Shown piece after piece: positions 1 through 52,201 of a stretch of DNA of 52,201 nucleotides (position 1 is the stretch's first letter; every line of letters begins with the position of its first letter). Under the pieces are notes generated by a model that made no database searches, was not told where the DNA came from, and was given only the letters and a program-made list of their open reading frames with translations. Where the stretch lies: NCBI GenBank assembly GCA_019308925.1, contig JAFDHG010000006.1:1-52201 (forward strand), in the 5' to 3' direction. The stretch is from Deltaproteobacteria bacterium (lineage in GTDB: Bacteria > Desulfobacterota > B13-G15 > RBG-16-54-18). Made by a program: the position numbers and the translations under genes.

Positions 1-241
<241 letters not shown>

Positions 242-277
242 TTAATCCTTAATCGCCAAAGGCTCATTTGCCCTTTA

Positions 278-354
278 TGGAGCGGGAAACGGGATTCGAA
301 CCCGCGACCCTCAGCTTGGAAGGCTGATGCTCTAGCCAACTGAGCTATTCCCGC
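278..354 (-). tRNA. tRNA-Gly (anticodon TCC)
   Basis: A complete minus-strand cloverleaf with acceptor stem GCGGGAA/TTCCCGC, the T-loop GGTTCGAATCC and an encoded CCA. The anticodon stem TCAGC/GCTGA encloses loop CTTCCAA, giving anticodon TCC (glycine GGA/GGG). GGG codons are very common in this genome, so this tRNA is likely heavily used. It is the third tRNA of the cluster. Confidence 0.97.
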
Positions 355-603
355 CCTCCATCTAAACCCTCATGAGGGTTTACTCTCACCCCCAACAATA
401 AAAATAACCTCATTTTTCCTTTGAACCTCTCGTTGAGGGGATCTCAACCCCCTCAAACTCCCCCTGACAGTCATTTGACTTGTCTCTCTGGTTCTTATTG
501 GGGGTTTCAGGGGGGGCCTGCCCCCTGAAGTAAAGCCGCAAACGTATAAAGACCCATTTCCCTTATAAGGATTCAATTTACCGTGAACTATTTTCACGGT
601 AGA
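355..603 (-). other. Palindrome-rich spacer between tRNA-Tyr and tRNA-Gly
   Basis: This spacer of about 250 bases is much longer than usual inside a tRNA-tuf operon and appears non-coding. It carries four inverted repeats: a perfect 18-bp palindrome at 364-381 (AAACCCTCATGAGGGTTT), 433-440 with 449-456 (TTGAGGGG/CCCCTCAA), 509-515 with 521-527 (CAGGGGG/CCCCCTG), and 579-587 with 593-601 (TACCGTGAA/TTCACGGTA). They could be processing sites or a decayed insertion. The open frame across the spacer resembles no known protein and is not called. Confidence 0.6.
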
Positions 604-688
604 TGGTGGAGAGGGGAGGATTCGAACCTCCGAAGGCTACGCCAACAGATTTACAGTCTGCCCCCTTTGGCCGCTCGGGAACCTCTCC
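604..688 (-). tRNA. tRNA-Tyr (anticodon GTA)
   Basis: A class II tRNA of 85 bases with a long variable arm, acceptor stem GGAGAGG/CCTCTCC and an encoded CCA. The anticodon stem CAGA/TCTG encloses the GTA anticodon, so it decodes UAC/UAU. It is the second tRNA of the cluster, at the same position as tyrU in E. coli. Confidence 0.97.
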
Positions 689-699
689 TTTGTGAAAAA

Positions 700-775
700 T
701 GGAGCTGGTGATGGGACTCGAACCCGCAACCTGCTGATTACAAATCAGCCGCTCTACCAGTTGAGCTACACCAGC
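700..775 (-). tRNA. tRNA-Thr (anticodon TGT)
   Basis: A complete cloverleaf with acceptor stem GCTGGTG/CACCAGC, the T-arm GGTTCGAGTCC and an encoded CCA. The anticodon loop TTTGTAA gives TGT (threonine ACA/ACG). It is the first tRNA of the operon and lies nearest the presumed promoter, like thrU in E. coli. Confidence 0.97.
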
Positions 776-943
776 ATAATTTTATAAGTAAAACTCTAAA
801 TGACTTAAAAATCAACAGCTAAAAATGACTTAAAAGGGAAATTTTTAGATTTTTTTGACACTTCTTTCCCTTTTTTTCTTTTCTAATTTAAATATTAAAC
901 GATATTTTTCTTTTTTTCAAGTCCAAAGGTACTTTTTTTGAAA

Positions 944-972
944 AATTTATCAAAAATTTTTCCTGGTGTCAA
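944..972 (-). promoter_or_regulatory. Candidate promoter of the tRNA-tuf operon
   Basis: On the minus strand a consensus -35 TTGACA (967-972) is followed after 17 bases by TAAATT (944-949), which matches four of six bases of the -10 consensus. It points toward the tRNA genes and would leave a leader of about 160 bases containing the 798-835 direct repeat. The call rests on consensus matching only. Confidence 0.4.
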
Positions 973-1027
973 CACAAACCATCGTCAATTTTAACAAATA
1001 GTACAGAAAAAGGGTCCAAGGATTTAA

Positions 1028-1230
1028 AATGAAGGGTTCTAGGATTCCAGGATTCTAGGGCTTGCGGCGAGCTCCCTTCGGTCTGAGCGTTCGACTGAGC
1101 TCACGCCGAAGTCTCAGGGTCGAAGACAGCCGAGTGGTTCTAGTGTATTTTACTCGACTACTGGACCCCTTGGCCCCTAGGACCCTGTATCTATTGCTCC
1201 TAGAATCCTCTCAATTCCACCAACTAAATG
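1028..1230. repeat. Dispersed intergenic repeat-like element, copy 1
   Basis: The block is bounded by AGGATTCTAGG (1049-1059) and its exact inverse CCTAGAATCCT (1199-1209), so the ends can pair. Bases 1204-1229 match 44192-44217 in inverted orientation at 25 of 26 positions, and CCCTAGGACCCT (1175-1186) recurs directly at 44285-44296. It contains no convincing gene. It is probably a non-coding intergenic repeat family of this genome; two copies do not define the exact boundaries. Confidence 0.5.
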
Positions 1231-1277
1231 GGAGAGGATCCTAAAGAGATTGGGCAGGTAACATCTGGAGGAAGGCC

Positions 1278-1306
1278 TTGCCCTTTTATGGGCTAAGGGA
1301 TATAAT
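1278..1306 (+). promoter_or_regulatory. Candidate promoter immediately upstream of rel
   Basis: TTGCCC (1278-1283) and a perfect -10 TATAAT (1301-1306) are separated by exactly 17 bases. Transcription would start near 1313, only about four bases before the preferred ATG at 1317, so the mRNA would be almost leaderless. The competing reading is that TTG at 1278 is a start codon, because it follows the Shine-Dalgarno-like run GGAGGAAGG at 1267-1275. Confidence 0.45.
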
Positions 1307-1316
1307 TTATTTGTAT

Positions 1317-3488
1317 ATGCTTAGATTCAACGACATAGCAGAACAAGTCGAGTCTTACAATCCCTTGGCAGACCTGGGACTTTTGGAGAAGTCTTATGTC
1401 TTCTCGGCCAAGGTCCACCAAGGGCAGGTGAGACTTTCGGGAGAGCCTTATCTAATTCACCCCCTGGAGGTGGCCGGGACCTTGGCCAAGATGAGGCTGG
1501 ATGTAGCCACCGTCGCCACCGGATTTCTCCACGATACCATCGAAGATACTCTGACCACCTTGGAGGAGATTAGGGAGAACTTCGGCGACGAAATCGCCCA
1601 ACTGGTGGATGGGGTGACCAAGATCAGCCAGATGAGCTTTCAGACCCGAGAAGAACAGCAGGCCGAGAACTTCCGCAAGATGATCCTTGCCATGGTAAAG
1701 GATATAAGGGTCATCCTGATTAAGCTCGCCGACAGGCTCCACAACATGCGGACTCTTCACTTTCTTGCCCCCCAGAGACAGAGGGAGATCGGCCAAGAGA
1801 CCTTGGATATTTATGCCCCCCTCGCCAACCGCCTCGGTATCGATTGGATCAAGACGGAACTGGAGGAATTGTCCTTCCGTTACCTGGAACCTCAGGCCTA
1901 TAAAGAGCTATCACGGAAGGTGGCCAAGACAAAGAAGGAGCGGGAGAGATATGTGGAGGAGGTGAGGGGGATAATCCTGGAAAGACTCAAGGAGTTCGGC
2001 ATAAAAGGAGAAATTACAGGACGGGTCAAACAGCTTTACAGCATCTACCAGAAGATGAAGAGGCAGGGAATAGAGTTCCATGATGTATACGACATCACGG
2101 CCTTCAGGATCATAGTGGGGACTATCAAGGAGTGTTATGAGGCCTTAGGGGTGATACACTCCCTTTGGCCCCCTGTCCCTGGTAAATTTAAGGATTACAT
2201 CGCCCTTCCCAAGGGGAACATGTATCAATCCCTCCATACCACTGTCATCGGCCCCTATGGAGAGAGGGTAGAGATTCAGATCAGGACCTGGGAGATTCAC
2301 AGGATAGCGGAAGAGGGGATTGCTGCCCATTGGAAATATAAAGAGGGGGGGATTATTGAAGAGGAAGACGAGAGGCGCTTCTCCTGGTTGAGACAACTGC
2401 TTGAGTGGCAGATGGACCTGGAGGACAGTCAAGAATTCCTCCAGACCTTAAAGGTGGATCTCTTCCCTGCTGAGGTATATGTATTCACCCCCAAGGGGGA
2501 GGTAAGGGAATTTCCCAAGGGTGCCACCCCCATTGATTTCGCCTATAGCATCCATACTGATGTAGGCCATCGATGTGTAGGAGCAAGGGTGAACGGCCGC
2601 CTGGTTCCCCTCAATTACCAGCTTCAAAACGGGGACACGGTGGAGATCATCACCTCGTCCAAACACCACCCCAGTCGAGATTGGCTAAAAATTGTGAAGA
2701 CCTCACGGGCGAAGGCCAAGATCCTCCAGTGGATAAAGGCCCAGCAAAAGGAGAAGAGCATCGCCCTGGGAAAGGACCTGTGCGAAAGGGATTTCAAGAA
2801 GTTAGGCTTAAATTTCTCCAAGTTCGGGAAATCAGGGGATCTCCACAAGGTAGCACAAGAGTTCAGCCTCCCCAACGTAGAGGAACTCTTGGCCTCCATC
2901 GGTTACGGAAAGATCACCACTCAGCAGGTGATCGGACGCCTGGCACCAGAGGAGATCAAGATAGATGAGAAAAAGGAGGGTGGGGGAAGGCTGGAAAAGG
3001 TCATCAAGAAGATGACCAGTCGATCTAAGGGGCTTGTAAAGATCGATGGGATTGATGATGTCCTAGTGAGGTTTGCTGGCTGCTGCAACCCCCTGCCAGG
3101 GGACAGGATAGTGGGCTTTATCACTAGGGGAAGGGGGGTAACTGTTCACACGACAGATTGCATAAACGCCCTCGCTACCGATCCAAAAAGACGCATAGAG
3201 GTATGTTGGGCCCTGGAGGGAGATTCCACCTTCCCTACCAGGATTCGGATCTACTCTACCGACAGAAAGGGGATGTTGGCTACCATCAGCTCTTCCATTT
3301 CCGGCAACGGGGTCAATATCACTGGGGCCCAGGTCAAAACCACCGATGATGGAAATGCGGTGAGCACCTTTGATATCGAGATCGGGAACTTAAAACAGTT
3401 GAAGAAGATAACCAATGCCTTGCAGAAGATAAAGGGGGTGATAAGGGTGGAACGTATTAAGGGGTGGCAGGGACACTTGGGGCCTTGA
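1317..3488 (+). CDS. Bifunctional (p)ppGpp synthetase/hydrolase (Rel/SpoT)
   Basis: Makes and degrades the stringent-response alarmone (p)ppGpp. Domain order is typical: an HD hydrolase domain at about residues 30-180 with the intact motif HDTIEDT, a synthetase domain at about 230-340 with [20 protein letters not shown], a TGS domain at about 375-435 ([10 protein letters not shown]), and a C-terminal ACT domain at about 645-720. The KFKD charge motif and the intact HD site point to a bifunctional enzyme rather than synthetase-only RelA. From ATG 1317 ([10 protein letters not shown]) the protein is 723 residues, normal for the family. TTG at 1278 would add 13 residues. The 3' end overlaps convergent rpmB by 32 bases. 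Confidence 0.95.
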
Positions 3489-3666
3489 CGACTCGACCCG
3501 CCTTGATACATTTAGTACAAACCTTCATCCTGACTACCTTTCCTTCATGGAGGACCCTTACCTTCTGGAGGTTTGGGCGCCAGACCCTTTTGGTCTTATT
3601 GTTGGCATGGCTGACATTATGTCCCCTGAGGGGCCCCTTGCCACATATTTCACACACCCTGGACAT
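3457..3666 (-). CDS. rpmB: Ribosomal protein bL28
   Basis: A 69-residue protein of the 50S subunit, starting [21 protein letters not shown]. Two Cys pairs (CEIC near the start and CTKC near residue 53) form the zinc ribbon of the zinc-binding form of L28. The ATG at 3664-3666 follows AAAAAGGAG on the minus strand. The frame is open for a further 75 codons upstream, but that extension covers the promoter and does not resemble L28. The end overlaps the rel gene on the other strand. Confidence 0.95.
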
Positions 3667-3693
3667 CCTGGACTCCTTTTTATGAGCGCCTCT

Positions 3694-3722
3694 TTTATAA
3701 TCCTCTTTTTGTGCGATGTCAA
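3694..3722 (-). promoter_or_regulatory. Promoter of rpmB
   Basis: The minus strand shows TTGACA (3717-3722), a 17-base spacer and TATAAA (3694-3699), close to the sigma-70 consensus. The initiation point would fall near 3687, leaving a leader of about 20 bases with the rpmB ribosome binding site. Confidence 0.7.
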
Positions 3723-3772
3723 GGAGAACTTTCCTGGGGAAGATATTGATCCAGGTACCAGCAGGTGGGGAT

Positions 3773-3800
3773 TTGACAAAGGAAGGACATTTGATGTAAT
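3773..3800 (+). promoter_or_regulatory. Promoter of the amidohydrolase-argS-SPOR-lepB operon
   Basis: The plus strand has TTGACA (3773-3778), a 16-base spacer and TGTAAT (3795-3800), five of six matches to the -10 consensus. Transcription would begin near 3807, upstream of the ribosome binding site AAGGGGTGAT (3821-3830) and the proposed AUU start at 3835. It is arranged back-to-back with the rpmB promoter. Confidence 0.6.
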
Positions 3801-3834
3801 TTGTTCCATCCTTTGCATGAAAGGGGTGATGTAG

Positions 3835-4650
3835 ATTAAGATCGCCGGGGTACAGATGGCCTGCCGAGAGGATAAAGAAGATAATGTTCAAAAGGCCCTA
3901 AAGATGGGGCAGGTCGCCGCAGAAAAAGGGGCCCAGATAATCTGCTTTCAGGAGCTATTCAACACCCATTGGTTCCCCAAGGATATCGATGAGGAGAACT
4001 TGCTCTTGGCGGAGGATTTGGATGGCTTCACCTTAAGGGCCATGAAGGCATTGGCCAAGGAGACGGGGGTGGCTTTGATCTGCCCGTTTTTCGAGAGGGA
4101 TGGGGACAAAAATTTTAATACGGCCGCAGTGATCGATCAAGAAGGGAGGATCTTGGACACCTACCGAAAGATCCATGTCCCTCAGATTCCCCTATGGGAA
4201 GAGAGGACCTACTTCGCCCCTGGGGACAAGGGATTCCCTGTGTTCGACCTCGGCCTCGCCAAGGTAGGAATTCAGATATGCTGGGATAACTTCTTCCCCG
4301 AGGGGACTAGGGCCTTGGCCCTGCAGGGGGCCCAGATCGTCTTTGCCCCCACCGCGGCTGCCTTCGCCTCTCAACAAAGGTGGCTGAAGGTAATGGCCGG
4401 CAACGCCATTGTCAACGGCATCTTTGTCTTGCGGGTAAATAGGGTGGGGAGTGAACCCAAACAGGATTTCTACGGTATGAGCTTCTGTCTCTCCCCTGAA
4501 GGGGAGCTGGTGGATGAACCGACAGGCCTCCAGGAGGGGATCCTCCTGGTGGAGGTCGCCCTCGAAGAGGTATCCAGGGTGAGAAAGGAGTGGCCCTTCT
4601 TGAAAGATCGGAGGCCAGAGGTATATGCTCCCCTGGCAGAGCGGGAGTGA
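3835..4650 (+). CDS. Nitrilase-superfamily carbon-nitrogen hydrolase (N-carbamoylputrescine amidase-like)
   Basis: Hydrolyses a non-peptide C-N bond. The Glu-Lys-Cys triad is visible as FQELF, YRKIHVP and [10 protein letters not shown] (E40, K112 and C149 from the proposed start). The [18 protein letters not shown] stretch is closest to N-carbamoylputrescine amidases, so a polyamine role is possible but unproven. The first ATG (3856) would remove the first beta-strand. In frame upstream, AUU at 3835 restores the family-typical opening KIAGVQM and sits five bases after AAGGGGTGAT; a stop codon precedes it, so no other standard start fits. The length is then 271 residues, normal for the family. 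It is the first gene of an operon with argS. Confidence 0.85.
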
Positions 4651-4651
4651 T

Positions 4652-6316
4652 GTGAAAAAGGGTCTGAGCGGGATCATCATGCAAGCCGTCAAAAGGGGAC
4701 AGGAGAGGGGCGAGTTGGTCAAGGGCCCCCTCCCCACTGTGATCTTAGAATACCCCAAGGAAGAAAGGCATGGTGACTACGCCACCAATATCGCCATGGT
4801 CATTGCTTCCCGTGAGAAGAAGCCCCCGCGGGAGGTGGCTGAAATCATTGTGAAAAGGATAGAAGACGAGGCAGGGATCATCGAGCGAGTGGAGGTGGCA
4901 GGGCCTGGCTTCATAAACTTCTTCCTCAAGGAAGACTACTGGCGCCATTTCTTGCGAGAGGCAGACCGACAAGGGGAGAGATACGGAGAGGGGGAGTTGG
5001 GTATAGGGCAGAGGGTATTGGTGGAATTTCTCAGCGCCAACCCCACGGGTCCCCTGCACATCGGGCACGGTAGGATCGCCGCATTCGGAGATGCCCTGGC
5101 CAACATCTTGGAGAAGGTCGGTTACGAGGTGGAGCGGGAATATTATGTGAACGATATCGGGACACAAATGGAATTGTTGGGGCGATCAGTATATCTTCGT
5201 TACTTACAGGAGTGGGGAAAAGAGGTCAAGTTCCCTGCCGATGGGTATCAAGGCGAATACGTCAGGGAGATCGCCCGCCAGGTCAAAGAAAGGGAAGGTG
5301 ATAGATATCTCCTGTTGCCCGAGGGGGAGGTTGTGGACCTCCTCGGACAACAGGCCTCCGAGTTCATCTTGGGGTGGATGAAGGATGATTTAAAGAGGTT
5401 CCGGGTCTGCTTTGATAGGTGGTATAGGGAAGGAGATCTTTACCGTGGGGGGCTGGTCCCACGGATCTTGGAAGATCTGCAAGGGCGGGGTTATATCTAC
5501 GAGGAGGAGGGGGCCCGCTGGTTTAAGAGTACCCTCTTTGGTGATGAAAAGGATAGGGTAGTGGTCAGGGCCAACGGTGCCACTACCTATTTCGCCTCGG
5601 ACATCGCCTATCACAAGGATAAATATGATCGGGGATATAATCTCTTAATAGACATCTGGGGGGCCGACCATCATGGATACATCCCTCGCATGGAGGCCGC
5701 CATCCACGCCCTCGGGTGTGACAAGTCCAGTTTTAAGATCATCCTCATGCAGTTGGTAAACCTGTGGAGGGCGGGGGAACAGGTGAGCATGTCCACCCGG
5801 ACGGGGGAGTTCACCTCCTTGCGGGAGGTGATGGATGAGGTAGGGGTGGATGCCTGCCGCTATTTCTTCATGCTGCGCAGGGCCGACTCTCCTTTGGACT
5901 TTGACCTGGAGCTAGCCAAAAAGGAGGGGCCGGAAAACCCCGTCTATTACGTGCAATATGCCCATGCTAGGATAGCGAGTATCTTCAAGAAGTCAGCGGA
6001 GAAGGGGGTGAAATTACCGACCTTAGACGAAGTGGACACCTCTTTGCTGCGCCTCCCAGAAGAGAGGGGGTTAGTAAAGCTGGTAGCCATCTTCCCCGAG
6101 TTATTGGAGGGAATGGCCATCTCCTTGGAACCCCATCGTCTGGCCTCTTACCTGCAGGACCTGGCCGGGCTATTTCACAGTTACTACAACAAGCACCGGG
6201 TCATCTCAGAGGACAGGGAGATGATGGACGCTAGGCTCCTATTGGTAAAGGCCATTAAAGGGGTCTTGCAAAACGCTTTGGGACTGCTGGGAATCGTGGC
6301 CCTGGAGGAGATGTGA
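4652..6316 (+). CDS. argS: Arginyl-tRNA synthetase
   Basis: Charges tRNA-Arg with arginine (class I synthetase). The N-terminal tRNA-binding domain is followed by the HIGH motif (PTGPLHIGHGR, about residue 136). The KMSKS loop is represented by VSMSTRTGEF near residue 385, the degenerate form usual in ArgS. A C-terminal anticodon-binding domain follows (LPEERGLVKLV onward). GTG at 4652 is preferred because GCGGGAG lies just upstream and the next codons give the typical MKKGLSG start. An alternative start 27 bases upstream would overlap the preceding gene. At 554 residues the protein is complete. Confidence 0.96.
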   Translation: MKKGLSGIIMQAVKRGQERGELVKGPLPTVILEYPKEERHGDYATNIAMVIASREKKPPREVAEIIVKRIEDEAGIIERVEVAGPGFINFFLKEDYWRHFLREADRQGERYGEGELGIGQRVLVEFLSANPTGPLHIGHGRIAAFGDALANILEKVGYEVEREYYVNDIGTQMELLGRSVYLRYLQEWGKEVKFPADGYQGEYVREIARQVKEREGDRYLLLPEGEVVDLLGQQASEFILGWMKDDLKRFRVCFDRWYREGDLYRGGLVPRILEDLQGRGYIYEEEGARWFKSTLFGDEKDRVVVRANGATTYFASDIAYHKDKYDRGYNLLIDIWGADHHGYIPRMEAAIHALGCDKSSFKIILMQLVNLWRAGEQVSMSTRTGEFTSLREVMDEVGVDACRYFFMLRRADSPLDFDLELAKKEGPENPVYYVQYAHARIASIFKKSAEKGVKLPTLDEVDTSLLRLPEERGLVKLVAIFPELLEGMAISLEPHRLASYLQDLAGLFHSYYNKHRVISEDREMMDARLLLVKAIKGVLQNALGLLGIVALEEM

Positions 6317-6954
6317 TGGAGGACTATAAGGAGCCCATCGCCAAGGTACAAAAACGCCGCCAGCTAAAGCGCCTCTTCGCCATTATGGGGGGGATGGTCT
6401 TTGTCTTTGTGATTTTCGTTTTGGGGGTGATAGTGGGGATACACCTGGAGAGGGAGAGGGTGCATATTTCCCAGGGTACACCCCCACAGAGTGGGATCAA
6501 CAAAGAGGGGGGACCTTCAGGTGTGGGCAAGGAGGCCAAGGCCCCCTCAGAGCCTGAGAAAAAAGAAGAGGAGATGCGGTTTACCTTCTATGAGACCTTA
6601 ACAAAAAAAGAGGTTCCAGAGACAAAGACAGGAAGGAAAGAAAAGGGGAGGGCGAAGGCAACCCCTCCGCCTAACCAGATGGTCAAGGAGGTCAAGAGGC
6701 CCCCAGCAAACAAAGACCTTTACTTTGTCCAAGTTGGTTCCTTTAGGGAGAAGGAGAAAGCGGAGGCCTTGCAGGATAGGTTGGTAAAAAAGGGATATAA
6801 GACCCACCTGTTCCCCGTGGAGATAGAGGGCAAGGGTCTTTGGTATAGGGTTAGGTTGGGCGGGTATAAGAGCCTGAAGGAGGCCCAAGCGGTAAAGGAA
6901 AAGGTTGCTGTGAACGAAGCAATCAAAGGGACAAGGATAATAAAGGGCTTATGA
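6316..6954 (+). CDS. SPOR-domain inner-membrane protein
   Basis: A bitopic protein of about 212 residues: a short basic cytoplasmic N-terminus, one transmembrane helix at about residues 23-45 (FAIMGGMVFVFVIFVLGVIVG), a Lys/Glu/Pro-rich periplasmic linker, and a C-terminal SPOR domain at about 137-210 (YFVQVGSFREKEKAEALQDR). SPOR domains bind denuded peptidoglycan glycan strands at the division septum, so a FtsN-like septal role is likely. The ATG at 6316 shares a base with the argS stop codon; a GTG three bases upstream is also possible. Translational coupling to argS is probable. Confidence 0.85.
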   Translation: MEDYKEPIAKVQKRRQLKRLFAIMGGMVFVFVIFVLGVIVGIHLERERVHISQGTPPQSGINKEGGPSGVGKEAKAPSEPEKKEEEMRFTFYETLTKKEVPETKTGRKEKGRAKATPPPNQMVKEVKRPPANKDLYFVQVGSFREKEKAEALQDRLVKKGYKTHLFPVEIEGKGLWYRVRLGGYKSLKEAQAVKEKVAVNEAIKGTRIIKGL

Positions 6955-7054
6955 GAAAGAGGGGCAGAGAAGGATGAAGCGGGGGGAAGGTGGATCTTCC
7001 CCAGGGGGCCTTCTTGGCTCTCTTACAGGTCAGGTGAAAGGAGGTAAAGAACGA

Positions 7055-7681
7055 ATGCCCGAGATGAAGAAGAAGAGCAAGACCAGGGAATATGTAGAGA
7101 CCCTTGTCATTGCCTTGCTCATTGCCCTCTTTGTCAGGGCCTTTGTGGTTCAGGCCTTCAAGATCCCCTCCGGTTCCATGGAGCCCACCCTTCTGGTGGG
7201 GGATCATATAATGGTTAATAAGTTCATCTATGGGATCAGAATGCCCTTGGTTGGCAAAAGGCTCTTCACCATTAAAAAACCCCGCCGGGGTGATGTTATC
7301 GTCTTCATCTATCCCCGCGACAGGAGCAAGGACTTCATCAAGAGGGTCATTGGGCTTGAGGGTGAGAAGATAGAAATCAAGGGGCAAAAGATCTACGTCA
7401 ATGATTGCCTCTTAGAAGACCCCTGGGGGGTCTACAGTAGGACCAACCCCTTTTGGGGTTTGTCAGCCAAGGAGAACTTTGGTCCTGTAACCGTCCCCCC
7501 TGGTTCCCTTTTCGTCTTGGGAGATAACAGGGACAACAGTCAAGACAGCCGCTTTTGGGGTTTCGTCCCTATCAAGGATGTATTGGGAAAGGCCTTCATC
7601 GCCTATTGGTCTTGGGACTGGCAGGCCCCCTCCCTCCTCTACAAGGTCCGCTGGAGGAGGATAGGCCACCTCATCCGCTAG
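7055..7681 (+). CDS. lepB: Signal peptidase I
   Basis: Membrane-bound serine protease that removes Sec and Tat signal peptides. A membrane anchor at residues 15-35 is followed by the catalytic serine box IPSGSMEPTL (S41), the lysine box DFIKRVIG (K96) and the conserved GDNRDNSQDSR box. The ATG at 7055 follows AAAGGAGGT; a further in-frame ATG 81 bases upstream would add a low-complexity Gly/Ser stretch unlike the family. At 208 residues it is complete. Its TAG stop is palindromic with the stop of the convergent pyrB-like gene (4-bp overlap), so the two genes share no terminator space. Confidence 0.95.
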   Translation: MPEMKKKSKTREYVETLVIALLIALFVRAFVVQAFKIPSGSMEPTLLVGDHIMVNKFIYGIRMPLVGKRLFTIKKPRRGDVIVFIYPRDRSKDFIKRVIGLEGEKIEIKGQKIYVNDCLLEDPWGVYSRTNPFWGLSAKENFGPVTVPPGSLFVLGDNRDNSQDSRFWGFVPIKDVLGKAFIAYWSWDWQAPSLLYKVRWRRIGHLIR

Positions 7682-8730
7682 TACTCCATTATATCCTTGT
7701 CCTTACGAAATATCTTGGCGATAAGGGCCACCCTGACCCACATCCCGTTGCGCACCTGACGCCAATACATGGCTTTTTTGTCCTCATCTATCTCCACGGG
7801 TATCTCGTCCCTCCTGGGTAGGGGGTGCATGATGATGGCGTTGGGGGGAAGGATCTTCAGGTATTCCTTTTTAAAGTAGTACTTAAAGTAATCTATCCTT
7901 TTGGACTCCCCTGCCTCATCGTATTCATCTTGGATCCTGGTCATGTAGATGGCATCCACCAAGGATATGACTTCCTCCAAGTCCTCCCTCTCCTCAAACT
8001 CCACCTTCTGCTCCTGCAGGTGCCTCTTGAGGTCCTGCCCCATCTGTAGATCCTTGGGGGCGACGAAGTAAAGTTTTACCCCCTCGTAGTTCCTCAGCAG
8101 ATATGCCAGCGACCTTACTGTCCTCCCCCTCAACAGGTCCCCTACAAAGGCGATCTTTTTGCCGTCGATCCCGCCATAGTTCTCGAAAGAACGGTGCAGT
8201 GTGTAGATGTCCAACAGGGCCTGGGTGGGATGTTGGTCCCTTCCCGAGCCGGCGTTGATGATGGGTACCGGTCTGCCGATTTGATTCAGGAGGAAGGCGA
8301 TCCTCTCTGCGAACCCTGCCTGGGGGTGGCGCATCACGATGAGGTCCACATAGCTGCTAAAGGTCCTAAGGGTGTCCTCTGGTGATTCTCCCTTCACCTC
8401 CGAGGAAGTGGAGGTATCCCTCACCTCTGAACACTGGATACCCAAGATTTGACAGGCGGCCATGAAAGAGAGAAAGGTCCTGGTAGAAGGTTGGACAAAA
8501 TACAACATCGCCCTCTTCCCCAGCAGGAGGGATTGGAGGAACCTGACCCCCTTGTTACCCTTGGAGATCCCCCTGATCTTGGTGGCCAGTTCACATATCT
8601 CGTCCAGAAACTTCCGGTCAAATTGTTGGGACATAATGACATGGAAGATGTTCCCATCCCGCACGAAGTATTCTTTTTTCTCGCTCCCCCGCAGCTTATG
8701 GAAGGTCTCCCAATTGATCCCTTTCATCAT
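7678..8730 (-). CDS. Aspartate carbamoyltransferase-like enzyme (long variant)
   Basis: A member of the aspartate/ornithine carbamoyltransferase family, which transfers the carbamoyl group of carbamoyl phosphate. The carbamoyl-phosphate loop is intact (QPSTRTFLSF), as are MRHPQAG, the GSGRDQHPTQALLDIYT block and the amino-acid-side HPLPRRDEI motif. HPLPR.DEI and the absence of an ornithine-type HCLP motif favour aspartate as substrate (de novo pyrimidine synthesis). It has about 350 residues, some 40 more than typical catalytic PyrB chains, including an N-terminal extension of about 40 residues. No regulatory pyrI is adjacent. ATG at 8728-8730 follows AAGGGGGG; GTG at 8736 is an alternative. 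Confidence 0.85.
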   Translation of the reverse strand: MMKGINWETFHKLRGSEKKEYFVRDGNIFHVIMSQQFDRKFLDEICELATKIRGISKGNKGVRFLQSLLLGKRAMLYFVQPSTRTFLSFMAACQILGIQCSEVRDTSTSSEVKGESPEDTLRTFSSYVDLIVMRHPQAGFAERIAFLLNQIGRPVPIINAGSGRDQHPTQALLDIYTLHRSFENYGGIDGKKIAFVGDLLRGRTVRSLAYLLRNYEGVKLYFVAPKDLQMGQDLKRHLQEQKVEFEEREDLEEVISLVDAIYMTRIQDEYDEAGESKRIDYFKYYFKKEYLKILPPNAIIMHPLPRRDEIPVEIDEDKKAMYWRQVRNGMWVRVALIAKIFRKDKDIMEY

Positions 8731-8869
8731 TTTCACCCCCCTTAAAATTTATCCTAGCTAGTTTTCGGGGGAAAATCAAGGGTGAGAGGAGATTCCCGTT
8801 GAGGAATCCTTGACAAGGTAAGGAAGGAGGCATAGTTTTACAGAGGAAAAAAAATTAGCGGAGGAGTAT

Positions 8870-11482
8870 ATGAGGAGAAAGACCATCGTTATAATCCTTA
8901 CCTTTTTATTTCTAGTCCCCACCCTCTGCTGGGCAGGGGAGATCCTCAGGTGTAGGCTGGAAAACGGGATGAGGGTGATCCTGCAGGAGAGCCACGCGGC
9001 CCCGGTGACCGCCTTTCAAGTATGGGTGGAGGTGGGAAGCGCCGACGAGAACCCTGGTCAGACAGGGATATCGCACCTTATCGAGCACATGATCTTTAAG
9101 GGGACGAATAAGAGGAGGGTAGGGGAAATAGCAGGGGCCATAGAGAGGTATGGGGGCCATATAAATGCCTATACTAGCTATGACTACACTGTCTATCACG
9201 TGGTGATCGCCAGCCGCTATCAGGAGAAGGGGCTGGAGGTCTTGGCCGACGCCATTCAATACCCCTCCTTCGACCCCCAAGAGCTGGCCAGCGAAAAGGA
9301 GGTGGTAATCGAGGAGATAAAGATGGGGCAAGATGACCCCGGTCACATGCTCCACAAGGCCCTCTTCAGAAACAGCTTTCGACGCCACCCTTATGGAAGG
9401 CCCATCATAGGATATGCGGAGAAGGTTAAAGGATTCAGCAGGGATGAGGTCTTCAACTATTATAAAAAGTGGTATGCGCCGGAGAATATGATCTTTGTAG
9501 GGGTGGGGGACTTTAGTACGCAGAAGCTTTTATCCCGGCTAAAAACCCTCTTCACCTCCCCTTCCGGTCTCCTCCCCCCGAGGCAAAGGCCATCGAACCC
9601 ACCCCAGGAGGCCTTCCGCCCCTTTATCATGCAGGGGGATTTTAGGGAGAGGTATTTTGCCCTGGGCTTCCACATCCCCAGCGTAAGGGATGAAGATATG
9701 TTCGCCCTGGACCTATTGGCTGCGATCCTGGGTCAGGGAGAATCCTCCCGCCTGCAGCGGGAGTTGAGGATCAAGCGGGGGGTGGTCAGCTCCATCTATG
9801 CCTACGCCTTTACCCCCAAGGACCCTGGGCTATTCGTGATTAAGGGGGCGTTAAGACCAGGAGGGGTCAAGGAAGGGATCAAAGGGATTATAGGGGAGAT
9901 CTCCAGGATAAAGGAGGAGGGGATAGGTGAGGAAGAGCTGAGAAAGGTAAAGGTCATGGTGGAGGCGGACTTTACCTATGACCAAGAAACAGTCCAAGGG
10001 GAGGCGAGGAAACTCGGTTATTTCGAGATGGTCATGGGTGATGCCACTAAGGAGGGGGAATACCTGCATGGGATCTTCCAGGTGAGGGGCGAGGAGATCA
10101 AGAAGGTGGCGGTGAGATACCTTCGCCCGGAAAATCTCACCCTCTGCTTGCTACTGCCCGAGGGGCAAGGGGAAATAGTGAACCCCCGGACCCTGGAGGA
10201 ACTGGTGAAGGGGCTGGAGGTTACAGCCGCCCCCCAGGAGATGGCGGGGGAGATGAACAGAACCATGCTGGAGAACGGTATCACCCTCCTCTTTCATGAG
10301 GACCACTCACTGCCCGTGGTGGGGATATGCGGTGTGTTCATGGGAGGGGTGAGGTTTGAAAAAGAGCAAGAGGCCGGCCTCACCCACTTCGTCTCCAAGA
10401 TGTTGACCAGGGGTACCGAATCGTATAACGCCATCCAATTGGCCCAGGAGGTGGATTCTATAGGGGCAACCCTGCGGACCTTCTCAGGGCGCAACAGTTT
10501 TGGGGTACAAGCCAAGGGTTTGAGCAAGGATTTTTCTCACCTTTTAAGGTTGGTGGCCTCGGTAATCACCGAACCGTCATTTCCGCCTAAGGAGGTAGAG
10601 AAGGTAAGGGGCGAAATCTTGGCCGCATTGGGTAAGGAGAGGGACAGGATGGTCCCCTGGACCATGCGGCTGCTGCGCGAGACCCTCTATGAGAGGCATC
10701 CCTACCGCCTGAACGCCTTGGGAGAGGAAGGGACGATAGAGCGCATAGGGCGGAGGGATCTGGTGAGGTATTATAAGAGATATGTCATCCCCCCAAATCT
10801 GGTCCTGGCTATAGCGGGGGACGCCAAGTGGAAGGAGGTATTAAAGTCCGTAAAAGGGGCATTTCAAGGGCTGCGCAGGGCGAACTTTTCCCCTCCCCTT
10901 ATCCCCCAGGAACTAAAGAAAAGGGTGATCAAAAAAAATGAGGTAGAGCGGGAGAAAAGACAGGTCCATCTCGCCCTTGGCTTCCTAGGGACCAACTTAA
11001 AGGATCAAGACCGCTTCCCCCTAGAGGTCTTGGAGGCTGCCCTGGGGGGGCAAGGGGGGAGGTTCTTCACCCAATTGCGGGATAAGGAGGGGTTGGCCTA
11101 TGTGGTGGCCTTCTTCGTCCGATCTGATCTAGATCCCGGCTACCTGGGGTTATATCTGGCCACCAGCCCCCAAAAGGCAGAGCAGGCGTTGCGAGGGGTC
11201 AAGAGGATCCTTCAAGAAGTCCGACAGAGGGGGATCAGCTCTGAAGAGCTGGTAAGGGCTAAGAATTATCTCATCGGGAACTATGAGATCGGCCTTCAAG
11301 GTCCCCTTGCCCTGGCCTCTACCATGGCCTTCGACGAGAGATATGGCCTCGGCGGGGACTTTTACCACAGGTATCCAGGCGAGATAGAACGGGTAACCCA
11401 GGAAGATGTGATGCGAGTAGCCCGAAAATATATTACGATGGATTCTTATGCACTGGTTATCGCTGGCCCTTCATCGCCCTGA
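8870..11482 (+). CDS. M16 family zinc metallopeptidase, fused two-domain form
   Basis: An 870-residue exported peptidase resembling two tandem M16 (insulinase/processing peptidase) units. A signal peptide occupies about residues 1-22. The N-terminal unit has the inverted zinc motif HLIEH (H69, E72, H73) and the downstream acidic EKEVVIEEI segment. The second unit, beginning near LENGITLLFHE, has HFVSK instead of the zinc motif and is presumably inactive; it retains the substrate-binding GLAY segment. Active and inactive halves normally close as a clamshell around unfolded peptides. The ATG follows GCGGAGGAG. The 3' end overlaps the convergent thiamine-binding gene by 26 bases. Confidence 0.92.
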   Translation: MRRKTIVIILTFLFLVPTLCWAGEILRCRLENGMRVILQESHAAPVTAFQVWVEVGSADENPGQTGISHLIEHMIFKGTNKRRVGEIAGAIERYGGHINAYTSYDYTVYHVVIASRYQEKGLEVLADAIQYPSFDPQELASEKEVVIEEIKMGQDDPGHMLHKALFRNSFRRHPYGRPIIGYAEKVKGFSRDEVFNYYKKWYAPENMIFVGVGDFSTQKLLSRLKTLFTSPSGLLPPRQRPSNPPQEAFRPFIMQGDFRERYFALGFHIPSVRDEDMFALDLLAAILGQGESSRLQRELRIKRGVVSSIYAYAFTPKDPGLFVIKGALRPGGVKEGIKGIIGEISRIKEEGIGEEELRKVKVMVEADFTYDQETVQGEARKLGYFEMVMGDATKEGEYLHGIFQVRGEEIKKVAVRYLRPENLTLCLLLPEGQGEIVNPRTLEELVKGLEVTAAPQEMAGEMNRTMLENGITLLFHEDHSLPVVGICGVFMGGVRFEKEQEAGLTHFVSKMLTRGTESYNAIQLAQEVDSIGATLRTFSGRNSFGVQAKGLSKDFSHLLRLVASVITEPSFPPKEVEKVRGEILAALGKERDRMVPWTMRLLRETLYERHPYRLNALGEEGTIERIGRRDLVRYYKRYVIPPNLVLAIAGDAKWKEVLKSVKGAFQGLRRANFSPPLIPQELKKRVIKKNEVEREKRQVHLALGFLGTNLKDQDRFPLEVLEAALGGQGGRFFTQLRDKEGLAYVVAFFVRSDLDPGYLGLYLATSPQKAEQALRGVKRILQEVRQRGISSEELVRAKNYLIGNYEIGLQGPLALASTMAFDERYGLGGDFYHRYPGEIERVTQEDVMRVARKYITMDSYALVIAGPSSP

Positions 11483-11774
11483 GCTTGGCGTGAACTGCCC
11501 CTTTTTTTCTCTCCATCTGTAACACCTTGTCCCGGCGGTCGTCTATCTTGATGGTGGTGACCACCCGCTTCACTCCTTTGATAAAGGGGGCGGTATGCAT
11601 CTCCTCGGCTAAGCGTAGCAATTCCCCCACCTCACCCTCCACCTCTGTCCCCATCGAGGTAACCTCGTATTTAACCCCTTTTGTTTCTAGGATTCTCACA
11701 CATTCAGCGATAAAGCTGCTAACACTTGTGCTTCTCGTCCCCACAGGGATGACGCTAATTTCCATGATAGCCAT
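11457..11774 (-). CDS. MTH1187/YkoF-type thiamine-binding protein
   Basis: A small protein of 105 residues starting MAIMEISVIPVGT, matching the MTH1187/YqgV family (thiamine-binding domain PF01910). Members form ferredoxin-like alpha/beta dimers or tetramers that bind thiamine or related pyrimidines in the cytoplasm. The conserved VTSMGTEVEGE and later KRVVTTIKIDDR segments are present. ATG at 11774 follows GGGGGTGG; a GTG nine bases upstream is also possible. It lies 15 bases after lptG and ends the minus-strand operon of kinase, lptF and lptG. No thiamine biosynthesis gene or TPP riboswitch is visible nearby. Confidence 0.85.
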   Translation of the reverse strand: MAIMEISVIPVGTRSTSVSSFIAECVRILETKGVKYEVTSMGTEVEGEVGELLRLAEEMHTAPFIKGVKRVVTTIKIDDRRDKVLQMERKKGAVHAKLRAMKGQR

Positions 11775-11789
11775 AGTAACCACCCCCTG

Positions 11790-12899
11790 TCATTGACGGA
11801 TACTCTCCAGCAGGAACCCTCCGGTCAAGCCGAAGAAGACATTTGGTGCCCAGGCGGCGATGAACGGAGGTAAGGTGCCGATATGCCCCATGGTGATAGA
11901 GATGGCAAAGGCCATCCAATAGATGAATCCGATCGTCAAGCTGAGCCCCACCCCCTGAGCTATACTCCCGCCACGTCCTTGACCTGACATCAAGGCAAGG
12001 GGGCTTCCAATCAAGACCATGATTAAGGTTAAAAAGGGGAAAGACACCTTGGCGTGGAGATCAACGAGGTAACGGGTAGGATCATATCCCCACCTTTTGA
12101 GTTTATCGACGTAGTCCCTGAGTTCCCGATAACTCATCTCCTCTGGGCTCTTCATCCCCTTTTTGAAGTCCTCTGGTCTCTCAGGTATGGGGATATCCCT
12201 CTCCTCATAGGTCTTTGTCAGCACACCCCCTCCGGGGGCGAAATCCCTGCTGACCACCTGATGGAAGGTCCAAGCATCCCCTTTCCAACGGGCCTCATGG
12301 GCGTCTATGCGCTGGCGGAGGTTAAACTCCTTGTCGAACCGATAGATGGTTACCCCCTTCAGGACATCTTTCTTCGGCTCAAGGAGACGGATGTTGTAGA
12401 TGACGTCCTCGCCACGGTACCAGATCTTATTGAGCCTGAAGAAGGCCCGTTCCTCCTCTTTTTTTATCTTTACAGACCAAATGTGATGAGCCTTGCGGAC
12501 GGAGTAGGGGACAATGATCTCGTTACAGAAGAAGATGAAAGCAGTGACCAGGGCGGCCAAGACGAGCAGGGGGAAGATTATCCTGTAGGCACTGATACCA
12601 TGAGCCTTCAGGGCTATGATCTCGTTGTTCTGCGAGAGGACCCCCAGGGTGATCAAAGTGGCCAAAAGGATCGTGAAGGGTAGAGATTGAGTGAAAAAGG
12701 GAGGAGCGCGGAAAAAAAAGTACTCCAACAATAAGTATATCGGAGCGTTATGTATGATGATATTGTCAACCCTCTCAAATAGCTCCACCACAAAGAAGAT
12801 GAGCAAGAAGGTGGCCACCACGAAGGAGAGGATCTTCAGACACTCCCTGATGATGTAGCGGGTGATTATTCTCAATCCTTTAGATCCCTGGGGCTCCAT
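11790..12899 (-). CDS. lptG: LPS export permease LptG
   Basis: Inner-membrane half of the LptB2FG ABC exporter that extracts lipopolysaccharide and passes it to LptC. It has 369 residues with the YjgP/YjgQ architecture: N-terminal membrane helices including the coupling segment SQNNEIIALKAHGIS, a periplasmic beta-jellyroll domain (about residues 140-270) and C-terminal helices. It lies 46 bases after lptF in the usual F-G order. The ATPase gene lptB is not in the window. Its presence implies a diderm organism with LPS. Confidence 0.9.
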   Translation of the reverse strand: MEPQGSKGLRIITRYIIRECLKILSFVVATFLLIFFVVELFERVDNIIIHNAPIYLLLEYFFFRAPPFFTQSLPFTILLATLITLGVLSQNNEIIALKAHGISAYRIIFPLLVLAALVTAFIFFCNEIIVPYSVRKAHHIWSVKIKKEEERAFFRLNKIWYRGEDVIYNIRLLEPKKDVLKGVTIYRFDKEFNLRQRIDAHEARWKGDAWTFHQVVSRDFAPGGGVLTKTYEERDIPIPERPEDFKKGMKSPEEMSYRELRDYVDKLKRWGYDPTRYLVDLHAKVSFPFLTLIMVLIGSPLALMSGQGRGGSIAQGVGLSLTIGFIYWMAFAISITMGHIGTLPPFIAAWAPNVFFGLTGGFLLESIRQ

Positions 12900-12945
12900 C
12901 CCTTCGCCCTGGCAAAGGGCAAAGAGAGTTGGGTTGCAGATGGCT

Positions 12946-14142
12946 CTATATCTTGCGGGGAGACCTTTTCCATCTCTCCTTCAGGAATTCCATCCCCTTA
13001 TCCCCCCAGGCGATGATGCCCAGGGGGGACTCCCTAGCCGCCTTTACAAGGAGGTAGATTCCCAAGGCACCCAAGAGGATATTGGGGAACCAAGCGGCCA
13101 AGATAGGGGAGATAACCCCGCTGCTGCCCAAGTCCTTTCCCACACAGTATAGAATATAATAAGAGAGGAGGATAAAGAGGCTCAGGACGAATCCCCAGGA
13201 CCTCCCTGATTGTGTTCGCTGCACCCCCAAGGGGATTCCCACAAGGCCGAAGATCAGAGCGGCAAAGGGGATGGTAAATTTAAAGTGTAGCTCTACCAAT
13301 TCTGGAGCGACATTCTTTCCCATCCTCTGCTTCATCTTTATTTTTTTACGAAGTTCTTTGATGGACATCTCCCTATCCTTCATACTTATTCCACCACCCT
13401 TTCGTGCCTTTTCTATCTCCTCCTTCAGCGATAGTTTGAACTGATAGGTGTTGAAATTGATGGTACGATAAGTCTCCCCCTTCACCTCCTTGGAGTGGAT
13501 ACTTCCGTCGAAGAGGTGCAAGACCACCTTTTGGGCCTGGGGGTATGAGATGAGATACCCCTTGCGGGCAAGGATGGTGTTGTTCACTTTAGGATCCCTC
13601 TCATCGTAGATCATGACCCCCTCCAAAACATTCCCCTTTTGGGAGAGTTTGTTTACATAGATGATCAAGTCGCCAAAAGTATCGTCAAATACCCGCTCCT
13701 TTATGCCCACCTTCGCTTTGGTCTCGGCCAGTCCAAAGAGGGTTTCGCGGAAGTTTTCGCTCCCCCAGGGAACGGCATAGAACACGAGGAAAGAGGTGAA
13801 GAAAAAGGTTAGCAAGGAGAGGAAGATCACCGGAGGGCTCAGACGATAAAGTCCAATCCCCGATGTCTTGAGGGCGATGATCTCATTGTCTGCGGACAAT
13901 CTCCCCAGGCCCAAGAGGACCCCCAGCAAGAAGGCCATGGGGACGACGAAGGCCAAAAAGGCAGGGATAAGACACAAAAAAAGCTCCAGAGCGTATATCA
14001 ATGGGATGCCCTTTTCCACTACCTTATCCGTCACTTGAAATAATCTGCCCATAAAGAATACGAAGGTAAAGACCACAACCCCTATCCCTGCAGGTACCAG
14101 TATTTCCTTTGCGATATAGCGATCGATGATCTTTGGCATCAT
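12946..14142 (-). CDS. lptF: LPS export permease LptF
   Basis: Partner of LptG in the LPS exporter. The 398-residue protein starts MMPKIIDRYIAKEIL, typical of LptF. It has N-terminal membrane helices, the coupling segment SADNEIIALKTSGIGLYRL, a periplasmic jellyroll domain at about 140-280, then three more helices and a charged tail. The ATG pair lies after AGAGGCAAGG. The gene begins 11 bases after the stop of the upstream histidine kinase, so the three genes are probably one transcript. Confidence 0.93.
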   Translation of the reverse strand: MMPKIIDRYIAKEILVPAGIGVVVFTFVFFMGRLFQVTDKVVEKGIPLIYALELFLCLIPAFLAFVVPMAFLLGVLLGLGRLSADNEIIALKTSGIGLYRLSPPVIFLSLLTFFFTSFLVFYAVPWGSENFRETLFGLAETKAKVGIKERVFDDTFGDLIIYVNKLSQKGNVLEGVMIYDERDPKVNNTILARKGYLISYPQAQKVVLHLFDGSIHSKEVKGETYRTINFNTYQFKLSLKEEIEKARKGGGISMKDREMSIKELRKKIKMKQRMGKNVAPELVELHFKFTIPFAALIFGLVGIPLGVQRTQSGRSWGFVLSLFILLSYYILYCVGKDLGSSGVISPILAAWFPNILLGALGIYLLVKAARESPLGIIAWGDKGMEFLKERWKRSPRKI

Positions 14143-14153
14143 GACCTTGCCTC

Positions 14154-15416
14154 TTATTCTACCAGAGGGAGGAGAAGCCTAAAGGTGGTGACCCCCCCAC
14201 CCGTGTGGAGTTGGAGGTCTCCACCCATATTTTGCACCAACCTTTGGGTGATCCCCAATCCCCTTCCCAACCCCTTCCCCTTTTGTATCTCCTTCCTCTT
14301 GTCCTCCGAGACCTCGCCCGTATTGGCGATCTCCACACAGGCATATTCCCTCTCCCGGTAGCTCTTAATCCTCAACTCTCCTCTCCCTTCGCGGAGGGCA
14401 TTGATGGCGTTCTCCAGTAGGTTGCTGAAGACCCGCTCCAACTGTAGAGGAGTGCAGCGGATCCAGAGCGACCGGTCCAACTCCTCCTTTGCCAAGCTGA
14501 TGTTGCACAGCCCCAGTTCCTTGATGACCTCTTGATTTATATGAAAACGCCGGAGTAATTTCTTTGTCACATTTACCCTCTGCTGTTTGCCCTCTTGGTA
14601 GAGACTAAGGGCCAGGTCTTGGATCCTTTTGGTCTCCTCTGCGATCACCTCCAGGGCTTGATCAATCCTTTTTCGCCTTTTGTCATAGCCGGTTTCTTCC
14701 AACATACCTTTTACCCTTCTGGTGAACCCGGCTGCAGCGATAGCAGGACCCCTGAGGTCATGGACAACCTCCTCCAATCTTTCAATCCACATAACCTTTG
14801 TCAGTTCATTACCCAAAAAGGCAAAGGTCTGCACATCGTCCTCAGTGAACCCCTTTTTCCCCTCCAATGCATGAAAGGTGATAAGGTACTGAACCCTTCC
14901 CCTCATTAGGAGGGGGACCAAGACGATGGCGTTGACATCCCTGGAACCCACGAGGTACCCTAGTATTTCATCAAAGAAAGGGTCTTTTCGCGGGTGCTCC
15001 AAAATGAGATAGGGGGAAGGGGTGGCCCCTCCACTGCCTAGCAGATCACGAAAGGGGGGGGTGTCTGGAAGGACAAATTCCTCTTCTCCTTCGACAGGTG
15101 GATAACTTGCCATTAGAGTCAACCTTTCGTTGCCGATCAAGGAGAATAGGGCGCAACTCTGTAGATCCATGGCCTCCCCTAGGGAGGAGCCGATGGTAGC
15201 GAAGACTTCTTTTATCTTTACCACCTCCGAGGAAATCCTTTCGGCAATCTTCCCTTTGAGCGCTTTTGCCTCCAGGCGTGCCTGCAACCATTGTTCAAAG
15301 TAGTCCTTCAGGGCTGAGGCGAGCTCCTCCACCTCTTCGGGCGTGAGATCTTTTCCCGTTACCTTCTTGATGATATTGTGCAGATCGTCCTTTATCCCAT
15401 CTTTTGTAAGGCCCAT
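14154..15416 (-). CDS. GAF-domain sensor histidine kinase, orphan
   Basis: Probably a soluble sensor kinase: a short N-terminal helical part, a GAF-like sensory domain at about residues 70-205, a phospho-acceptor helix with H219 in VVHDLRGPAI, and a C-terminal HATPase domain (N box LENAINAL, glycine-rich GKGLGRGLGI). The G1 box reads IANTGE where Asp-x-Gly is usual, so ATP binding may be altered. No transmembrane segment or response regulator gene is visible. ATG at 15416 (MGLTKDG) follows GAGGT. The frame stays open 61 codons further upstream, but that part does not look conserved. First gene of the lptF-lptG operon, so its cue may concern the envelope. Confidence 0.8.
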   Translation of the reverse strand: MGLTKDGIKDDLHNIIKKVTGKDLTPEEVEELASALKDYFEQWLQARLEAKALKGKIAERISSEVVKIKEVFATIGSSLGEAMDLQSCALFSLIGNERLTLMASYPPVEGEEEFVLPDTPPFRDLLGSGGATPSPYLILEHPRKDPFFDEILGYLVGSRDVNAIVLVPLLMRGRVQYLITFHALEGKKGFTEDDVQTFAFLGNELTKVMWIERLEEVVHDLRGPAIAAAGFTRRVKGMLEETGYDKRRKRIDQALEVIAEETKRIQDLALSLYQEGKQQRVNVTKKLLRRFHINQEVIKELGLCNISLAKEELDRSLWIRCTPLQLERVFSNLLENAINALREGRGELRIKSYREREYACVEIANTGEVSEDKRKEIQKGKGLGRGLGITQRLVQNMGGDLQLHTGGGVTTFRLLLPLVE

Positions 15417-15615
15417 CCTTTTAACCTCACCCGAAATATACCAGAAGGAAGGGGGTTTTTCAAGGAAGGCGAGAGGCCAAATTTTCTCTTGCAAAACAGA
15501 GGGGGTTGTGTTAAAGGTCATTCTCACTAAACACGCCTCCTGATCGATTTGGGGGTGCCTGTGAGGGTTCCAAACGAGTTGAGGGGGGCGGAAGACCAAA
15601 CCAAAAGGAGGTACT

Positions 15616-16407
15616 ATGCCCGTTGTTACGATGAAAGAACTATTAGAGGCGGGGGTCCAATTCGGCCATCAGACGAAGCGCTGGAACCCCAAGATGAAAC
15701 CCTATATCTTCGGGGCGAGGAATGGTATCTATATACTAGACTTGCAGCAGACGGTTAAACTTTTAGATGTGGCCTATGAATTTATCAGGGACACCGTAGC
15801 CAAAGGGGGAAAGATCCTCTTTGTAGGGACGAAGAGGCAGGCCCAGGAGTCCATCTACGAAGGGGCCACGCGCTGTGGCATGTTTTATGTGAATCATCGT
15901 TGGTTGGGAGGTTCGCTCACAAATTTTCAGACGATAAAAAAGAGCATCGATAAACTCAAGAAATTAGAGAAATTGGAGGAAAACGAAGAATTTCAGCGCC
16001 TTCCTAAAAAGGAAATCCTTAAATTGCAGAAAAAGAGGGTAAAACTGGAGAAATATTTAGGGGGGATCAAAGATATGGATCAATACCCCGGGGCCCTTTT
16101 CATCGTCGACACCAAGAGGGAGAGGATAGCGGTGAGTGAGGCGAGGAAATTGCAGATCCCCACGGTGGCCATTGTGGACAGCAATTGTGACCCCGATGAA
16201 ATAGACTATGTGATCCCCGGGAATGATGATGCCATAAGGGCCATCCGCCTCTTCTCCTTTAAGATTGCAGAGGCGGTGATCGAAGGGAAGAGACTCCTTG
16301 AAGAGGAGCTCCAGGGTGAGATGGAGGGAGAGGCCCCGACAGAGGCCACCTTAGATGAAGAGATCGAGGTGGAAGAAGAGGTCCACTATGAAGAGGAGGA
16401 GGTTTAG
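15616..16407 (+). CDS. rpsB: Ribosomal protein uS2
   Basis: 30S ribosomal protein S2, 263 residues, starting [20 protein letters not shown] with the typical [13 protein letters not shown] and GTKRQAQE segments. The C-terminus is an acidic Glu-rich tail of about 30 residues, longer than in E. coli. The ATG follows AAAAGGAGG. It opens the conserved rpsB-tsf-pyrH-frr cluster. The 200 bases upstream form a leader that might carry S2 autoregulation, but no defined structure was recognised. Confidence 0.97.
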
Positions 16408-16439
16408 CCCCGCCAGAAAAGATGAGGAGATCTGCAGAC

Positions 16440-17039
16440 ATGAAGATATCAGCCGTTGCTATTAAGGAACTGAGGCAGAGGACAGGGGCTGGAGTTATGG
16501 ACTGCAAGAAGGCCCTGTCGGAGTCTGCGGGAAATATAGATGAAGCCATCGACTTCCTGCGCAAGAGGGGGCTGGCAAAGGCGGCGGAGAAGGCACATCG
16601 GGTAACCGCTGAAGGCCTTATCGGCTCTTACATCCATGTTGGGGGTAAGATAGGGGTCTTGGTGGAGGTGCACTGTGAGACAGATTTTGTGGCCAGGACA
16701 GAGGATTTTCAGAATCTGGTGAAAGGGATCTCCATGCACATAGCCGCCATGAATCCCCTCTATGTTAGTCGTAAAGACGTCCCAGCAGAGGTCATAGAGA
16801 GGGAGAAGGAGATCTTGCGGGCCGAGGCAGTGATGTCCGGCAAGCCTGAGAAGGTGGTAGAAAAGATCGTAAAGGGGAGAATTGAAAAATTCTTCGCAGA
16901 AAATTGCCTGCTAGAGCAGGCCTATATCAGAAATCCTGAAATCACCGTCGACGATCTTATCTCCGATGCCATAGCCAAATTGGGGGAGAATATCACCGTG
17001 CGACGCTTCACCAGATATCAACTAAGCGGGGCTCTATAG
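16440..17039 (+). CDS. tsf: Elongation factor Ts, short form
   Basis: Guanine-nucleotide exchange factor for EF-Tu. The sequence [20 protein letters not shown], the UBA-like N-terminal domain and the core TDFVART motif at about residue 80 identify it. It has 199 residues, the short Thermus-like version with one core subdomain rather than the 283-residue E. coli form. ATG at 16440 is preferred, with GAGGAG upstream; another in-frame ATG at 16422 would add six residues. It lies 32 bases after rpsB. Confidence 0.96.
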
Positions 17040-17085
17040 GAAATAATTGATCCCAAGGCCTCCGATTACCTATGATCGTTCCATA

Positions 17086-17805
17086 ATGAGAGAAAAATCG
17101 AAATACAAACGGATATTGATAAAGCTGAGCGGTGAAATAATGACAGGGGAGGAGGGAGTGGGAATAGATCCTGCGGCCTTGCGGGCGTTGGCTCAGGAGA
17201 TCAAAGAGCTAGGGGAGTTAGGAATAGAAATGGTCTTGGTGATCGGGGGGGGGAATCTCATCCGGGGGGCACAGGCCGCTGATTATGGGATAGAGAGGGT
17301 GACAGCGGATCAAATGGGGATGTTGACCACCATCATCAACGGCCTTTCCTTAAGAGACGTGTTGGAGGAGGCAGGAGTTTCGACATCTTTACAATCTGCC
17401 TTGCCGGTAGGGGGGCTGGTGGCACCGTATGTGCGCGACCATGCCCTCAGGGACTTGAAGGAGAAGAAGGTGATCATCTTTGTAGGGGGGACAGGGAGCC
17501 CCTTCTTCACCACGGACACGGCGGCTTCCTTGCGGGCCCTTGAGTTAGGCTCAGAGATCATCCTCAAGGCCACTAAGGTAGATGGTGTATATGATTCTGA
17601 TCCCCTAGAAAATCCAGCGGCAATAAAATTCAACCACATCTCGTACCAGGAGATATTGCAGAGGAGGTTGCAGGTAATGGATTTCACCGCCATCTCCCTT
17701 TGCATGGACAATCAACTTCCCCTTGTGGTCTTCAACATCGGGGCCAGGGGAAGCATGAAGAGGATAATCTTAGGGGGAAAAGAAGGGACATTGATAGGTA
17801 GGTGA
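17086..17805 (+). CDS. pyrH: UMP kinase
   Basis: Phosphorylates UMP to UDP, an essential step in pyrimidine nucleotide synthesis; a hexameric amino-acid-kinase-fold enzyme. KYKRILIKLSGEIM, the GGGNLIRG loop, GTGSPFFTTDTAA and the C-terminal GTLIG are family signatures. From ATG 17086 it has 239 residues, matching the normal size. The ribosome binding site is weak here; TTG at 17047 is preceded by AGGA and would add 13 residues with no family counterpart. Confidence 0.95.
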   Translation: MREKSKYKRILIKLSGEIMTGEEGVGIDPAALRALAQEIKELGELGIEMVLVIGGGNLIRGAQAADYGIERVTADQMGMLTTIINGLSLRDVLEEAGVSTSLQSALPVGGLVAPYVRDHALRDLKEKKVIIFVGGTGSPFFTTDTAASLRALELGSEIILKATKVDGVYDSDPLENPAAIKFNHISYQEILQRRLQVMDFTAISLCMDNQLPLVVFNIGARGSMKRIILGGKEGTLIGR

Positions 17806-17809
17806 TCCT

Positions 17810-18367
17810 ATGGAACCTAAGGTCATAAAAGAAAGTGAAGCTAAGATGAAGAAGACCCTCTCCTCCTTGGATAAGGAACTGGGGAAGGTGCGCACTGGCA
17901 GGGCCTCCTTGGCCCTCTTGGACGACATCAGGATGGACTATTATGGGGCTCCTACCCCCCTCAACCAGGTAGCCACCCTCTCGGTGCCTGAGAGCAGACT
18001 CATCGTCATTCAACCCTGGGACACCTCCACAATCGGTGAGATAGAAAGGGCGCTCTTGAAGTCTGAATTGGGTATGACCCCGGTAAATGATGGGAAGGTC
18101 ATCCGCATCACCATCCCCAAGCTGACGGAGGAGCGTAGAAAAGAGTTGGTGAAGGTGGTCAAAAAGATGGGGGAGAACAGCAAGATCGGGGCGCGCAATA
18201 TCAGGAGAGAGGCCATCGAAAGATTGCGCAAGATGGAGAAGGCGAAGGAGATCTCAGAAGATGAATTACATCAATGGCAAACCCAGGTACAAAAGATAAC
18301 GGATAAATTCATCGGCCAGATCGATGAGTTGATTGAGGCCAAGGAAAAGGAAGTAATGGAGATCTAA
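17810..18367 (+). CDS. frr: Ribosome recycling factor
   Basis: A tRNA-shaped factor that splits post-termination ribosomes together with EF-G. It has 185 residues, with the conserved GRASLALLDDIRMDYYG near the start, the beta-domain segment LIVIQPWDTS and the helical C-terminal region (RRELVK and NIRREAIE). The ATG begins two bases after the pyrH stop codon, in the conserved tsf-pyrH-frr order. Confidence 0.97.
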   Translation: MEPKVIKESEAKMKKTLSSLDKELGKVRTGRASLALLDDIRMDYYGAPTPLNQVATLSVPESRLIVIQPWDTSTIGEIERALLKSELGMTPVNDGKVIRITIPKLTEERRKELVKVVKKMGENSKIGARNIRREAIERLRKMEKAKEISEDELHQWQTQVQKITDKFIGQIDELIEAKEKEVMEI

Positions 18368-18386
18368 AAGTAAGGAGGTGATAGAA

Positions 18387-18557
18387 GTGCCTTATGAGAT
18401 CACTGATGAGTGTGTGGCCTGCGGGACCTGTGCCGAGGAGTGCCCCGCAGATGCCATAGAGGAGGGTGAGGACATATATGTTATAAAGCAGGATGAATGC
18501 ACCGAATGTGGGACCTGTATGGAGGTCTGCCCAGTAGATGCGGTTATTGAAGTATAG
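18387..18557 (+). CDS. 2[4Fe-4S] ferredoxin
   Basis: A 56-residue bacterial-type ferredoxin with two classical cluster motifs, CVACGTCAEECP and CTECGTCMEVCP, each a C-x2-C-x2-C-x3-CP. It carries low-potential electrons in the cytoplasm. It starts with GTG eight bases after the strong AAGGAGGTG and ends just before a hairpin at 18562. It sits between frr and uppS, where most genomes have no gene. Electron supply to the Fe-S enzymes of the nearby isoprenoid pathway is possible but only inferred. Confidence 0.93.
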   Translation: MPYEITDECVACGTCAEECPADAIEEGEDIYVIKQDECTECGTCMEVCPVDAVIEV

Positions 18558-18561
18558 GTAG

Positions 18562-18588
18562 GAGGGAGCAGAACGTTTCTGCTCCCTC
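18562..18588 (+). terminator. Hairpin after the ferredoxin gene
   Basis: A perfect 12-bp inverted repeat (GAGGGAGCAGAA, loop CGT, TTCTGCTCCCTC) begins five bases after the ferredoxin stop. The following tract (TCCCTTTGC) has few uridines, so this may be an attenuating or RNA-stabilising hairpin rather than a full terminator. It divides the ribosomal half of the cluster from the envelope half. Confidence 0.65.
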
Positions 18589-18641
18589 TCCCTTTGCATT
18601 CATAAATAATTCCTCATTAGGACCACTCACGGCTTCCCTCA

Positions 18642-18670
18642 TTGCAAAGCCCCAAGACTTATGTTAGATT
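18642..18670 (+). promoter_or_regulatory. Possible promoter of the uppS-cdsA-dxr-rseP segment
   Basis: TTGCAA (18642-18647), a 17-base spacer and TAGATT (18665-18670) each match four of six consensus bases. It lies between the ferredoxin hairpin and uppS, in the only gap of the cluster longer than 100 bases, which is where a second promoter would be expected. Support is by consensus only. Confidence 0.3.
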
Positions 18671-18764
18671 TATCGGGAAGATATAGGTTTAAGCAAAAGG
18701 ATTGGTTATTAGTTCAGGGAGTAACACACTGTACCCCTAAGTAATGACAGTTCAGGGAAGGAAG

Positions 18765-19514
18765 ATGGAGAGGCTTGACCCGGGAAAGTTACCCCGCCAC
18801 ATAGCCATCATCATGGATGGGAATGGTCGTTGGGCACAGAAAAAACACCTCTCCAGGATCAAAGGGCATCAGAAGGGGCTCGAAGCAGTCAAAGAGGTGG
18901 TGGAGGCATGCGGTGAGCTCGGGATCAAGATCCTCACCCTTTATGCCTTTTCCAAAGAAAATTGGCGCCGCCCGCATAAAGAGGTAAATGAGCTGATGCG
19001 GCTCTTGCAAAGATATATGCTGGATGAGAGAGAGGAGCTTTTAAAGAAAAATATTCGTCTTAACGCCATTGGAGACTTAGAAGACCTCCCCACCCCTATC
19101 CTCCAGGCCCTCTTGGAAACGGTGGAAAGGACCCGTCACAAAGATGGCCTAACCCTCAATCTCGCCCTCAGCTATGGGGGGCGTTCAGAGATCGTTACCG
19201 GGGTCAAGAGGGTCGTTGAGGAGGTGGAAGAGGGAAAAATCAGCAAGGATGATATCACCCCGGAGACCTTCTCCAGATATCTCTTCACCAGGGACCTCAC
19301 AGACCCGGATCTGTTGGTCCGCACCAGCGGGGAGTTGCGCATCAGCAACTTCCTCCTCTGGCAGATCGCCTATACAGAGCTCTACTTCACCAAGACCCTG
19401 TGGCCTGACTTCGGTAAGGAGGAGCTGATCCAGGCTTTGCTTGACTACCAGACAAGGGAGAGGCGTTTTGGTCTCACCACCTCTCAAATCCGGGAGGATT
19501 TTCCGCCTTGGTGA
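18765..19514 (+). CDS. uppS: Undecaprenyl diphosphate synthase
   Basis: Cis-prenyltransferase that extends farnesyl diphosphate to the C55 lipid carrier for peptidoglycan and LPS. The opening LPRHIAIIMDGNGRWA has the catalytic aspartate at D18; FSKENWRRP and the C-terminal RTSGELRISNFLLWQ and ELYF motifs are also present. With ATG 18765 (after GGAAGGA) the protein has 249 residues, the usual length; ATG at 18744 would add seven residues and has a weaker ribosome binding site. Confidence 0.96.
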   Translation: MERLDPGKLPRHIAIIMDGNGRWAQKKHLSRIKGHQKGLEAVKEVVEACGELGIKILTLYAFSKENWRRPHKEVNELMRLLQRYMLDEREELLKKNIRLNAIGDLEDLPTPILQALLETVERTRHKDGLTLNLALSYGGRSEIVTGVKRVVEEVEEGKISKDDITPETFSRYLFTRDLTDPDLLVRTSGELRISNFLLWQIAYTELYFTKTLWPDFGKEELIQALLDYQTRERRFGLTTSQIREDFPPW

Positions 19515-19551
19515 AATGAGGACTTATCAGCCCGATGGATTGGGAGCTTTG

Positions 19552-20361
19552 ATGATGAAGAGGGTGTTCTCGGCATTGATTATAATTCCACCCCTGACGT
19601 TATTGATCATCTTCGGCCCTCACTATACCCTCTATATCATGGTTTCCGTGGCCGCCATCCTCGGACTCTATGAGTTTTATAATCTGGCCCTACCGGAACA
19701 GAGGGCAGCAGGAAAGATCGGCGGGGTTATCCTGGGAACAATCCTCTGCGGGGTCTTTCAGTGGGCCCCCTATGAGGCGGTCATCTCACTCCTAGGGGTG
19801 ATCCTCTTGGTCCTTTTCCTTAGCTTTCCTCTCCTCTCCTCTGAGCTCTCCACCCTGCCGAACCGGATCGGGATCACCTTTTTCGGCATCGTCTACATCC
19901 CCTTTCTGCTGTCCTATGTAACCTTGATCAACAAATTGCCCGAAGGGATCCTCTGGGTCCTTTTGCTTGTAGCCACCGTATGGGCAGGGGACACCTTTGC
20001 ACTCCTTATCGGCTCCTTTTGGGGGAGACATAAGCTTTGTCCCCGGATCAGCCCTAAAAAGACGGTAGAGGGGTTTTTTAGTTGTTTTATCGGCGCTATA
20101 CTTTCTCTTTTTGCTTTTAAATCCCTGTTCCTTCCCGCATTGGCGACAAAGGATGCTCTTATCATTGGATCAGGCATCGCCCTCTTCGGGCAGTTGGGGG
20201 ACCTCTCTGAATCGATGATTAAGAGGGGGGCCAAAGTGAAGGACTCAGGGGCCCTCATCCCTGGACATGGGGGGATGCTCGATAGATTGGACAGCTTCCT
20301 CTTCTCTTCCCCTTTTCTTTATTACTTTTTGGTCTATAAAATTTACCCTGGGGTATTATGA
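19552..20361 (+). CDS. cdsA: Phosphatidate cytidylyltransferase
   Basis: Makes CDP-diacylglycerol from phosphatidate and CTP, the branch point of membrane phospholipid synthesis. A polytopic membrane protein of 269 residues with seven to eight hydrophobic segments. The signature near the C-terminus is intact (VKDSGALIPGHGGMLDRLDS). The start MMKRVFSALIIIP follows GGGAG; an in-frame ATG at 19516, right after the uppS stop, is the alternative. It overlaps dxr by four bases (ATGA). Confidence 0.95.
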   Translation: MMKRVFSALIIIPPLTLLIIFGPHYTLYIMVSVAAILGLYEFYNLALPEQRAAGKIGGVILGTILCGVFQWAPYEAVISLLGVILLVLFLSFPLLSSELSTLPNRIGITFFGIVYIPFLLSYVTLINKLPEGILWVLLLVATVWAGDTFALLIGSFWGRHKLCPRISPKKTVEGFFSCFIGAILSLFAFKSLFLPALATKDALIIGSGIALFGQLGDLSESMIKRGAKVKDSGALIPGHGGMLDRLDSFLFSSPFLYYFLVYKIYPGVL

Positions 20362-21521
20362 AGCGGTTGGCCATCTTGGGATCTACCGGATCCATCGGGG
20401 TTAATACCCTCGACATCGTGGGACGGTTCAGGGACGAATTTGATGTTCTAGCCCTTTCTGCCGGGACCAACCTGCCGTTGCTGCGCGAACAGATCAAAAA
20501 GTTCAAGCCCCAACTTGTCTCTGTCCTAAACCAAGAACTTGCCCAAACCCTCCAAAGGGATCTTCGGAGCGAAGGGGTGGAGGTAGTGTATGGACAAGAG
20601 GGACTCGTTCTTGTAGCCACCTTCCCAGGGGTGGAGATGGTGGTCTCGGCGGTGGTGGGTTCGGCAGGTCTCTTTCCGCTGCTTGCGGCCATCGAGGAGG
20701 GGAAGGATATCGCCTTGGCGAATAAGGAATCGATGGTGATGGCCGGTGAGATCATTGTAAAAAAGGCGCAAGAGAGGGGGGTGGATATCTTACCCATCGA
20801 CAGTGAACACAGCGCCATCTTTCAAGCCTTGGGAGGAAAGAGGGGATGGGAAGAGGTAAGGAGGATAATTTTGACCGCCTCGGGGGGCCCTCTTTACTCC
20901 TTGCCCGCTGCGGGGTTACAAGGGGTAAGCCCCCAAGAGGCCTTGGCCCACCCTGTTTGGGAGATGGGCCCCAAGATCTCGGTGGATTCTGCCACCTTGA
21001 TGAATAAGGGGTTGGAGGTCATCGAGGCCCACTGGTTCTTCCAGGTCCCCCCGGAAAAGATCGAGATCCTGATCCACCCCCAGGGGGTGATCCACTCCTT
21101 AGTGGAATTTGTGGATAGATCCATCATCGCCCAGCTCAGCATCCCAGATATGAAGATCCCCATCGCCTATGCCCTCTCTTATCCCAGGAGGTTGAAGGTG
21201 GATCTCCCCTCGCTGAACTTTGTTGAACTCGCCAACCTGACCTTCGCCCCCCCTGACTACGAGAAATTCCCTTCTCTGAGGTTGGCCTATCAGGCCTTAG
21301 AGAGAGGGGGGACCTTGCCGAGTGTGCTCAACGCCGCCAATGAGATGGCGGTAGATGCCTTTCTTCAAGGCAGGATCAGCTTTGATCAAATCCCGCAGGT
21401 GGTCGTGCGCACCATGGACGGGCACAGGGCGACCCCTTTGAAAGGGGTGGACGACGCCCTGCAAGCGGACCGGTGGGCCAGGGAAAAGGCCCTAGACTTC
21501 ATCCAAAAGGTGTCCCGATGA
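20358..21521 (+). CDS. dxr: 1-deoxy-D-xylulose 5-phosphate reductoisomerase
   Basis: Converts DXP to 2-C-methyl-D-erythritol 4-phosphate with NADPH, the first committed step of the MEP isoprenoid pathway. It has 387 residues. The NADPH motif GSTGSIGVNTLDI opens the protein; the metal and substrate residues lie in PIDSEHSAIFQ, and ATLMNKGLEVIEAH and the central LTASGGP segment are conserved. It supplies precursors for uppS just upstream. ATG overlaps the cdsA stop and its own TGA overlaps the rseP ATG. Confidence 0.97.
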   Translation: MKRLAILGSTGSIGVNTLDIVGRFRDEFDVLALSAGTNLPLLREQIKKFKPQLVSVLNQELAQTLQRDLRSEGVEVVYGQEGLVLVATFPGVEMVVSAVVGSAGLFPLLAAIEEGKDIALANKESMVMAGEIIVKKAQERGVDILPIDSEHSAIFQALGGKRGWEEVRRIILTASGGPLYSLPAAGLQGVSPQEALAHPVWEMGPKISVDSATLMNKGLEVIEAHWFFQVPPEKIEILIHPQGVIHSLVEFVDRSIIAQLSIPDMKIPIAYALSYPRRLKVDLPSLNFVELANLTFAPPDYEKFPSLRLAYQALERGGTLPSVLNAANEMAVDAFLQGRISFDQIPQVVVRTMDGHRATPLKGVDDALQADRWAREKALDFIQKVSR

Positions 21522-22588
21522 TCCATATTGTGGCCTTTTTGTTTGTACTGGGGGTATTGATTTTCGTCCATGAACTGGGGCATTTCCTCGTCGCCAAACT
21601 GGGGGGGGTAAAGGTGTTGAAGTTCTCCCTCGGCTTTGGCCCCAAGCTTATCGGCAAAAAAATAGGTGAGACAGAATATATGATATCCGCCCTCCCCCTA
21701 GGGGGATACGTAAAACTCTTTGGGGATGACCCCGGGGAAAAGGTCGCAAAAGAGGAAGAGGGGAGGGCCTTTCGCTATCAATCCGTGCGCAAGAGGATGG
21801 CCATCGTTGTGGCTGGACCCCTGGCAAACATGCTGTTCGCAGCCCTCATCTTCTCCTCGCTGTTCAGTGTGGGGATCCCTCAATTATCTCCCGTAGTGGG
21901 GAAGGTAGCAGACGGTTTTCCCGCCCAAAAGGCAGGGGTAAGGCCTGGAGATGTGATCTTAAAGGTGAACGAAAAGGAGATAGCCCAATGGTCCGATCTC
22001 CTCTCGGTAATCCCCAAGAGCGAGGGGGGGGAGCTTCAGTTGACCCTTAAGAGGGGGGAAGAGGTCATTAGAATAAGGGTCACCCCCCAGGCCGTAACGA
22101 AAAAAAACATCTTCGGCGAGGAAATCAAGACCTATCAGATCGGAATCATAGCGTCAGGGGAGGCCGTACTCAAAAGGGAGCCCGTCCACAAGGCGGTGGG
22201 CAAGGGTTTTCATCAAACCTGGTTTGTCAGCAAGCTGGTGGTGTTAAGCATCGTCAAGATCATACAGCGGGTCATCCCAGCCAAGACCATAGGAGGCCCC
22301 ATCCTCATCGCCCAGATGGCCGGCAAGCAGGCCCAACAGGGTCTTCTTAACCTTATCTTTTTCACCGCGGTGTTAAGCATCAACCTGGGCATCTTGAACC
22401 TATTCCCCATTCCCATCCTCGATGGCGGTCACCTCCTCTTTCTGACCCTGGAGTCCATCATTGGGAGACCCTTAAGTATAAAGAAGCTGGAGTTGGCCCA
22501 GCAGATCGGTTTGATCATCATCATCCTGCTGATGGTCTTAGTATTCTACAACGATATCATGAGGATCCTTCCCCAAGGGACCAAGTGA
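21518..22588 (+). CDS. rseP: RseP-type site-2 (M50) intramembrane protease
   Basis: Intramembrane zinc protease that cuts anti-sigma factors and leftover signal peptides. It has 356 residues with HELGH at 18-22 in the first membrane helix, a PDZ domain at about 125-210 (GFPAQKAGVRPGDVILKVN), and the third zinc ligand in NLFPIPILDGGH near residue 305. ATG 21518 overlaps the dxr stop. Two genes downstream lie an ECF sigma factor and its membrane anti-sigma factor, which makes that anti-sigma factor a plausible substrate. Confidence 0.95.
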   Translation: MIHIVAFLFVLGVLIFVHELGHFLVAKLGGVKVLKFSLGFGPKLIGKKIGETEYMISALPLGGYVKLFGDDPGEKVAKEEEGRAFRYQSVRKRMAIVVAGPLANMLFAALIFSSLFSVGIPQLSPVVGKVADGFPAQKAGVRPGDVILKVNEKEIAQWSDLLSVIPKSEGGELQLTLKRGEEVIRIRVTPQAVTKKNIFGEEIKTYQIGIIASGEAVLKREPVHKAVGKGFHQTWFVSKLVVLSIVKIIQRVIPAKTIGGPILIAQMAGKQAQQGLLNLIFFTAVLSINLGILNLFPIPILDGGHLLFLTLESIIGRPLSIKKLELAQQIGLIIIILLMVLVFYNDIMRILPQGTK

Positions 22589-23313
22589 TGATGATCTTGG
22601 GGATCGATACATCGACCAGCTGCGGGAGCCTCGGGCTCATCGACGGGGACCAGGTAGTGGCCGAGTACAACCTTAATAGGGAGGAGACCCACTCCGCGCG
22701 TTTGATCCCTTCTATCCAGGTCCTCCTGAAGGGAGCCAAGTTGGATATCAAAGATGTAGATGGACTGGCCGTCTCCCTGGGGCCGGGTTCCTTTACCGGG
22801 CTCAGGGTAGGGCTGAGCACCGTCAAGGGGCTGGCCCTGGCGGCTGAAAAGCCGGTGGTCGGTGTTCCCACCCTGGACGCCCTCGCCCACAATCTCCCCT
22901 TCACCCCCTATCTGATCTGCCCCTTTCTGGATGCTAGAAGGGGGGAGGTCTACACCGCCCTGTACAAAGATGAGGGAGGGGGGAGGGTGAAGAGGCTGAC
23001 CCCTTATCAGGTCCTCTCACCCTCCATTATGCTTGAGGAGATCCCCCCCAAGGAGACGATCTTCCTCGGTGATGGGGTCAGGGTCTATGGTGAGCTCATC
23101 AAGGAGAGGTTGGGTGAGAGGGCCTTCTTCGCCCCACCTCACCTGAGGTTTCTCCGCGGGACGATGGTGGCCGAGCTGGGCCTGCAGCGCATCATGGAGG
23201 GGGAGAGGGATGATATCTCCTCCTTGGTACCCATTTATGTTAGGCCATCTGATGCCGAGATCCGTTGGGTGAAGAGAAAAGGGTTGAATAACTTTAAAGG
23301 AAATCGCATCTAA
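22588..23313 (+). CDS. tsaB: tRNA N6-threonylcarbamoyladenosine biosynthesis protein TsaB
   Basis: Partner of TsaD and TsaE in making t6A37 on ANN-reading tRNAs. An ASKHA-fold protein of about 241 residues starting MMILGIDTSTSCGSLGLI, with the conserved VSLGPGSFTGLRVGLSTVKGLA segment. No RimI acetyltransferase domain is fused. ATG 22588 shares its first base with the rseP stop; GTG at 22585 is also possible. Confidence 0.95.
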   Translation: MMILGIDTSTSCGSLGLIDGDQVVAEYNLNREETHSARLIPSIQVLLKGAKLDIKDVDGLAVSLGPGSFTGLRVGLSTVKGLALAAEKPVVGVPTLDALAHNLPFTPYLICPFLDARRGEVYTALYKDEGGGRVKRLTPYQVLSPSIMLEEIPPKETIFLGDGVRVYGELIKERLGERAFFAPPHLRFLRGTMVAELGLQRIMEGERDDISSLVPIYVRPSDAEIRWVKRKGLNNFKGNRI

Positions 23314-23328
23314 TTAATCAAGATCACC

Positions 23329-23868
23329 TTGGAAGAACAGGAGCTGGTAAAGAGGGTACAGGGGGGGGAGAAAGAGGCCTTTAAGGATCTGGTGGCCCCC
23401 TATCAAAGGAAGATTTACTCATTTCTCTACGGTATGGTATGGGATCGGGAGGACGCCTTGGAACTGACCCAGGAGGTGCTCATCAAGGCCTATCGATCCA
23501 TTAGGGGTTTCCGGATGGCCTCCTCTTTTTATACCTGGCTTTACCGGATCGCCGTAAACCTCGCCCTCGACTTTCGTCGCCATAGGATGGCGACCCCCGG
23601 GGTGAAGGAAGCGGTTGACCCTCCAGAGAAAGGGGGCCCTGACTCCTGCCTTATGCGTAATGAGCTTAGAGAACAGATCCTAAAGGCCATGGCCCAACTA
23701 CCCCCTCAACACCGGGCGATCATCCTTTTAAGGGAGGTGGAGGGGCTGTCCTATAAGGAGATCTCAGAGGTAATGGGTTGCCAATTAGGGACAGTGATGT
23801 CCAGGCTTCACTACGCCAGGGAGGGGTTGCGCCGGTGCCTCGCATCTTATCTGAAGGGGGAGGGTTAG
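23329..23868 (+). CDS. ECF (sigma-E-like) RNA polymerase sigma factor
   Basis: A group IV sigma factor of 179 residues. Region 2 runs from about residue 20 to 90 (DREDALELTQEVLIKAYRS, then TWLYRIAVNLALDFRR), and region 4 from about 120 to 172 (LPPQHRAIILLREVEGLSYKEI). The start is the TTG at 23329, with no clear Shine-Dalgarno; coupling to tsaB 15 bases upstream may help. The next gene is a zinc-finger membrane anti-sigma factor, and rseP is two genes upstream, so an envelope-stress response controlled by proteolysis is likely. Confidence 0.93.
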   Translation: MEEQELVKRVQGGEKEAFKDLVAPYQRKIYSFLYGMVWDREDALELTQEVLIKAYRSIRGFRMASSFYTWLYRIAVNLALDFRRHRMATPGVKEAVDPPEKGGPDSCLMRNELREQILKAMAQLPPQHRAIILLREVEGLSYKEISEVMGCQLGTVMSRLHYAREGLRRCLASYLKGEG

Positions 23869-24357
23869 ATGCCGGGCTGCAAGCATTTCACCCCTCGTTT
23901 GGAGATGTATTTGGATGGAGAACTTCCTCCCGTGGAGAGGGACTCCGTAGAGGGACACCTGCGGGTTTGTCCTCGCTGCCAAAAGGAGCTGGAGGACCTC
24001 TGCGCTCTGCGTGAACTCCTGACAGGGGCGGTGGAGGAGAGGGTGACCGACGCGCAACTCCAAGCAGTATGGGAAGGGGTATGGGAGAGGTTGAGGATCC
24101 CCTCCTTGAGGCAGAGAGTATGGTGGCCTGTAAGGGACCTCTTTTTCCCCCTTCGACCCCTTAGGACCCTCGCCTGGGGGACGGCCTTACTGGTCATCCT
24201 CTTGCTCACCCTCCCCTTGGTGACGTCCACTCCATCACCACCTGTTGTTGTGGAGTCGGTGGAGAGCGAGGACCCTGTGATGATCTTCCAGGGGGAGGAA
24301 GGGCTAACGATTATTTGGCTCTTCGAGACAGAAGAAGGAAAGGAGGAGATAGGGTGA
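23869..24357 (+). CDS. Zinc-finger transmembrane anti-sigma factor
   Basis: Cognate anti-sigma factor for the ECF sigma factor that ends one base upstream. The N-terminal zf-HC2 domain carries H30-x3-C34-x2-C37 (GHLRVCPRC), as in ZAS-type anti-sigma factors. A single transmembrane helix follows at about residues 101-119, then a short periplasmic tail of about 40 acidic residues. The topology allows regulated intramembrane proteolysis by the neighbouring RseP. It overlaps the next gene by four bases. The bound sigma factor and the inducing signal are inferred. Confidence 0.88.
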   Translation: MPGCKHFTPRLEMYLDGELPPVERDSVEGHLRVCPRCQKELEDLCALRELLTGAVEERVTDAQLQAVWEGVWERLRIPSLRQRVWWPVRDLFFPLRPLRTLAWGTALLVILLLTLPLVTSTPSPPVVVESVESEDPVMIFQGEEGLTIIWLFETEEGKEEIG

Positions 24358-24800
24358 AAAAGGTAGTCTCTCTGGGCCTCTTAAGCATGCTTTTTTTTCT
24401 ATTTTACCCATCGTTTGCCTTAGGGGGGGAGGTACAGATAGGGATTAGGGTTATCCTTGCCTCACATAAAGGGAAGGGCGTGGATACAGGCCTGCAGGAT
24501 ATCCAAGAAAAATTAAGCACTTTGTTCAATTATTCATCTTATCGACTTCTGCAAGAGCGCTCCTTCCTCCTTGCGCAAGGCCAGGTAGGTCAACTCCCCT
24601 TGACCAAAAAAAAGGATCTGCGTATCAGACTCATCCAAGAACAAGAGGGAACTGTGGAGATCGCTGTAGAGATCCTGCGGGAGGGGAGAGTGATCTTTAA
24701 GACCAAGGCCAAACTCAAGAAGGGGGGGACCTTCCTCATCGGCGGGCCAAGACATAAAGAGGGGGTTCTGATCCTGGCCATATCGGCCCAGGGCCCCTGA
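24354..24800 (+). CDS. Small secreted protein of unknown function
   Basis: A 148-residue protein with a clear signal peptide (VKKVVSLGLL then a Leu/Phe-rich core, cleavage near ALGG), so probably periplasmic. The mature part looks beta-rich with charged turns and ends with the GGPRHKEGVLILAISA segment. I do not recognise a named family. It starts with GTG at 24354, overlapping the anti-sigma stop codon after AGGAGGAG, so it is co-translated with the sigma/anti-sigma pair and may be a sensor or target of that system. Confidence 0.75.
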   Translation: MKKVVSLGLLSMLFFLFYPSFALGGEVQIGIRVILASHKGKGVDTGLQDIQEKLSTLFNYSSYRLLQERSFLLAQGQVGQLPLTKKKDLRIRLIQEQEGTVEIAVEILREGRVIFKTKAKLKKGGTFLIGGPRHKEGVLILAISAQGP

Positions 24801-24823
24801 TCCCCTTATGCAAAGATATCCTC

Positions 24824-25238
24824 TTAGCCCTCTCGGCGTGAGAGGAGGATGGCGTACTCGAAACCATCCACCAAGGCCAAGAAAGAGGCCTTGTTGATGT
24901 TCTCGGAGAAGGCCTGCACCCGCCAGACATCCTTTCCGTTGCTGAAGGTAATCTGGACCTGCACACGGGCCTCCGTACCCGAGTGTGGGTCGAAAATCTG
25001 GGAACTGAAATCAACCAACCTCACCCGCTCCAGTTCAGGGAAGAGGGGGGTGAGGGACTTCTTTAGGACCTTGGCCAGGGCATCCACCGGTCCCACACCA
25101 GTGGATGCCTCGTGCATCTGCCTGCCATCGGCCCGCAGGATGATAGTCGCCCACGATCTCAAAGGGAGGAGTATAATCTTGCAGAGCCCTCAGGGTATTA
25201 AGGGCCTTGGTAGCGTCTTCTATGTGGAGCCTAACCAT
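24824..25238 (-). pseudogene. Free-standing LeuA-type regulatory domain protein, frameshifted
   Basis: Two reading frames together encode one protein of about 138 residues like the C-terminal allosteric (LeuA_dimer) domain of 2-isopropylmalate/citramalate synthases, but without a catalytic barrel. The first frame starts at ATG 25238 after AAAGAGGGTG (MVRLHIEDATKALNTLRA to EIVGDY). The rest (IILRADGRQMHEASTGVGP to SRREG) is in another frame. The switch is near 25140-25147, at GACTATCATC on the minus strand, and needs one base removed or two added. It is either a real lesion or a sequencing error. The domain binds leucine or isoleucine in known enzymes; its role alone is unknown. Confidence 0.75.
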
Positions 25239-25314
25239 CACCCTCTTTGTACATAAAGAGAAGGGGGGATCTCTTCCATCCCCCTCCCTAGTTTTGCTCA
25301 CTCTTTTGGCCCCT

Positions 25315-25704
25315 CTACTTTTTCCGTTTGCTCGGATGGCAGCCGGTACATTTGGTAGTGGGCCCTGTCTTTTTCCCTTGGGCCTTCAACGCCTTATGGC
25401 ATCCCTGGCATTGTTTGTGATAGGCCCTCTTAGTACTCAGTTTCTTTCCCTCTGCCTTTTCTTTGTGACATGCGGCGCACTTCTGGGGTGTCTTCCTTTC
25501 CGCCTTCTTCCACGTGTGGTGACATTCGGTGCAGGCTATCTTGTACGTCTCCGCATGTTTCTTGTGGGAGAGGGTCACCGGCTTCTTCAGGTCTCTAGCG
25601 TATTTATTCTCAATTTTGACCATTTCGGGTCCTGCTAGGGCGATGCTGAGGACCCCCCCTGCCAAGAATGCCGCCGCTACAATCAGATAAGACCATCTCT
25701 TCAT
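25315..25704 (-). CDS. Tetraheme cytochrome c (class III, c3-like)
   Basis: A periplasmic multiheme cytochrome of 129 residues. A signal peptide (about 1-24, ending ALAG) precedes four CxxCH heme-binding motifs at 58-62 (CTECH), 76-80 (CAACH), 99-103 (CQGCH) and 119-123 (CTGCH). Four further histidines (47, 50, 63 and 96) could supply the distal ligands, giving bis-His hemes as in cytochrome c3. The mature protein is very Lys-rich. c3-type cytochromes shuttle electrons from hydrogenases or formate dehydrogenases in sulfate and metal reducers. It has its own promoter and seems monocistronic. Confidence 0.92.
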   Translation of the reverse strand: MKRWSYLIVAAAFLAGGVLSIALAGPEMVKIENKYARDLKKPVTLSHKKHAETYKIACTECHHTWKKAERKTPQKCAACHKEKAEGKKLSTKRAYHKQCQGCHKALKAQGKKTGPTTKCTGCHPSKRKK

Positions 25705-25740
25705 CTTCCACCCCCCTTTCTTTTTAAGGTCACAGCAAGA

Positions 25741-25768
25741 TTTATAATGCCAGACCCCCTCTTGTCAA
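25741..25768 (-). promoter_or_regulatory. Promoter of the cytochrome c gene
   Basis: On the minus strand TTGACA (25763-25768) and TATAAA (25741-25746) are 16 bases apart. The start of transcription would be near 25734, about 30 bases before the ATG at 25704, which follows AAAGGGGGG. This is one of the closest matches to the sigma-70 consensus in the window. Confidence 0.65.
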
Positions 25769-25837
25769 GGGATTTTTTCACTTATATTGACGGAATTTCC
25801 TCCCTTTTATTCATCTGGCCTTGATCTTTTGGGTGTC

Positions 25838-26581
25838 TTAACCATAGAGATCAAGGGAGCGCCTCTTCAGGTTTTCCAAGACAAAGGGATAGGCCTCCAG
25901 ATATTCCACCTCTAGCTCTTCCGGTCTGATGAAAAGTTCCTTTAATCTTTCGCTGATCTTTTCAATCCCCTTTGGTCCGAAGAGCTCAAGCATGATGGCG
26001 GGCCAGGCCTCAACCCCGAACTCCAGCAATGTCTTCAAACCCCTCAGGGGTAGTTCAAAATACCTACCCTCTGCACCACTTATCCTCTCAAAGCTCTCCT
26101 TGTCCCACCCTTTTAAGGAGATCCTCACCTGCAGTCGATGGAATTGGGAGAGTCTCTGGGCGAACTCCGGCCTTGCGCCTATAAAGAGGCCATTGGTCTC
26201 CAAGATAAACTCCATTCTTGGGTCTACTTTGCTGATCTCTTCCAGCACACCCGAGAGGTGGTCAAAAGACCTCTCTCCCAGGATAGGCTCTGCCCCGCTT
26301 AGCCTTATCCTGTTGAAACCCTTTCTTTTGGCAATGGCCGAGAGCCTCTTGGCGATCTCCGTAGGATTGTAATACCAGCCTTCACATTCGGATGGTCTTA
26401 AGTTCCTGTTGTAATTCCAGCAATAGGCACAGAGAAGATTACACCCAACCAGGTCGGCGGTGGCGATCCCCCCATAATATCGGGCCGGCCTAAGTCTGTA
26501 GTACTTTCTCCTCAGGCCCTTCATTACCAGATCCTCAACCTCTTTTGCCCTCTGAATGGGATCGAAAGGAAGCTTTAGCAT
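25838..26581 (-). CDS. Radical SAM protein of unknown substrate
   Basis: A 247-residue protein with the radical SAM cluster motif C47-x3-C51-x2-C54 (GCNLLCAYCWNYN) after a conserved GGIATADLVGCN segment, and a downstream GAEPIL motif in the SAM-binding position. It would reductively cleave S-adenosylmethionine to a 5'-deoxyadenosyl radical. The layout resembles small activase-like radical SAM proteins, and the extra CEGWYYNP segment after the cluster is distinctive. No target enzyme gene is adjacent. The ATG lies in a region without a strong ribosome binding site. Confidence 0.85.
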   Translation of the reverse strand: MLKLPFDPIQRAKEVEDLVMKGLRRKYYRLRPARYYGGIATADLVGCNLLCAYCWNYNRNLRPSECEGWYYNPTEIAKRLSAIAKRKGFNRIRLSGAEPILGERSFDHLSGVLEEISKVDPRMEFILETNGLFIGARPEFAQRLSQFHRLQVRISLKGWDKESFERISGAEGRYFELPLRGLKTLLEFGVEAWPAIMLELFGPKGIEKISERLKELFIRPEELEVEYLEAYPFVLENLKRRSLDLYG

Positions 26582-26729
26582 TGTATATCTAGGAGGTTTT
26601 CTGCGATCTCCATGGCCATAGATCTATTCGGCTTTGAGACAAGGTAAGGATGCTGCCTCTTTTTGGTCATCAATCTTGATAGACACTAGATATCATAAAG
26701 CAGCACAGAGAGACAAGGAGAGTTTTGGC

Positions 26730-26777
26730 TTGACAAATACCTGCATAAAGTTTAATATAGAAAAAAATGTTCTATAT
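26730..26777 (+). promoter_or_regulatory. Promoter with overlapping dyad upstream of the iclR-type gene
   Basis: TTGACA (26730-26735), a 17-base spacer and TAATAT (26753-26758) form a strong promoter. A perfect 8-bp inverted repeat, ATATAGAA (26755-26762) and TTCTATAT (26770-26777) with a 7-base spacer, overlaps the -10 box and the presumed start site. Its position suits an operator for autorepression by the IclR-type regulator encoded next. Confidence 0.6.
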
Positions 26778-26791
26778 GCAGAATTATTTAA

Positions 26792-27631
26792 TTGAATAAA
26801 GAGGGTACCAAAAAGGACACTAAGGGAGTGAAATCAGGGTATACATCATTGGTACCGGCGGTGGAGCAGGCGGGAAAAATTCTTGTTTGCCTGGCGCAAG
26901 GGCCGTCTTTCAAGATGAGGTTGACCGATATCTGCAACCACGTTGATATCCACAAAAGTAAGGGCTACTCGATTTTAAACACGCTACAAAAGTTTGGTTT
27001 TGTGCAAAAAGATCCTGAAGCCAAAACGTACTCGCTGGGACCTGGATTAATCTCTCTATCTCGGAGGGTTTTGGATAACCTGGATTACCAGGAAGTTGTG
27101 GCCCCTTTTCTCGGGACGCTTGCTAAGCAGACAAAGAGTACGGCCCTATTCGGCGTGATAGCTGACGGACACCTTTTTGTAGTCGCGAAACGCGAAGGTA
27201 ACCAGGATATCGGTATAACGATTCGATTGGGCCATAGGTTTCCCATCACCTGGGGAGCACACGGCAAGGCCATTGTTGCGTTTCTGCCTGATGTGGAAAG
27301 GGAGAGAATTATGGCAGGTGAAAAGCTCTACTTCCATGGTGATGTGTCCCAGTTGGATCGGGACCGACTGCAAAAAGAGCTTGCTGCCTGTAGGCGGTCG
27401 GGGTTTGCGGTGGACAGGGGTGAGTTAAGTCCTGGCATCAATGCTGTTGCGTCTCCTGTCTTTGGTTCGCATGGGAAATTAATTGGTTGCCTGTTTGTCA
27501 TCGGAACCTTTCCTGCGTCTTTGATTCAGCAGTATGGTTCAATGGTAGCTGAGAGTGCCAGAAAGATTTCTTACGCCCTCGGCGCAGATGTTGAGCAGAT
27601 TTATCATCATGTACCTATGGATGATGGATAG
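26792..27631 (+). CDS. IclR-family transcriptional regulator
   Basis: A 279-residue regulator with an N-terminal winged helix-turn-helix (about residues 25-85: LTDICNHVDIHKSKGYSIL) and the C-terminal IclR effector-binding domain (about 100-270, with GAHGKAIVAFLP and GINAVASPVF). IclR proteins typically control catabolic operons for aromatic or small organic acids. The likely start is TTG 26792; GTG 26828 is an alternative, and neither has a strong ribosome binding site. The regulator sits 24-42 bases before a molybdopterin oxidoreductase in the same direction. Codon choice (CGG, CGC) differs from the AGG-rich neighbours, suggesting acquisition. Confidence 0.92.
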   Translation: MNKEGTKKDTKGVKSGYTSLVPAVEQAGKILVCLAQGPSFKMRLTDICNHVDIHKSKGYSILNTLQKFGFVQKDPEAKTYSLGPGLISLSRRVLDNLDYQEVVAPFLGTLAKQTKSTALFGVIADGHLFVVAKREGNQDIGITIRLGHRFPITWGAHGKAIVAFLPDVERERIMAGEKLYFHGDVSQLDRDRLQKELAACRRSGFAVDRGELSPGINAVASPVFGSHGKLIGCLFVIGTFPASLIQQYGSMVAESARKISYALGADVEQIYHHVPMDDG

Positions 27632-27673
27632 GCATCCCTTTTAAACTAAAAAATTATGTCTAAGGGGGGAGAC

Positions 27674-29836
27674 GTGACTGAATTTAAATATTCTAATGTT
27701 GAACGTGAGATGGAGGTGTACGGGTATGATTCTGTCGTGAAAAGCCACTGTCGCATGTGTCACGGAGGTTGTGGCGTTTTGGTCTATGTCAAAGATGGGA
27801 AAGTGGCAAAAATTGCTGGTGATCCTAACTGCCCAATAAATCATGGCACGCTCTGCAGCAAAGGAATTGCATCGGCGCAATTAGCCTACCATCCAGATCG
27901 ACTTACCTACCCTGTCAAACGAGTTGGTCCAAAGGGGAGCGGTAATTGGGAGCGTATTTCGTGGGGCGAGGCCTTGGATATGATTGCAGAGCGGATATTG
28001 ACCTATAAAGAAACGTTTGGGGCTGAGTCGATTGTCATGGGGTATGGAACAGGGAGGGAGAACGAAGCGGTAATCTATCGCTTTGCCAACATCTTAGGTA
28101 CTCCCAATGTGCTGACGGCAGGACATTTCTGCTACGGTCCGCGAATAGCCACCAGTATTATTACCTGTGGCTCGAATCCTCTTGTGGATTACGAGAATCA
28201 TCCGAGGTGCCTTATGGTATGGGGCAACAACGTGGTGATCAGTAACCCGGATGAATATAAGGGGGAACCATTTTCAGTCAGTCTTGATGCAGGGGCGAAA
28301 CTCATTGTTGTTGATCCCAGACTGACACGTATTGCAGCCCGTGCGGACATCTGGCTACAACTCAGGCCGGGAACGGATACGGCGCTAGCCCTCGGTATGG
28401 CCAATGTCATTGTTTCCGAAAAACTGTATGACAAAGAGTTTGTCGAGAATTATGTCCACGGCTGGGAGCCCTTTGTAGACCGGGTGAGTGAATACCCATT
28501 GGAGAGGGTGGAAGAGATCACCTGGGTTTCGAAAGAGAAGATCAGAGAGGCAGCCCGACTCTTTGCTACCACCAAACCGGCAGCTATCCAATGGGGGGTG
28601 GCCATTGAGCAGCAGATAAACTGCGCAGACAACAATCGGGCACTGATGGTGCTCATGGGGATCACCGGAAATATCGATGTTCCGGGTGGACAGGTACTCT
28701 TCGGGGCACCGAAAATACTTAATGTCGGTGAATTCGGTGCCCACCGCATGTTGTCCAAGGAGCAAGCGGTGAAACGATTAGGCGGCGATTGGTTCCGTCT
28801 TGCCGGCAACTTTGCCATTATCAACCCCAAGTGTGTATGGGATGCCATCCTTGAAGAAAAACCGTATCCAGTGAAGATGCTCTTTTTCATCAGCTCAAAT
28901 CCTGTGATGACTCGTGCCAATGCAAGAGAGGTGTACAAAGCTCTTGAAAAGGTCGAATTCATGGTTGTGTCTGACTTCTTCATGACGCCAACGGCCGAAT
29001 TGGCGGACATTGTGTTGCCTGCGGCTACCTGGTTAGAGATGGACTATATCGGGGACTTTTGGAAGCGGCATGGTTACCTGTTGCCTCGGCGAAAGGTTAT
29101 TCAGGTGGGTGAGTGCCGCTCCGATCATGAGATGCTCAATGACCTCGCCCATCGAGTAGGGCAGGGTGAATACTGGTGGGACACCTTTGAAGGAGGCCTG
29201 GATTACATTTTGGAACCGATGGGTATCACGTGGCAGGATTTCAAAAAGATGGATTACCTACGAGGAGAGGTGAAGTATCAGAAATACAAGGAGAAGGGAT
29301 TTTCGACGCCCACCCGTAAATTCGAGCTGTACTCAACGCTGCTGGAAAAATGGGGCTACGATCCTCTTCCCCAGTACCATGAAATGCCTGAAAGCCCGGT
29401 CAGTACCCCTGAAGTTTACAAAGAGTACCCGTACATCCTTATCACAGGCATGAGGATGCCTGGGTTTTTCCATACCGAAAATCGTCAGGTGCCGTGGCTG
29501 CGGGAGCTTCACAGGGAGCCTATGGTTGAGATTCACCCTGAGACGGCAGCAAAGGAGGGAATTAAGGAGGGAGATTGGGTTACCATCGAATCCCCGCGTG
29601 GTAGAGTCAGGCAGCGAGCCAAGCTCTTCGCCGGTATAGATCCGCGGGTTGTGGGCGCTCAGCATGCGTGGTGGTTTCCTGAGAGAAAAGACCCTGGCCA
29701 CGGTTGGGATGTATCGAACATCAACATTTTAACGGACAATGCCTATGAAATATGCGACCCTGCGATGGGGGCAACGAATGTGCGGGTGCTTTTATGCAAG
29801 ATCTATCCTGAGATGAAAGAAGGAGAAAAGTCATGA
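27674..29836 (+). CDS. Molybdopterin (Mo/W-bisPGD) oxidoreductase catalytic subunit
   Basis: A DMSO-reductase-family enzyme of about 720 residues. Near the N-terminus C26, C29, C33 and C61 (HCRMCHGGCG, then LCSKG) bind a [4Fe-4S] cluster. GHFCYGPR at about residue 153 lies where the metal-ligating residue is expected, implying a cysteine ligand. The C-terminal beta-barrel segment (EIHPETAAKEGIKEGDWVTIESPRG) is present. There is no Tat signal, so the enzyme should be cytoplasmic. The substrate is unknown; arrangements with only an Fe-S partner recall pyrogallol transhydroxylase or acetylene-hydratase relatives. GTG 27674 follows AAGGGGGGA; ATG 27656 is the alternative. It overlaps the next gene by four bases. 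Confidence 0.92.
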   Translation: MTEFKYSNVEREMEVYGYDSVVKSHCRMCHGGCGVLVYVKDGKVAKIAGDPNCPINHGTLCSKGIASAQLAYHPDRLTYPVKRVGPKGSGNWERISWGEALDMIAERILTYKETFGAESIVMGYGTGRENEAVIYRFANILGTPNVLTAGHFCYGPRIATSIITCGSNPLVDYENHPRCLMVWGNNVVISNPDEYKGEPFSVSLDAGAKLIVVDPRLTRIAARADIWLQLRPGTDTALALGMANVIVSEKLYDKEFVENYVHGWEPFVDRVSEYPLERVEEITWVSKEKIREAARLFATTKPAAIQWGVAIEQQINCADNNRALMVLMGITGNIDVPGGQVLFGAPKILNVGEFGAHRMLSKEQAVKRLGGDWFRLAGNFAIINPKCVWDAILEEKPYPVKMLFFISSNPVMTRANAREVYKALEKVEFMVVSDFFMTPTAELADIVLPAATWLEMDYIGDFWKRHGYLLPRRKVIQVGECRSDHEMLNDLAHRVGQGEYWWDTFEGGLDYILEPMGITWQDFKKMDYLRGEVKYQKYKEKGFSTPTRKFELYSTLLEKWGYDPLPQYHEMPESPVSTPEVYKEYPYILITGMRMPGFFHTENRQVPWLRELHREPMVEIHPETAAKEGIKEGDWVTIESPRGRVRQRAKLFAGIDPRVVGAQHAWWFPERKDPGHGWDVSNINILTDNAYEICDPAMGATNVRVLLCKIYPEMKEGEKS

Positions 29837-30312
29837 AACAATATGCTCTGGTTATCGATCATGAAGCCTGCTGGGGGTGTAAGGCCTGTGAGGTAGCGTG
29901 CAAACAGGAAAACCATGCTGCTGACGGGGTCAAGTTAATTTCTGTCTCAGAAGATGGGCCCAAGATGGTCGATGGCAAGCTGGAATTTGTTTTTCGGGTT
30001 AATGTCTGTAGACACTGTGACGAGCCTCCCTGCGCGGATGCCTGTCCTGAAGAGGCAATCATCAAAAGAGAAGATGGTATTGTGGTGATGGATTATGAAA
30101 AATGCACAGGGTGCCAGTTATGTATTGAGGTATGCCCTTACGATGCCATTGCCTTTGACGCTGAGGAGGGTATTGCACAGAAATGCAACCTCTGCTACCA
30201 GCGGGTGGATAAGGGGCTGTTGCCTGCGTGCGCCGACAACGTCTGCCTGGCCCATTGTATCCATTTTGGAGATCTGGAGGAGATTAAGCAAAGAATAGCG
30301 AAGAATGTATGA
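29833..30312 (+). CDS. Four-cluster [4Fe-4S] electron-transfer subunit (DmsB/NrfC-like)
   Basis: A 159-residue partner of the Mo enzyme, with an ATG overlapping its stop codon. Four cysteine groups are visible: CWGCKACEVACKQEN, CRHCDEPPCADACP, CTGCQLCIEVCP and a last set CNLC with CADNVCLAHC, enough for four [4Fe-4S] clusters. No signal peptide or membrane helix is present, and no NrfD-type quinone-interacting subunit follows, so electrons must go to or come from a soluble carrier, or be recycled internally. Confidence 0.95.
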   Translation: MKQYALVIDHEACWGCKACEVACKQENHAADGVKLISVSEDGPKMVDGKLEFVFRVNVCRHCDEPPCADACPEEAIIKREDGIVVMDYEKCTGCQLCIEVCPYDAIAFDAEEGIAQKCNLCYQRVDKGLLPACADNVCLAHCIHFGDLEEIKQRIAKNV

Positions 30313-30417
30313 GGTGAGATCGGTTTGATCGGCAAATAATCGGCTTGGGGTCCATCAACCTCAGAACCCTCCTGTGCAACATCTATAAGGCAGAGGAGGG
30401 GAGATAGCTTAAAGGTG

Positions 30418-30813
30418 CTAATGACCCTGGTTCGTAAGCATGAAGGTCGCCGTGGCCGTGGCCGCCACCTGACCATCTCCGTCCTTTACCGCCGCCTCCA
30501 CCTTAAAGAGCCTCTTTTTCTGTATATTGATTTTGGCCTCGGCGAGCATCTCCCCATCCCTCACCGGGGCCTTGTACTTTATCTCCAGCCTTACAGTGGA
30601 ATATCTTACTCCTGGTCCCACCAAGGAGAAGACGGCCACCGCCATGGCAGTATCCACCAGTGAGGCGATGACGCCCCCATGGATCTTCCCCGCAGGGTTG
30701 GTGAACTCATCTCTATAGGGCATCCTCACCCTGGCAAATCCCTCCCCGATCTCCAGGATCTCCATATGCATGTACTTCTCAAAGGGGGCGACCTTAAAAG
30801 ACCTTTTCTTCAT
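30418..30813 (-). CDS. PaaI-type hotdog-fold thioesterase
   Basis: A 131-residue acyl-CoA thioesterase-like protein. The hotdog signature NPAGKIHGGVIASLVDTAMAV carries the catalytic region, and the beta-sheet core RLEIKYKAPVRDGE follows. Related PaaI proteins hydrolyse phenylacetyl- or hydroxybenzoyl-CoA esters; the substrate here is unknown. It is convergent with the Mo-enzyme operon, 105 bases away. That gap has no obvious terminator. Confidence 0.88.
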   Translation of the reverse strand: MKKRSFKVAPFEKYMHMEILEIGEGFARVRMPYRDEFTNPAGKIHGGVIASLVDTAMAVAVFSLVGPGVRYSTVRLEIKYKAPVRDGEMLAEAKINIQKKRLFKVEAAVKDGDGQVAATATATFMLTNQGH

Positions 30814-30881
30814 AATGGATCCTCTTTAAAGACCCTTGCATCTTTTCAAACGGCTGTCAACACATATAAGTAAAAATAATA

Positions 30882-32525
30882 TCAGCCCCCCCAATCCTCC
30901 ATCATCACCTGAAAGGCCCGCTGCCCGCCTCTGAGTACTCCAGCGTATCCACCACCAGGATACCCCCATGCGCTGGCCAAATAAAGCCCTTTGATGGGAG
31001 TCCGGTTGCTGATCCGATTCATATAGGCGTTGTCCATGGACTGCTCAAAGCCATAGATGGCCCCTTCAGCATTCCGGGTGTAATGCCAGTTTGTCAGGGG
31101 TGTAGCCGCTTCCTTGACCTCAATCATCGAGGAGAGTCCGGGTACTAACTCCTTTTCAGCCCTGCGGATGAGGATATTGGTCCATCGCTCCTTTTCCTTG
31201 TAATAGGCTTTCTTGCACCCTGCCCGGTAATCTGCCTCAAATTTTCGCCATGGTTTAAACCCGCACAGAAATAAGATCATCAGACTGGATGTCCCCGGCC
31301 TGGAGTAACCTTTGAAGATATTATCGTAGATGCTGACGCTGAAGGGACCCTTGTCGACCTCTCCCATTAGGTAGGATTGATAATCGGCCTCCGCTCCTCG
31401 ACCTGAAGCCACGTGGGTACTGAATCCTTTTATCTTTCCCCTTAATTCTCGGTTCAACCCAAGCCATACAATAAAGGTTGAGATACTGGGACGGTATCCT
31501 TCTAGCTCTCTTAGGTAATCGGGTGGAACAACCTTCCGAGGTAACATCTCTTTGAACGTGGTAAGTGCGCTGGCGTTGCTGACCACAGCCCGGGCAGGCA
31601 AGACCTTCCCTCCTGATATAACCACCCCCTGCGCGGCCCCATCCTTGACCAAGATCTTTTGCGCTAAGGTTTCGTACAGGATCTTTCCACCAGATTTTTC
31701 GATCACGTCGGCCAATGCATAGCTCAAGTCTTGGGAACGGTTTTTAACGTAGTAGGAACCGTTCTTGAGGTAGCCTCCGGTGGCATTTGCATAGTAGAAC
31801 CCGGAGAGCCTGGATGGTGGCAGACCGTAATAGCCCCACAGGGCGGCCAAAACATCTTGGAGCGCAGGCTCTTTGACATATTCGTTCATCAGCTCAGCTA
31901 GGGTCTTGTCCCGAACATTCCACATCTTGCGATACTGAATCGGGAAGATGACCCTGAAGATGCGCTTGTACAATCTCCCTTTTTGGTGATAACTGTTAGT
32001 TTCTTCGGCAATGCCGATCATTTCTTGGACAAAGCCTCGGATGCCCTCGGTTTCATCGGGAAAGTGCTTGGCCAAGAGGCGAATGTATGCCTCCGGGTCT
32101 TTCTGGGGAACCGAAATATCCAGGTCAGGGGTCTTCAGACGGTAGACCTCAGGGAGTTGGGCCAACTGCAGTTTATCCAGGACACCTACATCTCGCAGGA
32201 TGCGTGCCGGGGCATTATTGTTGATCGAGGTTCCGTGCAGGGATACCTCGAATGTAAACTTTCCTCCAGCCCTGTCAAAGGAGGTGGCATAGCCTCCTGG
32301 GACATTGTGTTGCTCAACTACGGTTATCGGAATCCCTTGCCTGGCCAGATAGGCCCCGCAACACAGCCCGCCCAATCCAGCCCCGATGATCACGGTCGGA
32401 TACTCACTCTTGGGGCCCATCTTAGCGGCATAGGCCGTGATCCTTTTCCAATCCAGGGCAAAGGATGCAGCGGTTATGGCTGAAATGGTGAGAAAGGAAC
32501 GTCTGGATATCTTTTTGTTGAGCAT
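30882..32525 (-). CDS. Tat-exported FAD-dependent oxidoreductase (phytoene desaturase/CrtI-like)
   Basis: A 547-residue flavoprotein. The N-terminus MLNKKISRRSFLTISAITAA is a twin-arginine signal, so the folded FAD protein should be exported to the periplasm. A Rossmann dinucleotide motif VIIGAGLGGLCCGAYLARQG at about residue 45 is followed by VVEQHNVPGGYATSF. The C-terminal block LYLASAWGYPGGGYAGVLRGG matches CrtI, carotenoid isomerase and retinol saturase relatives. The substrate is probably hydrophobic but unknown. ATG 32525 follows AAAGGAGGT. It is downstream of a 61-residue membrane protein and a MerR-like regulator on the same strand. Confidence 0.88.
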   Translation of the reverse strand: MLNKKISRRSFLTISAITAASFALDWKRITAYAAKMGPKSEYPTVIIGAGLGGLCCGAYLARQGIPITVVEQHNVPGGYATSFDRAGGKFTFEVSLHGTSINNNAPARILRDVGVLDKLQLAQLPEVYRLKTPDLDISVPQKDPEAYIRLLAKHFPDETEGIRGFVQEMIGIAEETNSYHQKGRLYKRIFRVIFPIQYRKMWNVRDKTLAELMNEYVKEPALQDVLAALWGYYGLPPSRLSGFYYANATGGYLKNGSYYVKNRSQDLSYALADVIEKSGGKILYETLAQKILVKDGAAQGVVISGGKVLPARAVVSNASALTTFKEMLPRKVVPPDYLRELEGYRPSISTFIVWLGLNRELRGKIKGFSTHVASGRGAEADYQSYLMGEVDKGPFSVSIYDNIFKGYSRPGTSSLMILFLCGFKPWRKFEADYRAGCKKAYYKEKERWTNILIRRAEKELVPGLSSMIEVKEAATPLTNWHYTRNAEGAIYGFEQSMDNAYMNRISNRTPIKGLYLASAWGYPGGGYAGVLRGGQRAFQVMMEDWGG

Positions 32526-32615
32526 GCTATTACCTCCTTTCAAACAAAAAGGTTAACGTGAAATCTGCTGCCTAATCTATACCGGCTACCTTTTGGGAAA
32601 TCAAAGGGTTCTCTT

Positions 32616-32801
32616 TTATCCGCTGCTATATGGTGTTGCTCGCCCATAAAGGTCTAGGGTTAGCAAGGTGAAGAAAATACCCAAGCCTGTATGAATATAG
32701 ATTTCACTGGTTGTGCGTTCCCTAACTGCTTGGATTAACCATCTTCCATTAATAACACATATAACAGCACAAATACTGACACAAAGAATGTACCTATACA
32801 T
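32616..32801 (-). CDS. Small two-helix membrane protein, unknown family
   Basis: A 61-residue protein starting MYRYILCVSICAVICVING, with two predicted membrane helices (about 4-24 and 37-52) joined by a charged loop (AVRERTTSE). An excellent ribosome binding site, AAAAGGAGGT, lies seven bases before the ATG. The gene starts only 5 bases after the MerR-like gene ends, and the Tat-FAD gene starts 90 bases after its own end. I know no family for it; it could anchor or deliver electrons to the exported flavoprotein. Confidence 0.6.
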   Translation of the reverse strand: MYRYILCVSICAVICVINGRWLIQAVRERTTSEIYIHTGLGIFFTLLTLDLYGRATPYSSG

Positions 32802-32806
32802 CTTTT

Positions 32807-33508
32807 TTACCTCCTTTTATGGATCTTTTTCTCACCCCATCTCCCCTCCTGGATCTCCTCCTGTACCTTTCTCTGAAAAAGTCTGGTCAGGATATAGGTT
32901 CGAAGTTCTTTGGCCCCCTTGGCAAGTCGGGAGGTGATCTCGACCCCAGGGCCTATCTCCTTTCCAGCAATAATCTTGTTCCTCAGTGCCATCTCCTCTT
33001 CGATGATCTTCTCCCCACATTTGGGATAAAATACCAGATCCTTCAGATCTATACCTACAGAAAGGGCCATTGATAAACGTATCCCTGCCTTCAGGTCCTC
33101 CTCATCATATCTCTTCTCACCCTTTACGCTTAAAGGAAGGAGCAGCTCCAATCTCTCTGCCTCCTCCAGTTTTTCTTTCCCTAGGCCGGTCTTTTCTAAA
33201 AATTCTTCTTCTGTGTAGGCCTTCTCCTTGATTTCGTTTCGATGAAATATAAGAGCATCAAGCTCTAAGAGGGAATCTAGATCCGCACCGGCCTCCATCT
33301 TCTCTAAAAAATCCTTGATCCTGGATAAAGGGAAAAACCTTTTTTCCTGAAGCTCTTTGATTAAGCGGATCCTGTCGATGTAATCCTCGCTATAGTAGGC
33401 CATATTCTTACTGGTCTTAACCGGTGGGGGGAGCAACCCCTCCCGGACATAGTATAAGATGGTAGACTTTGACACCCCTGTCCTTTCAACCAGCTCAGCC
33501 ATCTTCAT
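32807..33508 (-). CDS. MerR-family regulator with a second MerR-like module
   Basis: A 233-residue regulator. The N-terminal MerR helix-turn-helix MKMAELVERTGVSKSTILYY is followed by the wing and NMAYYSEDYIDRIRLIKELQ. A second, more divergent repeat at about residues 100-150 (TEEEFLEKTGLGKEKLEEAE, later KRYDEEDLKAGIRL) has the same outline, so the protein may carry two DNA-binding modules. No cysteine-rich metal site typical of MerR, ZntR or CueR is present. ATG 33508 gives the usual start; an in-frame ATG at 33535 would add nine residues. It probably controls the two downstream genes. Confidence 0.85.
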   Translation of the reverse strand: MKMAELVERTGVSKSTILYYVREGLLPPPVKTSKNMAYYSEDYIDRIRLIKELQEKRFFPLSRIKDFLEKMEAGADLDSLLELDALIFHRNEIKEKAYTEEEFLEKTGLGKEKLEEAERLELLLPLSVKGEKRYDEEDLKAGIRLSMALSVGIDLKDLVFYPKCGEKIIEEEMALRNKIIAGKEIGPGVEITSRLAKGAKELRTYILTRLFQRKVQEEIQEGRWGEKKIHKRR

Positions 33509-33535
33509 CAGCCTTTTCTCCCTTAATTTAGTCAT

Positions 33536-33742
33536 TCCCTAAAGAATACTTAGTATAAAGTGCCACTTACCACTTATTACAAACATTGTCAAATCAGGAA
33601 ATAGCTTACCTAGACCAAAATTTTTCAAAAATGTAGGAGTAGTGAGTAAATAAAGGATCTAATCTTTTAAATTGACAAAATTTATTAGATTTTATGTGGT
33701 ATACATGGCCCAGTCGTTACGAATTGAAAATCTTTGTGTCGC
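33536..33742. other. AT-rich spacer between the MerR operon and the ABC exporter operon
   Basis: No gene is seen here. The minus-strand sequence upstream of the MerR-like gene has TTGACA (revealed as TGTCAA near 33588) but no convincing -10 at a suitable distance. It also has two close AAGTGG repeats. Farther on, ATCTAAT (33657-33663) and ATTAGAT (33684-33690) form an inverted repeat around a plus-strand TTGACA at 33672 that drives no visible gene. Confidence 0.5.
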
Positions 33743-34663
33743 TCATCCCCCTTTTTCCGCCAGGTAGATGAAGACATCCTCCAGACTGGGGGGAACTGCC
33801 TCTAATTCAAGGACGGAGACCCCCGCCTCCTCGAGAGTTTTGCGGATTTCCTCCTGAGTGGGGACGTCTGCCTCGGTGAGGATATGTAGACGGCGACCGA
33901 AGGGGGAGACCTCTGCTATGCCCGGGATCTGGCGCAGGATATCAGTGGCCTTGGTGATCTCCTCTACTTCCAGTTCATAGACCCTTCCGGGTATCTTCTG
34001 CTTTAACCGGGTGGGGGTCTCTGTGGCGACCAGCCTCCCGTTGAAGATCATCCCGAGCCGGTGGCACTGTTCCGCCTCCTCCATATAGTGGGTGGTCACC
34101 AGCACCGCAGTTCCTTGGGAGGAGAGGTTATAGATCAGCTCCCAAAAGGCTTGACGGGCCGCCGGGTCCACCCCAGAGGTCGGCTCATCCAGAAAGAGGA
34201 CCTCCGGGCGGTGCAGCACGGCACACCCCAGGGCCAGTCGCTGTCTCCACCCGGTGGGGAGGTTCTCTACCAAAAGGCCTTCTTTCCCGGATAAAGCGAT
34301 CATCTCCATCACCTCGTCGAGGCGCTCCCTAAAGTGCCCCTCAAGGAGACCATAGATCCCCGCATAGAGTGAGAGGTTCTCCCAGACGGTCAGATCCCTA
34401 TAGAGGGAGAAGCGCTGAGACATGTAGCCGATCCGGCTCCGTATCCTTTCGGGATCCTCGGCCACATCCACCCCTGCCACCAGGGCCCGGCCTGCAGTGG
34501 GGGGGAGGATGCCACAGAACATCCTGATGGTGGTCGTCTTGCCAGCGCCGTTGGGGCCTAAGAAACCAAATACCTCCCCCTGGGAGATGGAAAAGGAGAC
34601 CTCATCCACCGCGACGAAATCCTCGAACTTTTTGGTGAGCCCTTCTGCTACAATCGCCTCCAT
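33743..34663 (-). CDS. ABC-2 exporter ATPase (second ATPase of the operon)
   Basis: A 306-residue ATP-binding subunit with Walker A GPNGAGKTTTIRM (about residue 37), Walker B VLFLDEPTSGVDP and the switch histidine in TTHYMEEAE. The signature motif reads LPTGWRQRLALG instead of LSGGQ, as in one half of the fused YbhF-type ATPases. About 80 C-terminal residues form an ACT-like regulatory extension. It is the last gene of the five-gene exporter operon, eight bases after a permease gene. Confidence 0.92.
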   Translation of the reverse strand: MEAIVAEGLTKKFEDFVAVDEVSFSISQGEVFGFLGPNGAGKTTTIRMFCGILPPTAGRALVAGVDVAEDPERIRSRIGYMSQRFSLYRDLTVWENLSLYAGIYGLLEGHFRERLDEVMEMIALSGKEGLLVENLPTGWRQRLALGCAVLHRPEVLFLDEPTSGVDPAARQAFWELIYNLSSQGTAVLVTTHYMEEAEQCHRLGMIFNGRLVATETPTRLKQKIPGRVYELEVEEITKATDILRQIPGIAEVSPFGRRLHILTEADVPTQEEIRKTLEEAGVSVLELEAVPPSLEDVFIYLAEKGG

Positions 34664-34671
34664 CTCTCCCT

Positions 34672-35811
34672 CTAATCTAATTTCTTATGGAATCTTTTTA
34701 TGCTTATCCCCAAAAAAATCGGCCCGGCAATGGTCAGGAACAAGAGCTGGGGCCACAACACAGCTATCCCCACACCCTTGAGGAAGACCCCCCTCACGAT
34801 GACCAGGAAGTAGGTCATCGGGTTGATGTAGGCAAGCCAGCGCACAATAGCAGGTATGTTGTAGACGGGAAAGACAAACCCAGTAAGCAACACTGAGGGC
34901 ATGAAGTAGAAGAAGACCCCCATCAGGGCCTGTTGCTGGGTCCGGGAGATGGTGGAGATGAGGATGCCTATACCGAGGGCAGTGATCAGGTAGAGGACGG
35001 CAGAAATGGCCAACAGAAGGACATCACCCTGAAAGGGGATCCGAAACCAGAGGGTCCCCACCACAAAGATCAAGGCGAGGTTGATCAGTCCCAAAAGGAA
35101 GAAGGGGAGGGTCTTGCCGGCGATCAGCTCGGCCGGCCGAAGGGGGGTGACGATAAGCTGTTCCATGGTCCCCACCTCCCACTCCCTCACGATAGAAAAG
35201 GAGGTCAGGATCAGGGAGATAAGGGTGAGCAACAGGGCGATGACCCCGGGGACGAAGAAGTTGCGGCTTTTAAGGTCGGGGTTGAACCAGATCCTGATCT
35301 CCGGCCTTATCCGGGGGGAACGCCTCCCTGTGGTTATCTTTTTATTGAGGGGGGGATGCCTCTCCTTGAGCTTTTGAAGGTAGGCGGCGATTATCCTGTT
35401 CCCATAGGATACCGCTGTGGAGGCCACGATTGAGTCGGTCCCCTCCACGATCATCTGCAGATCAGCAGGTCGACCCCTTTGTAGGGCACGAGAGAAGTCC
35501 TCGGGGATGACCAGGATGACCTGGACCTCTCCTTTGTCTAAAAGGGGTTCTGCTGTGCGGGGCTCTCTTACCCTTTTCACGATCTGGAAGTAACCGGTGG
35601 CCTGAAAGGCGTCGACGAGGCCACGGCTGATGCTGGTGTCGCAGCGGTCACAGACTACTGTGCGGATGTCGTGTACATCGGTATTGACGGCGTAACCGAA
35701 GAGGATGAGTTGAATTAAAGGGGCGCCGAAGATGAGCATCCGCATCCTCTTATCCCGGAGGGCCTGCCTGATCTCCTTTTGAAAAAGGGCCTTTATACGC
35801 TGCAGGCTCAT
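34672..35811 (-). CDS. ABC-2 family permease (YbhR/YhhJ-like), second
   Basis: A 379-residue membrane subunit. One N-terminal helix (about 25-45) is followed by a large extracytoplasmic domain (about 50-180), then five C-terminal helices with the conserved FSIVREWEVGTMEQLIVTPL coupling segment typical of ABC-2 permeases of the YbhS/YbhR group. ATG 35811 follows AAGGAG and overlaps the previous permease stop by four bases. It is probably a heterodimer partner of that gene product. Confidence 0.92.
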   Translation of the reverse strand: MSLQRIKALFQKEIRQALRDKRMRMLIFGAPLIQLILFGYAVNTDVHDIRTVVCDRCDTSISRGLVDAFQATGYFQIVKRVREPRTAEPLLDKGEVQVILVIPEDFSRALQRGRPADLQMIVEGTDSIVASTAVSYGNRIIAAYLQKLKERHPPLNKKITTGRRSPRIRPEIRIWFNPDLKSRNFFVPGVIALLLTLISLILTSFSIVREWEVGTMEQLIVTPLRPAELIAGKTLPFFLLGLINLALIFVVGTLWFRIPFQGDVLLLAISAVLYLITALGIGILISTISRTQQQALMGVFFYFMPSVLLTGFVFPVYNIPAIVRWLAYINPMTYFLVIVRGVFLKGVGIAVLWPQLLFLTIAGPIFLGISIKRFHKKLD

Positions 35812-36950
35812 CTCCTTCGCTCCTTGATCTGACGGGGGACTTGTCGGGCGGCAAGCCACAGGACAAAGATAGCAAAGGCCAAAAGCAGAAGGAGGGGGGG
35901 GTAGAGTATGGAGAGACCGATACCTTTGAGGAAGATCCCCTTAAGGGCATGGATGAGGTAGCGGGCTGGGACGAGATAGCTTATACCCTGAAGGGGGATG
36001 GGCATATTGCGGATCGGAAAGACAAAGCCGGAAAGGAGTAGGGCAGGGAGATAGGTGGTGATGATGGCCATCTGCGTGGCCAAGGTTTGCCTCTTCGCCA
36101 CACCGGAGATAAATATCCCCAGACCCATGGCACCAATGGTGAATACTGAGGCAAAGAGATAGATGAGGGGGATGCTCCCCCTGATGGGGATCTGAAAGAT
36201 GAAGCGGCTGGCCAGAAGGAGGATGGAGATATTGATCATCCCCATGGCGAAGTAAGGGGTCATCTTTCCAATGACCACCTCTATTGGCCTGAGCGGCAGG
36301 GAGAGGAGAGTCTCCATAGTACCGGTCTCCCACTCCCTGGCCAGGGTGAGGGAGGTCAGCAGGGCCGCAATGATCATCAGGATGACAGCGATCAGGCCGG
36401 GCACGATGAAATTCCGGCTCTCCATCTCCGGGTTGAACCAGACCCTTATTGCCAGATCTACCGGAATTTCTACCCACCGAAGGGCCTTTTCTTGCTGAAG
36501 GGAGAGGTTATACCTTTCCATGATACCCTGGATATAGCCCATGGAGATGCCGGCTGTGGTAGAATCGCTGCCATCGAGAATAAACTGGACCTGGACCTCT
36601 TGACCCCTGTCCAGACGTTTGCCGAAATCGGGCGGGATGACCATGGCCACTAGGGCCTCTCCCTGGTCGAGATCCCTGATGAGCTCGGGGTATCCTCCCC
36701 TGAGGGCGATGATACGGTAGTAAGGGGAACCCCGAAAGGCGCAGATTAGGGTCCGACTGGCCGGGGTGCGATCCTGATCCCAGATTGCCAGGGGGATGTT
36801 CCTCACATCGTAGGAGAGGGAGGACCCAAATAGGATCAAGAGCAGAAAAGGCAGGAGGAAGGCGAGCCCCAGGCTCCGTTTGTCCCGGAGGATAAGGAGG
36901 GTCTCTATGTAAGCAAGGGCGGTGCTGCGGCGAAGGGCCTCAGGCAACAT
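35808..36950 (-). CDS. ABC-2 family permease (YbhS/YhhJ-like), first
   Basis: A 380-residue membrane subunit with the same design as its neighbour: helix at about 28-48, large extracytoplasmic domain, then five or six helices with TLAREWETGTMETLLSLPLR before the second. ATG 36950 (MLPEALRRSTALAYIETLL) overlaps the end of the ATPase gene by 11 bases. The two permeases are related but clearly diverged, consistent with an old duplication. Confidence 0.92.
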   Translation of the reverse strand: MLPEALRRSTALAYIETLLILRDKRSLGLAFLLPFLLLILFGSSLSYDVRNIPLAIWDQDRTPASRTLICAFRGSPYYRIIALRGGYPELIRDLDQGEALVAMVIPPDFGKRLDRGQEVQVQFILDGSDSTTAGISMGYIQGIMERYNLSLQQEKALRWVEIPVDLAIRVWFNPEMESRNFIVPGLIAVILMIIAALLTSLTLAREWETGTMETLLSLPLRPIEVVIGKMTPYFAMGMINISILLLASRFIFQIPIRGSIPLIYLFASVFTIGAMGLGIFISGVAKRQTLATQMAIITTYLPALLLSGFVFPIRNMPIPLQGISYLVPARYLIHALKGIFLKGIGLSILYPPLLLLLAFAIFVLWLAARQVPRQIKERRR

Positions 36951-37866
36951 GGCCCCTTTTCTCCAAGATAAAATAGAGGTCCTGAACAATGGGGATGGTC
37001 TTCTTTAATTGGACACCTTCCGCGTAGAGCTCCTTTAATATCTCCTCCAGTTCCCCCGAATCGAGGGCCCCTTTTTCGCAGACCAAGTGGATATGGTCGC
37101 CGCTGAGAAAGGAGACGGGTAGGGGAAGGCGCTCCCGCAGGCGGCGCAGCAGACCCCTGATCTCTGGGGCGTAGATGTCGCATGTGGCATAAGGAAAGAG
37201 TGCCCGCAGCCCCCGAGGATCCAGCACTTCCAGGATCTTCCCCTCCTGTAGGAAGGCGATGCGATGGCACCTCTCGGCCTCCTCCAGATAAGGGGTGGAA
37301 ATGAAGATCGTGACCCCTTCGGAGGAGAAGGAATGGAGTGTGTTCCAGAACTCCCGGCGGGAGATGGGATCTACCCCTATGGTGGGTTCGTCGAGCAGGA
37401 GGATCTTGGGTTGATGGATCAGGATGCAGGAAAGGCCCAACTTTTGCCTCATCCCCCCGGAGAGCTGGGCTGCCCGGCGATCCTTAAAGGGTCCAAGGCC
37501 GCTGAAACGATAGAGCCCTTCTGTCCTGTCCTGAAACTCCCTTCTTCCTAACCCGTGGATGCGGGCCACAAAGCGGAGGTTCTCCTCAACGGTGAGGGCC
37601 CCATAGAGGCCGAAGGTCTGTGGCATATACCCCACGGCACTGCGGATCTCCTCGTATGCACTGATGGCGTCGATGCCGTGTACATAGATCTCCCCCTCTG
37701 TGGGCTCCAGGATGCCGGCGATCATCCGGATCAGGGTGCTTTTGCCAGCCCCATCCGGGCCGATCAGTCCGAAGACCTCCCCCTCCTCTATGGAGAGGTC
37801 GACCCCTCCAATGACTTCATGATCCCCAAAACGCTTCTTCAGGCCCCTTACCTGGATGATGGCCAT
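36940..37866 (-). CDS. ABC-2 exporter ATPase (first ATPase of the operon)
   Basis: A 308-residue nucleotide-binding subunit with Walker A GPDGAGKSTLIRM, a canonical signature LSGGMRQKLGLS, Walker B ILLLDEPTIGVDP and the STPYLEEAERCHRI segment, in which Tyr replaces the usual switch His. The altered switch residue suggests an ATP site of reduced activity, paired with the second ATPase. ATG 37866 follows GGAGGA three bases after the membrane fusion protein gene ends. Confidence 0.92.
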   Translation of the reverse strand: MAIIQVRGLKKRFGDHEVIGGVDLSIEEGEVFGLIGPDGAGKSTLIRMIAGILEPTEGEIYVHGIDAISAYEEIRSAVGYMPQTFGLYGALTVEENLRFVARIHGLGRREFQDRTEGLYRFSGLGPFKDRRAAQLSGGMRQKLGLSCILIHQPKILLLDEPTIGVDPISRREFWNTLHSFSSEGVTIFISTPYLEEAERCHRIAFLQEGKILEVLDPRGLRALFPYATCDIYAPEIRGLLRRLRERLPLPVSFLSGDHIHLVCEKGALDSGELEEILKELYAEGVQLKKTIPIVQDLYFILEKRGHVA

Positions 37867-37869
37867 CAC

Positions 37870-38745
37870 CTATTCCTCCAGGCGCAAGTAGACATCTATT
37901 GGCATCCCTGGCTTCAGGATCCCCTCTTTATTGGCGAGATAGACCCTAGCCTCGTAGACAAGCTTGACGCGCTCTTCACGGGTCTGCACGTTTTTTGGGG
38001 TGAACTCCGCCTCCTTGGCAATGTAGCGCAGGATTCCGGGGAATCTTCGCTCAGGATAGGCATCGGTCATTACCGAGGCCCCCTGTCCAAGGCGTACCTT
38101 TCCGATATCCCTCTCCCCGATATAGACCCGGACCCAGGGGCGCTGCAGATCTCCTATGGTCATCAGCACCATCCCAGGAAAGACCACCTCCCCTACCTCC
38201 ACATTCCTCTCCAAGACCACTCCGGTGATGGGGCAAGAGAGGTGGGTCTTCTTTAGTTGCAACTGGAGGGTTTCGATCCTGGCCTGGACCTCGTCCTGCC
38301 TGTGCAGGGAGGCGGTATAGGTCTCCTTGGTGACTTCATAAGCGGTCTTGACGGCATCAAAACTGCTGGCGGAGATCGCCTTGGCCCGATAGAGTTGGAG
38401 GTTTCTCTTGAACTCCCGCCGGGCGTTTTCCATCTTGACCCTGTTCAACGAGATCTCGGCCTCGATGGCCCTCTTGGCAGCCGTGGCCTCCCGGAGCTTT
38501 GCCTTCAGGTCGCTCCCCTGCAGGTCGAGCAAGGGGTCGCCCTCCGTTACCTGATCACCCTCCCGGTGATAGAGGGCCACTACCCTTGCCGAGAGCTCCG
38601 GTGAGATCTCCACCTCAGTGACCTCCATCGTCCCTGAGAGGAGGAGTTGTCCTGGACCACCACGGTCTCGGTAATAGAAGAAATAATAAAAGAGGGCACC
38701 CAGCATGAGAAGGATGACAATTAGGAGAACGATCTTTTTTCTCAT
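37870..38745 (-). CDS. HlyD/YbhG-type membrane fusion protein
   Basis: Periplasmic adaptor of the exporter, 291 residues. One N-terminal membrane anchor (about 5-24) is followed by the biotinyl-lipoyl half-motif (SPELSARVVALYHREGDQV), a helical hairpin of about 100 residues, the second lipoyl half (THLSCPITGVVLERNVEVGE) and a beta-barrel domain. It is the first gene of the operon, with ATG after GGAGGAAT. It should link the inner-membrane pump to an outer-membrane channel, not encoded here. Confidence 0.92.
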   Translation of the reverse strand: MRKKIVLLIVILLMLGALFYYFFYYRDRGGPGQLLLSGTMEVTEVEISPELSARVVALYHREGDQVTEGDPLLDLQGSDLKAKLREATAAKRAIEAEISLNRVKMENARREFKRNLQLYRAKAISASSFDAVKTAYEVTKETYTASLHRQDEVQARIETLQLQLKKTHLSCPITGVVLERNVEVGEVVFPGMVLMTIGDLQRPWVRVYIGERDIGKVRLGQGASVMTDAYPERRFPGILRYIAKEAEFTPKNVQTREERVKLVYEARVYLANKEGILKPGMPIDVYLRLEE

Positions 38746-39083
38746 CTTATTCCTCCACCGCTCTGTAGCTTTGCAGTCGAAATGAGGATTTTTGGCCCCT
38801 AAATCGCATTAAAATGAGGAGGACACATACAATAGATAATCAATGGTTAATGTAGGGGCCATTATGCGGCTTTTAAGGCGGGTTGTAAAGGCACTTAAAT
38901 GTATTAATATATGTTACGAAATTATTTTGTCATATTAACTATACTCCGGCAGTAAAAAGGCCCCTTTTGTGGGGGCCGGTTTATCAAAGGTGTTTTGTAT
39001 GTTTAACCCTGATTTTCTAAATCGAATTAAATGTCAGGGGCCGAACCCCATTGTCTTCCTAAGCCGTACGATGGGAGGATTTG
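38746..39083. other. Intergenic region upstream of the exporter operon
   Basis: No gene is recognised. GGCCCCTA (38794-38801) and TAGGGGCC (38853-38860) form an inverted repeat with a 51-base spacer, and GGCCCC/GGGGCC (38959-38964 and 38972-38977) forms a short hairpin. The exporter promoter must lie here on the minus strand, but no good -35/-10 pair could be assigned. Base composition becomes AT-rich toward 39000. Confidence 0.5.
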
Positions 39084-39302
39084 TTAGGCAATTTTGAGAT
39101 TGCGTGGAGCAGGTGCACCACGAAGTAAGCCTTCAGTACTCAAATCTTCGTCAATATCAGGCCAGTGAATTCCGTAACCACCACCGCATATTTCCCAATA
39201 GGGACATCCCTTATAAGACTCTATTCTTTTCAAGGGATAAATATCCTGATGCTCAACATGGATTTTTAAACCTTTATTATAAAAAATGGTCCAAAATGGC
39301 AA
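39084..39302 (-). pseudogene. DUF2442 remnant
   Basis: The last 36 residues (WEICGGGYGIHWPDIDEDLS, then TEGLLRGAPAPR) match the C-terminal half of DUF2442 proteins, small proteins often paired with DUF4160 in toxin-antitoxin-like cassettes. The N-terminal part of the open frame has no proper DUF2442 start; its FYNKGLKIHVEH stretch faintly recalls DUF4160. No good start codon or ribosome binding site is seen. It is most likely a decayed fragment in a degenerate stretch of the chromosome. Confidence 0.55.
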
Positions 39303-39838
39303 TCAGTGAAGCTTTGAACTTCTTACGCAACCCACACAAACAGCAAAACGAAGGAAGTGAAAATGATGACGATGTGGATTATATCAAATAAAGGTGGTAG
39401 ACAAACTAATAGATGATCCGTGAAAGCAGGTACACCAAGGCAGGCAAAGCCTGATACCCCTGAAATCCTCATCATGTCATCTGCACTCCATCAAAAGTAT
39501 GGAGTAGAATTTAATCTTCTCTTGACTTCGTCGAGTCTATTCCTTTAAATTGCTAACACAATGATTTAAGATGTCATTCCAGAGATCCTGGCAATCAATA
39601 TGGGCTTGCCGTGCTTATCCCAAGCGGGAAAGCTTTTCTTCATGGCTTTCTACATTTTCGGATTATACAAAAATATTTCTATGCAAAAGAGAGAAAACAA
39701 ATCAAAGTAAAGACATTCAATAGTACACGACCTGCATCATTATCATTCGCCTATTGACGCTTTTCTTTGCCCTCTTCAGGAAGTAGGCCTTTTAATTTTG
39801 CTCCCGCCACCAGGCCCCAGGGACCGGTCAGCATCATG
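39303..39838. other. Degenerate AT-rich stretch without a recognisable gene
   Basis: No open frame in this stretch resembles a known protein, and stop codons are frequent on both strands. A 25-codon minus-strand frame (start near 39640, SFPAWDKHGKPILIA) is too short to call. Together with the DUF2442 remnant on one side and the truncated DUF1786-like frame on the other, the region looks like the site of past insertions or deletions. Confidence 0.5.
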
Positions 39839-39958
39839 TTACCCCCTGGGGAGGCCCAGTTGGGGGTTGTCCTCTTCCTCCCTCCCCCTTTGGTAGACGA
39901 GGATGTCCTGGGTCCCGGCCCCGATGTCGATGGCCAGGATCTGGGGAGAGATCCTCAT
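39839..39958 (-). pseudogene. Truncated DUF1786-like ASKHA protein
   Basis: The 39-codon frame begins MRISPQILAIDIGAGTQDIL, matching the N-terminal phosphate-1 motif of DUF1786 proteins (ASKHA fold, normally about 340 residues), then hits a stop at 39839. After the stop another frame continues for a short distance with an MLTGPWGLVAG segment, possibly remains of a later part of the same gene. The ATG overlaps the upstream zinc-ribbon gene's stop by four bases, so an original two-gene operon seems to have lost most of its second member. Confidence 0.5.
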
Positions 39959-40113
39959 TCCTCTTCCTCCACGGCCTCCAGCTTCTTTTCTCTCCTTTCC
40001 AATATTAGCTTCATGTGGCAATAGGAGCAGTAGATCTCTTCCCCTTCTTTCTCATCCCCATCTAATGGGATCTCCGCATCACAAAAGGGGCAAGTTACCT
40101 CCCTTTGTCTCAT
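39955..40113 (-). CDS. Small zinc-ribbon protein
   Basis: A 52-residue protein with two CxxC pairs, CPFCDAEIPLDGDEKEGEEI and CSYCHMKLIL, forming a zinc ribbon like that of LysW or small FmdB-like proteins, followed by an acidic Glu-rich tail. It lacks the C-terminal EDWGE of the LysW carrier, so a carrier role is not supported. ATG 40113 lies eight bases after AGGAGG; another ATG six bases earlier is too close to it. It lies 79 bases after carB on the same strand. Confidence 0.65.
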   Translation of the reverse strand: MRQREVTCPFCDAEIPLDGDEKEGEEIYCSYCHMKLILERREKKLEAVEEEE

Positions 40114-40192
40114 CTTCATATCCTCCTGTCTCCGATGACTTTGGTTTAAAATGTGATAAATTCCATGCGTAAGGGGACGCTCGCCTCTCAGG

Positions 40193-43100
40193 TTACTTAA
40201 TATACCTATGGTAGATCTGAAGCGACTGGACCCCACCCTTGCCTCGCCTGTAAGTGGCGATGCCCTTTGCTGCGGCTGCGGCTGCGGCCAGGGTGGTAAT
40301 ATATGGTACCTTGTACTTGATGGCCGCCTTGCGAATGTAAGAATCATCGTACTTGCTCAACCTGCCGCTTGGTGTATTGATAATCAGGTCAATCTCCTTA
40401 TTCATAATACCATCGACAATGTTGGGCCGGCCTTCGTGCATTTTGAGGATGTGCTCGGATGAAATGCCATGGTTGACCAAAAACCTGTGGGTGCCCTTAG
40501 TGGCCTTGATCTTAAAACCCAATTTCTGAAACTGCTTGGCTACTTCCAGAACTGCTGGCCTGTCCTTCTTGAATACAGTAATCAGCACAGTTCCGTCAGT
40601 GGGAAGCCGCTGGCTGGCAGCCTCCTGGGATTTGAAAAAGGCGAGCCCAAAGGAGTTGGCTACCCCCAAGACCTCACCTGTGGACCGCATCTCTGGACCC
40701 AAGAGGGGGTCAACCTCTGGGAACATATTGAAGGGGAAGACCGCCTCTTTGACCCCAAAGTGAGGGATGGACTTGGGCTTGATGTCCAGCTCAGAGAGCT
40801 TTTTGCCGAGCATGAGCTGGGTGGCCACCCGCGCCATGGGGATGTTGCACACCTTTGAAACCAGCGGTACAGTTCGCGAGGCACGGGGGTTGGCCTCCAG
40901 TACGTATACTATATCGTTGGCAATGGCGTATTGGATGTTCATCAGTCCGACCACATTGAGCTCCACGGCGATCTTTCTGGTGTAATCATAGATAGTATCT
41001 AAGTGTCTTGTGGGGATGCTGATGGGAGGAATTACACAGGCAGAGTCCCCCGAATGGACACCAGCCAACTCGATATGCTCCATCACCGCAGGGACAAAGG
41101 CATCGGTGCCATCGGCAATGGCGTCTGCCTCGGCCTCGATGGCGTTTTCTAGGAACTTGTCGATGAGTATGGGCCGATCGGGAGTCACATCCACGGCTGC
41201 TGTCGCATAGCGTCTGAGCATCTCCTCGTCGTGGACGATCTCCATGCCACGTCCGCCGAGCACATAGGAGGGCCTGACCATCAGGGGATAACCAATTTTC
41301 TCGGCCACAGTCAGGGCTTCTTCCAGGGTGCTGGCCATACCCGCATCTGGCATGGGAATGTCCAACTTGCGCATCATTTGACGGAAGCAGTCCCGGTCCT
41401 CTGCCAGGTCTATGGTCTCCGGTGATGTCCCCAAGATCTTCACACCCGCTTCAGCCAGTTCATTGGCGATATTGAGGGGGGTCTGGCCCCCGAACTGAAC
41501 AATAATCCCAATGGGCTTCTCCTTTTCGTAGATACTCAACACATCCTCGACCGTGAGGGGTTCGAAATAGAGCTTATCTGAGGTGTCGTAATCGGTGGAG
41601 ACGGTCTCAGGATTGCAGTTGACCATAATAGACTCTAATCCCTCGTCCCGCAGGGCAAATGCCGCATGAACACAGCAGTAATCAAATTCAATTCCCTGCC
41701 CGATCCTGTTGGGCCCCCCGCCCAGGACCATAACTTTTGGTTGCTGGCTTGTCGCCACCTGGTCAGGTGCATTGTATGTTGAAAAATAGTAGGCCGCATC
41801 CTTCACGCCGCTCACGGGTACCGGTTGCCACCCCTGGAGCACACCAAGGGCATTGCGCCGCTGTCTGATCTCCTTTTCCGGGATGCCGAGCAGCTGGGAA
41901 AGGTATCGATCTGCAAATCCATCTTTCTTGGCCTGCACAAATAGGTCTTCAGGCAATCCCCTACCTTTGTACTGGAGGATCTTTCCCTCCAGTTCCACGA
42001 GTTCCTTCATCTGCTCGATGAACCAGGGCTTGATATATGTCTTCTCGTAAAGCTTTTCCACGTCGACTCCCTTGCGCAGGGCTTCGTACATGATAAACTG
42101 TCGCTCGCTGGAGGGCTCGTTTAAGAGCTCCATCAGCTCATCCAGGGACTTCTCATGAAAGTCCTTGGCGAAGCCAAGCCCATATCGGCCGATCTCCAGG
42201 GATCTGATGGCTTTCTGAAGGGCCTCTTTGTATGTCTTGCCGATGCTCATCACCTCGCCAACGGCGCGCATCTGGGTGCCCAGCTTGTCCTCGGCATCCC
42301 GAAACTTCTCAAATGCCCAGCGGGCAAACTTGACCACCACATAGTCCCCTGAAGGCGTATATTTCTCAAGGGTCCCCTCCCGCCAATATGGGATTTCATC
42401 CAGGGTCAGTCCTGCGGCCAACATAGCGGAGATGAGAGCGATGGGGAAGCCTGTGGCCTTGGAGGCCAGCGCCGAAGAGCGAGATGTCCTGGGATTGATC
42501 TCGATCACCACCACCCGGCCAGTTTTGGGATCGTGGGCAAACTGGATGTTCGTGCCGCCGATGACCCGGATCGCCTCGACGATGTCGTAGGAATGCTTTT
42601 GGAGACGTTTCTGGAGTTCGGAGTCGATGGTGAGCATGGGCGCGGTGCAATAGGAATCGCCCGTGTGCACGCCCATGGCATCCACATTCTCGATGAAACA
42701 GACGGTGATCATCTGGTTTTTGGCGTCGCGCACCACTTCGAGCTCCAATTCCTCCCATCCCAGGACCGACTCCTCCACCAACACCTGGTCGACGAGACTT
42801 GCCGAAAGACCGCGACTGGCAACGGTACGCAGCTCCTCGATGTTGTAAACCAGGCCGCCGCCGGTGCCGCCCAGACAATAGGCAGGGCGGATGACCACCG
42901 GGTAGCTGAGTCCAGCGGCAATCTTTTCCGCCTCCTCGACGCTATAGGCGATTTCGCTCTTCGGCATCTCGATGCCTAGCCGGTTCATGGTCTCCTTGAA
43001 TGCCAGGCGGTCCTCGCCGCGCTCTATGGCATCCAACTCAACGCCGATCACCTTGACGCCATATTCGTCCAATACACCAGCGCGCGCCAGCTGCGAAGTA

Positions 43101-43393
43101 AGGTTCAGTCCGGACTGCCCCCCGAGATTGGGCAGTATTGCATCAGGCTGTTCCTTTTCAACGATCTCCTTCATGGCCTCAAAGGTGAGCGGCTCAATGT
43201 AGGTCATATCGGCCATTCCGGGGTCTGTCATAATGGTGGCAGGGTTGGAATTGACCAGCACGATCTCATAACCCAACTTCCTAAGGGCCTTGCAGGCCTG
43301 GGTGCCAGAATAATCGAACTCGCATGCCTGACCAATAACAATGGGCCCTGAACCGATAATCATAACCTTCTTGATATCCTTGCGTTTTGGCAC
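40193..43393 (-). CDS. carB: Carbamoyl-phosphate synthase large subunit
   Basis: Makes carbamoyl phosphate from bicarbonate, two ATP and ammonia for arginine and pyrimidine synthesis. A complete 1066-residue protein starting MPKRKDIKKVMIIGSGPIVI. Two homologous ATP-grasp halves (about 1-550 and 551-930) each carry the GQACEFDYSG/GQGIEFDYCC type motif and EINPR/EANPR magnesium sites; a C-terminal MGS-like allosteric domain (about 935-1066, TKGTHRFLVNHGI) follows. It starts with GTG after AAAGGAG. The small subunit carA is not in the window. The product feeds the PyrB-like enzyme at 7678. Confidence 0.97.
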   Translation of the reverse strand: MPKRKDIKKVMIIGSGPIVIGQACEFDYSGTQACKALRKLGYEIVLVNSNPATIMTDPGMADMTYIEPLTFEAMKEIVEKEQPDAILPNLGGQSGLNLTSQLARAGVLDEYGVKVIGVELDAIERGEDRLAFKETMNRLGIEMPKSEIAYSVEEAEKIAAGLSYPVVIRPAYCLGGTGGGLVYNIEELRTVASRGLSASLVDQVLVEESVLGWEELELEVVRDAKNQMITVCFIENVDAMGVHTGDSYCTAPMLTIDSELQKRLQKHSYDIVEAIRVIGGTNIQFAHDPKTGRVVVIEINPRTSRSSALASKATGFPIALISAMLAAGLTLDEIPYWREGTLEKYTPSGDYVVVKFARWAFEKFRDAEDKLGTQMRAVGEVMSIGKTYKEALQKAIRSLEIGRYGLGFAKDFHEKSLDELMELLNEPSSERQFIMYEALRKGVDVEKLYEKTYIKPWFIEQMKELVELEGKILQYKGRGLPEDLFVQAKKDGFADRYLSQLLGIPEKEIRQRRNALGVLQGWQPVPVSGVKDAAYYFSTYNAPDQVATSQQPKVMVLGGGPNRIGQGIEFDYCCVHAAFALRDEGLESIMVNCNPETVSTDYDTSDKLYFEPLTVEDVLSIYEKEKPIGIIVQFGGQTPLNIANELAEAGVKILGTSPETIDLAEDRDCFRQMMRKLDIPMPDAGMASTLEEALTVAEKIGYPLMVRPSYVLGGRGMEIVHDEEMLRRYATAAVDVTPDRPILIDKFLENAIEAEADAIADGTDAFVPAVMEHIELAGVHSGDSACVIPPISIPTRHLDTIYDYTRKIAVELNVVGLMNIQYAIANDIVYVLEANPRASRTVPLVSKVCNIPMARVATQLMLGKKLSELDIKPKSIPHFGVKEAVFPFNMFPEVDPLLGPEMRSTGEVLGVANSFGLAFFKSQEAASQRLPTDGTVLITVFKKDRPAVLEVAKQFQKLGFKIKATKGTHRFLVNHGISSEHILKMHEGRPNIVDGIMNKEIDLIINTPSGRLSKYDDSYIRKAAIKYKVPYITTLAAAAAAAKGIATYRRGKGGVQSLQIYHRYIK

Positions 43394-43717
43394 TCAGAGG
43401 CTCCTTTCTACTTTTATATTAAATGTTCAGCTAAGGTTGATCAGATATAAAAAATAGTTCATCAGAGCCACGGGAAAGGGTTTGATGTGAACAGGCAACC
43501 GCCTTGGCAGTATAGGGAAGCGATGGTTTTGTGTCAAGCTGGAAAAAGACGCTGTCCATTAACTCATCAAGCTTTTTTGACTTCTTCTAATGCTTTTCTT
43601 GCTCTTTGTCCTCTTTTAATAATAGATCTCTTTTGTAGATCAAGGACCTCAGAGGATCTCTGGATTGGCCAGGTTGGATTATCCACTTATATGCAAGGAG
43701 TTTGTCCCCTCAGTCCC
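43394..43717. other. Intergenic region upstream of carB
   Basis: The carB promoter must be here on the minus strand; TATAAA-like sequence lies about 30 bases before the GTG, but no -35 partner is convincing. A 39-codon minus-strand frame (43567-43686, GTG start, ending in a basic RGQRARKALEEVKKA) has no proper ribosome binding site and may be the tail of a lost gene. Nothing else is recognised. Confidence 0.45.
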
Positions 43718-44092
43718 TTATCGTTTGGATCTTTTTGACCTGATTCGGATGATTATCAATACGTAGATTACAAGGTTTACCACCAATAGAAAGACCCCGG
43801 CCTCGTAGTGGAAGCGAGGTTCAACCTCGGGATAGATGAGGGGGACGATGTAGTGGTCCACAAACCCACCTGTGTAGCCCTCCTCACCCGCCTTACGCAG
43901 CAGCATCTGCTCCAGGGGGGTCAATGGACAGGGGACATTGGGGAGAAACTGGATCGCCAAGGACCAGATAACCGACAGAATGTGCAGGAGGGCCAACCAG
44001 GGCCACCTCCACACCAGGAAGGCCCCCAAGATCACGAAGATGATGAAGGCGAGGTGGAGCGAAAAGGCAAAATCCGCCAGTAGATGGTACAT
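43718..44092 (-). CDS. DUF2784 family membrane protein
   Basis: A 124-residue polytopic membrane protein with three or four hydrophobic helices (for example LHLAFIIFVILGAFLVW and VFLLVVNLVIYVLIIIR). The conserved CPLTPLEQMLLRKAG segment and the YTGGFVDHYIVPLIYP segment define DUF2784. Its function is unknown. ATG 44092 follows GAGGGAG. No operon partner is visible; the gene is monocistronic. Confidence 0.88.
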   Translation of the reverse strand: MYHLLADFAFSLHLAFIIFVILGAFLVWRWPWLALLHILSVIWSLAIQFLPNVPCPLTPLEQMLLRKAGEEGYTGGFVDHYIVPLIYPEVEPRFHYEAGVFLLVVNLVIYVLIIIRIRSKRSKR

Positions 44093-44385
44093 TATCTCCC
44101 TCTAGGTCTTAAATCTATTGTACCCTTTTGTCGATTTTTTGCCAGTTTCAGGAACAGGGAAAAGATGCTATAATGTAAAAAAACTTCTCTAATTTAGTTG
44201 GTAGAATTGAGAGGATTGAAGAGGGCAACCTACAATCAAGGTTCAAGGATTCAAGGGCTCAAGGGTGTTTGTCTTTCACTAGAACCCTAGGACCCTAGAC
44301 CGCTGGAACCCTATGAGATGAATCCTTGGATCCTTTTTAACAACTTTTTGGGAAAAGAACCATATAAAAAAATTAGCATAAAGAA
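44093..44385. repeat. Intergenic region with copy 2 of the dispersed repeat
   Basis: Bases 44192-44217 are a 25-of-26 inverted match to 1204-1229, and CCCTAGGACCCT (44285-44296) repeats 1175-1186. CAAGGATTCA (44244-44253) pairs with TGAATCCTTG (44319-44328), so the block can fold back on itself. Heptamer-like AAGGATTC and AGGGTTC units recur through it. No gene is present. A mnmG promoter is expected near 44340-44380 but is not clear. Confidence 0.5.
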
Positions 44386-46260
44386 ATGATTATCCACCCC
44401 AAGAGATACGAGGTAATTGTAGTGGGTGGGGGACATGCGGGTTGTGAGGCGGCCCTGGCTGCCGCCCGTCTTGGGTGTCAAACCCTCCTGCTTACCATAA
44501 ACATCGACACCATCGGCCTCATGTCCTGCAATCCCGCCATCGGGGGATTGGCCAAGGGGCAGTTGGTCAAGGAGATCGACGCCCTGGGTGGTGAGATGGC
44601 CAAAAACACCGACGCCACGGCCATCCAGTTCCGAAGGTTGAACACCAGAAAGGGTCCCGCAGTACAGTCCTCCAGGGCCCAGTCCGATCGCCAAGCCTAC
44701 CGGCTGCGGATAAAGTATGTCATGGAGAGCCAGCCCGGTCTGGAGATAAAACAGGGCCTGGTGGATAGGATCCTGGTTAGGGATGGAAGGGTCGAAGGGG
44801 TGGAAACGAGCACCCATGAGGTCTTCCACGGCCAAACGGTGATCATCGCCCCAGGGACCTTCCTCAACGGCCTCATCCACATCGGCCTCACCCACTTCCC
44901 TGCCGGCAGGATGGGGGAACTCCCTTCGGTGCGGCTCTCGGAGAGCCTCAGGGAGATCGGCTTCGAGCTGGGCAGGCTCAAGACCTGCACCACTCCCCGG
45001 GTGGACGGCAAGACCATCGACTTCTCCCGCCTCGGCAAGCAGGAGAGCGACGACCCCCCGCGCCCCTTCTCATTCTCCACCAGGGAACTCCCGAAGAAAC
45101 TCCTCCCCTGCTATATCACCTATACCAATCCCAAGACCCATGAGATCATCCGCAGCGGGCTCGATCACTCATACTTCTTCAGCGGGATAATCGAGGGGAT
45201 GGGGCCCCGGTACTGCCCTTCGGTGGAGGACAAGGTGGCTCTGTTTCCAGCAAAGGAGAGACACCAGATCTTTCTGGAGCCCGAGGGTCTGCGTACTCAC
45301 GAGTACTATTCCAACGGTCTCTTTACAGGCCTCCCCCTGGATATCCAGCTCAAGACATTGCGCAGCATCGAGGGGCTGGAGAGAGTAGAGATCATGCGCC
45401 CAGGGTACGGCATTGAGTACGACTATGTTGACCCGGTCCAGCTCAGGCCCACCCTGGAGACCAAGCTAATAGAGGGACTCTATCACGTTGGACAGATCAA
45501 CGGGACCTCCGGTTACGAAGAGGCGGCTGCCCAGGGGATCATGGCGGGGGTAAACGCTGCCCTGAAGATCAAGGGAGAGGAACCCTTTATCCTCGATCGC
45601 TCCGAGGCATATATCGGTGTCCTGATCGACGACTTGGTCACCAAGGGGACCAAAGAGCCCTATCGCATGTTCACCTCCCGGGCCGAATACAGGCTCATCT
45701 TGCGGGAGGACAATGCAGATTTGCGCCTCATGGATAAAGGCTATTGCCTCGGCCTGGTGGACGAAGAGACCTACAATAAGTTTAGGAAGAAAAAGAAAGC
45801 CATCGCTTGCGAGATAGGGCGGCTCAAGGAGGTCAAGATCAGACCGACTTCGGGGGTCAATGACAAGCTGCAGGAGTTGAGGAGCAACCCCATTAAGAAC
45901 GTCACCTCCCTTGAAGAGCTCTTGCGCAGACCAGAACTCTCCTACAAAGACCTCCAGGCCTTCGATCCCTCCTCCAATTCCCTCCCTCTGGAGGTAGTGG
46001 AACAGGTGGAGTTGGAGATCAAGTACGCAGGCTATATCAAGAAACAGGAGGAATTGGTGGAGCGGTTCCGGCGGATGGAGCGGGTGCGAATACCGGAGGA
46101 TATGAGATACGACGCAATCCCCGGTCTCTCCCGGGAGATAAAGGAGAAGCTCTCGACCATCAGGCCCATGACCCTGGGACAGGCCAGCAGGATATCAGGG
46201 GTCACCCCTGCGGCCATCTCCGTTCTGATGGTGCAGCTCAAGCGGATGGGGGCCGTATAG
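44386..46260 (+). CDS. mnmG: tRNA uridine 5-carboxymethylaminomethyl modification enzyme MnmG
   Basis: FAD-dependent partner of MnmE that installs (carboxymethyl)aminomethyl groups at wobble U34 of several tRNAs. It has 624 residues, the normal length. The FAD Rossmann motif VVGGGHAGCEAALAAARLG opens the protein, SCNPAIGGLAKGQLVKEIDA is conserved, and the C-terminal helical domain ends with SRISGVTPAAISVLMVQLKR. mnmE is not adjacent. The ATG has only a weak ribosome binding site. Confidence 0.97.
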   Translation: MIIHPKRYEVIVVGGGHAGCEAALAAARLGCQTLLLTINIDTIGLMSCNPAIGGLAKGQLVKEIDALGGEMAKNTDATAIQFRRLNTRKGPAVQSSRAQSDRQAYRLRIKYVMESQPGLEIKQGLVDRILVRDGRVEGVETSTHEVFHGQTVIIAPGTFLNGLIHIGLTHFPAGRMGELPSVRLSESLREIGFELGRLKTCTTPRVDGKTIDFSRLGKQESDDPPRPFSFSTRELPKKLLPCYITYTNPKTHEIIRSGLDHSYFFSGIIEGMGPRYCPSVEDKVALFPAKERHQIFLEPEGLRTHEYYSNGLFTGLPLDIQLKTLRSIEGLERVEIMRPGYGIEYDYVDPVQLRPTLETKLIEGLYHVGQINGTSGYEEAAAQGIMAGVNAALKIKGEEPFILDRSEAYIGVLIDDLVTKGTKEPYRMFTSRAEYRLILREDNADLRLMDKGYCLGLVDEETYNKFRKKKKAIACEIGRLKEVKIRPTSGVNDKLQELRSNPIKNVTSLEELLRRPELSYKDLQAFDPSSNSLPLEVVEQVELEIKYAGYIKKQEELVERFRRMERVRIPEDMRYDAIPGLSREIKEKLSTIRPMTLGQASRISGVTPAAISVLMVQLKRMGAV

Positions 46261-46263
46261 GGG

Positions 46264-46362
46264 ATGGACCCCAAGGACCTCCCCTCCCCTACCCTGAACC
46301 AGATGCTCTCGGCCTATGAGGCGACCAGGGCCGCCGAGAAAGAAGGAAGAGTCACATCTTAA
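46264..46362 (+). CDS. Short reading frame after mnmG, probably a truncated gene start
   Basis: A 32-codon frame (MDPKDLPSPTLNQMLSAYEA, ending in EGRVTS) starts three bases after the mnmG stop, with GGGG just upstream. Its GC-rich codon use matches mnmG, but base composition drops sharply right after its stop. It may be the beginning of an operon partner cut off by the AT-rich segment that follows. No family is recognised. Confidence 0.3.
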   Translation: MDPKDLPSPTLNQMLSAYEATRAAEKEGRVTS

Positions 46363-46432
46363 ACATTAAGTTATAAAATTGAATATTTAATAGTTAAGAC
46401 CGTCCCCCAAATTCCTAAAAAGGACAGAAAAA

Positions 46433-47005
46433 ATGAACAACAAAATTAATAAAAGACGTCGTCGTTCTGAGCATACGCCATCGAAATTTGCTTTCATGAT
46501 CATAACCTTGATGCATGACAACCCATTTCTCCCGATATTAATAAATCCATACAAGCTGCTAAAAACGGCAGGACTGAAGCCCGGTCAAAAAGTGCTGGAG
46601 GTTGGATGTGGTCCAGGGTTCTTTACCATTCCAGCGGCAAACATCGTGGGAAATGAAGGCATTGTCTATGCTGTGGATGTTCATCCGCTCGCTATCAAAA
46701 GGGTTCAAAAGAAAATTGAGAGCAAAGGCATACAAAATGTTCAGCCTATGCTTACCAATGCATCCGACACCAGGCTTCCGGAACAGAGCATTGACCTTGC
46801 CTTTATCTTCAATCTTCCTCACATTGTTGGCGGACAAGAAAACATAATATCTGAAATACATCGTATCTTGAAACCCGGGGGTCTGCTTTCTTATAAAAAG
46901 ACCAGAGGGTCTGAGAAAAAATTGATAGATGCAATAGAACGGGGAGGATTTTCTTATTCAGGCAAACAGGCGAGGATTTTTTTGTTTAAGAGAAGTCAGC
47001 ATTGA
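46433..47005 (+). CDS. Class I SAM-dependent methyltransferase
   Basis: A 190-residue Rossmann-fold methyltransferase. Motif I is VLEVGCGPGFFTIPAA at about residue 54, the acidic ribose-binding residue lies in VYAVDVHP, and the post-motif region FNLPHIVGGQ and HRILKPGGLL follow. It resembles small Methyltransf_11/31-type enzymes with an Arg/Lys-rich N-terminus; the substrate is unknown. ATG follows AAAAAGGA. It is the first gene in the AT-rich segment. Confidence 0.85.
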   Translation: MNNKINKRRRRSEHTPSKFAFMIITLMHDNPFLPILINPYKLLKTAGLKPGQKVLEVGCGPGFFTIPAANIVGNEGIVYAVDVHPLAIKRVQKKIESKGIQNVQPMLTNASDTRLPEQSIDLAFIFNLPHIVGGQENIISEIHRILKPGGLLSYKKTRGSEKKLIDAIERGGFSYSGKQARIFLFKRSQH

Positions 47006-47043
47006 TATTCATCAGAAAGCACCTGATTCTGCGGTAGCAGGCA

Positions 47044-47805
47044 ATGTCCAGGGACATCTTCTTCGAGCTACATCAAGACCTTCCAAGAGAAGGCCCCGGA
47101 AGAAACCAATACACGAGAAGGGCGTTCCAAATGCTTCCCGAACTGGACAGACCCCGCATCCTGGATATTGGCTGTGGCACGGGTGGGCCGACGATGGAAC
47201 TTGCAAGGTTGAGTGAAGGCGAGATAATCGGATTAGATTTCCACCAACCCTACCTAGATAAATTTATAAAAAAAATCGAAGAGGCAGGGCTTTCGGAACG
47301 TATCCGGGTTGTGAACTGCTCGATGTTCGAGATGGATTTCCCGGATGAGAGCTTTGACATCATCTGGGCCGAGGGCTCCATCTTCATCATCGGATTTGAA
47401 AGGGGCCTCAAGGAGTGGCAACGGTTGATCAAGCCCAACGGCTTCCTGGTTGTTCATGAGATGACCTGGCTGCGTCCGGATCCACCGCAGGAAATCTACA
47501 ACTACTGGAAGGAGATCTATCCAGGCATAAGGAACGTCCCGAAAAACCTGGAGCTGATCCCTGGCTGCGGCTATGACCTCATTGGACATTTCACCCTACC
47601 AGAGGACGCCTGGTGGATTGAGTACTACGGTCCCCTAGAGAGGCGAATCCAAGATCTTCGCACGAAGTATGTCGATGACTCCGAGGTCCTTGCAGTACTT
47701 GACAAGGAACAACGGGAGATAGACCTGTTTAAGAAATACAAAGAATGGTATGGCTCGGTGTTTTTTATAATGCAAAAGCGAAATCACGAGGAATCATCGG
47801 CCTAA
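47044..47805 (+). CDS. Class I SAM-dependent methyltransferase (second)
   Basis: A 253-residue methyltransferase with motif I ILDIGCGTGGPTMELA, the acidic residue in IIGLDFHQPYL, and FDIIWAEGSIFIIGF followed by RLIKPNGFLVVHEMTWL. The C-terminal part (CGYDLIGHFTLPEDAWW, EYYGPLERRI) resembles the UbiE/arsenite-type small-molecule methyltransferases with a substrate lid. The substrate is unknown. It lies 38 bases after the first methyltransferase, so the two may be cotranscribed. The ATG lacks a strong ribosome binding site. Confidence 0.88.
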   Translation: MSRDIFFELHQDLPREGPGRNQYTRRAFQMLPELDRPRILDIGCGTGGPTMELARLSEGEIIGLDFHQPYLDKFIKKIEEAGLSERIRVVNCSMFEMDFPDESFDIIWAEGSIFIIGFERGLKEWQRLIKPNGFLVVHEMTWLRPDPPQEIYNYWKEIYPGIRNVPKNLELIPGCGYDLIGHFTLPEDAWWIEYYGPLERRIQDLRTKYVDDSEVLAVLDKEQREIDLFKKYKEWYGSVFFIMQKRNHEESSA

Positions 47806-47976
47806 CCTTCGCTGGGAAGAAGAAATGAACAGGCTCAAAGCCGCTGCCCCGGAGGCAATATAATCCTCTGGTAGATGCAGAAGGATGAAGGTAGCTGCAT
47901 TGATTGCGGCACCTGCCAGCACCTCGTCGCCATATTGGACCGTGAGCATAGCCACTTTGTCTTTCACAGACGACAA
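47794..47976 (-). CDS. Possible small protein (60 residues), unknown
   Basis: The frame reads MSSVKDKVAMLTVQYGDEVL and then AGAAINAATFILLHLPEDYI, with an alternating hydrophobic pattern that looks protein-like, ending SSSQRRLGR. It would start at TTG 47976 after AAAAAGGG. A second frame upstream (MNSIKKGF from 47999) shares that ribosome binding region, so a one-base frameshift in a slightly longer gene is possible. The 3' end overlaps the methyltransferase by 12 bases. It is reported as uncertain. Confidence 0.35.
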   Translation of the reverse strand: MSSVKDKVAMLTVQYGDEVLAGAAINAATFILLHLPEDYIASGAAALSLFISSSQRRLGR

Positions 47977-48062
47977 AACCCTTTTTAATTGAATTCATGA
48001 AAAGGAAAGGCATTTAAAGTGCCCTGCCCGCTTCAGGAGATCAAGTGCCTTAAAAATTATAT

Positions 48063-48092
48063 TTGACCCTATGTCAATTATTTAACTATAAT
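48063..48092 (+). promoter_or_regulatory. Promoter of the LolA-like/MMPL operon
   Basis: TTGACC (48063-48068), an 18-base spacer and a perfect TATAAT (48087-48092) form a good sigma-70 promoter. Transcription would start near 48099 and give a leader of about 95 bases before the first gene at 48195. Confidence 0.55.
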
Positions 48093-48194
48093 ATATACCG
48101 AATTAGATAAGTGGCGAAAAGATAGATTATGAAAAAATTTGGACTCAATTTGCTAAGGCATTATTAGAAGGAATCCAGAAGGAGGTATAAAAAG

Positions 48195-48965
48195 ATGAGG
48201 CGTTGCTTACTATGTTTACTAAGTTTGATCTTCCTGCTATCAGGCATGGAGATTGGTTTCTCCCAACCCACAGGTTTATGGGTTGCCCAAAAGACAGATG
48301 AGAGAGAAAAGGGTGATGATGCAAGTTTTAAAATGGACATGACCCTAATAGGCAAGAAGGGCAAAGAAAGGAAAAGAAGACTTTTCATAATCCGAAAAGA
48401 TTTTGATGGAAAAGACAAGCTACTTCTCAAGTTTACTTACCCTAAGGATATAAAAGGGACATCTTTTTTGGTATGGGAGCACAAAGGGAGAGACAACGAA
48501 AGGTTTCTCTATCTCCCTGCCCTTGGCAGGATAAGAAGGATCGCTACTCGAGAGAAAGATGAAAACTTCGTTGGCACAGACTTCTCCTATGAGGATATAT
48601 CGGGCAGAAAATTGGAAGACTATACCTACCAATTAATAGAAGAAGGGATAATCTATGAAGGGAAAAATTGTTATCTTTTAGCCTCATATCCAAAGGAGAA
48701 GGGTTCCAAATATCCGAAAATCCTTTCCTGGGTCAGGAAGGACAATTTCGTTGTAACTAAAGCAGAATATTATAGCAAGAAAGGGGAAATTGAAAAGATC
48801 TACAAAGTTTTGAAACTGGAAAAAATCGATGGAATCTGGACTTCACTGGAACTTTTAATGGAAAATCTCAAAACCAATCATAAGACATCCATCAAGGTGA
48901 AAGAAGTTCAGTATAACAAAGGTATTTCTGATGACCGTTTTGAAAGAAGAAAGCTAAAGAGATAA
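48195..48965 (+). CDS. LolA-like periplasmic outer-membrane lipoprotein-sorting protein
   Basis: A 256-residue exported protein with a signal peptide (about 1-23, ending IGFSQ) and a LolA_like domain (PF17131 type), with typical segments KDIKGTSFLVWEHKGRDNER, FLYLPALGRIRRIA and FVGTDFSYEDI. Such proteins accompany MMPL transporters and are thought to carry a lipid or lipoprotein across the periplasm. The ATG follows AGAAGGAGG. The stop codon overlaps the next gene's ATG by one base. Confidence 0.88.
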   Translation: MRRCLLCLLSLIFLLSGMEIGFSQPTGLWVAQKTDEREKGDDASFKMDMTLIGKKGKERKRRLFIIRKDFDGKDKLLLKFTYPKDIKGTSFLVWEHKGRDNERFLYLPALGRIRRIATREKDENFVGTDFSYEDISGRKLEDYTYQLIEEGIIYEGKNCYLLASYPKEKGSKYPKILSWVRKDNFVVTKAEYYSKKGEIEKIYKVLKLEKIDGIWTSLELLMENLKTNHKTSIKVKEVQYNKGISDDRFERRKLKR

Positions 48966-51232
48966 TGGAAAGATTGGCCAAAATTTTATATAGGTTCAGA
49001 TTCTTCTGGCTGGGCCCAATCATTGCGGTAACGGTTGTTTTTGGTTCTTTAATTAAAATTGAGATGGATAACTCACTCAAGGCATGGTTTTCAGTGAGTG
49101 ACCCAGATTACATCGTTTATGAGGATTATCGAGATACATTTGAAGGTGGAAGGGTCTTAATGGTTGTTCTACGCTCTGAAGATATATTTTCCTTAGAGGT
49201 CTTAAACTATATCAAGCAAAAGACAGAAGAGTTTGAAGACTTAGCTCAAGTAAAGCGAGTCCATAGTCTGGCAAACGCCAACAAAGTAATCGGGACTTCA
49301 GAAGGTATTGAGATTAATCCCCTTCTTTTAGAATTAGAAACAAATAACTTACAGAAAATAAGAAAATACGCCCTCGAAGACGAGCTGTTCAGAGATTATT
49401 TGGTTTCATCCAATGAAAAATTTACCGCTATCGTGATTACCTTTGAGGACATGCCTGCCGAGGAAACAGATAAAGCGGTCTGTCAGGTTGAAGAGATAGC
49501 TCATAAAGGAAGACCAAGGAATTTAGAAGTGTCTCTTTCCGGCGATATGAGAGCGATGTCTGAATTTAACAGATTCACTAAACAAAACCAGAGTATATTC
49601 CCACTTCTGACAATTGCTGTAATCTGTATATTTATATTCGTTTTATTCCGCTCTTTGTATAAAAATCTTATCATCCTTTTAGTTATAGGGATGAGCCTCT
49701 GCTGGGCATTGGGGTTTTATTCAGCTTTGGGATATACCTTTAATGTAGTAACAGGGATGCTCATTCCTTTGGTTATGATCTTATCCATAGCCAACTGCAT
49801 TCATATAATGAAATATTTCGATGAGGTAAGAGAAGATTCTAAAAAGAGAGAGGCCTTTATACGTACTATAAAATATATTACTATTCCCTGTTTCATTACC
49901 AGCATAACCACTGCCTTTGGACTATTATCTTTGTCTATCAGCCATATTGATGCAGTGAAGCACTTTGGTATCGGTTCAGCAGCGGGGATTATGTTTGCTT
50001 TCTTTATCTCTATCACCCTAGTGCCTCTATTGTTAAGTCTATTACCCTCTAACCAAGAAATAAAGAGAGGTCGAGGCTTAAAACACCTTCTAAATGGGAT
50101 CTCTAAATTTAACGAAAGAAGATTTAAATATACTTTAGTAGTGGCAGTTCTCGGATTCATCTTCTTTGGTTGGGGTATTACAAAAGTAAAGATAGAAACA
50201 AACCAAATCGAATGGTTCCCTAAAAAAGGAGATTTTTATAAATCCTCTATGCTGGTGGATAAGAATCTTTCTGGAATTGGAGTTATGGAAATAGTCATCA
50301 AAGGTGAGGAAGATGTGTTAAAGGAACCGGAAATATTAAAAAGAGTGGATAAGCTGTCTTCGGAGATTGAAAAACTTCCTCGTGTCAAAAAGCTGATTTC
50401 TCTGGTAGATTATGTGAAAAGGATAAACAAGGCATTAGAGGCGGATAACCCTGAATATTACAGAATACCCGACTCTAAATCTCTAATAGCGCAGGAGCTA
50501 CTTTTATTTACCCTCTCTGACGATGGTAGAAAAGAATTGGAAAACATAGTCACACCCGATTATGCACAAGGGAGAATATCTATAAAGACTGAATCTATGC
50601 CTTCCCGAAAAAGTCTAATCCTGGGCAATTTGCTGGAGAAAATGGCGAAAGAGACCTTTTCAGGAACAGGGATAAGTATTACTCTGACTGGAACTATTTA
50701 TCTATATAATTTACTGCAAGAATACCTCCTGGAAAGCCAAATCAGAGGTTTCTCTTTAGCATTTTTATCGGTAATAGGAGTTCTGTTTATTGCTTTCTGG
50801 TCAGCAAGATATGGTGGATTAAGCATAATACCTAACTTACTACCAATAATATTCATTATGGGGATTATGGGGTGGTCTGGTATTGCCCTTAACACTGGAA
50901 CCGTAATGATAGCTTCTGTAGCCCTGGGTATCGCCGCAGATGATACCATTCACTTTATCTCCAGATTCAGGAAAGAACTTAAATCTAACAAATTTCCCGT
51001 CCAAGATGCCTTAAAGGAAACTACTGTTTCTGTCGGGGATGCCATTATTTTTACTTCGGTGATAAATATGGCGGGATTTTTAATCCTTTTAATATCCGGC
51101 TTTCAGCCTACACGAGAATTTGGAATGTTAATTGCCCTGACTTTATTCTTTGCCCTCATTGGAGATATATTAGTCCTTCCCTCAAGCATAGTGGCAACGA
51201 GAAGGTTTTTAATAAGAAAATTTAAACCATGA
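48965..51232 (+). CDS. MMPL/RND-family transporter
   Basis: A 755-residue inner-membrane exporter. It has the two-fold RND plan: an N-terminal helix, a periplasmic domain (about 40-210), a six-helix bundle (about 215-385), a second start helix and periplasmic domain (about 410-585), and a second helix bundle (about 590-750). The GIAADDTIHFISRFR and MILSIANCIHIMKYF segments carry the charged residues of helices 4 and 10. Relatives export hydrophobic molecules such as lipids. The gene overlaps both neighbours (TAATG and ATGA). Confidence 0.93.
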   Translation: MERLAKILYRFRFFWLGPIIAVTVVFGSLIKIEMDNSLKAWFSVSDPDYIVYEDYRDTFEGGRVLMVVLRSEDIFSLEVLNYIKQKTEEFEDLAQVKRVHSLANANKVIGTSEGIEINPLLLELETNNLQKIRKYALEDELFRDYLVSSNEKFTAIVITFEDMPAEETDKAVCQVEEIAHKGRPRNLEVSLSGDMRAMSEFNRFTKQNQSIFPLLTIAVICIFIFVLFRSLYKNLIILLVIGMSLCWALGFYSALGYTFNVVTGMLIPLVMILSIANCIHIMKYFDEVREDSKKREAFIRTIKYITIPCFITSITTAFGLLSLSISHIDAVKHFGIGSAAGIMFAFFISITLVPLLLSLLPSNQEIKRGRGLKHLLNGISKFNERRFKYTLVVAVLGFIFFGWGITKVKIETNQIEWFPKKGDFYKSSMLVDKNLSGIGVMEIVIKGEEDVLKEPEILKRVDKLSSEIEKLPRVKKLISLVDYVKRINKALEADNPEYYRIPDSKSLIAQELLLFTLSDDGRKELENIVTPDYAQGRISIKTESMPSRKSLILGNLLEKMAKETFSGTGISITLTGTIYLYNLLQEYLLESQIRGFSLAFLSVIGVLFIAFWSARYGGLSIIPNLLPIIFIMGIMGWSGIALNTGTVMIASVALGIAADDTIHFISRFRKELKSNKFPVQDALKETTVSVGDAIIFTSVINMAGFLILLISGFQPTREFGMLIALTLFFALIGDILVLPSSIVATRRFLIRKFKP

Positions 51233-52201
51233 AAATACGAAGAATTATATTGCCGGTGGTATTTTTCTCTTTTGTGCTGTTACCCTGTGGGCCTGCGTAT
51301 TCCCTTAATGGATACATAGAGACTAGAGTTATATACTTCCCTAATAAAGAAGATATATTTGAGTCACGAAGCAGGTTTTTATTAGAGGAGGAGGTAGATT
51401 TAAAGGATTGGCTCACTTTTTATCTCAGTGGCCGCATAGATGGACTTTTGTCTAATAGAGAAGAAGACGAAAATGATATTTTAGTGAAAGCAGATGATGC
51501 TTATCTTAATTTTTCATTTCCGAAGGTTGAGGTTAAAATTGGTTACTCTAAAGTTATTTGGGGAAAACTCGATCAATTAGCACCTACCGACATCATAAAT
51601 CCATTGGATATCTCTAAACTCTTCTTGGAGGCTGAAAGAAAGGAAGCAAAGTTACCCGTCCCTCTTTTCATGGTATCTCCTTATTTTGGAGAGGCAAGCC
51701 GCCTTGATTTCATCGTGGTGCCTCTTTTCGAAGAGGGTACCTATGATGAGTTAAACGAGAAAAGTTCTCCATTTAATATAGTACACTTCCCGTTGCCGGT
51801 AGAAGAGAATCTGCCATCAAAAAATATGAAAAACATAGAATACGGTGGAAGATTTTCGAGCACCTTCCGGGAAGTTGACTGGTCTATTTATTATTTCCGA
51901 GGATTTCAGGATTTTCCGTCATATCGTTTGGATGCCAACCTAAATAAGGTTAAGGCTGAATATTTTAAAGGCCATATGTTTGGCTATGATTTTGAGCTGG
52001 TGAAAGGAAAGTGGGGTATAAGGGGAGAGGGGGCTTTACTTACCAATGTGGGCTTTCAGAAAAAGGATATAGTGGATTATACCAAAGGAAGCTCTTTTAC
52101 AGGCGGGTTCGGCATAGATAGAAGTTTTGGAGATAATTACCTGAATTTCAGTGTGCTGTATAGAAAAATATTTGTCGATGATGTTATAGAAGAAAAGAAG
52201 G
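51229..52201 (+). CDS. Outer-membrane beta-barrel-like protein (DUF1302-type), partial
   Basis: The frame begins MKIRRIILPVVFFSFVLLPC with a signal peptide ending near PAYS and stays open for 324 codons to the window edge; the C-terminus is missing. Short alternating amphipathic strands rich in aromatic residues (VEVKIGYSKVIWGKLDQLAP, TDIINPLDISKL) resemble DUF1302-type porin-like proteins that occur next to MMPL transporters. It may be the outer-membrane receiver of the transported molecule. The ATG overlaps the MMPL stop by four bases. Confidence 0.8.
   Translation, partial: MKIRRIILPVVFFSFVLLPCGPAYSLNGYIETRVIYFPNKEDIFESRSRFLLEEEVDLKDWLTFYLSGRIDGLLSNREEDENDILVKADDAYLNFSFPKVEVKIGYSKVIWGKLDQLAPTDIINPLDISKLFLEAERKEAKLPVPLFMVSPYFGEASRLDFIVVPLFEEGTYDELNEKSSPFNIVHFPLPVEENLPSKNMKNIEYGGRFSSTFREVDWSIYYFRGFQDFPSYRLDANLNKVKAEYFKGHMFGYDFELVKGKWGIRGEGALLTNVGFQKKDIVDYTKGSSFTGGFGIDRSFGDNYLNFSVLYRKIFVDDVIEEKK

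Follow-up and report, generated by a model that had tools for sequence, protein, structure and literature searches.

The CrtI-type enzymes known so far are cytoplasmic, membrane-peripheral carotenoid enzymes. CRTI can take quinones as acceptors in place of oxygen (PMC3382138), and Tat-signal flavoenzymes of the wider superfamily are already known in NicA2 and Pnao (PMC12224317), so that a periplasmic location is by itself not new. In the window, by which is meant the whole stretch of 52,201 nucleotides analysed, a MerR-type regulator probably controls a CrtI-family flavoenzyme predicted to be exported by the Tat pathway, and what appears to be the 5' stub left by deletion of an integral-membrane methyltransferase gene lies between them (Table 1).

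Table 1. Coordinates of the features discussed and the evidence for each
Feature	Position	Strand	Evidence
MerR-type regulator with second, degenerate HTH-like module	32807..33508	-	Pfam MerR_1 E 8.5e-22; internal repeat
61-codon two-helix frame	32616-32801	-	open reading frame, two hydrophobic stretches
Ribosome-binding site AGGAGG for the 61-codon frame; overlaps the MerR frame's end	32810..32815	-	sequence
Codons 1-50, resembling the N-terminal part of a PEMT/ICMT-type membrane methyltransferase	32652..32801	-	alignment to L031
Codons 51-61 with the stop, an unrelated tail beyond the homology break	32616..32651	-	alignment ends at residue 50
CrtI-like FAD oxidoreductase, predicted to be Tat-exported	30882..32525	-	Pfam Amino_oxidase 1.1e-16; NCBIfam crtI_fam 123 bits; RRxF; clade
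Tat signal peptide (SRRSFLTIS ... AYA)	32427..32525	-	sequence; conserved motif
Intergenic region upstream of the MerR gene, likely promoter and putative operator	33536..33742	-	only non-coding DNA separating the MerR frame from the ABC transporter operon (ends 33743)
Hotdog-fold thioesterase gene, possibly co-transcribed	30418..30813	-	4HBT 2.2e-15

An earlier note on this DNA had described a MerR-like gene, a small frame and a flavoprotein gene as consecutive on one strand, and their frames, strands and coordinates hold in the sequence. The gap from the MerR gene to the 61-codon frame is 5 bp and that from the 61-codon frame to the flavoprotein gene is 90 bp, and G+C content shifts along the segment. 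A gap of 68 bp separates the flavoprotein gene from the hotdog thioesterase gene that follows it on this strand; the latter was not seen adjoining other Tat-CrtI genes. One apparent operon at 33743-38745, encoding HlyD, two ABC ATPases and two ABC-2 permeases, immediately precedes the MerR gene on this strand, with 200 bp of AT-rich DNA separating the two. On the other side, at 27656-30312, genes for a molybdopterin oxidoreductase and a 4Fe-4S ferredoxin-type subunit lie behind an IclR regulator gene and are convergent with the MerR-CrtI genes.

The flavoprotein belongs by sequence to the FAD-binding amine-oxidase/CrtI family, with a match to Pfam Amino_oxidase over residues 51-537 (61.6 bits) and profile matches to 4dgk and 4rep. 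Features of its gene include AGGAGG at 32538-32533 and MLNKKISRRSFLTIS, and an AYA-A cleavage-like site stands ahead of the FAD-binding motif. The RRxF signal is invariant, with R8, R9 and F11 present in 22/22 aligned sequences (the window's included), and the 22 sequences form one clade with support of 99/98. The three paralogues in the same genome fall outside this clade and show no signal peptide. Together with the presence of TatC in the genome, these results bear out the earlier description of a Tat-exported, CrtI-like FAD oxidoreductase. As judged from the signal, export is conserved across an unnamed CrtI-like family in Desulfobacterota, and a description of such an exported clade was not found in the literature searched. 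The structure model of the flavoprotein was poor (pLDDT 42).

Compared with the CrtI/carotenoid isomerase/retinol saturase superfamily (TIGR02734, TIGR02730; PDB 4dgk), the flavoprotein shows near-full-length similarity and shares the FAD-binding motif, but it is Tat-exported and falls below all curated cut-offs, scoring 123 bits against 238 for crtI_fam (TIGR02734). Members of the CrtI family act on the organism's own phytoene or carotene; here, no phytoene/squalene synthase was found in the 99%-complete genome, so there would be no home-made substrate and ordinary carotenoid synthesis is unlikely. By analogy with the superfamily, the flavoenzyme would act on a hydrophobic, probably lipid-like substrate and pass electrons to a quinone (PMC3382138). 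With the NicA2/Pnao-type amine dehydrogenases it shares a Tat signal, membership of the wider amine oxidoreductase superfamily and, putatively, the feeding of electrons to a periplasmic acceptor (PMC12224317). It resembles CrtI more closely than it does amine oxidases, however, and no adjacent cytochrome c gene, a feature of the NicA2 type, was found; the adjoining frames are the MerR gene, the stub, the 4HBT thioesterase and the ABC genes.

The Tat-CrtI family is patchy, being present in 19/395 genomes of the phylum and mostly among unrelated neighbours. Orthologues of the flavoprotein, at ∼60-80% identity, are scattered over Desulfobacterota. At the threshold used, none was found in seven genomes of the same family or in two of the same order, and Desulfobacterales MAGs carry the most similar copies, a pattern that fits transfer or repeated loss. 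Plasmid copies were searched for and none was found. The loci examined revealed no general conserved partner of Tat-CrtI genes, and subsets of them neighbour LytTR two-component genes, LolA-like and MacB-type ABC genes, MMPL and DUF1329 genes, or others. The LolA-like/MacB and MMPL/DUF1329 neighbours hint at a link to envelope lipids. Within the window itself, positions 48195-51232 encode a LolA-like protein and, after it, an MMPL-type RND transporter, and LolA-like/MMPL or MacB genes similar to these adjoin Tat-CrtI genes at two loci elsewhere, a hint of a common envelope-lipid theme.

In the regulator, MerR_1 matches residues 1-69, and this N-terminal winged HTH scores 77.5 bits against a Pfam cut-off of 21.6. 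A start at 33535 is possible for this frame, but alignments with relatives begin at the ATG at 33508. The two apparent HTH modules reported previously find support in an internal repeat, whose local score of 49 was equalled in 3/2000 shuffles and which places a second, degenerate module at residues ∼98-162. The structure model of the regulator was poor (pLDDT 56). FtsR-like two-module regulators (NF050798) likewise combine a MerR domain with a second HTH-like module and match the window's protein over residues 11-158, but it reaches only 57 bits against their cut-off of 150 and the genes neighbouring the present type mostly encode flavoenzymes or serve transport.

Homologues of this two-module MerR type occur in 58/395 genomes of the phylum. 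A flavoenzyme adjoins the type in 20/40 loci as compared to 1/28 control loci with the same queries, the flavoenzyme queries having been drawn from the MerR loci themselves and the genomes compared being related, not independent. By Pfam, flavoproteins among the control-locus neighbours numbered 0/20. The enzymes at the 20 loci are diverse: six are CrtI-like (three exported with a lipobox-type signal, one cytoplasmic, one distant and one Tat-CrtI), and the others are FMN-reductase-like (10), nitronate monooxygenases (2) or convergent old-yellow-enzyme-like proteins (2). The Tat-CrtI case is in genome G123, where the MerR gene lies ∼80 bp behind the Tat-CrtI gene on the same strand, in an order reversed relative to the window. 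The phylogenetic tree still requires several separate flavoenzyme pairings, and two for Tat-CrtI. At most Tat-CrtI genes, including the closest orthologue (79%), a MerR neighbour is absent. The regulator-flavoenzyme link thus has partial support.

Two arrangements were seen beside the same MerR type. At three loci belonging to one family (f14), it adjoins CrtI-like flavoproteins with lipoprotein-type signals, which represent a second, separate exported CrtI lineage. At nine loci, the MerR gene immediately precedes one whose product is a membrane protein with a fused FMN-reductase/flavodoxin-like domain, with a gap of ∼27-44 bp where measured, forming a recurrent regulator-enzyme pair.

Residues 1-50 of the 61-codon frame align with residues 1-50 of a 190-residue protein (L031) of genome G041 at 42% identity (E 7.3e-12), the one convincing match in 59 related genomes searched; among the 395 phylum genomes, a relative outside this genome was seen only in G041. 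Matches to Pfam PEMT (E 1.5e-9) and PDB 4a2n identify the full-length G041 protein as a membrane methyltransferase of PEMT/ICMT type, and a second one (L065), in genome G454, is 83% identical to it. Alignments of the frame with both are gap-free, run from start codon to start codon and end at residue 50. The stub alignment scores 133; none of 2000 block shuffles exceeded 65, and the highest-scoring of 510 other frames reached 50. Three weaker matches were set aside, one falling within a transporter-like membrane protein and two being frames that look spurious. Methyltransferases with a stub-like N-terminus were found in just two Desulfobacterota genomes of one family, G041 and G454, where the gene is surrounded by unrelated genes.

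Like PEMT/ICMT-type integral membrane methyltransferases (PF04191; PDB 4a2n), the 61-residue frame has their two N-terminal helices, but it ends before the C-terminal, SAM-binding catalytic segment and lacks it entirely. This catalytic part was not found in the window or elsewhere in the genome; a search for the rest of the enzyme returned only a different PEMT protein, on contig C11. The frame has a GC3 of 0.34, as compared to 0.56-0.73 in its neighbours, and its codon score falls under the 5th percentile for segments of real genes. Most likely, the frame is what remains of the 5' end of a methyltransferase gene that was otherwise deleted, although the peptide may retain some function.

The earlier note had taken this frame for a dedicated membrane peptide, and its near-perfect ribosome-binding site and two membrane helices are indeed there, as an AGGAGG and two hydrophobic stretches. 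These traits, with a frame that is intact, without internal stop and on the same strand, would suit a working small membrane protein that descends from the N-terminus of a methyltransferase and anchors or assists the exported flavoenzyme. Such a role is quite improbable given the abrupt homology break at residue 50, the atypical codon usage and the absence of the frame beside any other Tat-CrtI gene in the genomes searched. The note itself had named the lack of a conserved neighbourhood in related genomes as grounds for giving the idea up; the neighbourhood is not conserved, and a conserved small protein was rejected. Of its proposal of one redox unit, the 61-residue partner therefore falls away, and what stands is a conserved, apparently Tat-exported CrtI-like family and a recurrent MerR-flavoenzyme link.

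That link bears on whether chance alone brought the three genes together, through the landing of an acquired flavoenzyme gene behind an unrelated MerR-methyltransferase remnant. Chance is unlikely, since flavoenzymes are much commoner beside the MerR type than at control loci and the type is paired with Tat-CrtI in G123, even though the varying G+C content, the lack of the flavoenzyme in the same-family genomes searched and upstream DNA in the Desulfobacterales MAG orthologues that is unrelated to the window's would all agree with it. A conventional role for the flavoenzyme in desaturating or isomerising carotenoids is scarcely credible: its best curated matches are the CrtI and carotenoid isomerase families and its nearest solved structures are phytoene dehydrogenases, but the scores lie far under the family cut-offs, the Tat signal is invariant and the synthase is missing. 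It is plausible that the regulator and the exported CrtI-like enzyme make up a unit of moderate interest.

Under regulator control of the flavoenzyme, the MerR-type protein would bind ahead of its own gene, and a ligand or redox signal that it senses would lead it to raise transcription through the stub into the flavoenzyme gene. The flavoenzyme would fold with FAD in the cytoplasm before export by the Tat system and then be released or remain peripheral on the periplasmic side, where it may oxidise or reduce a C-C bond of a lipid-like substrate. Electrons would be exchanged with membrane menaquinone, an acceptor proposed because CRTI can work with quinones instead of oxygen (PMC3382138). Translation of the 61-residue peptide may continue; without the methyltransferase catalytic half, the peptide would not be a needed partner.

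Recognition of the stub keeps a false small-protein partner from being pursued, and the MerR-flavoenzyme pairing offers a handle for finding inducers. More broadly, the flavoenzymes could constitute an undescribed Tat-exported CrtI-type family of Desulfobacterota, engaged in quinone-linked redox chemistry on periplasmic lipids or terpenoids and controlled in some lineages by a flavoenzyme-dedicated MerR subfamily, a proposal that is tentative and possible rather than probable. The invariance of the Tat signal across a CrtI clade, represented here in a genome that lacks phytoene/squalene synthase, suggests a periplasmic redox step that has yet to be assigned.
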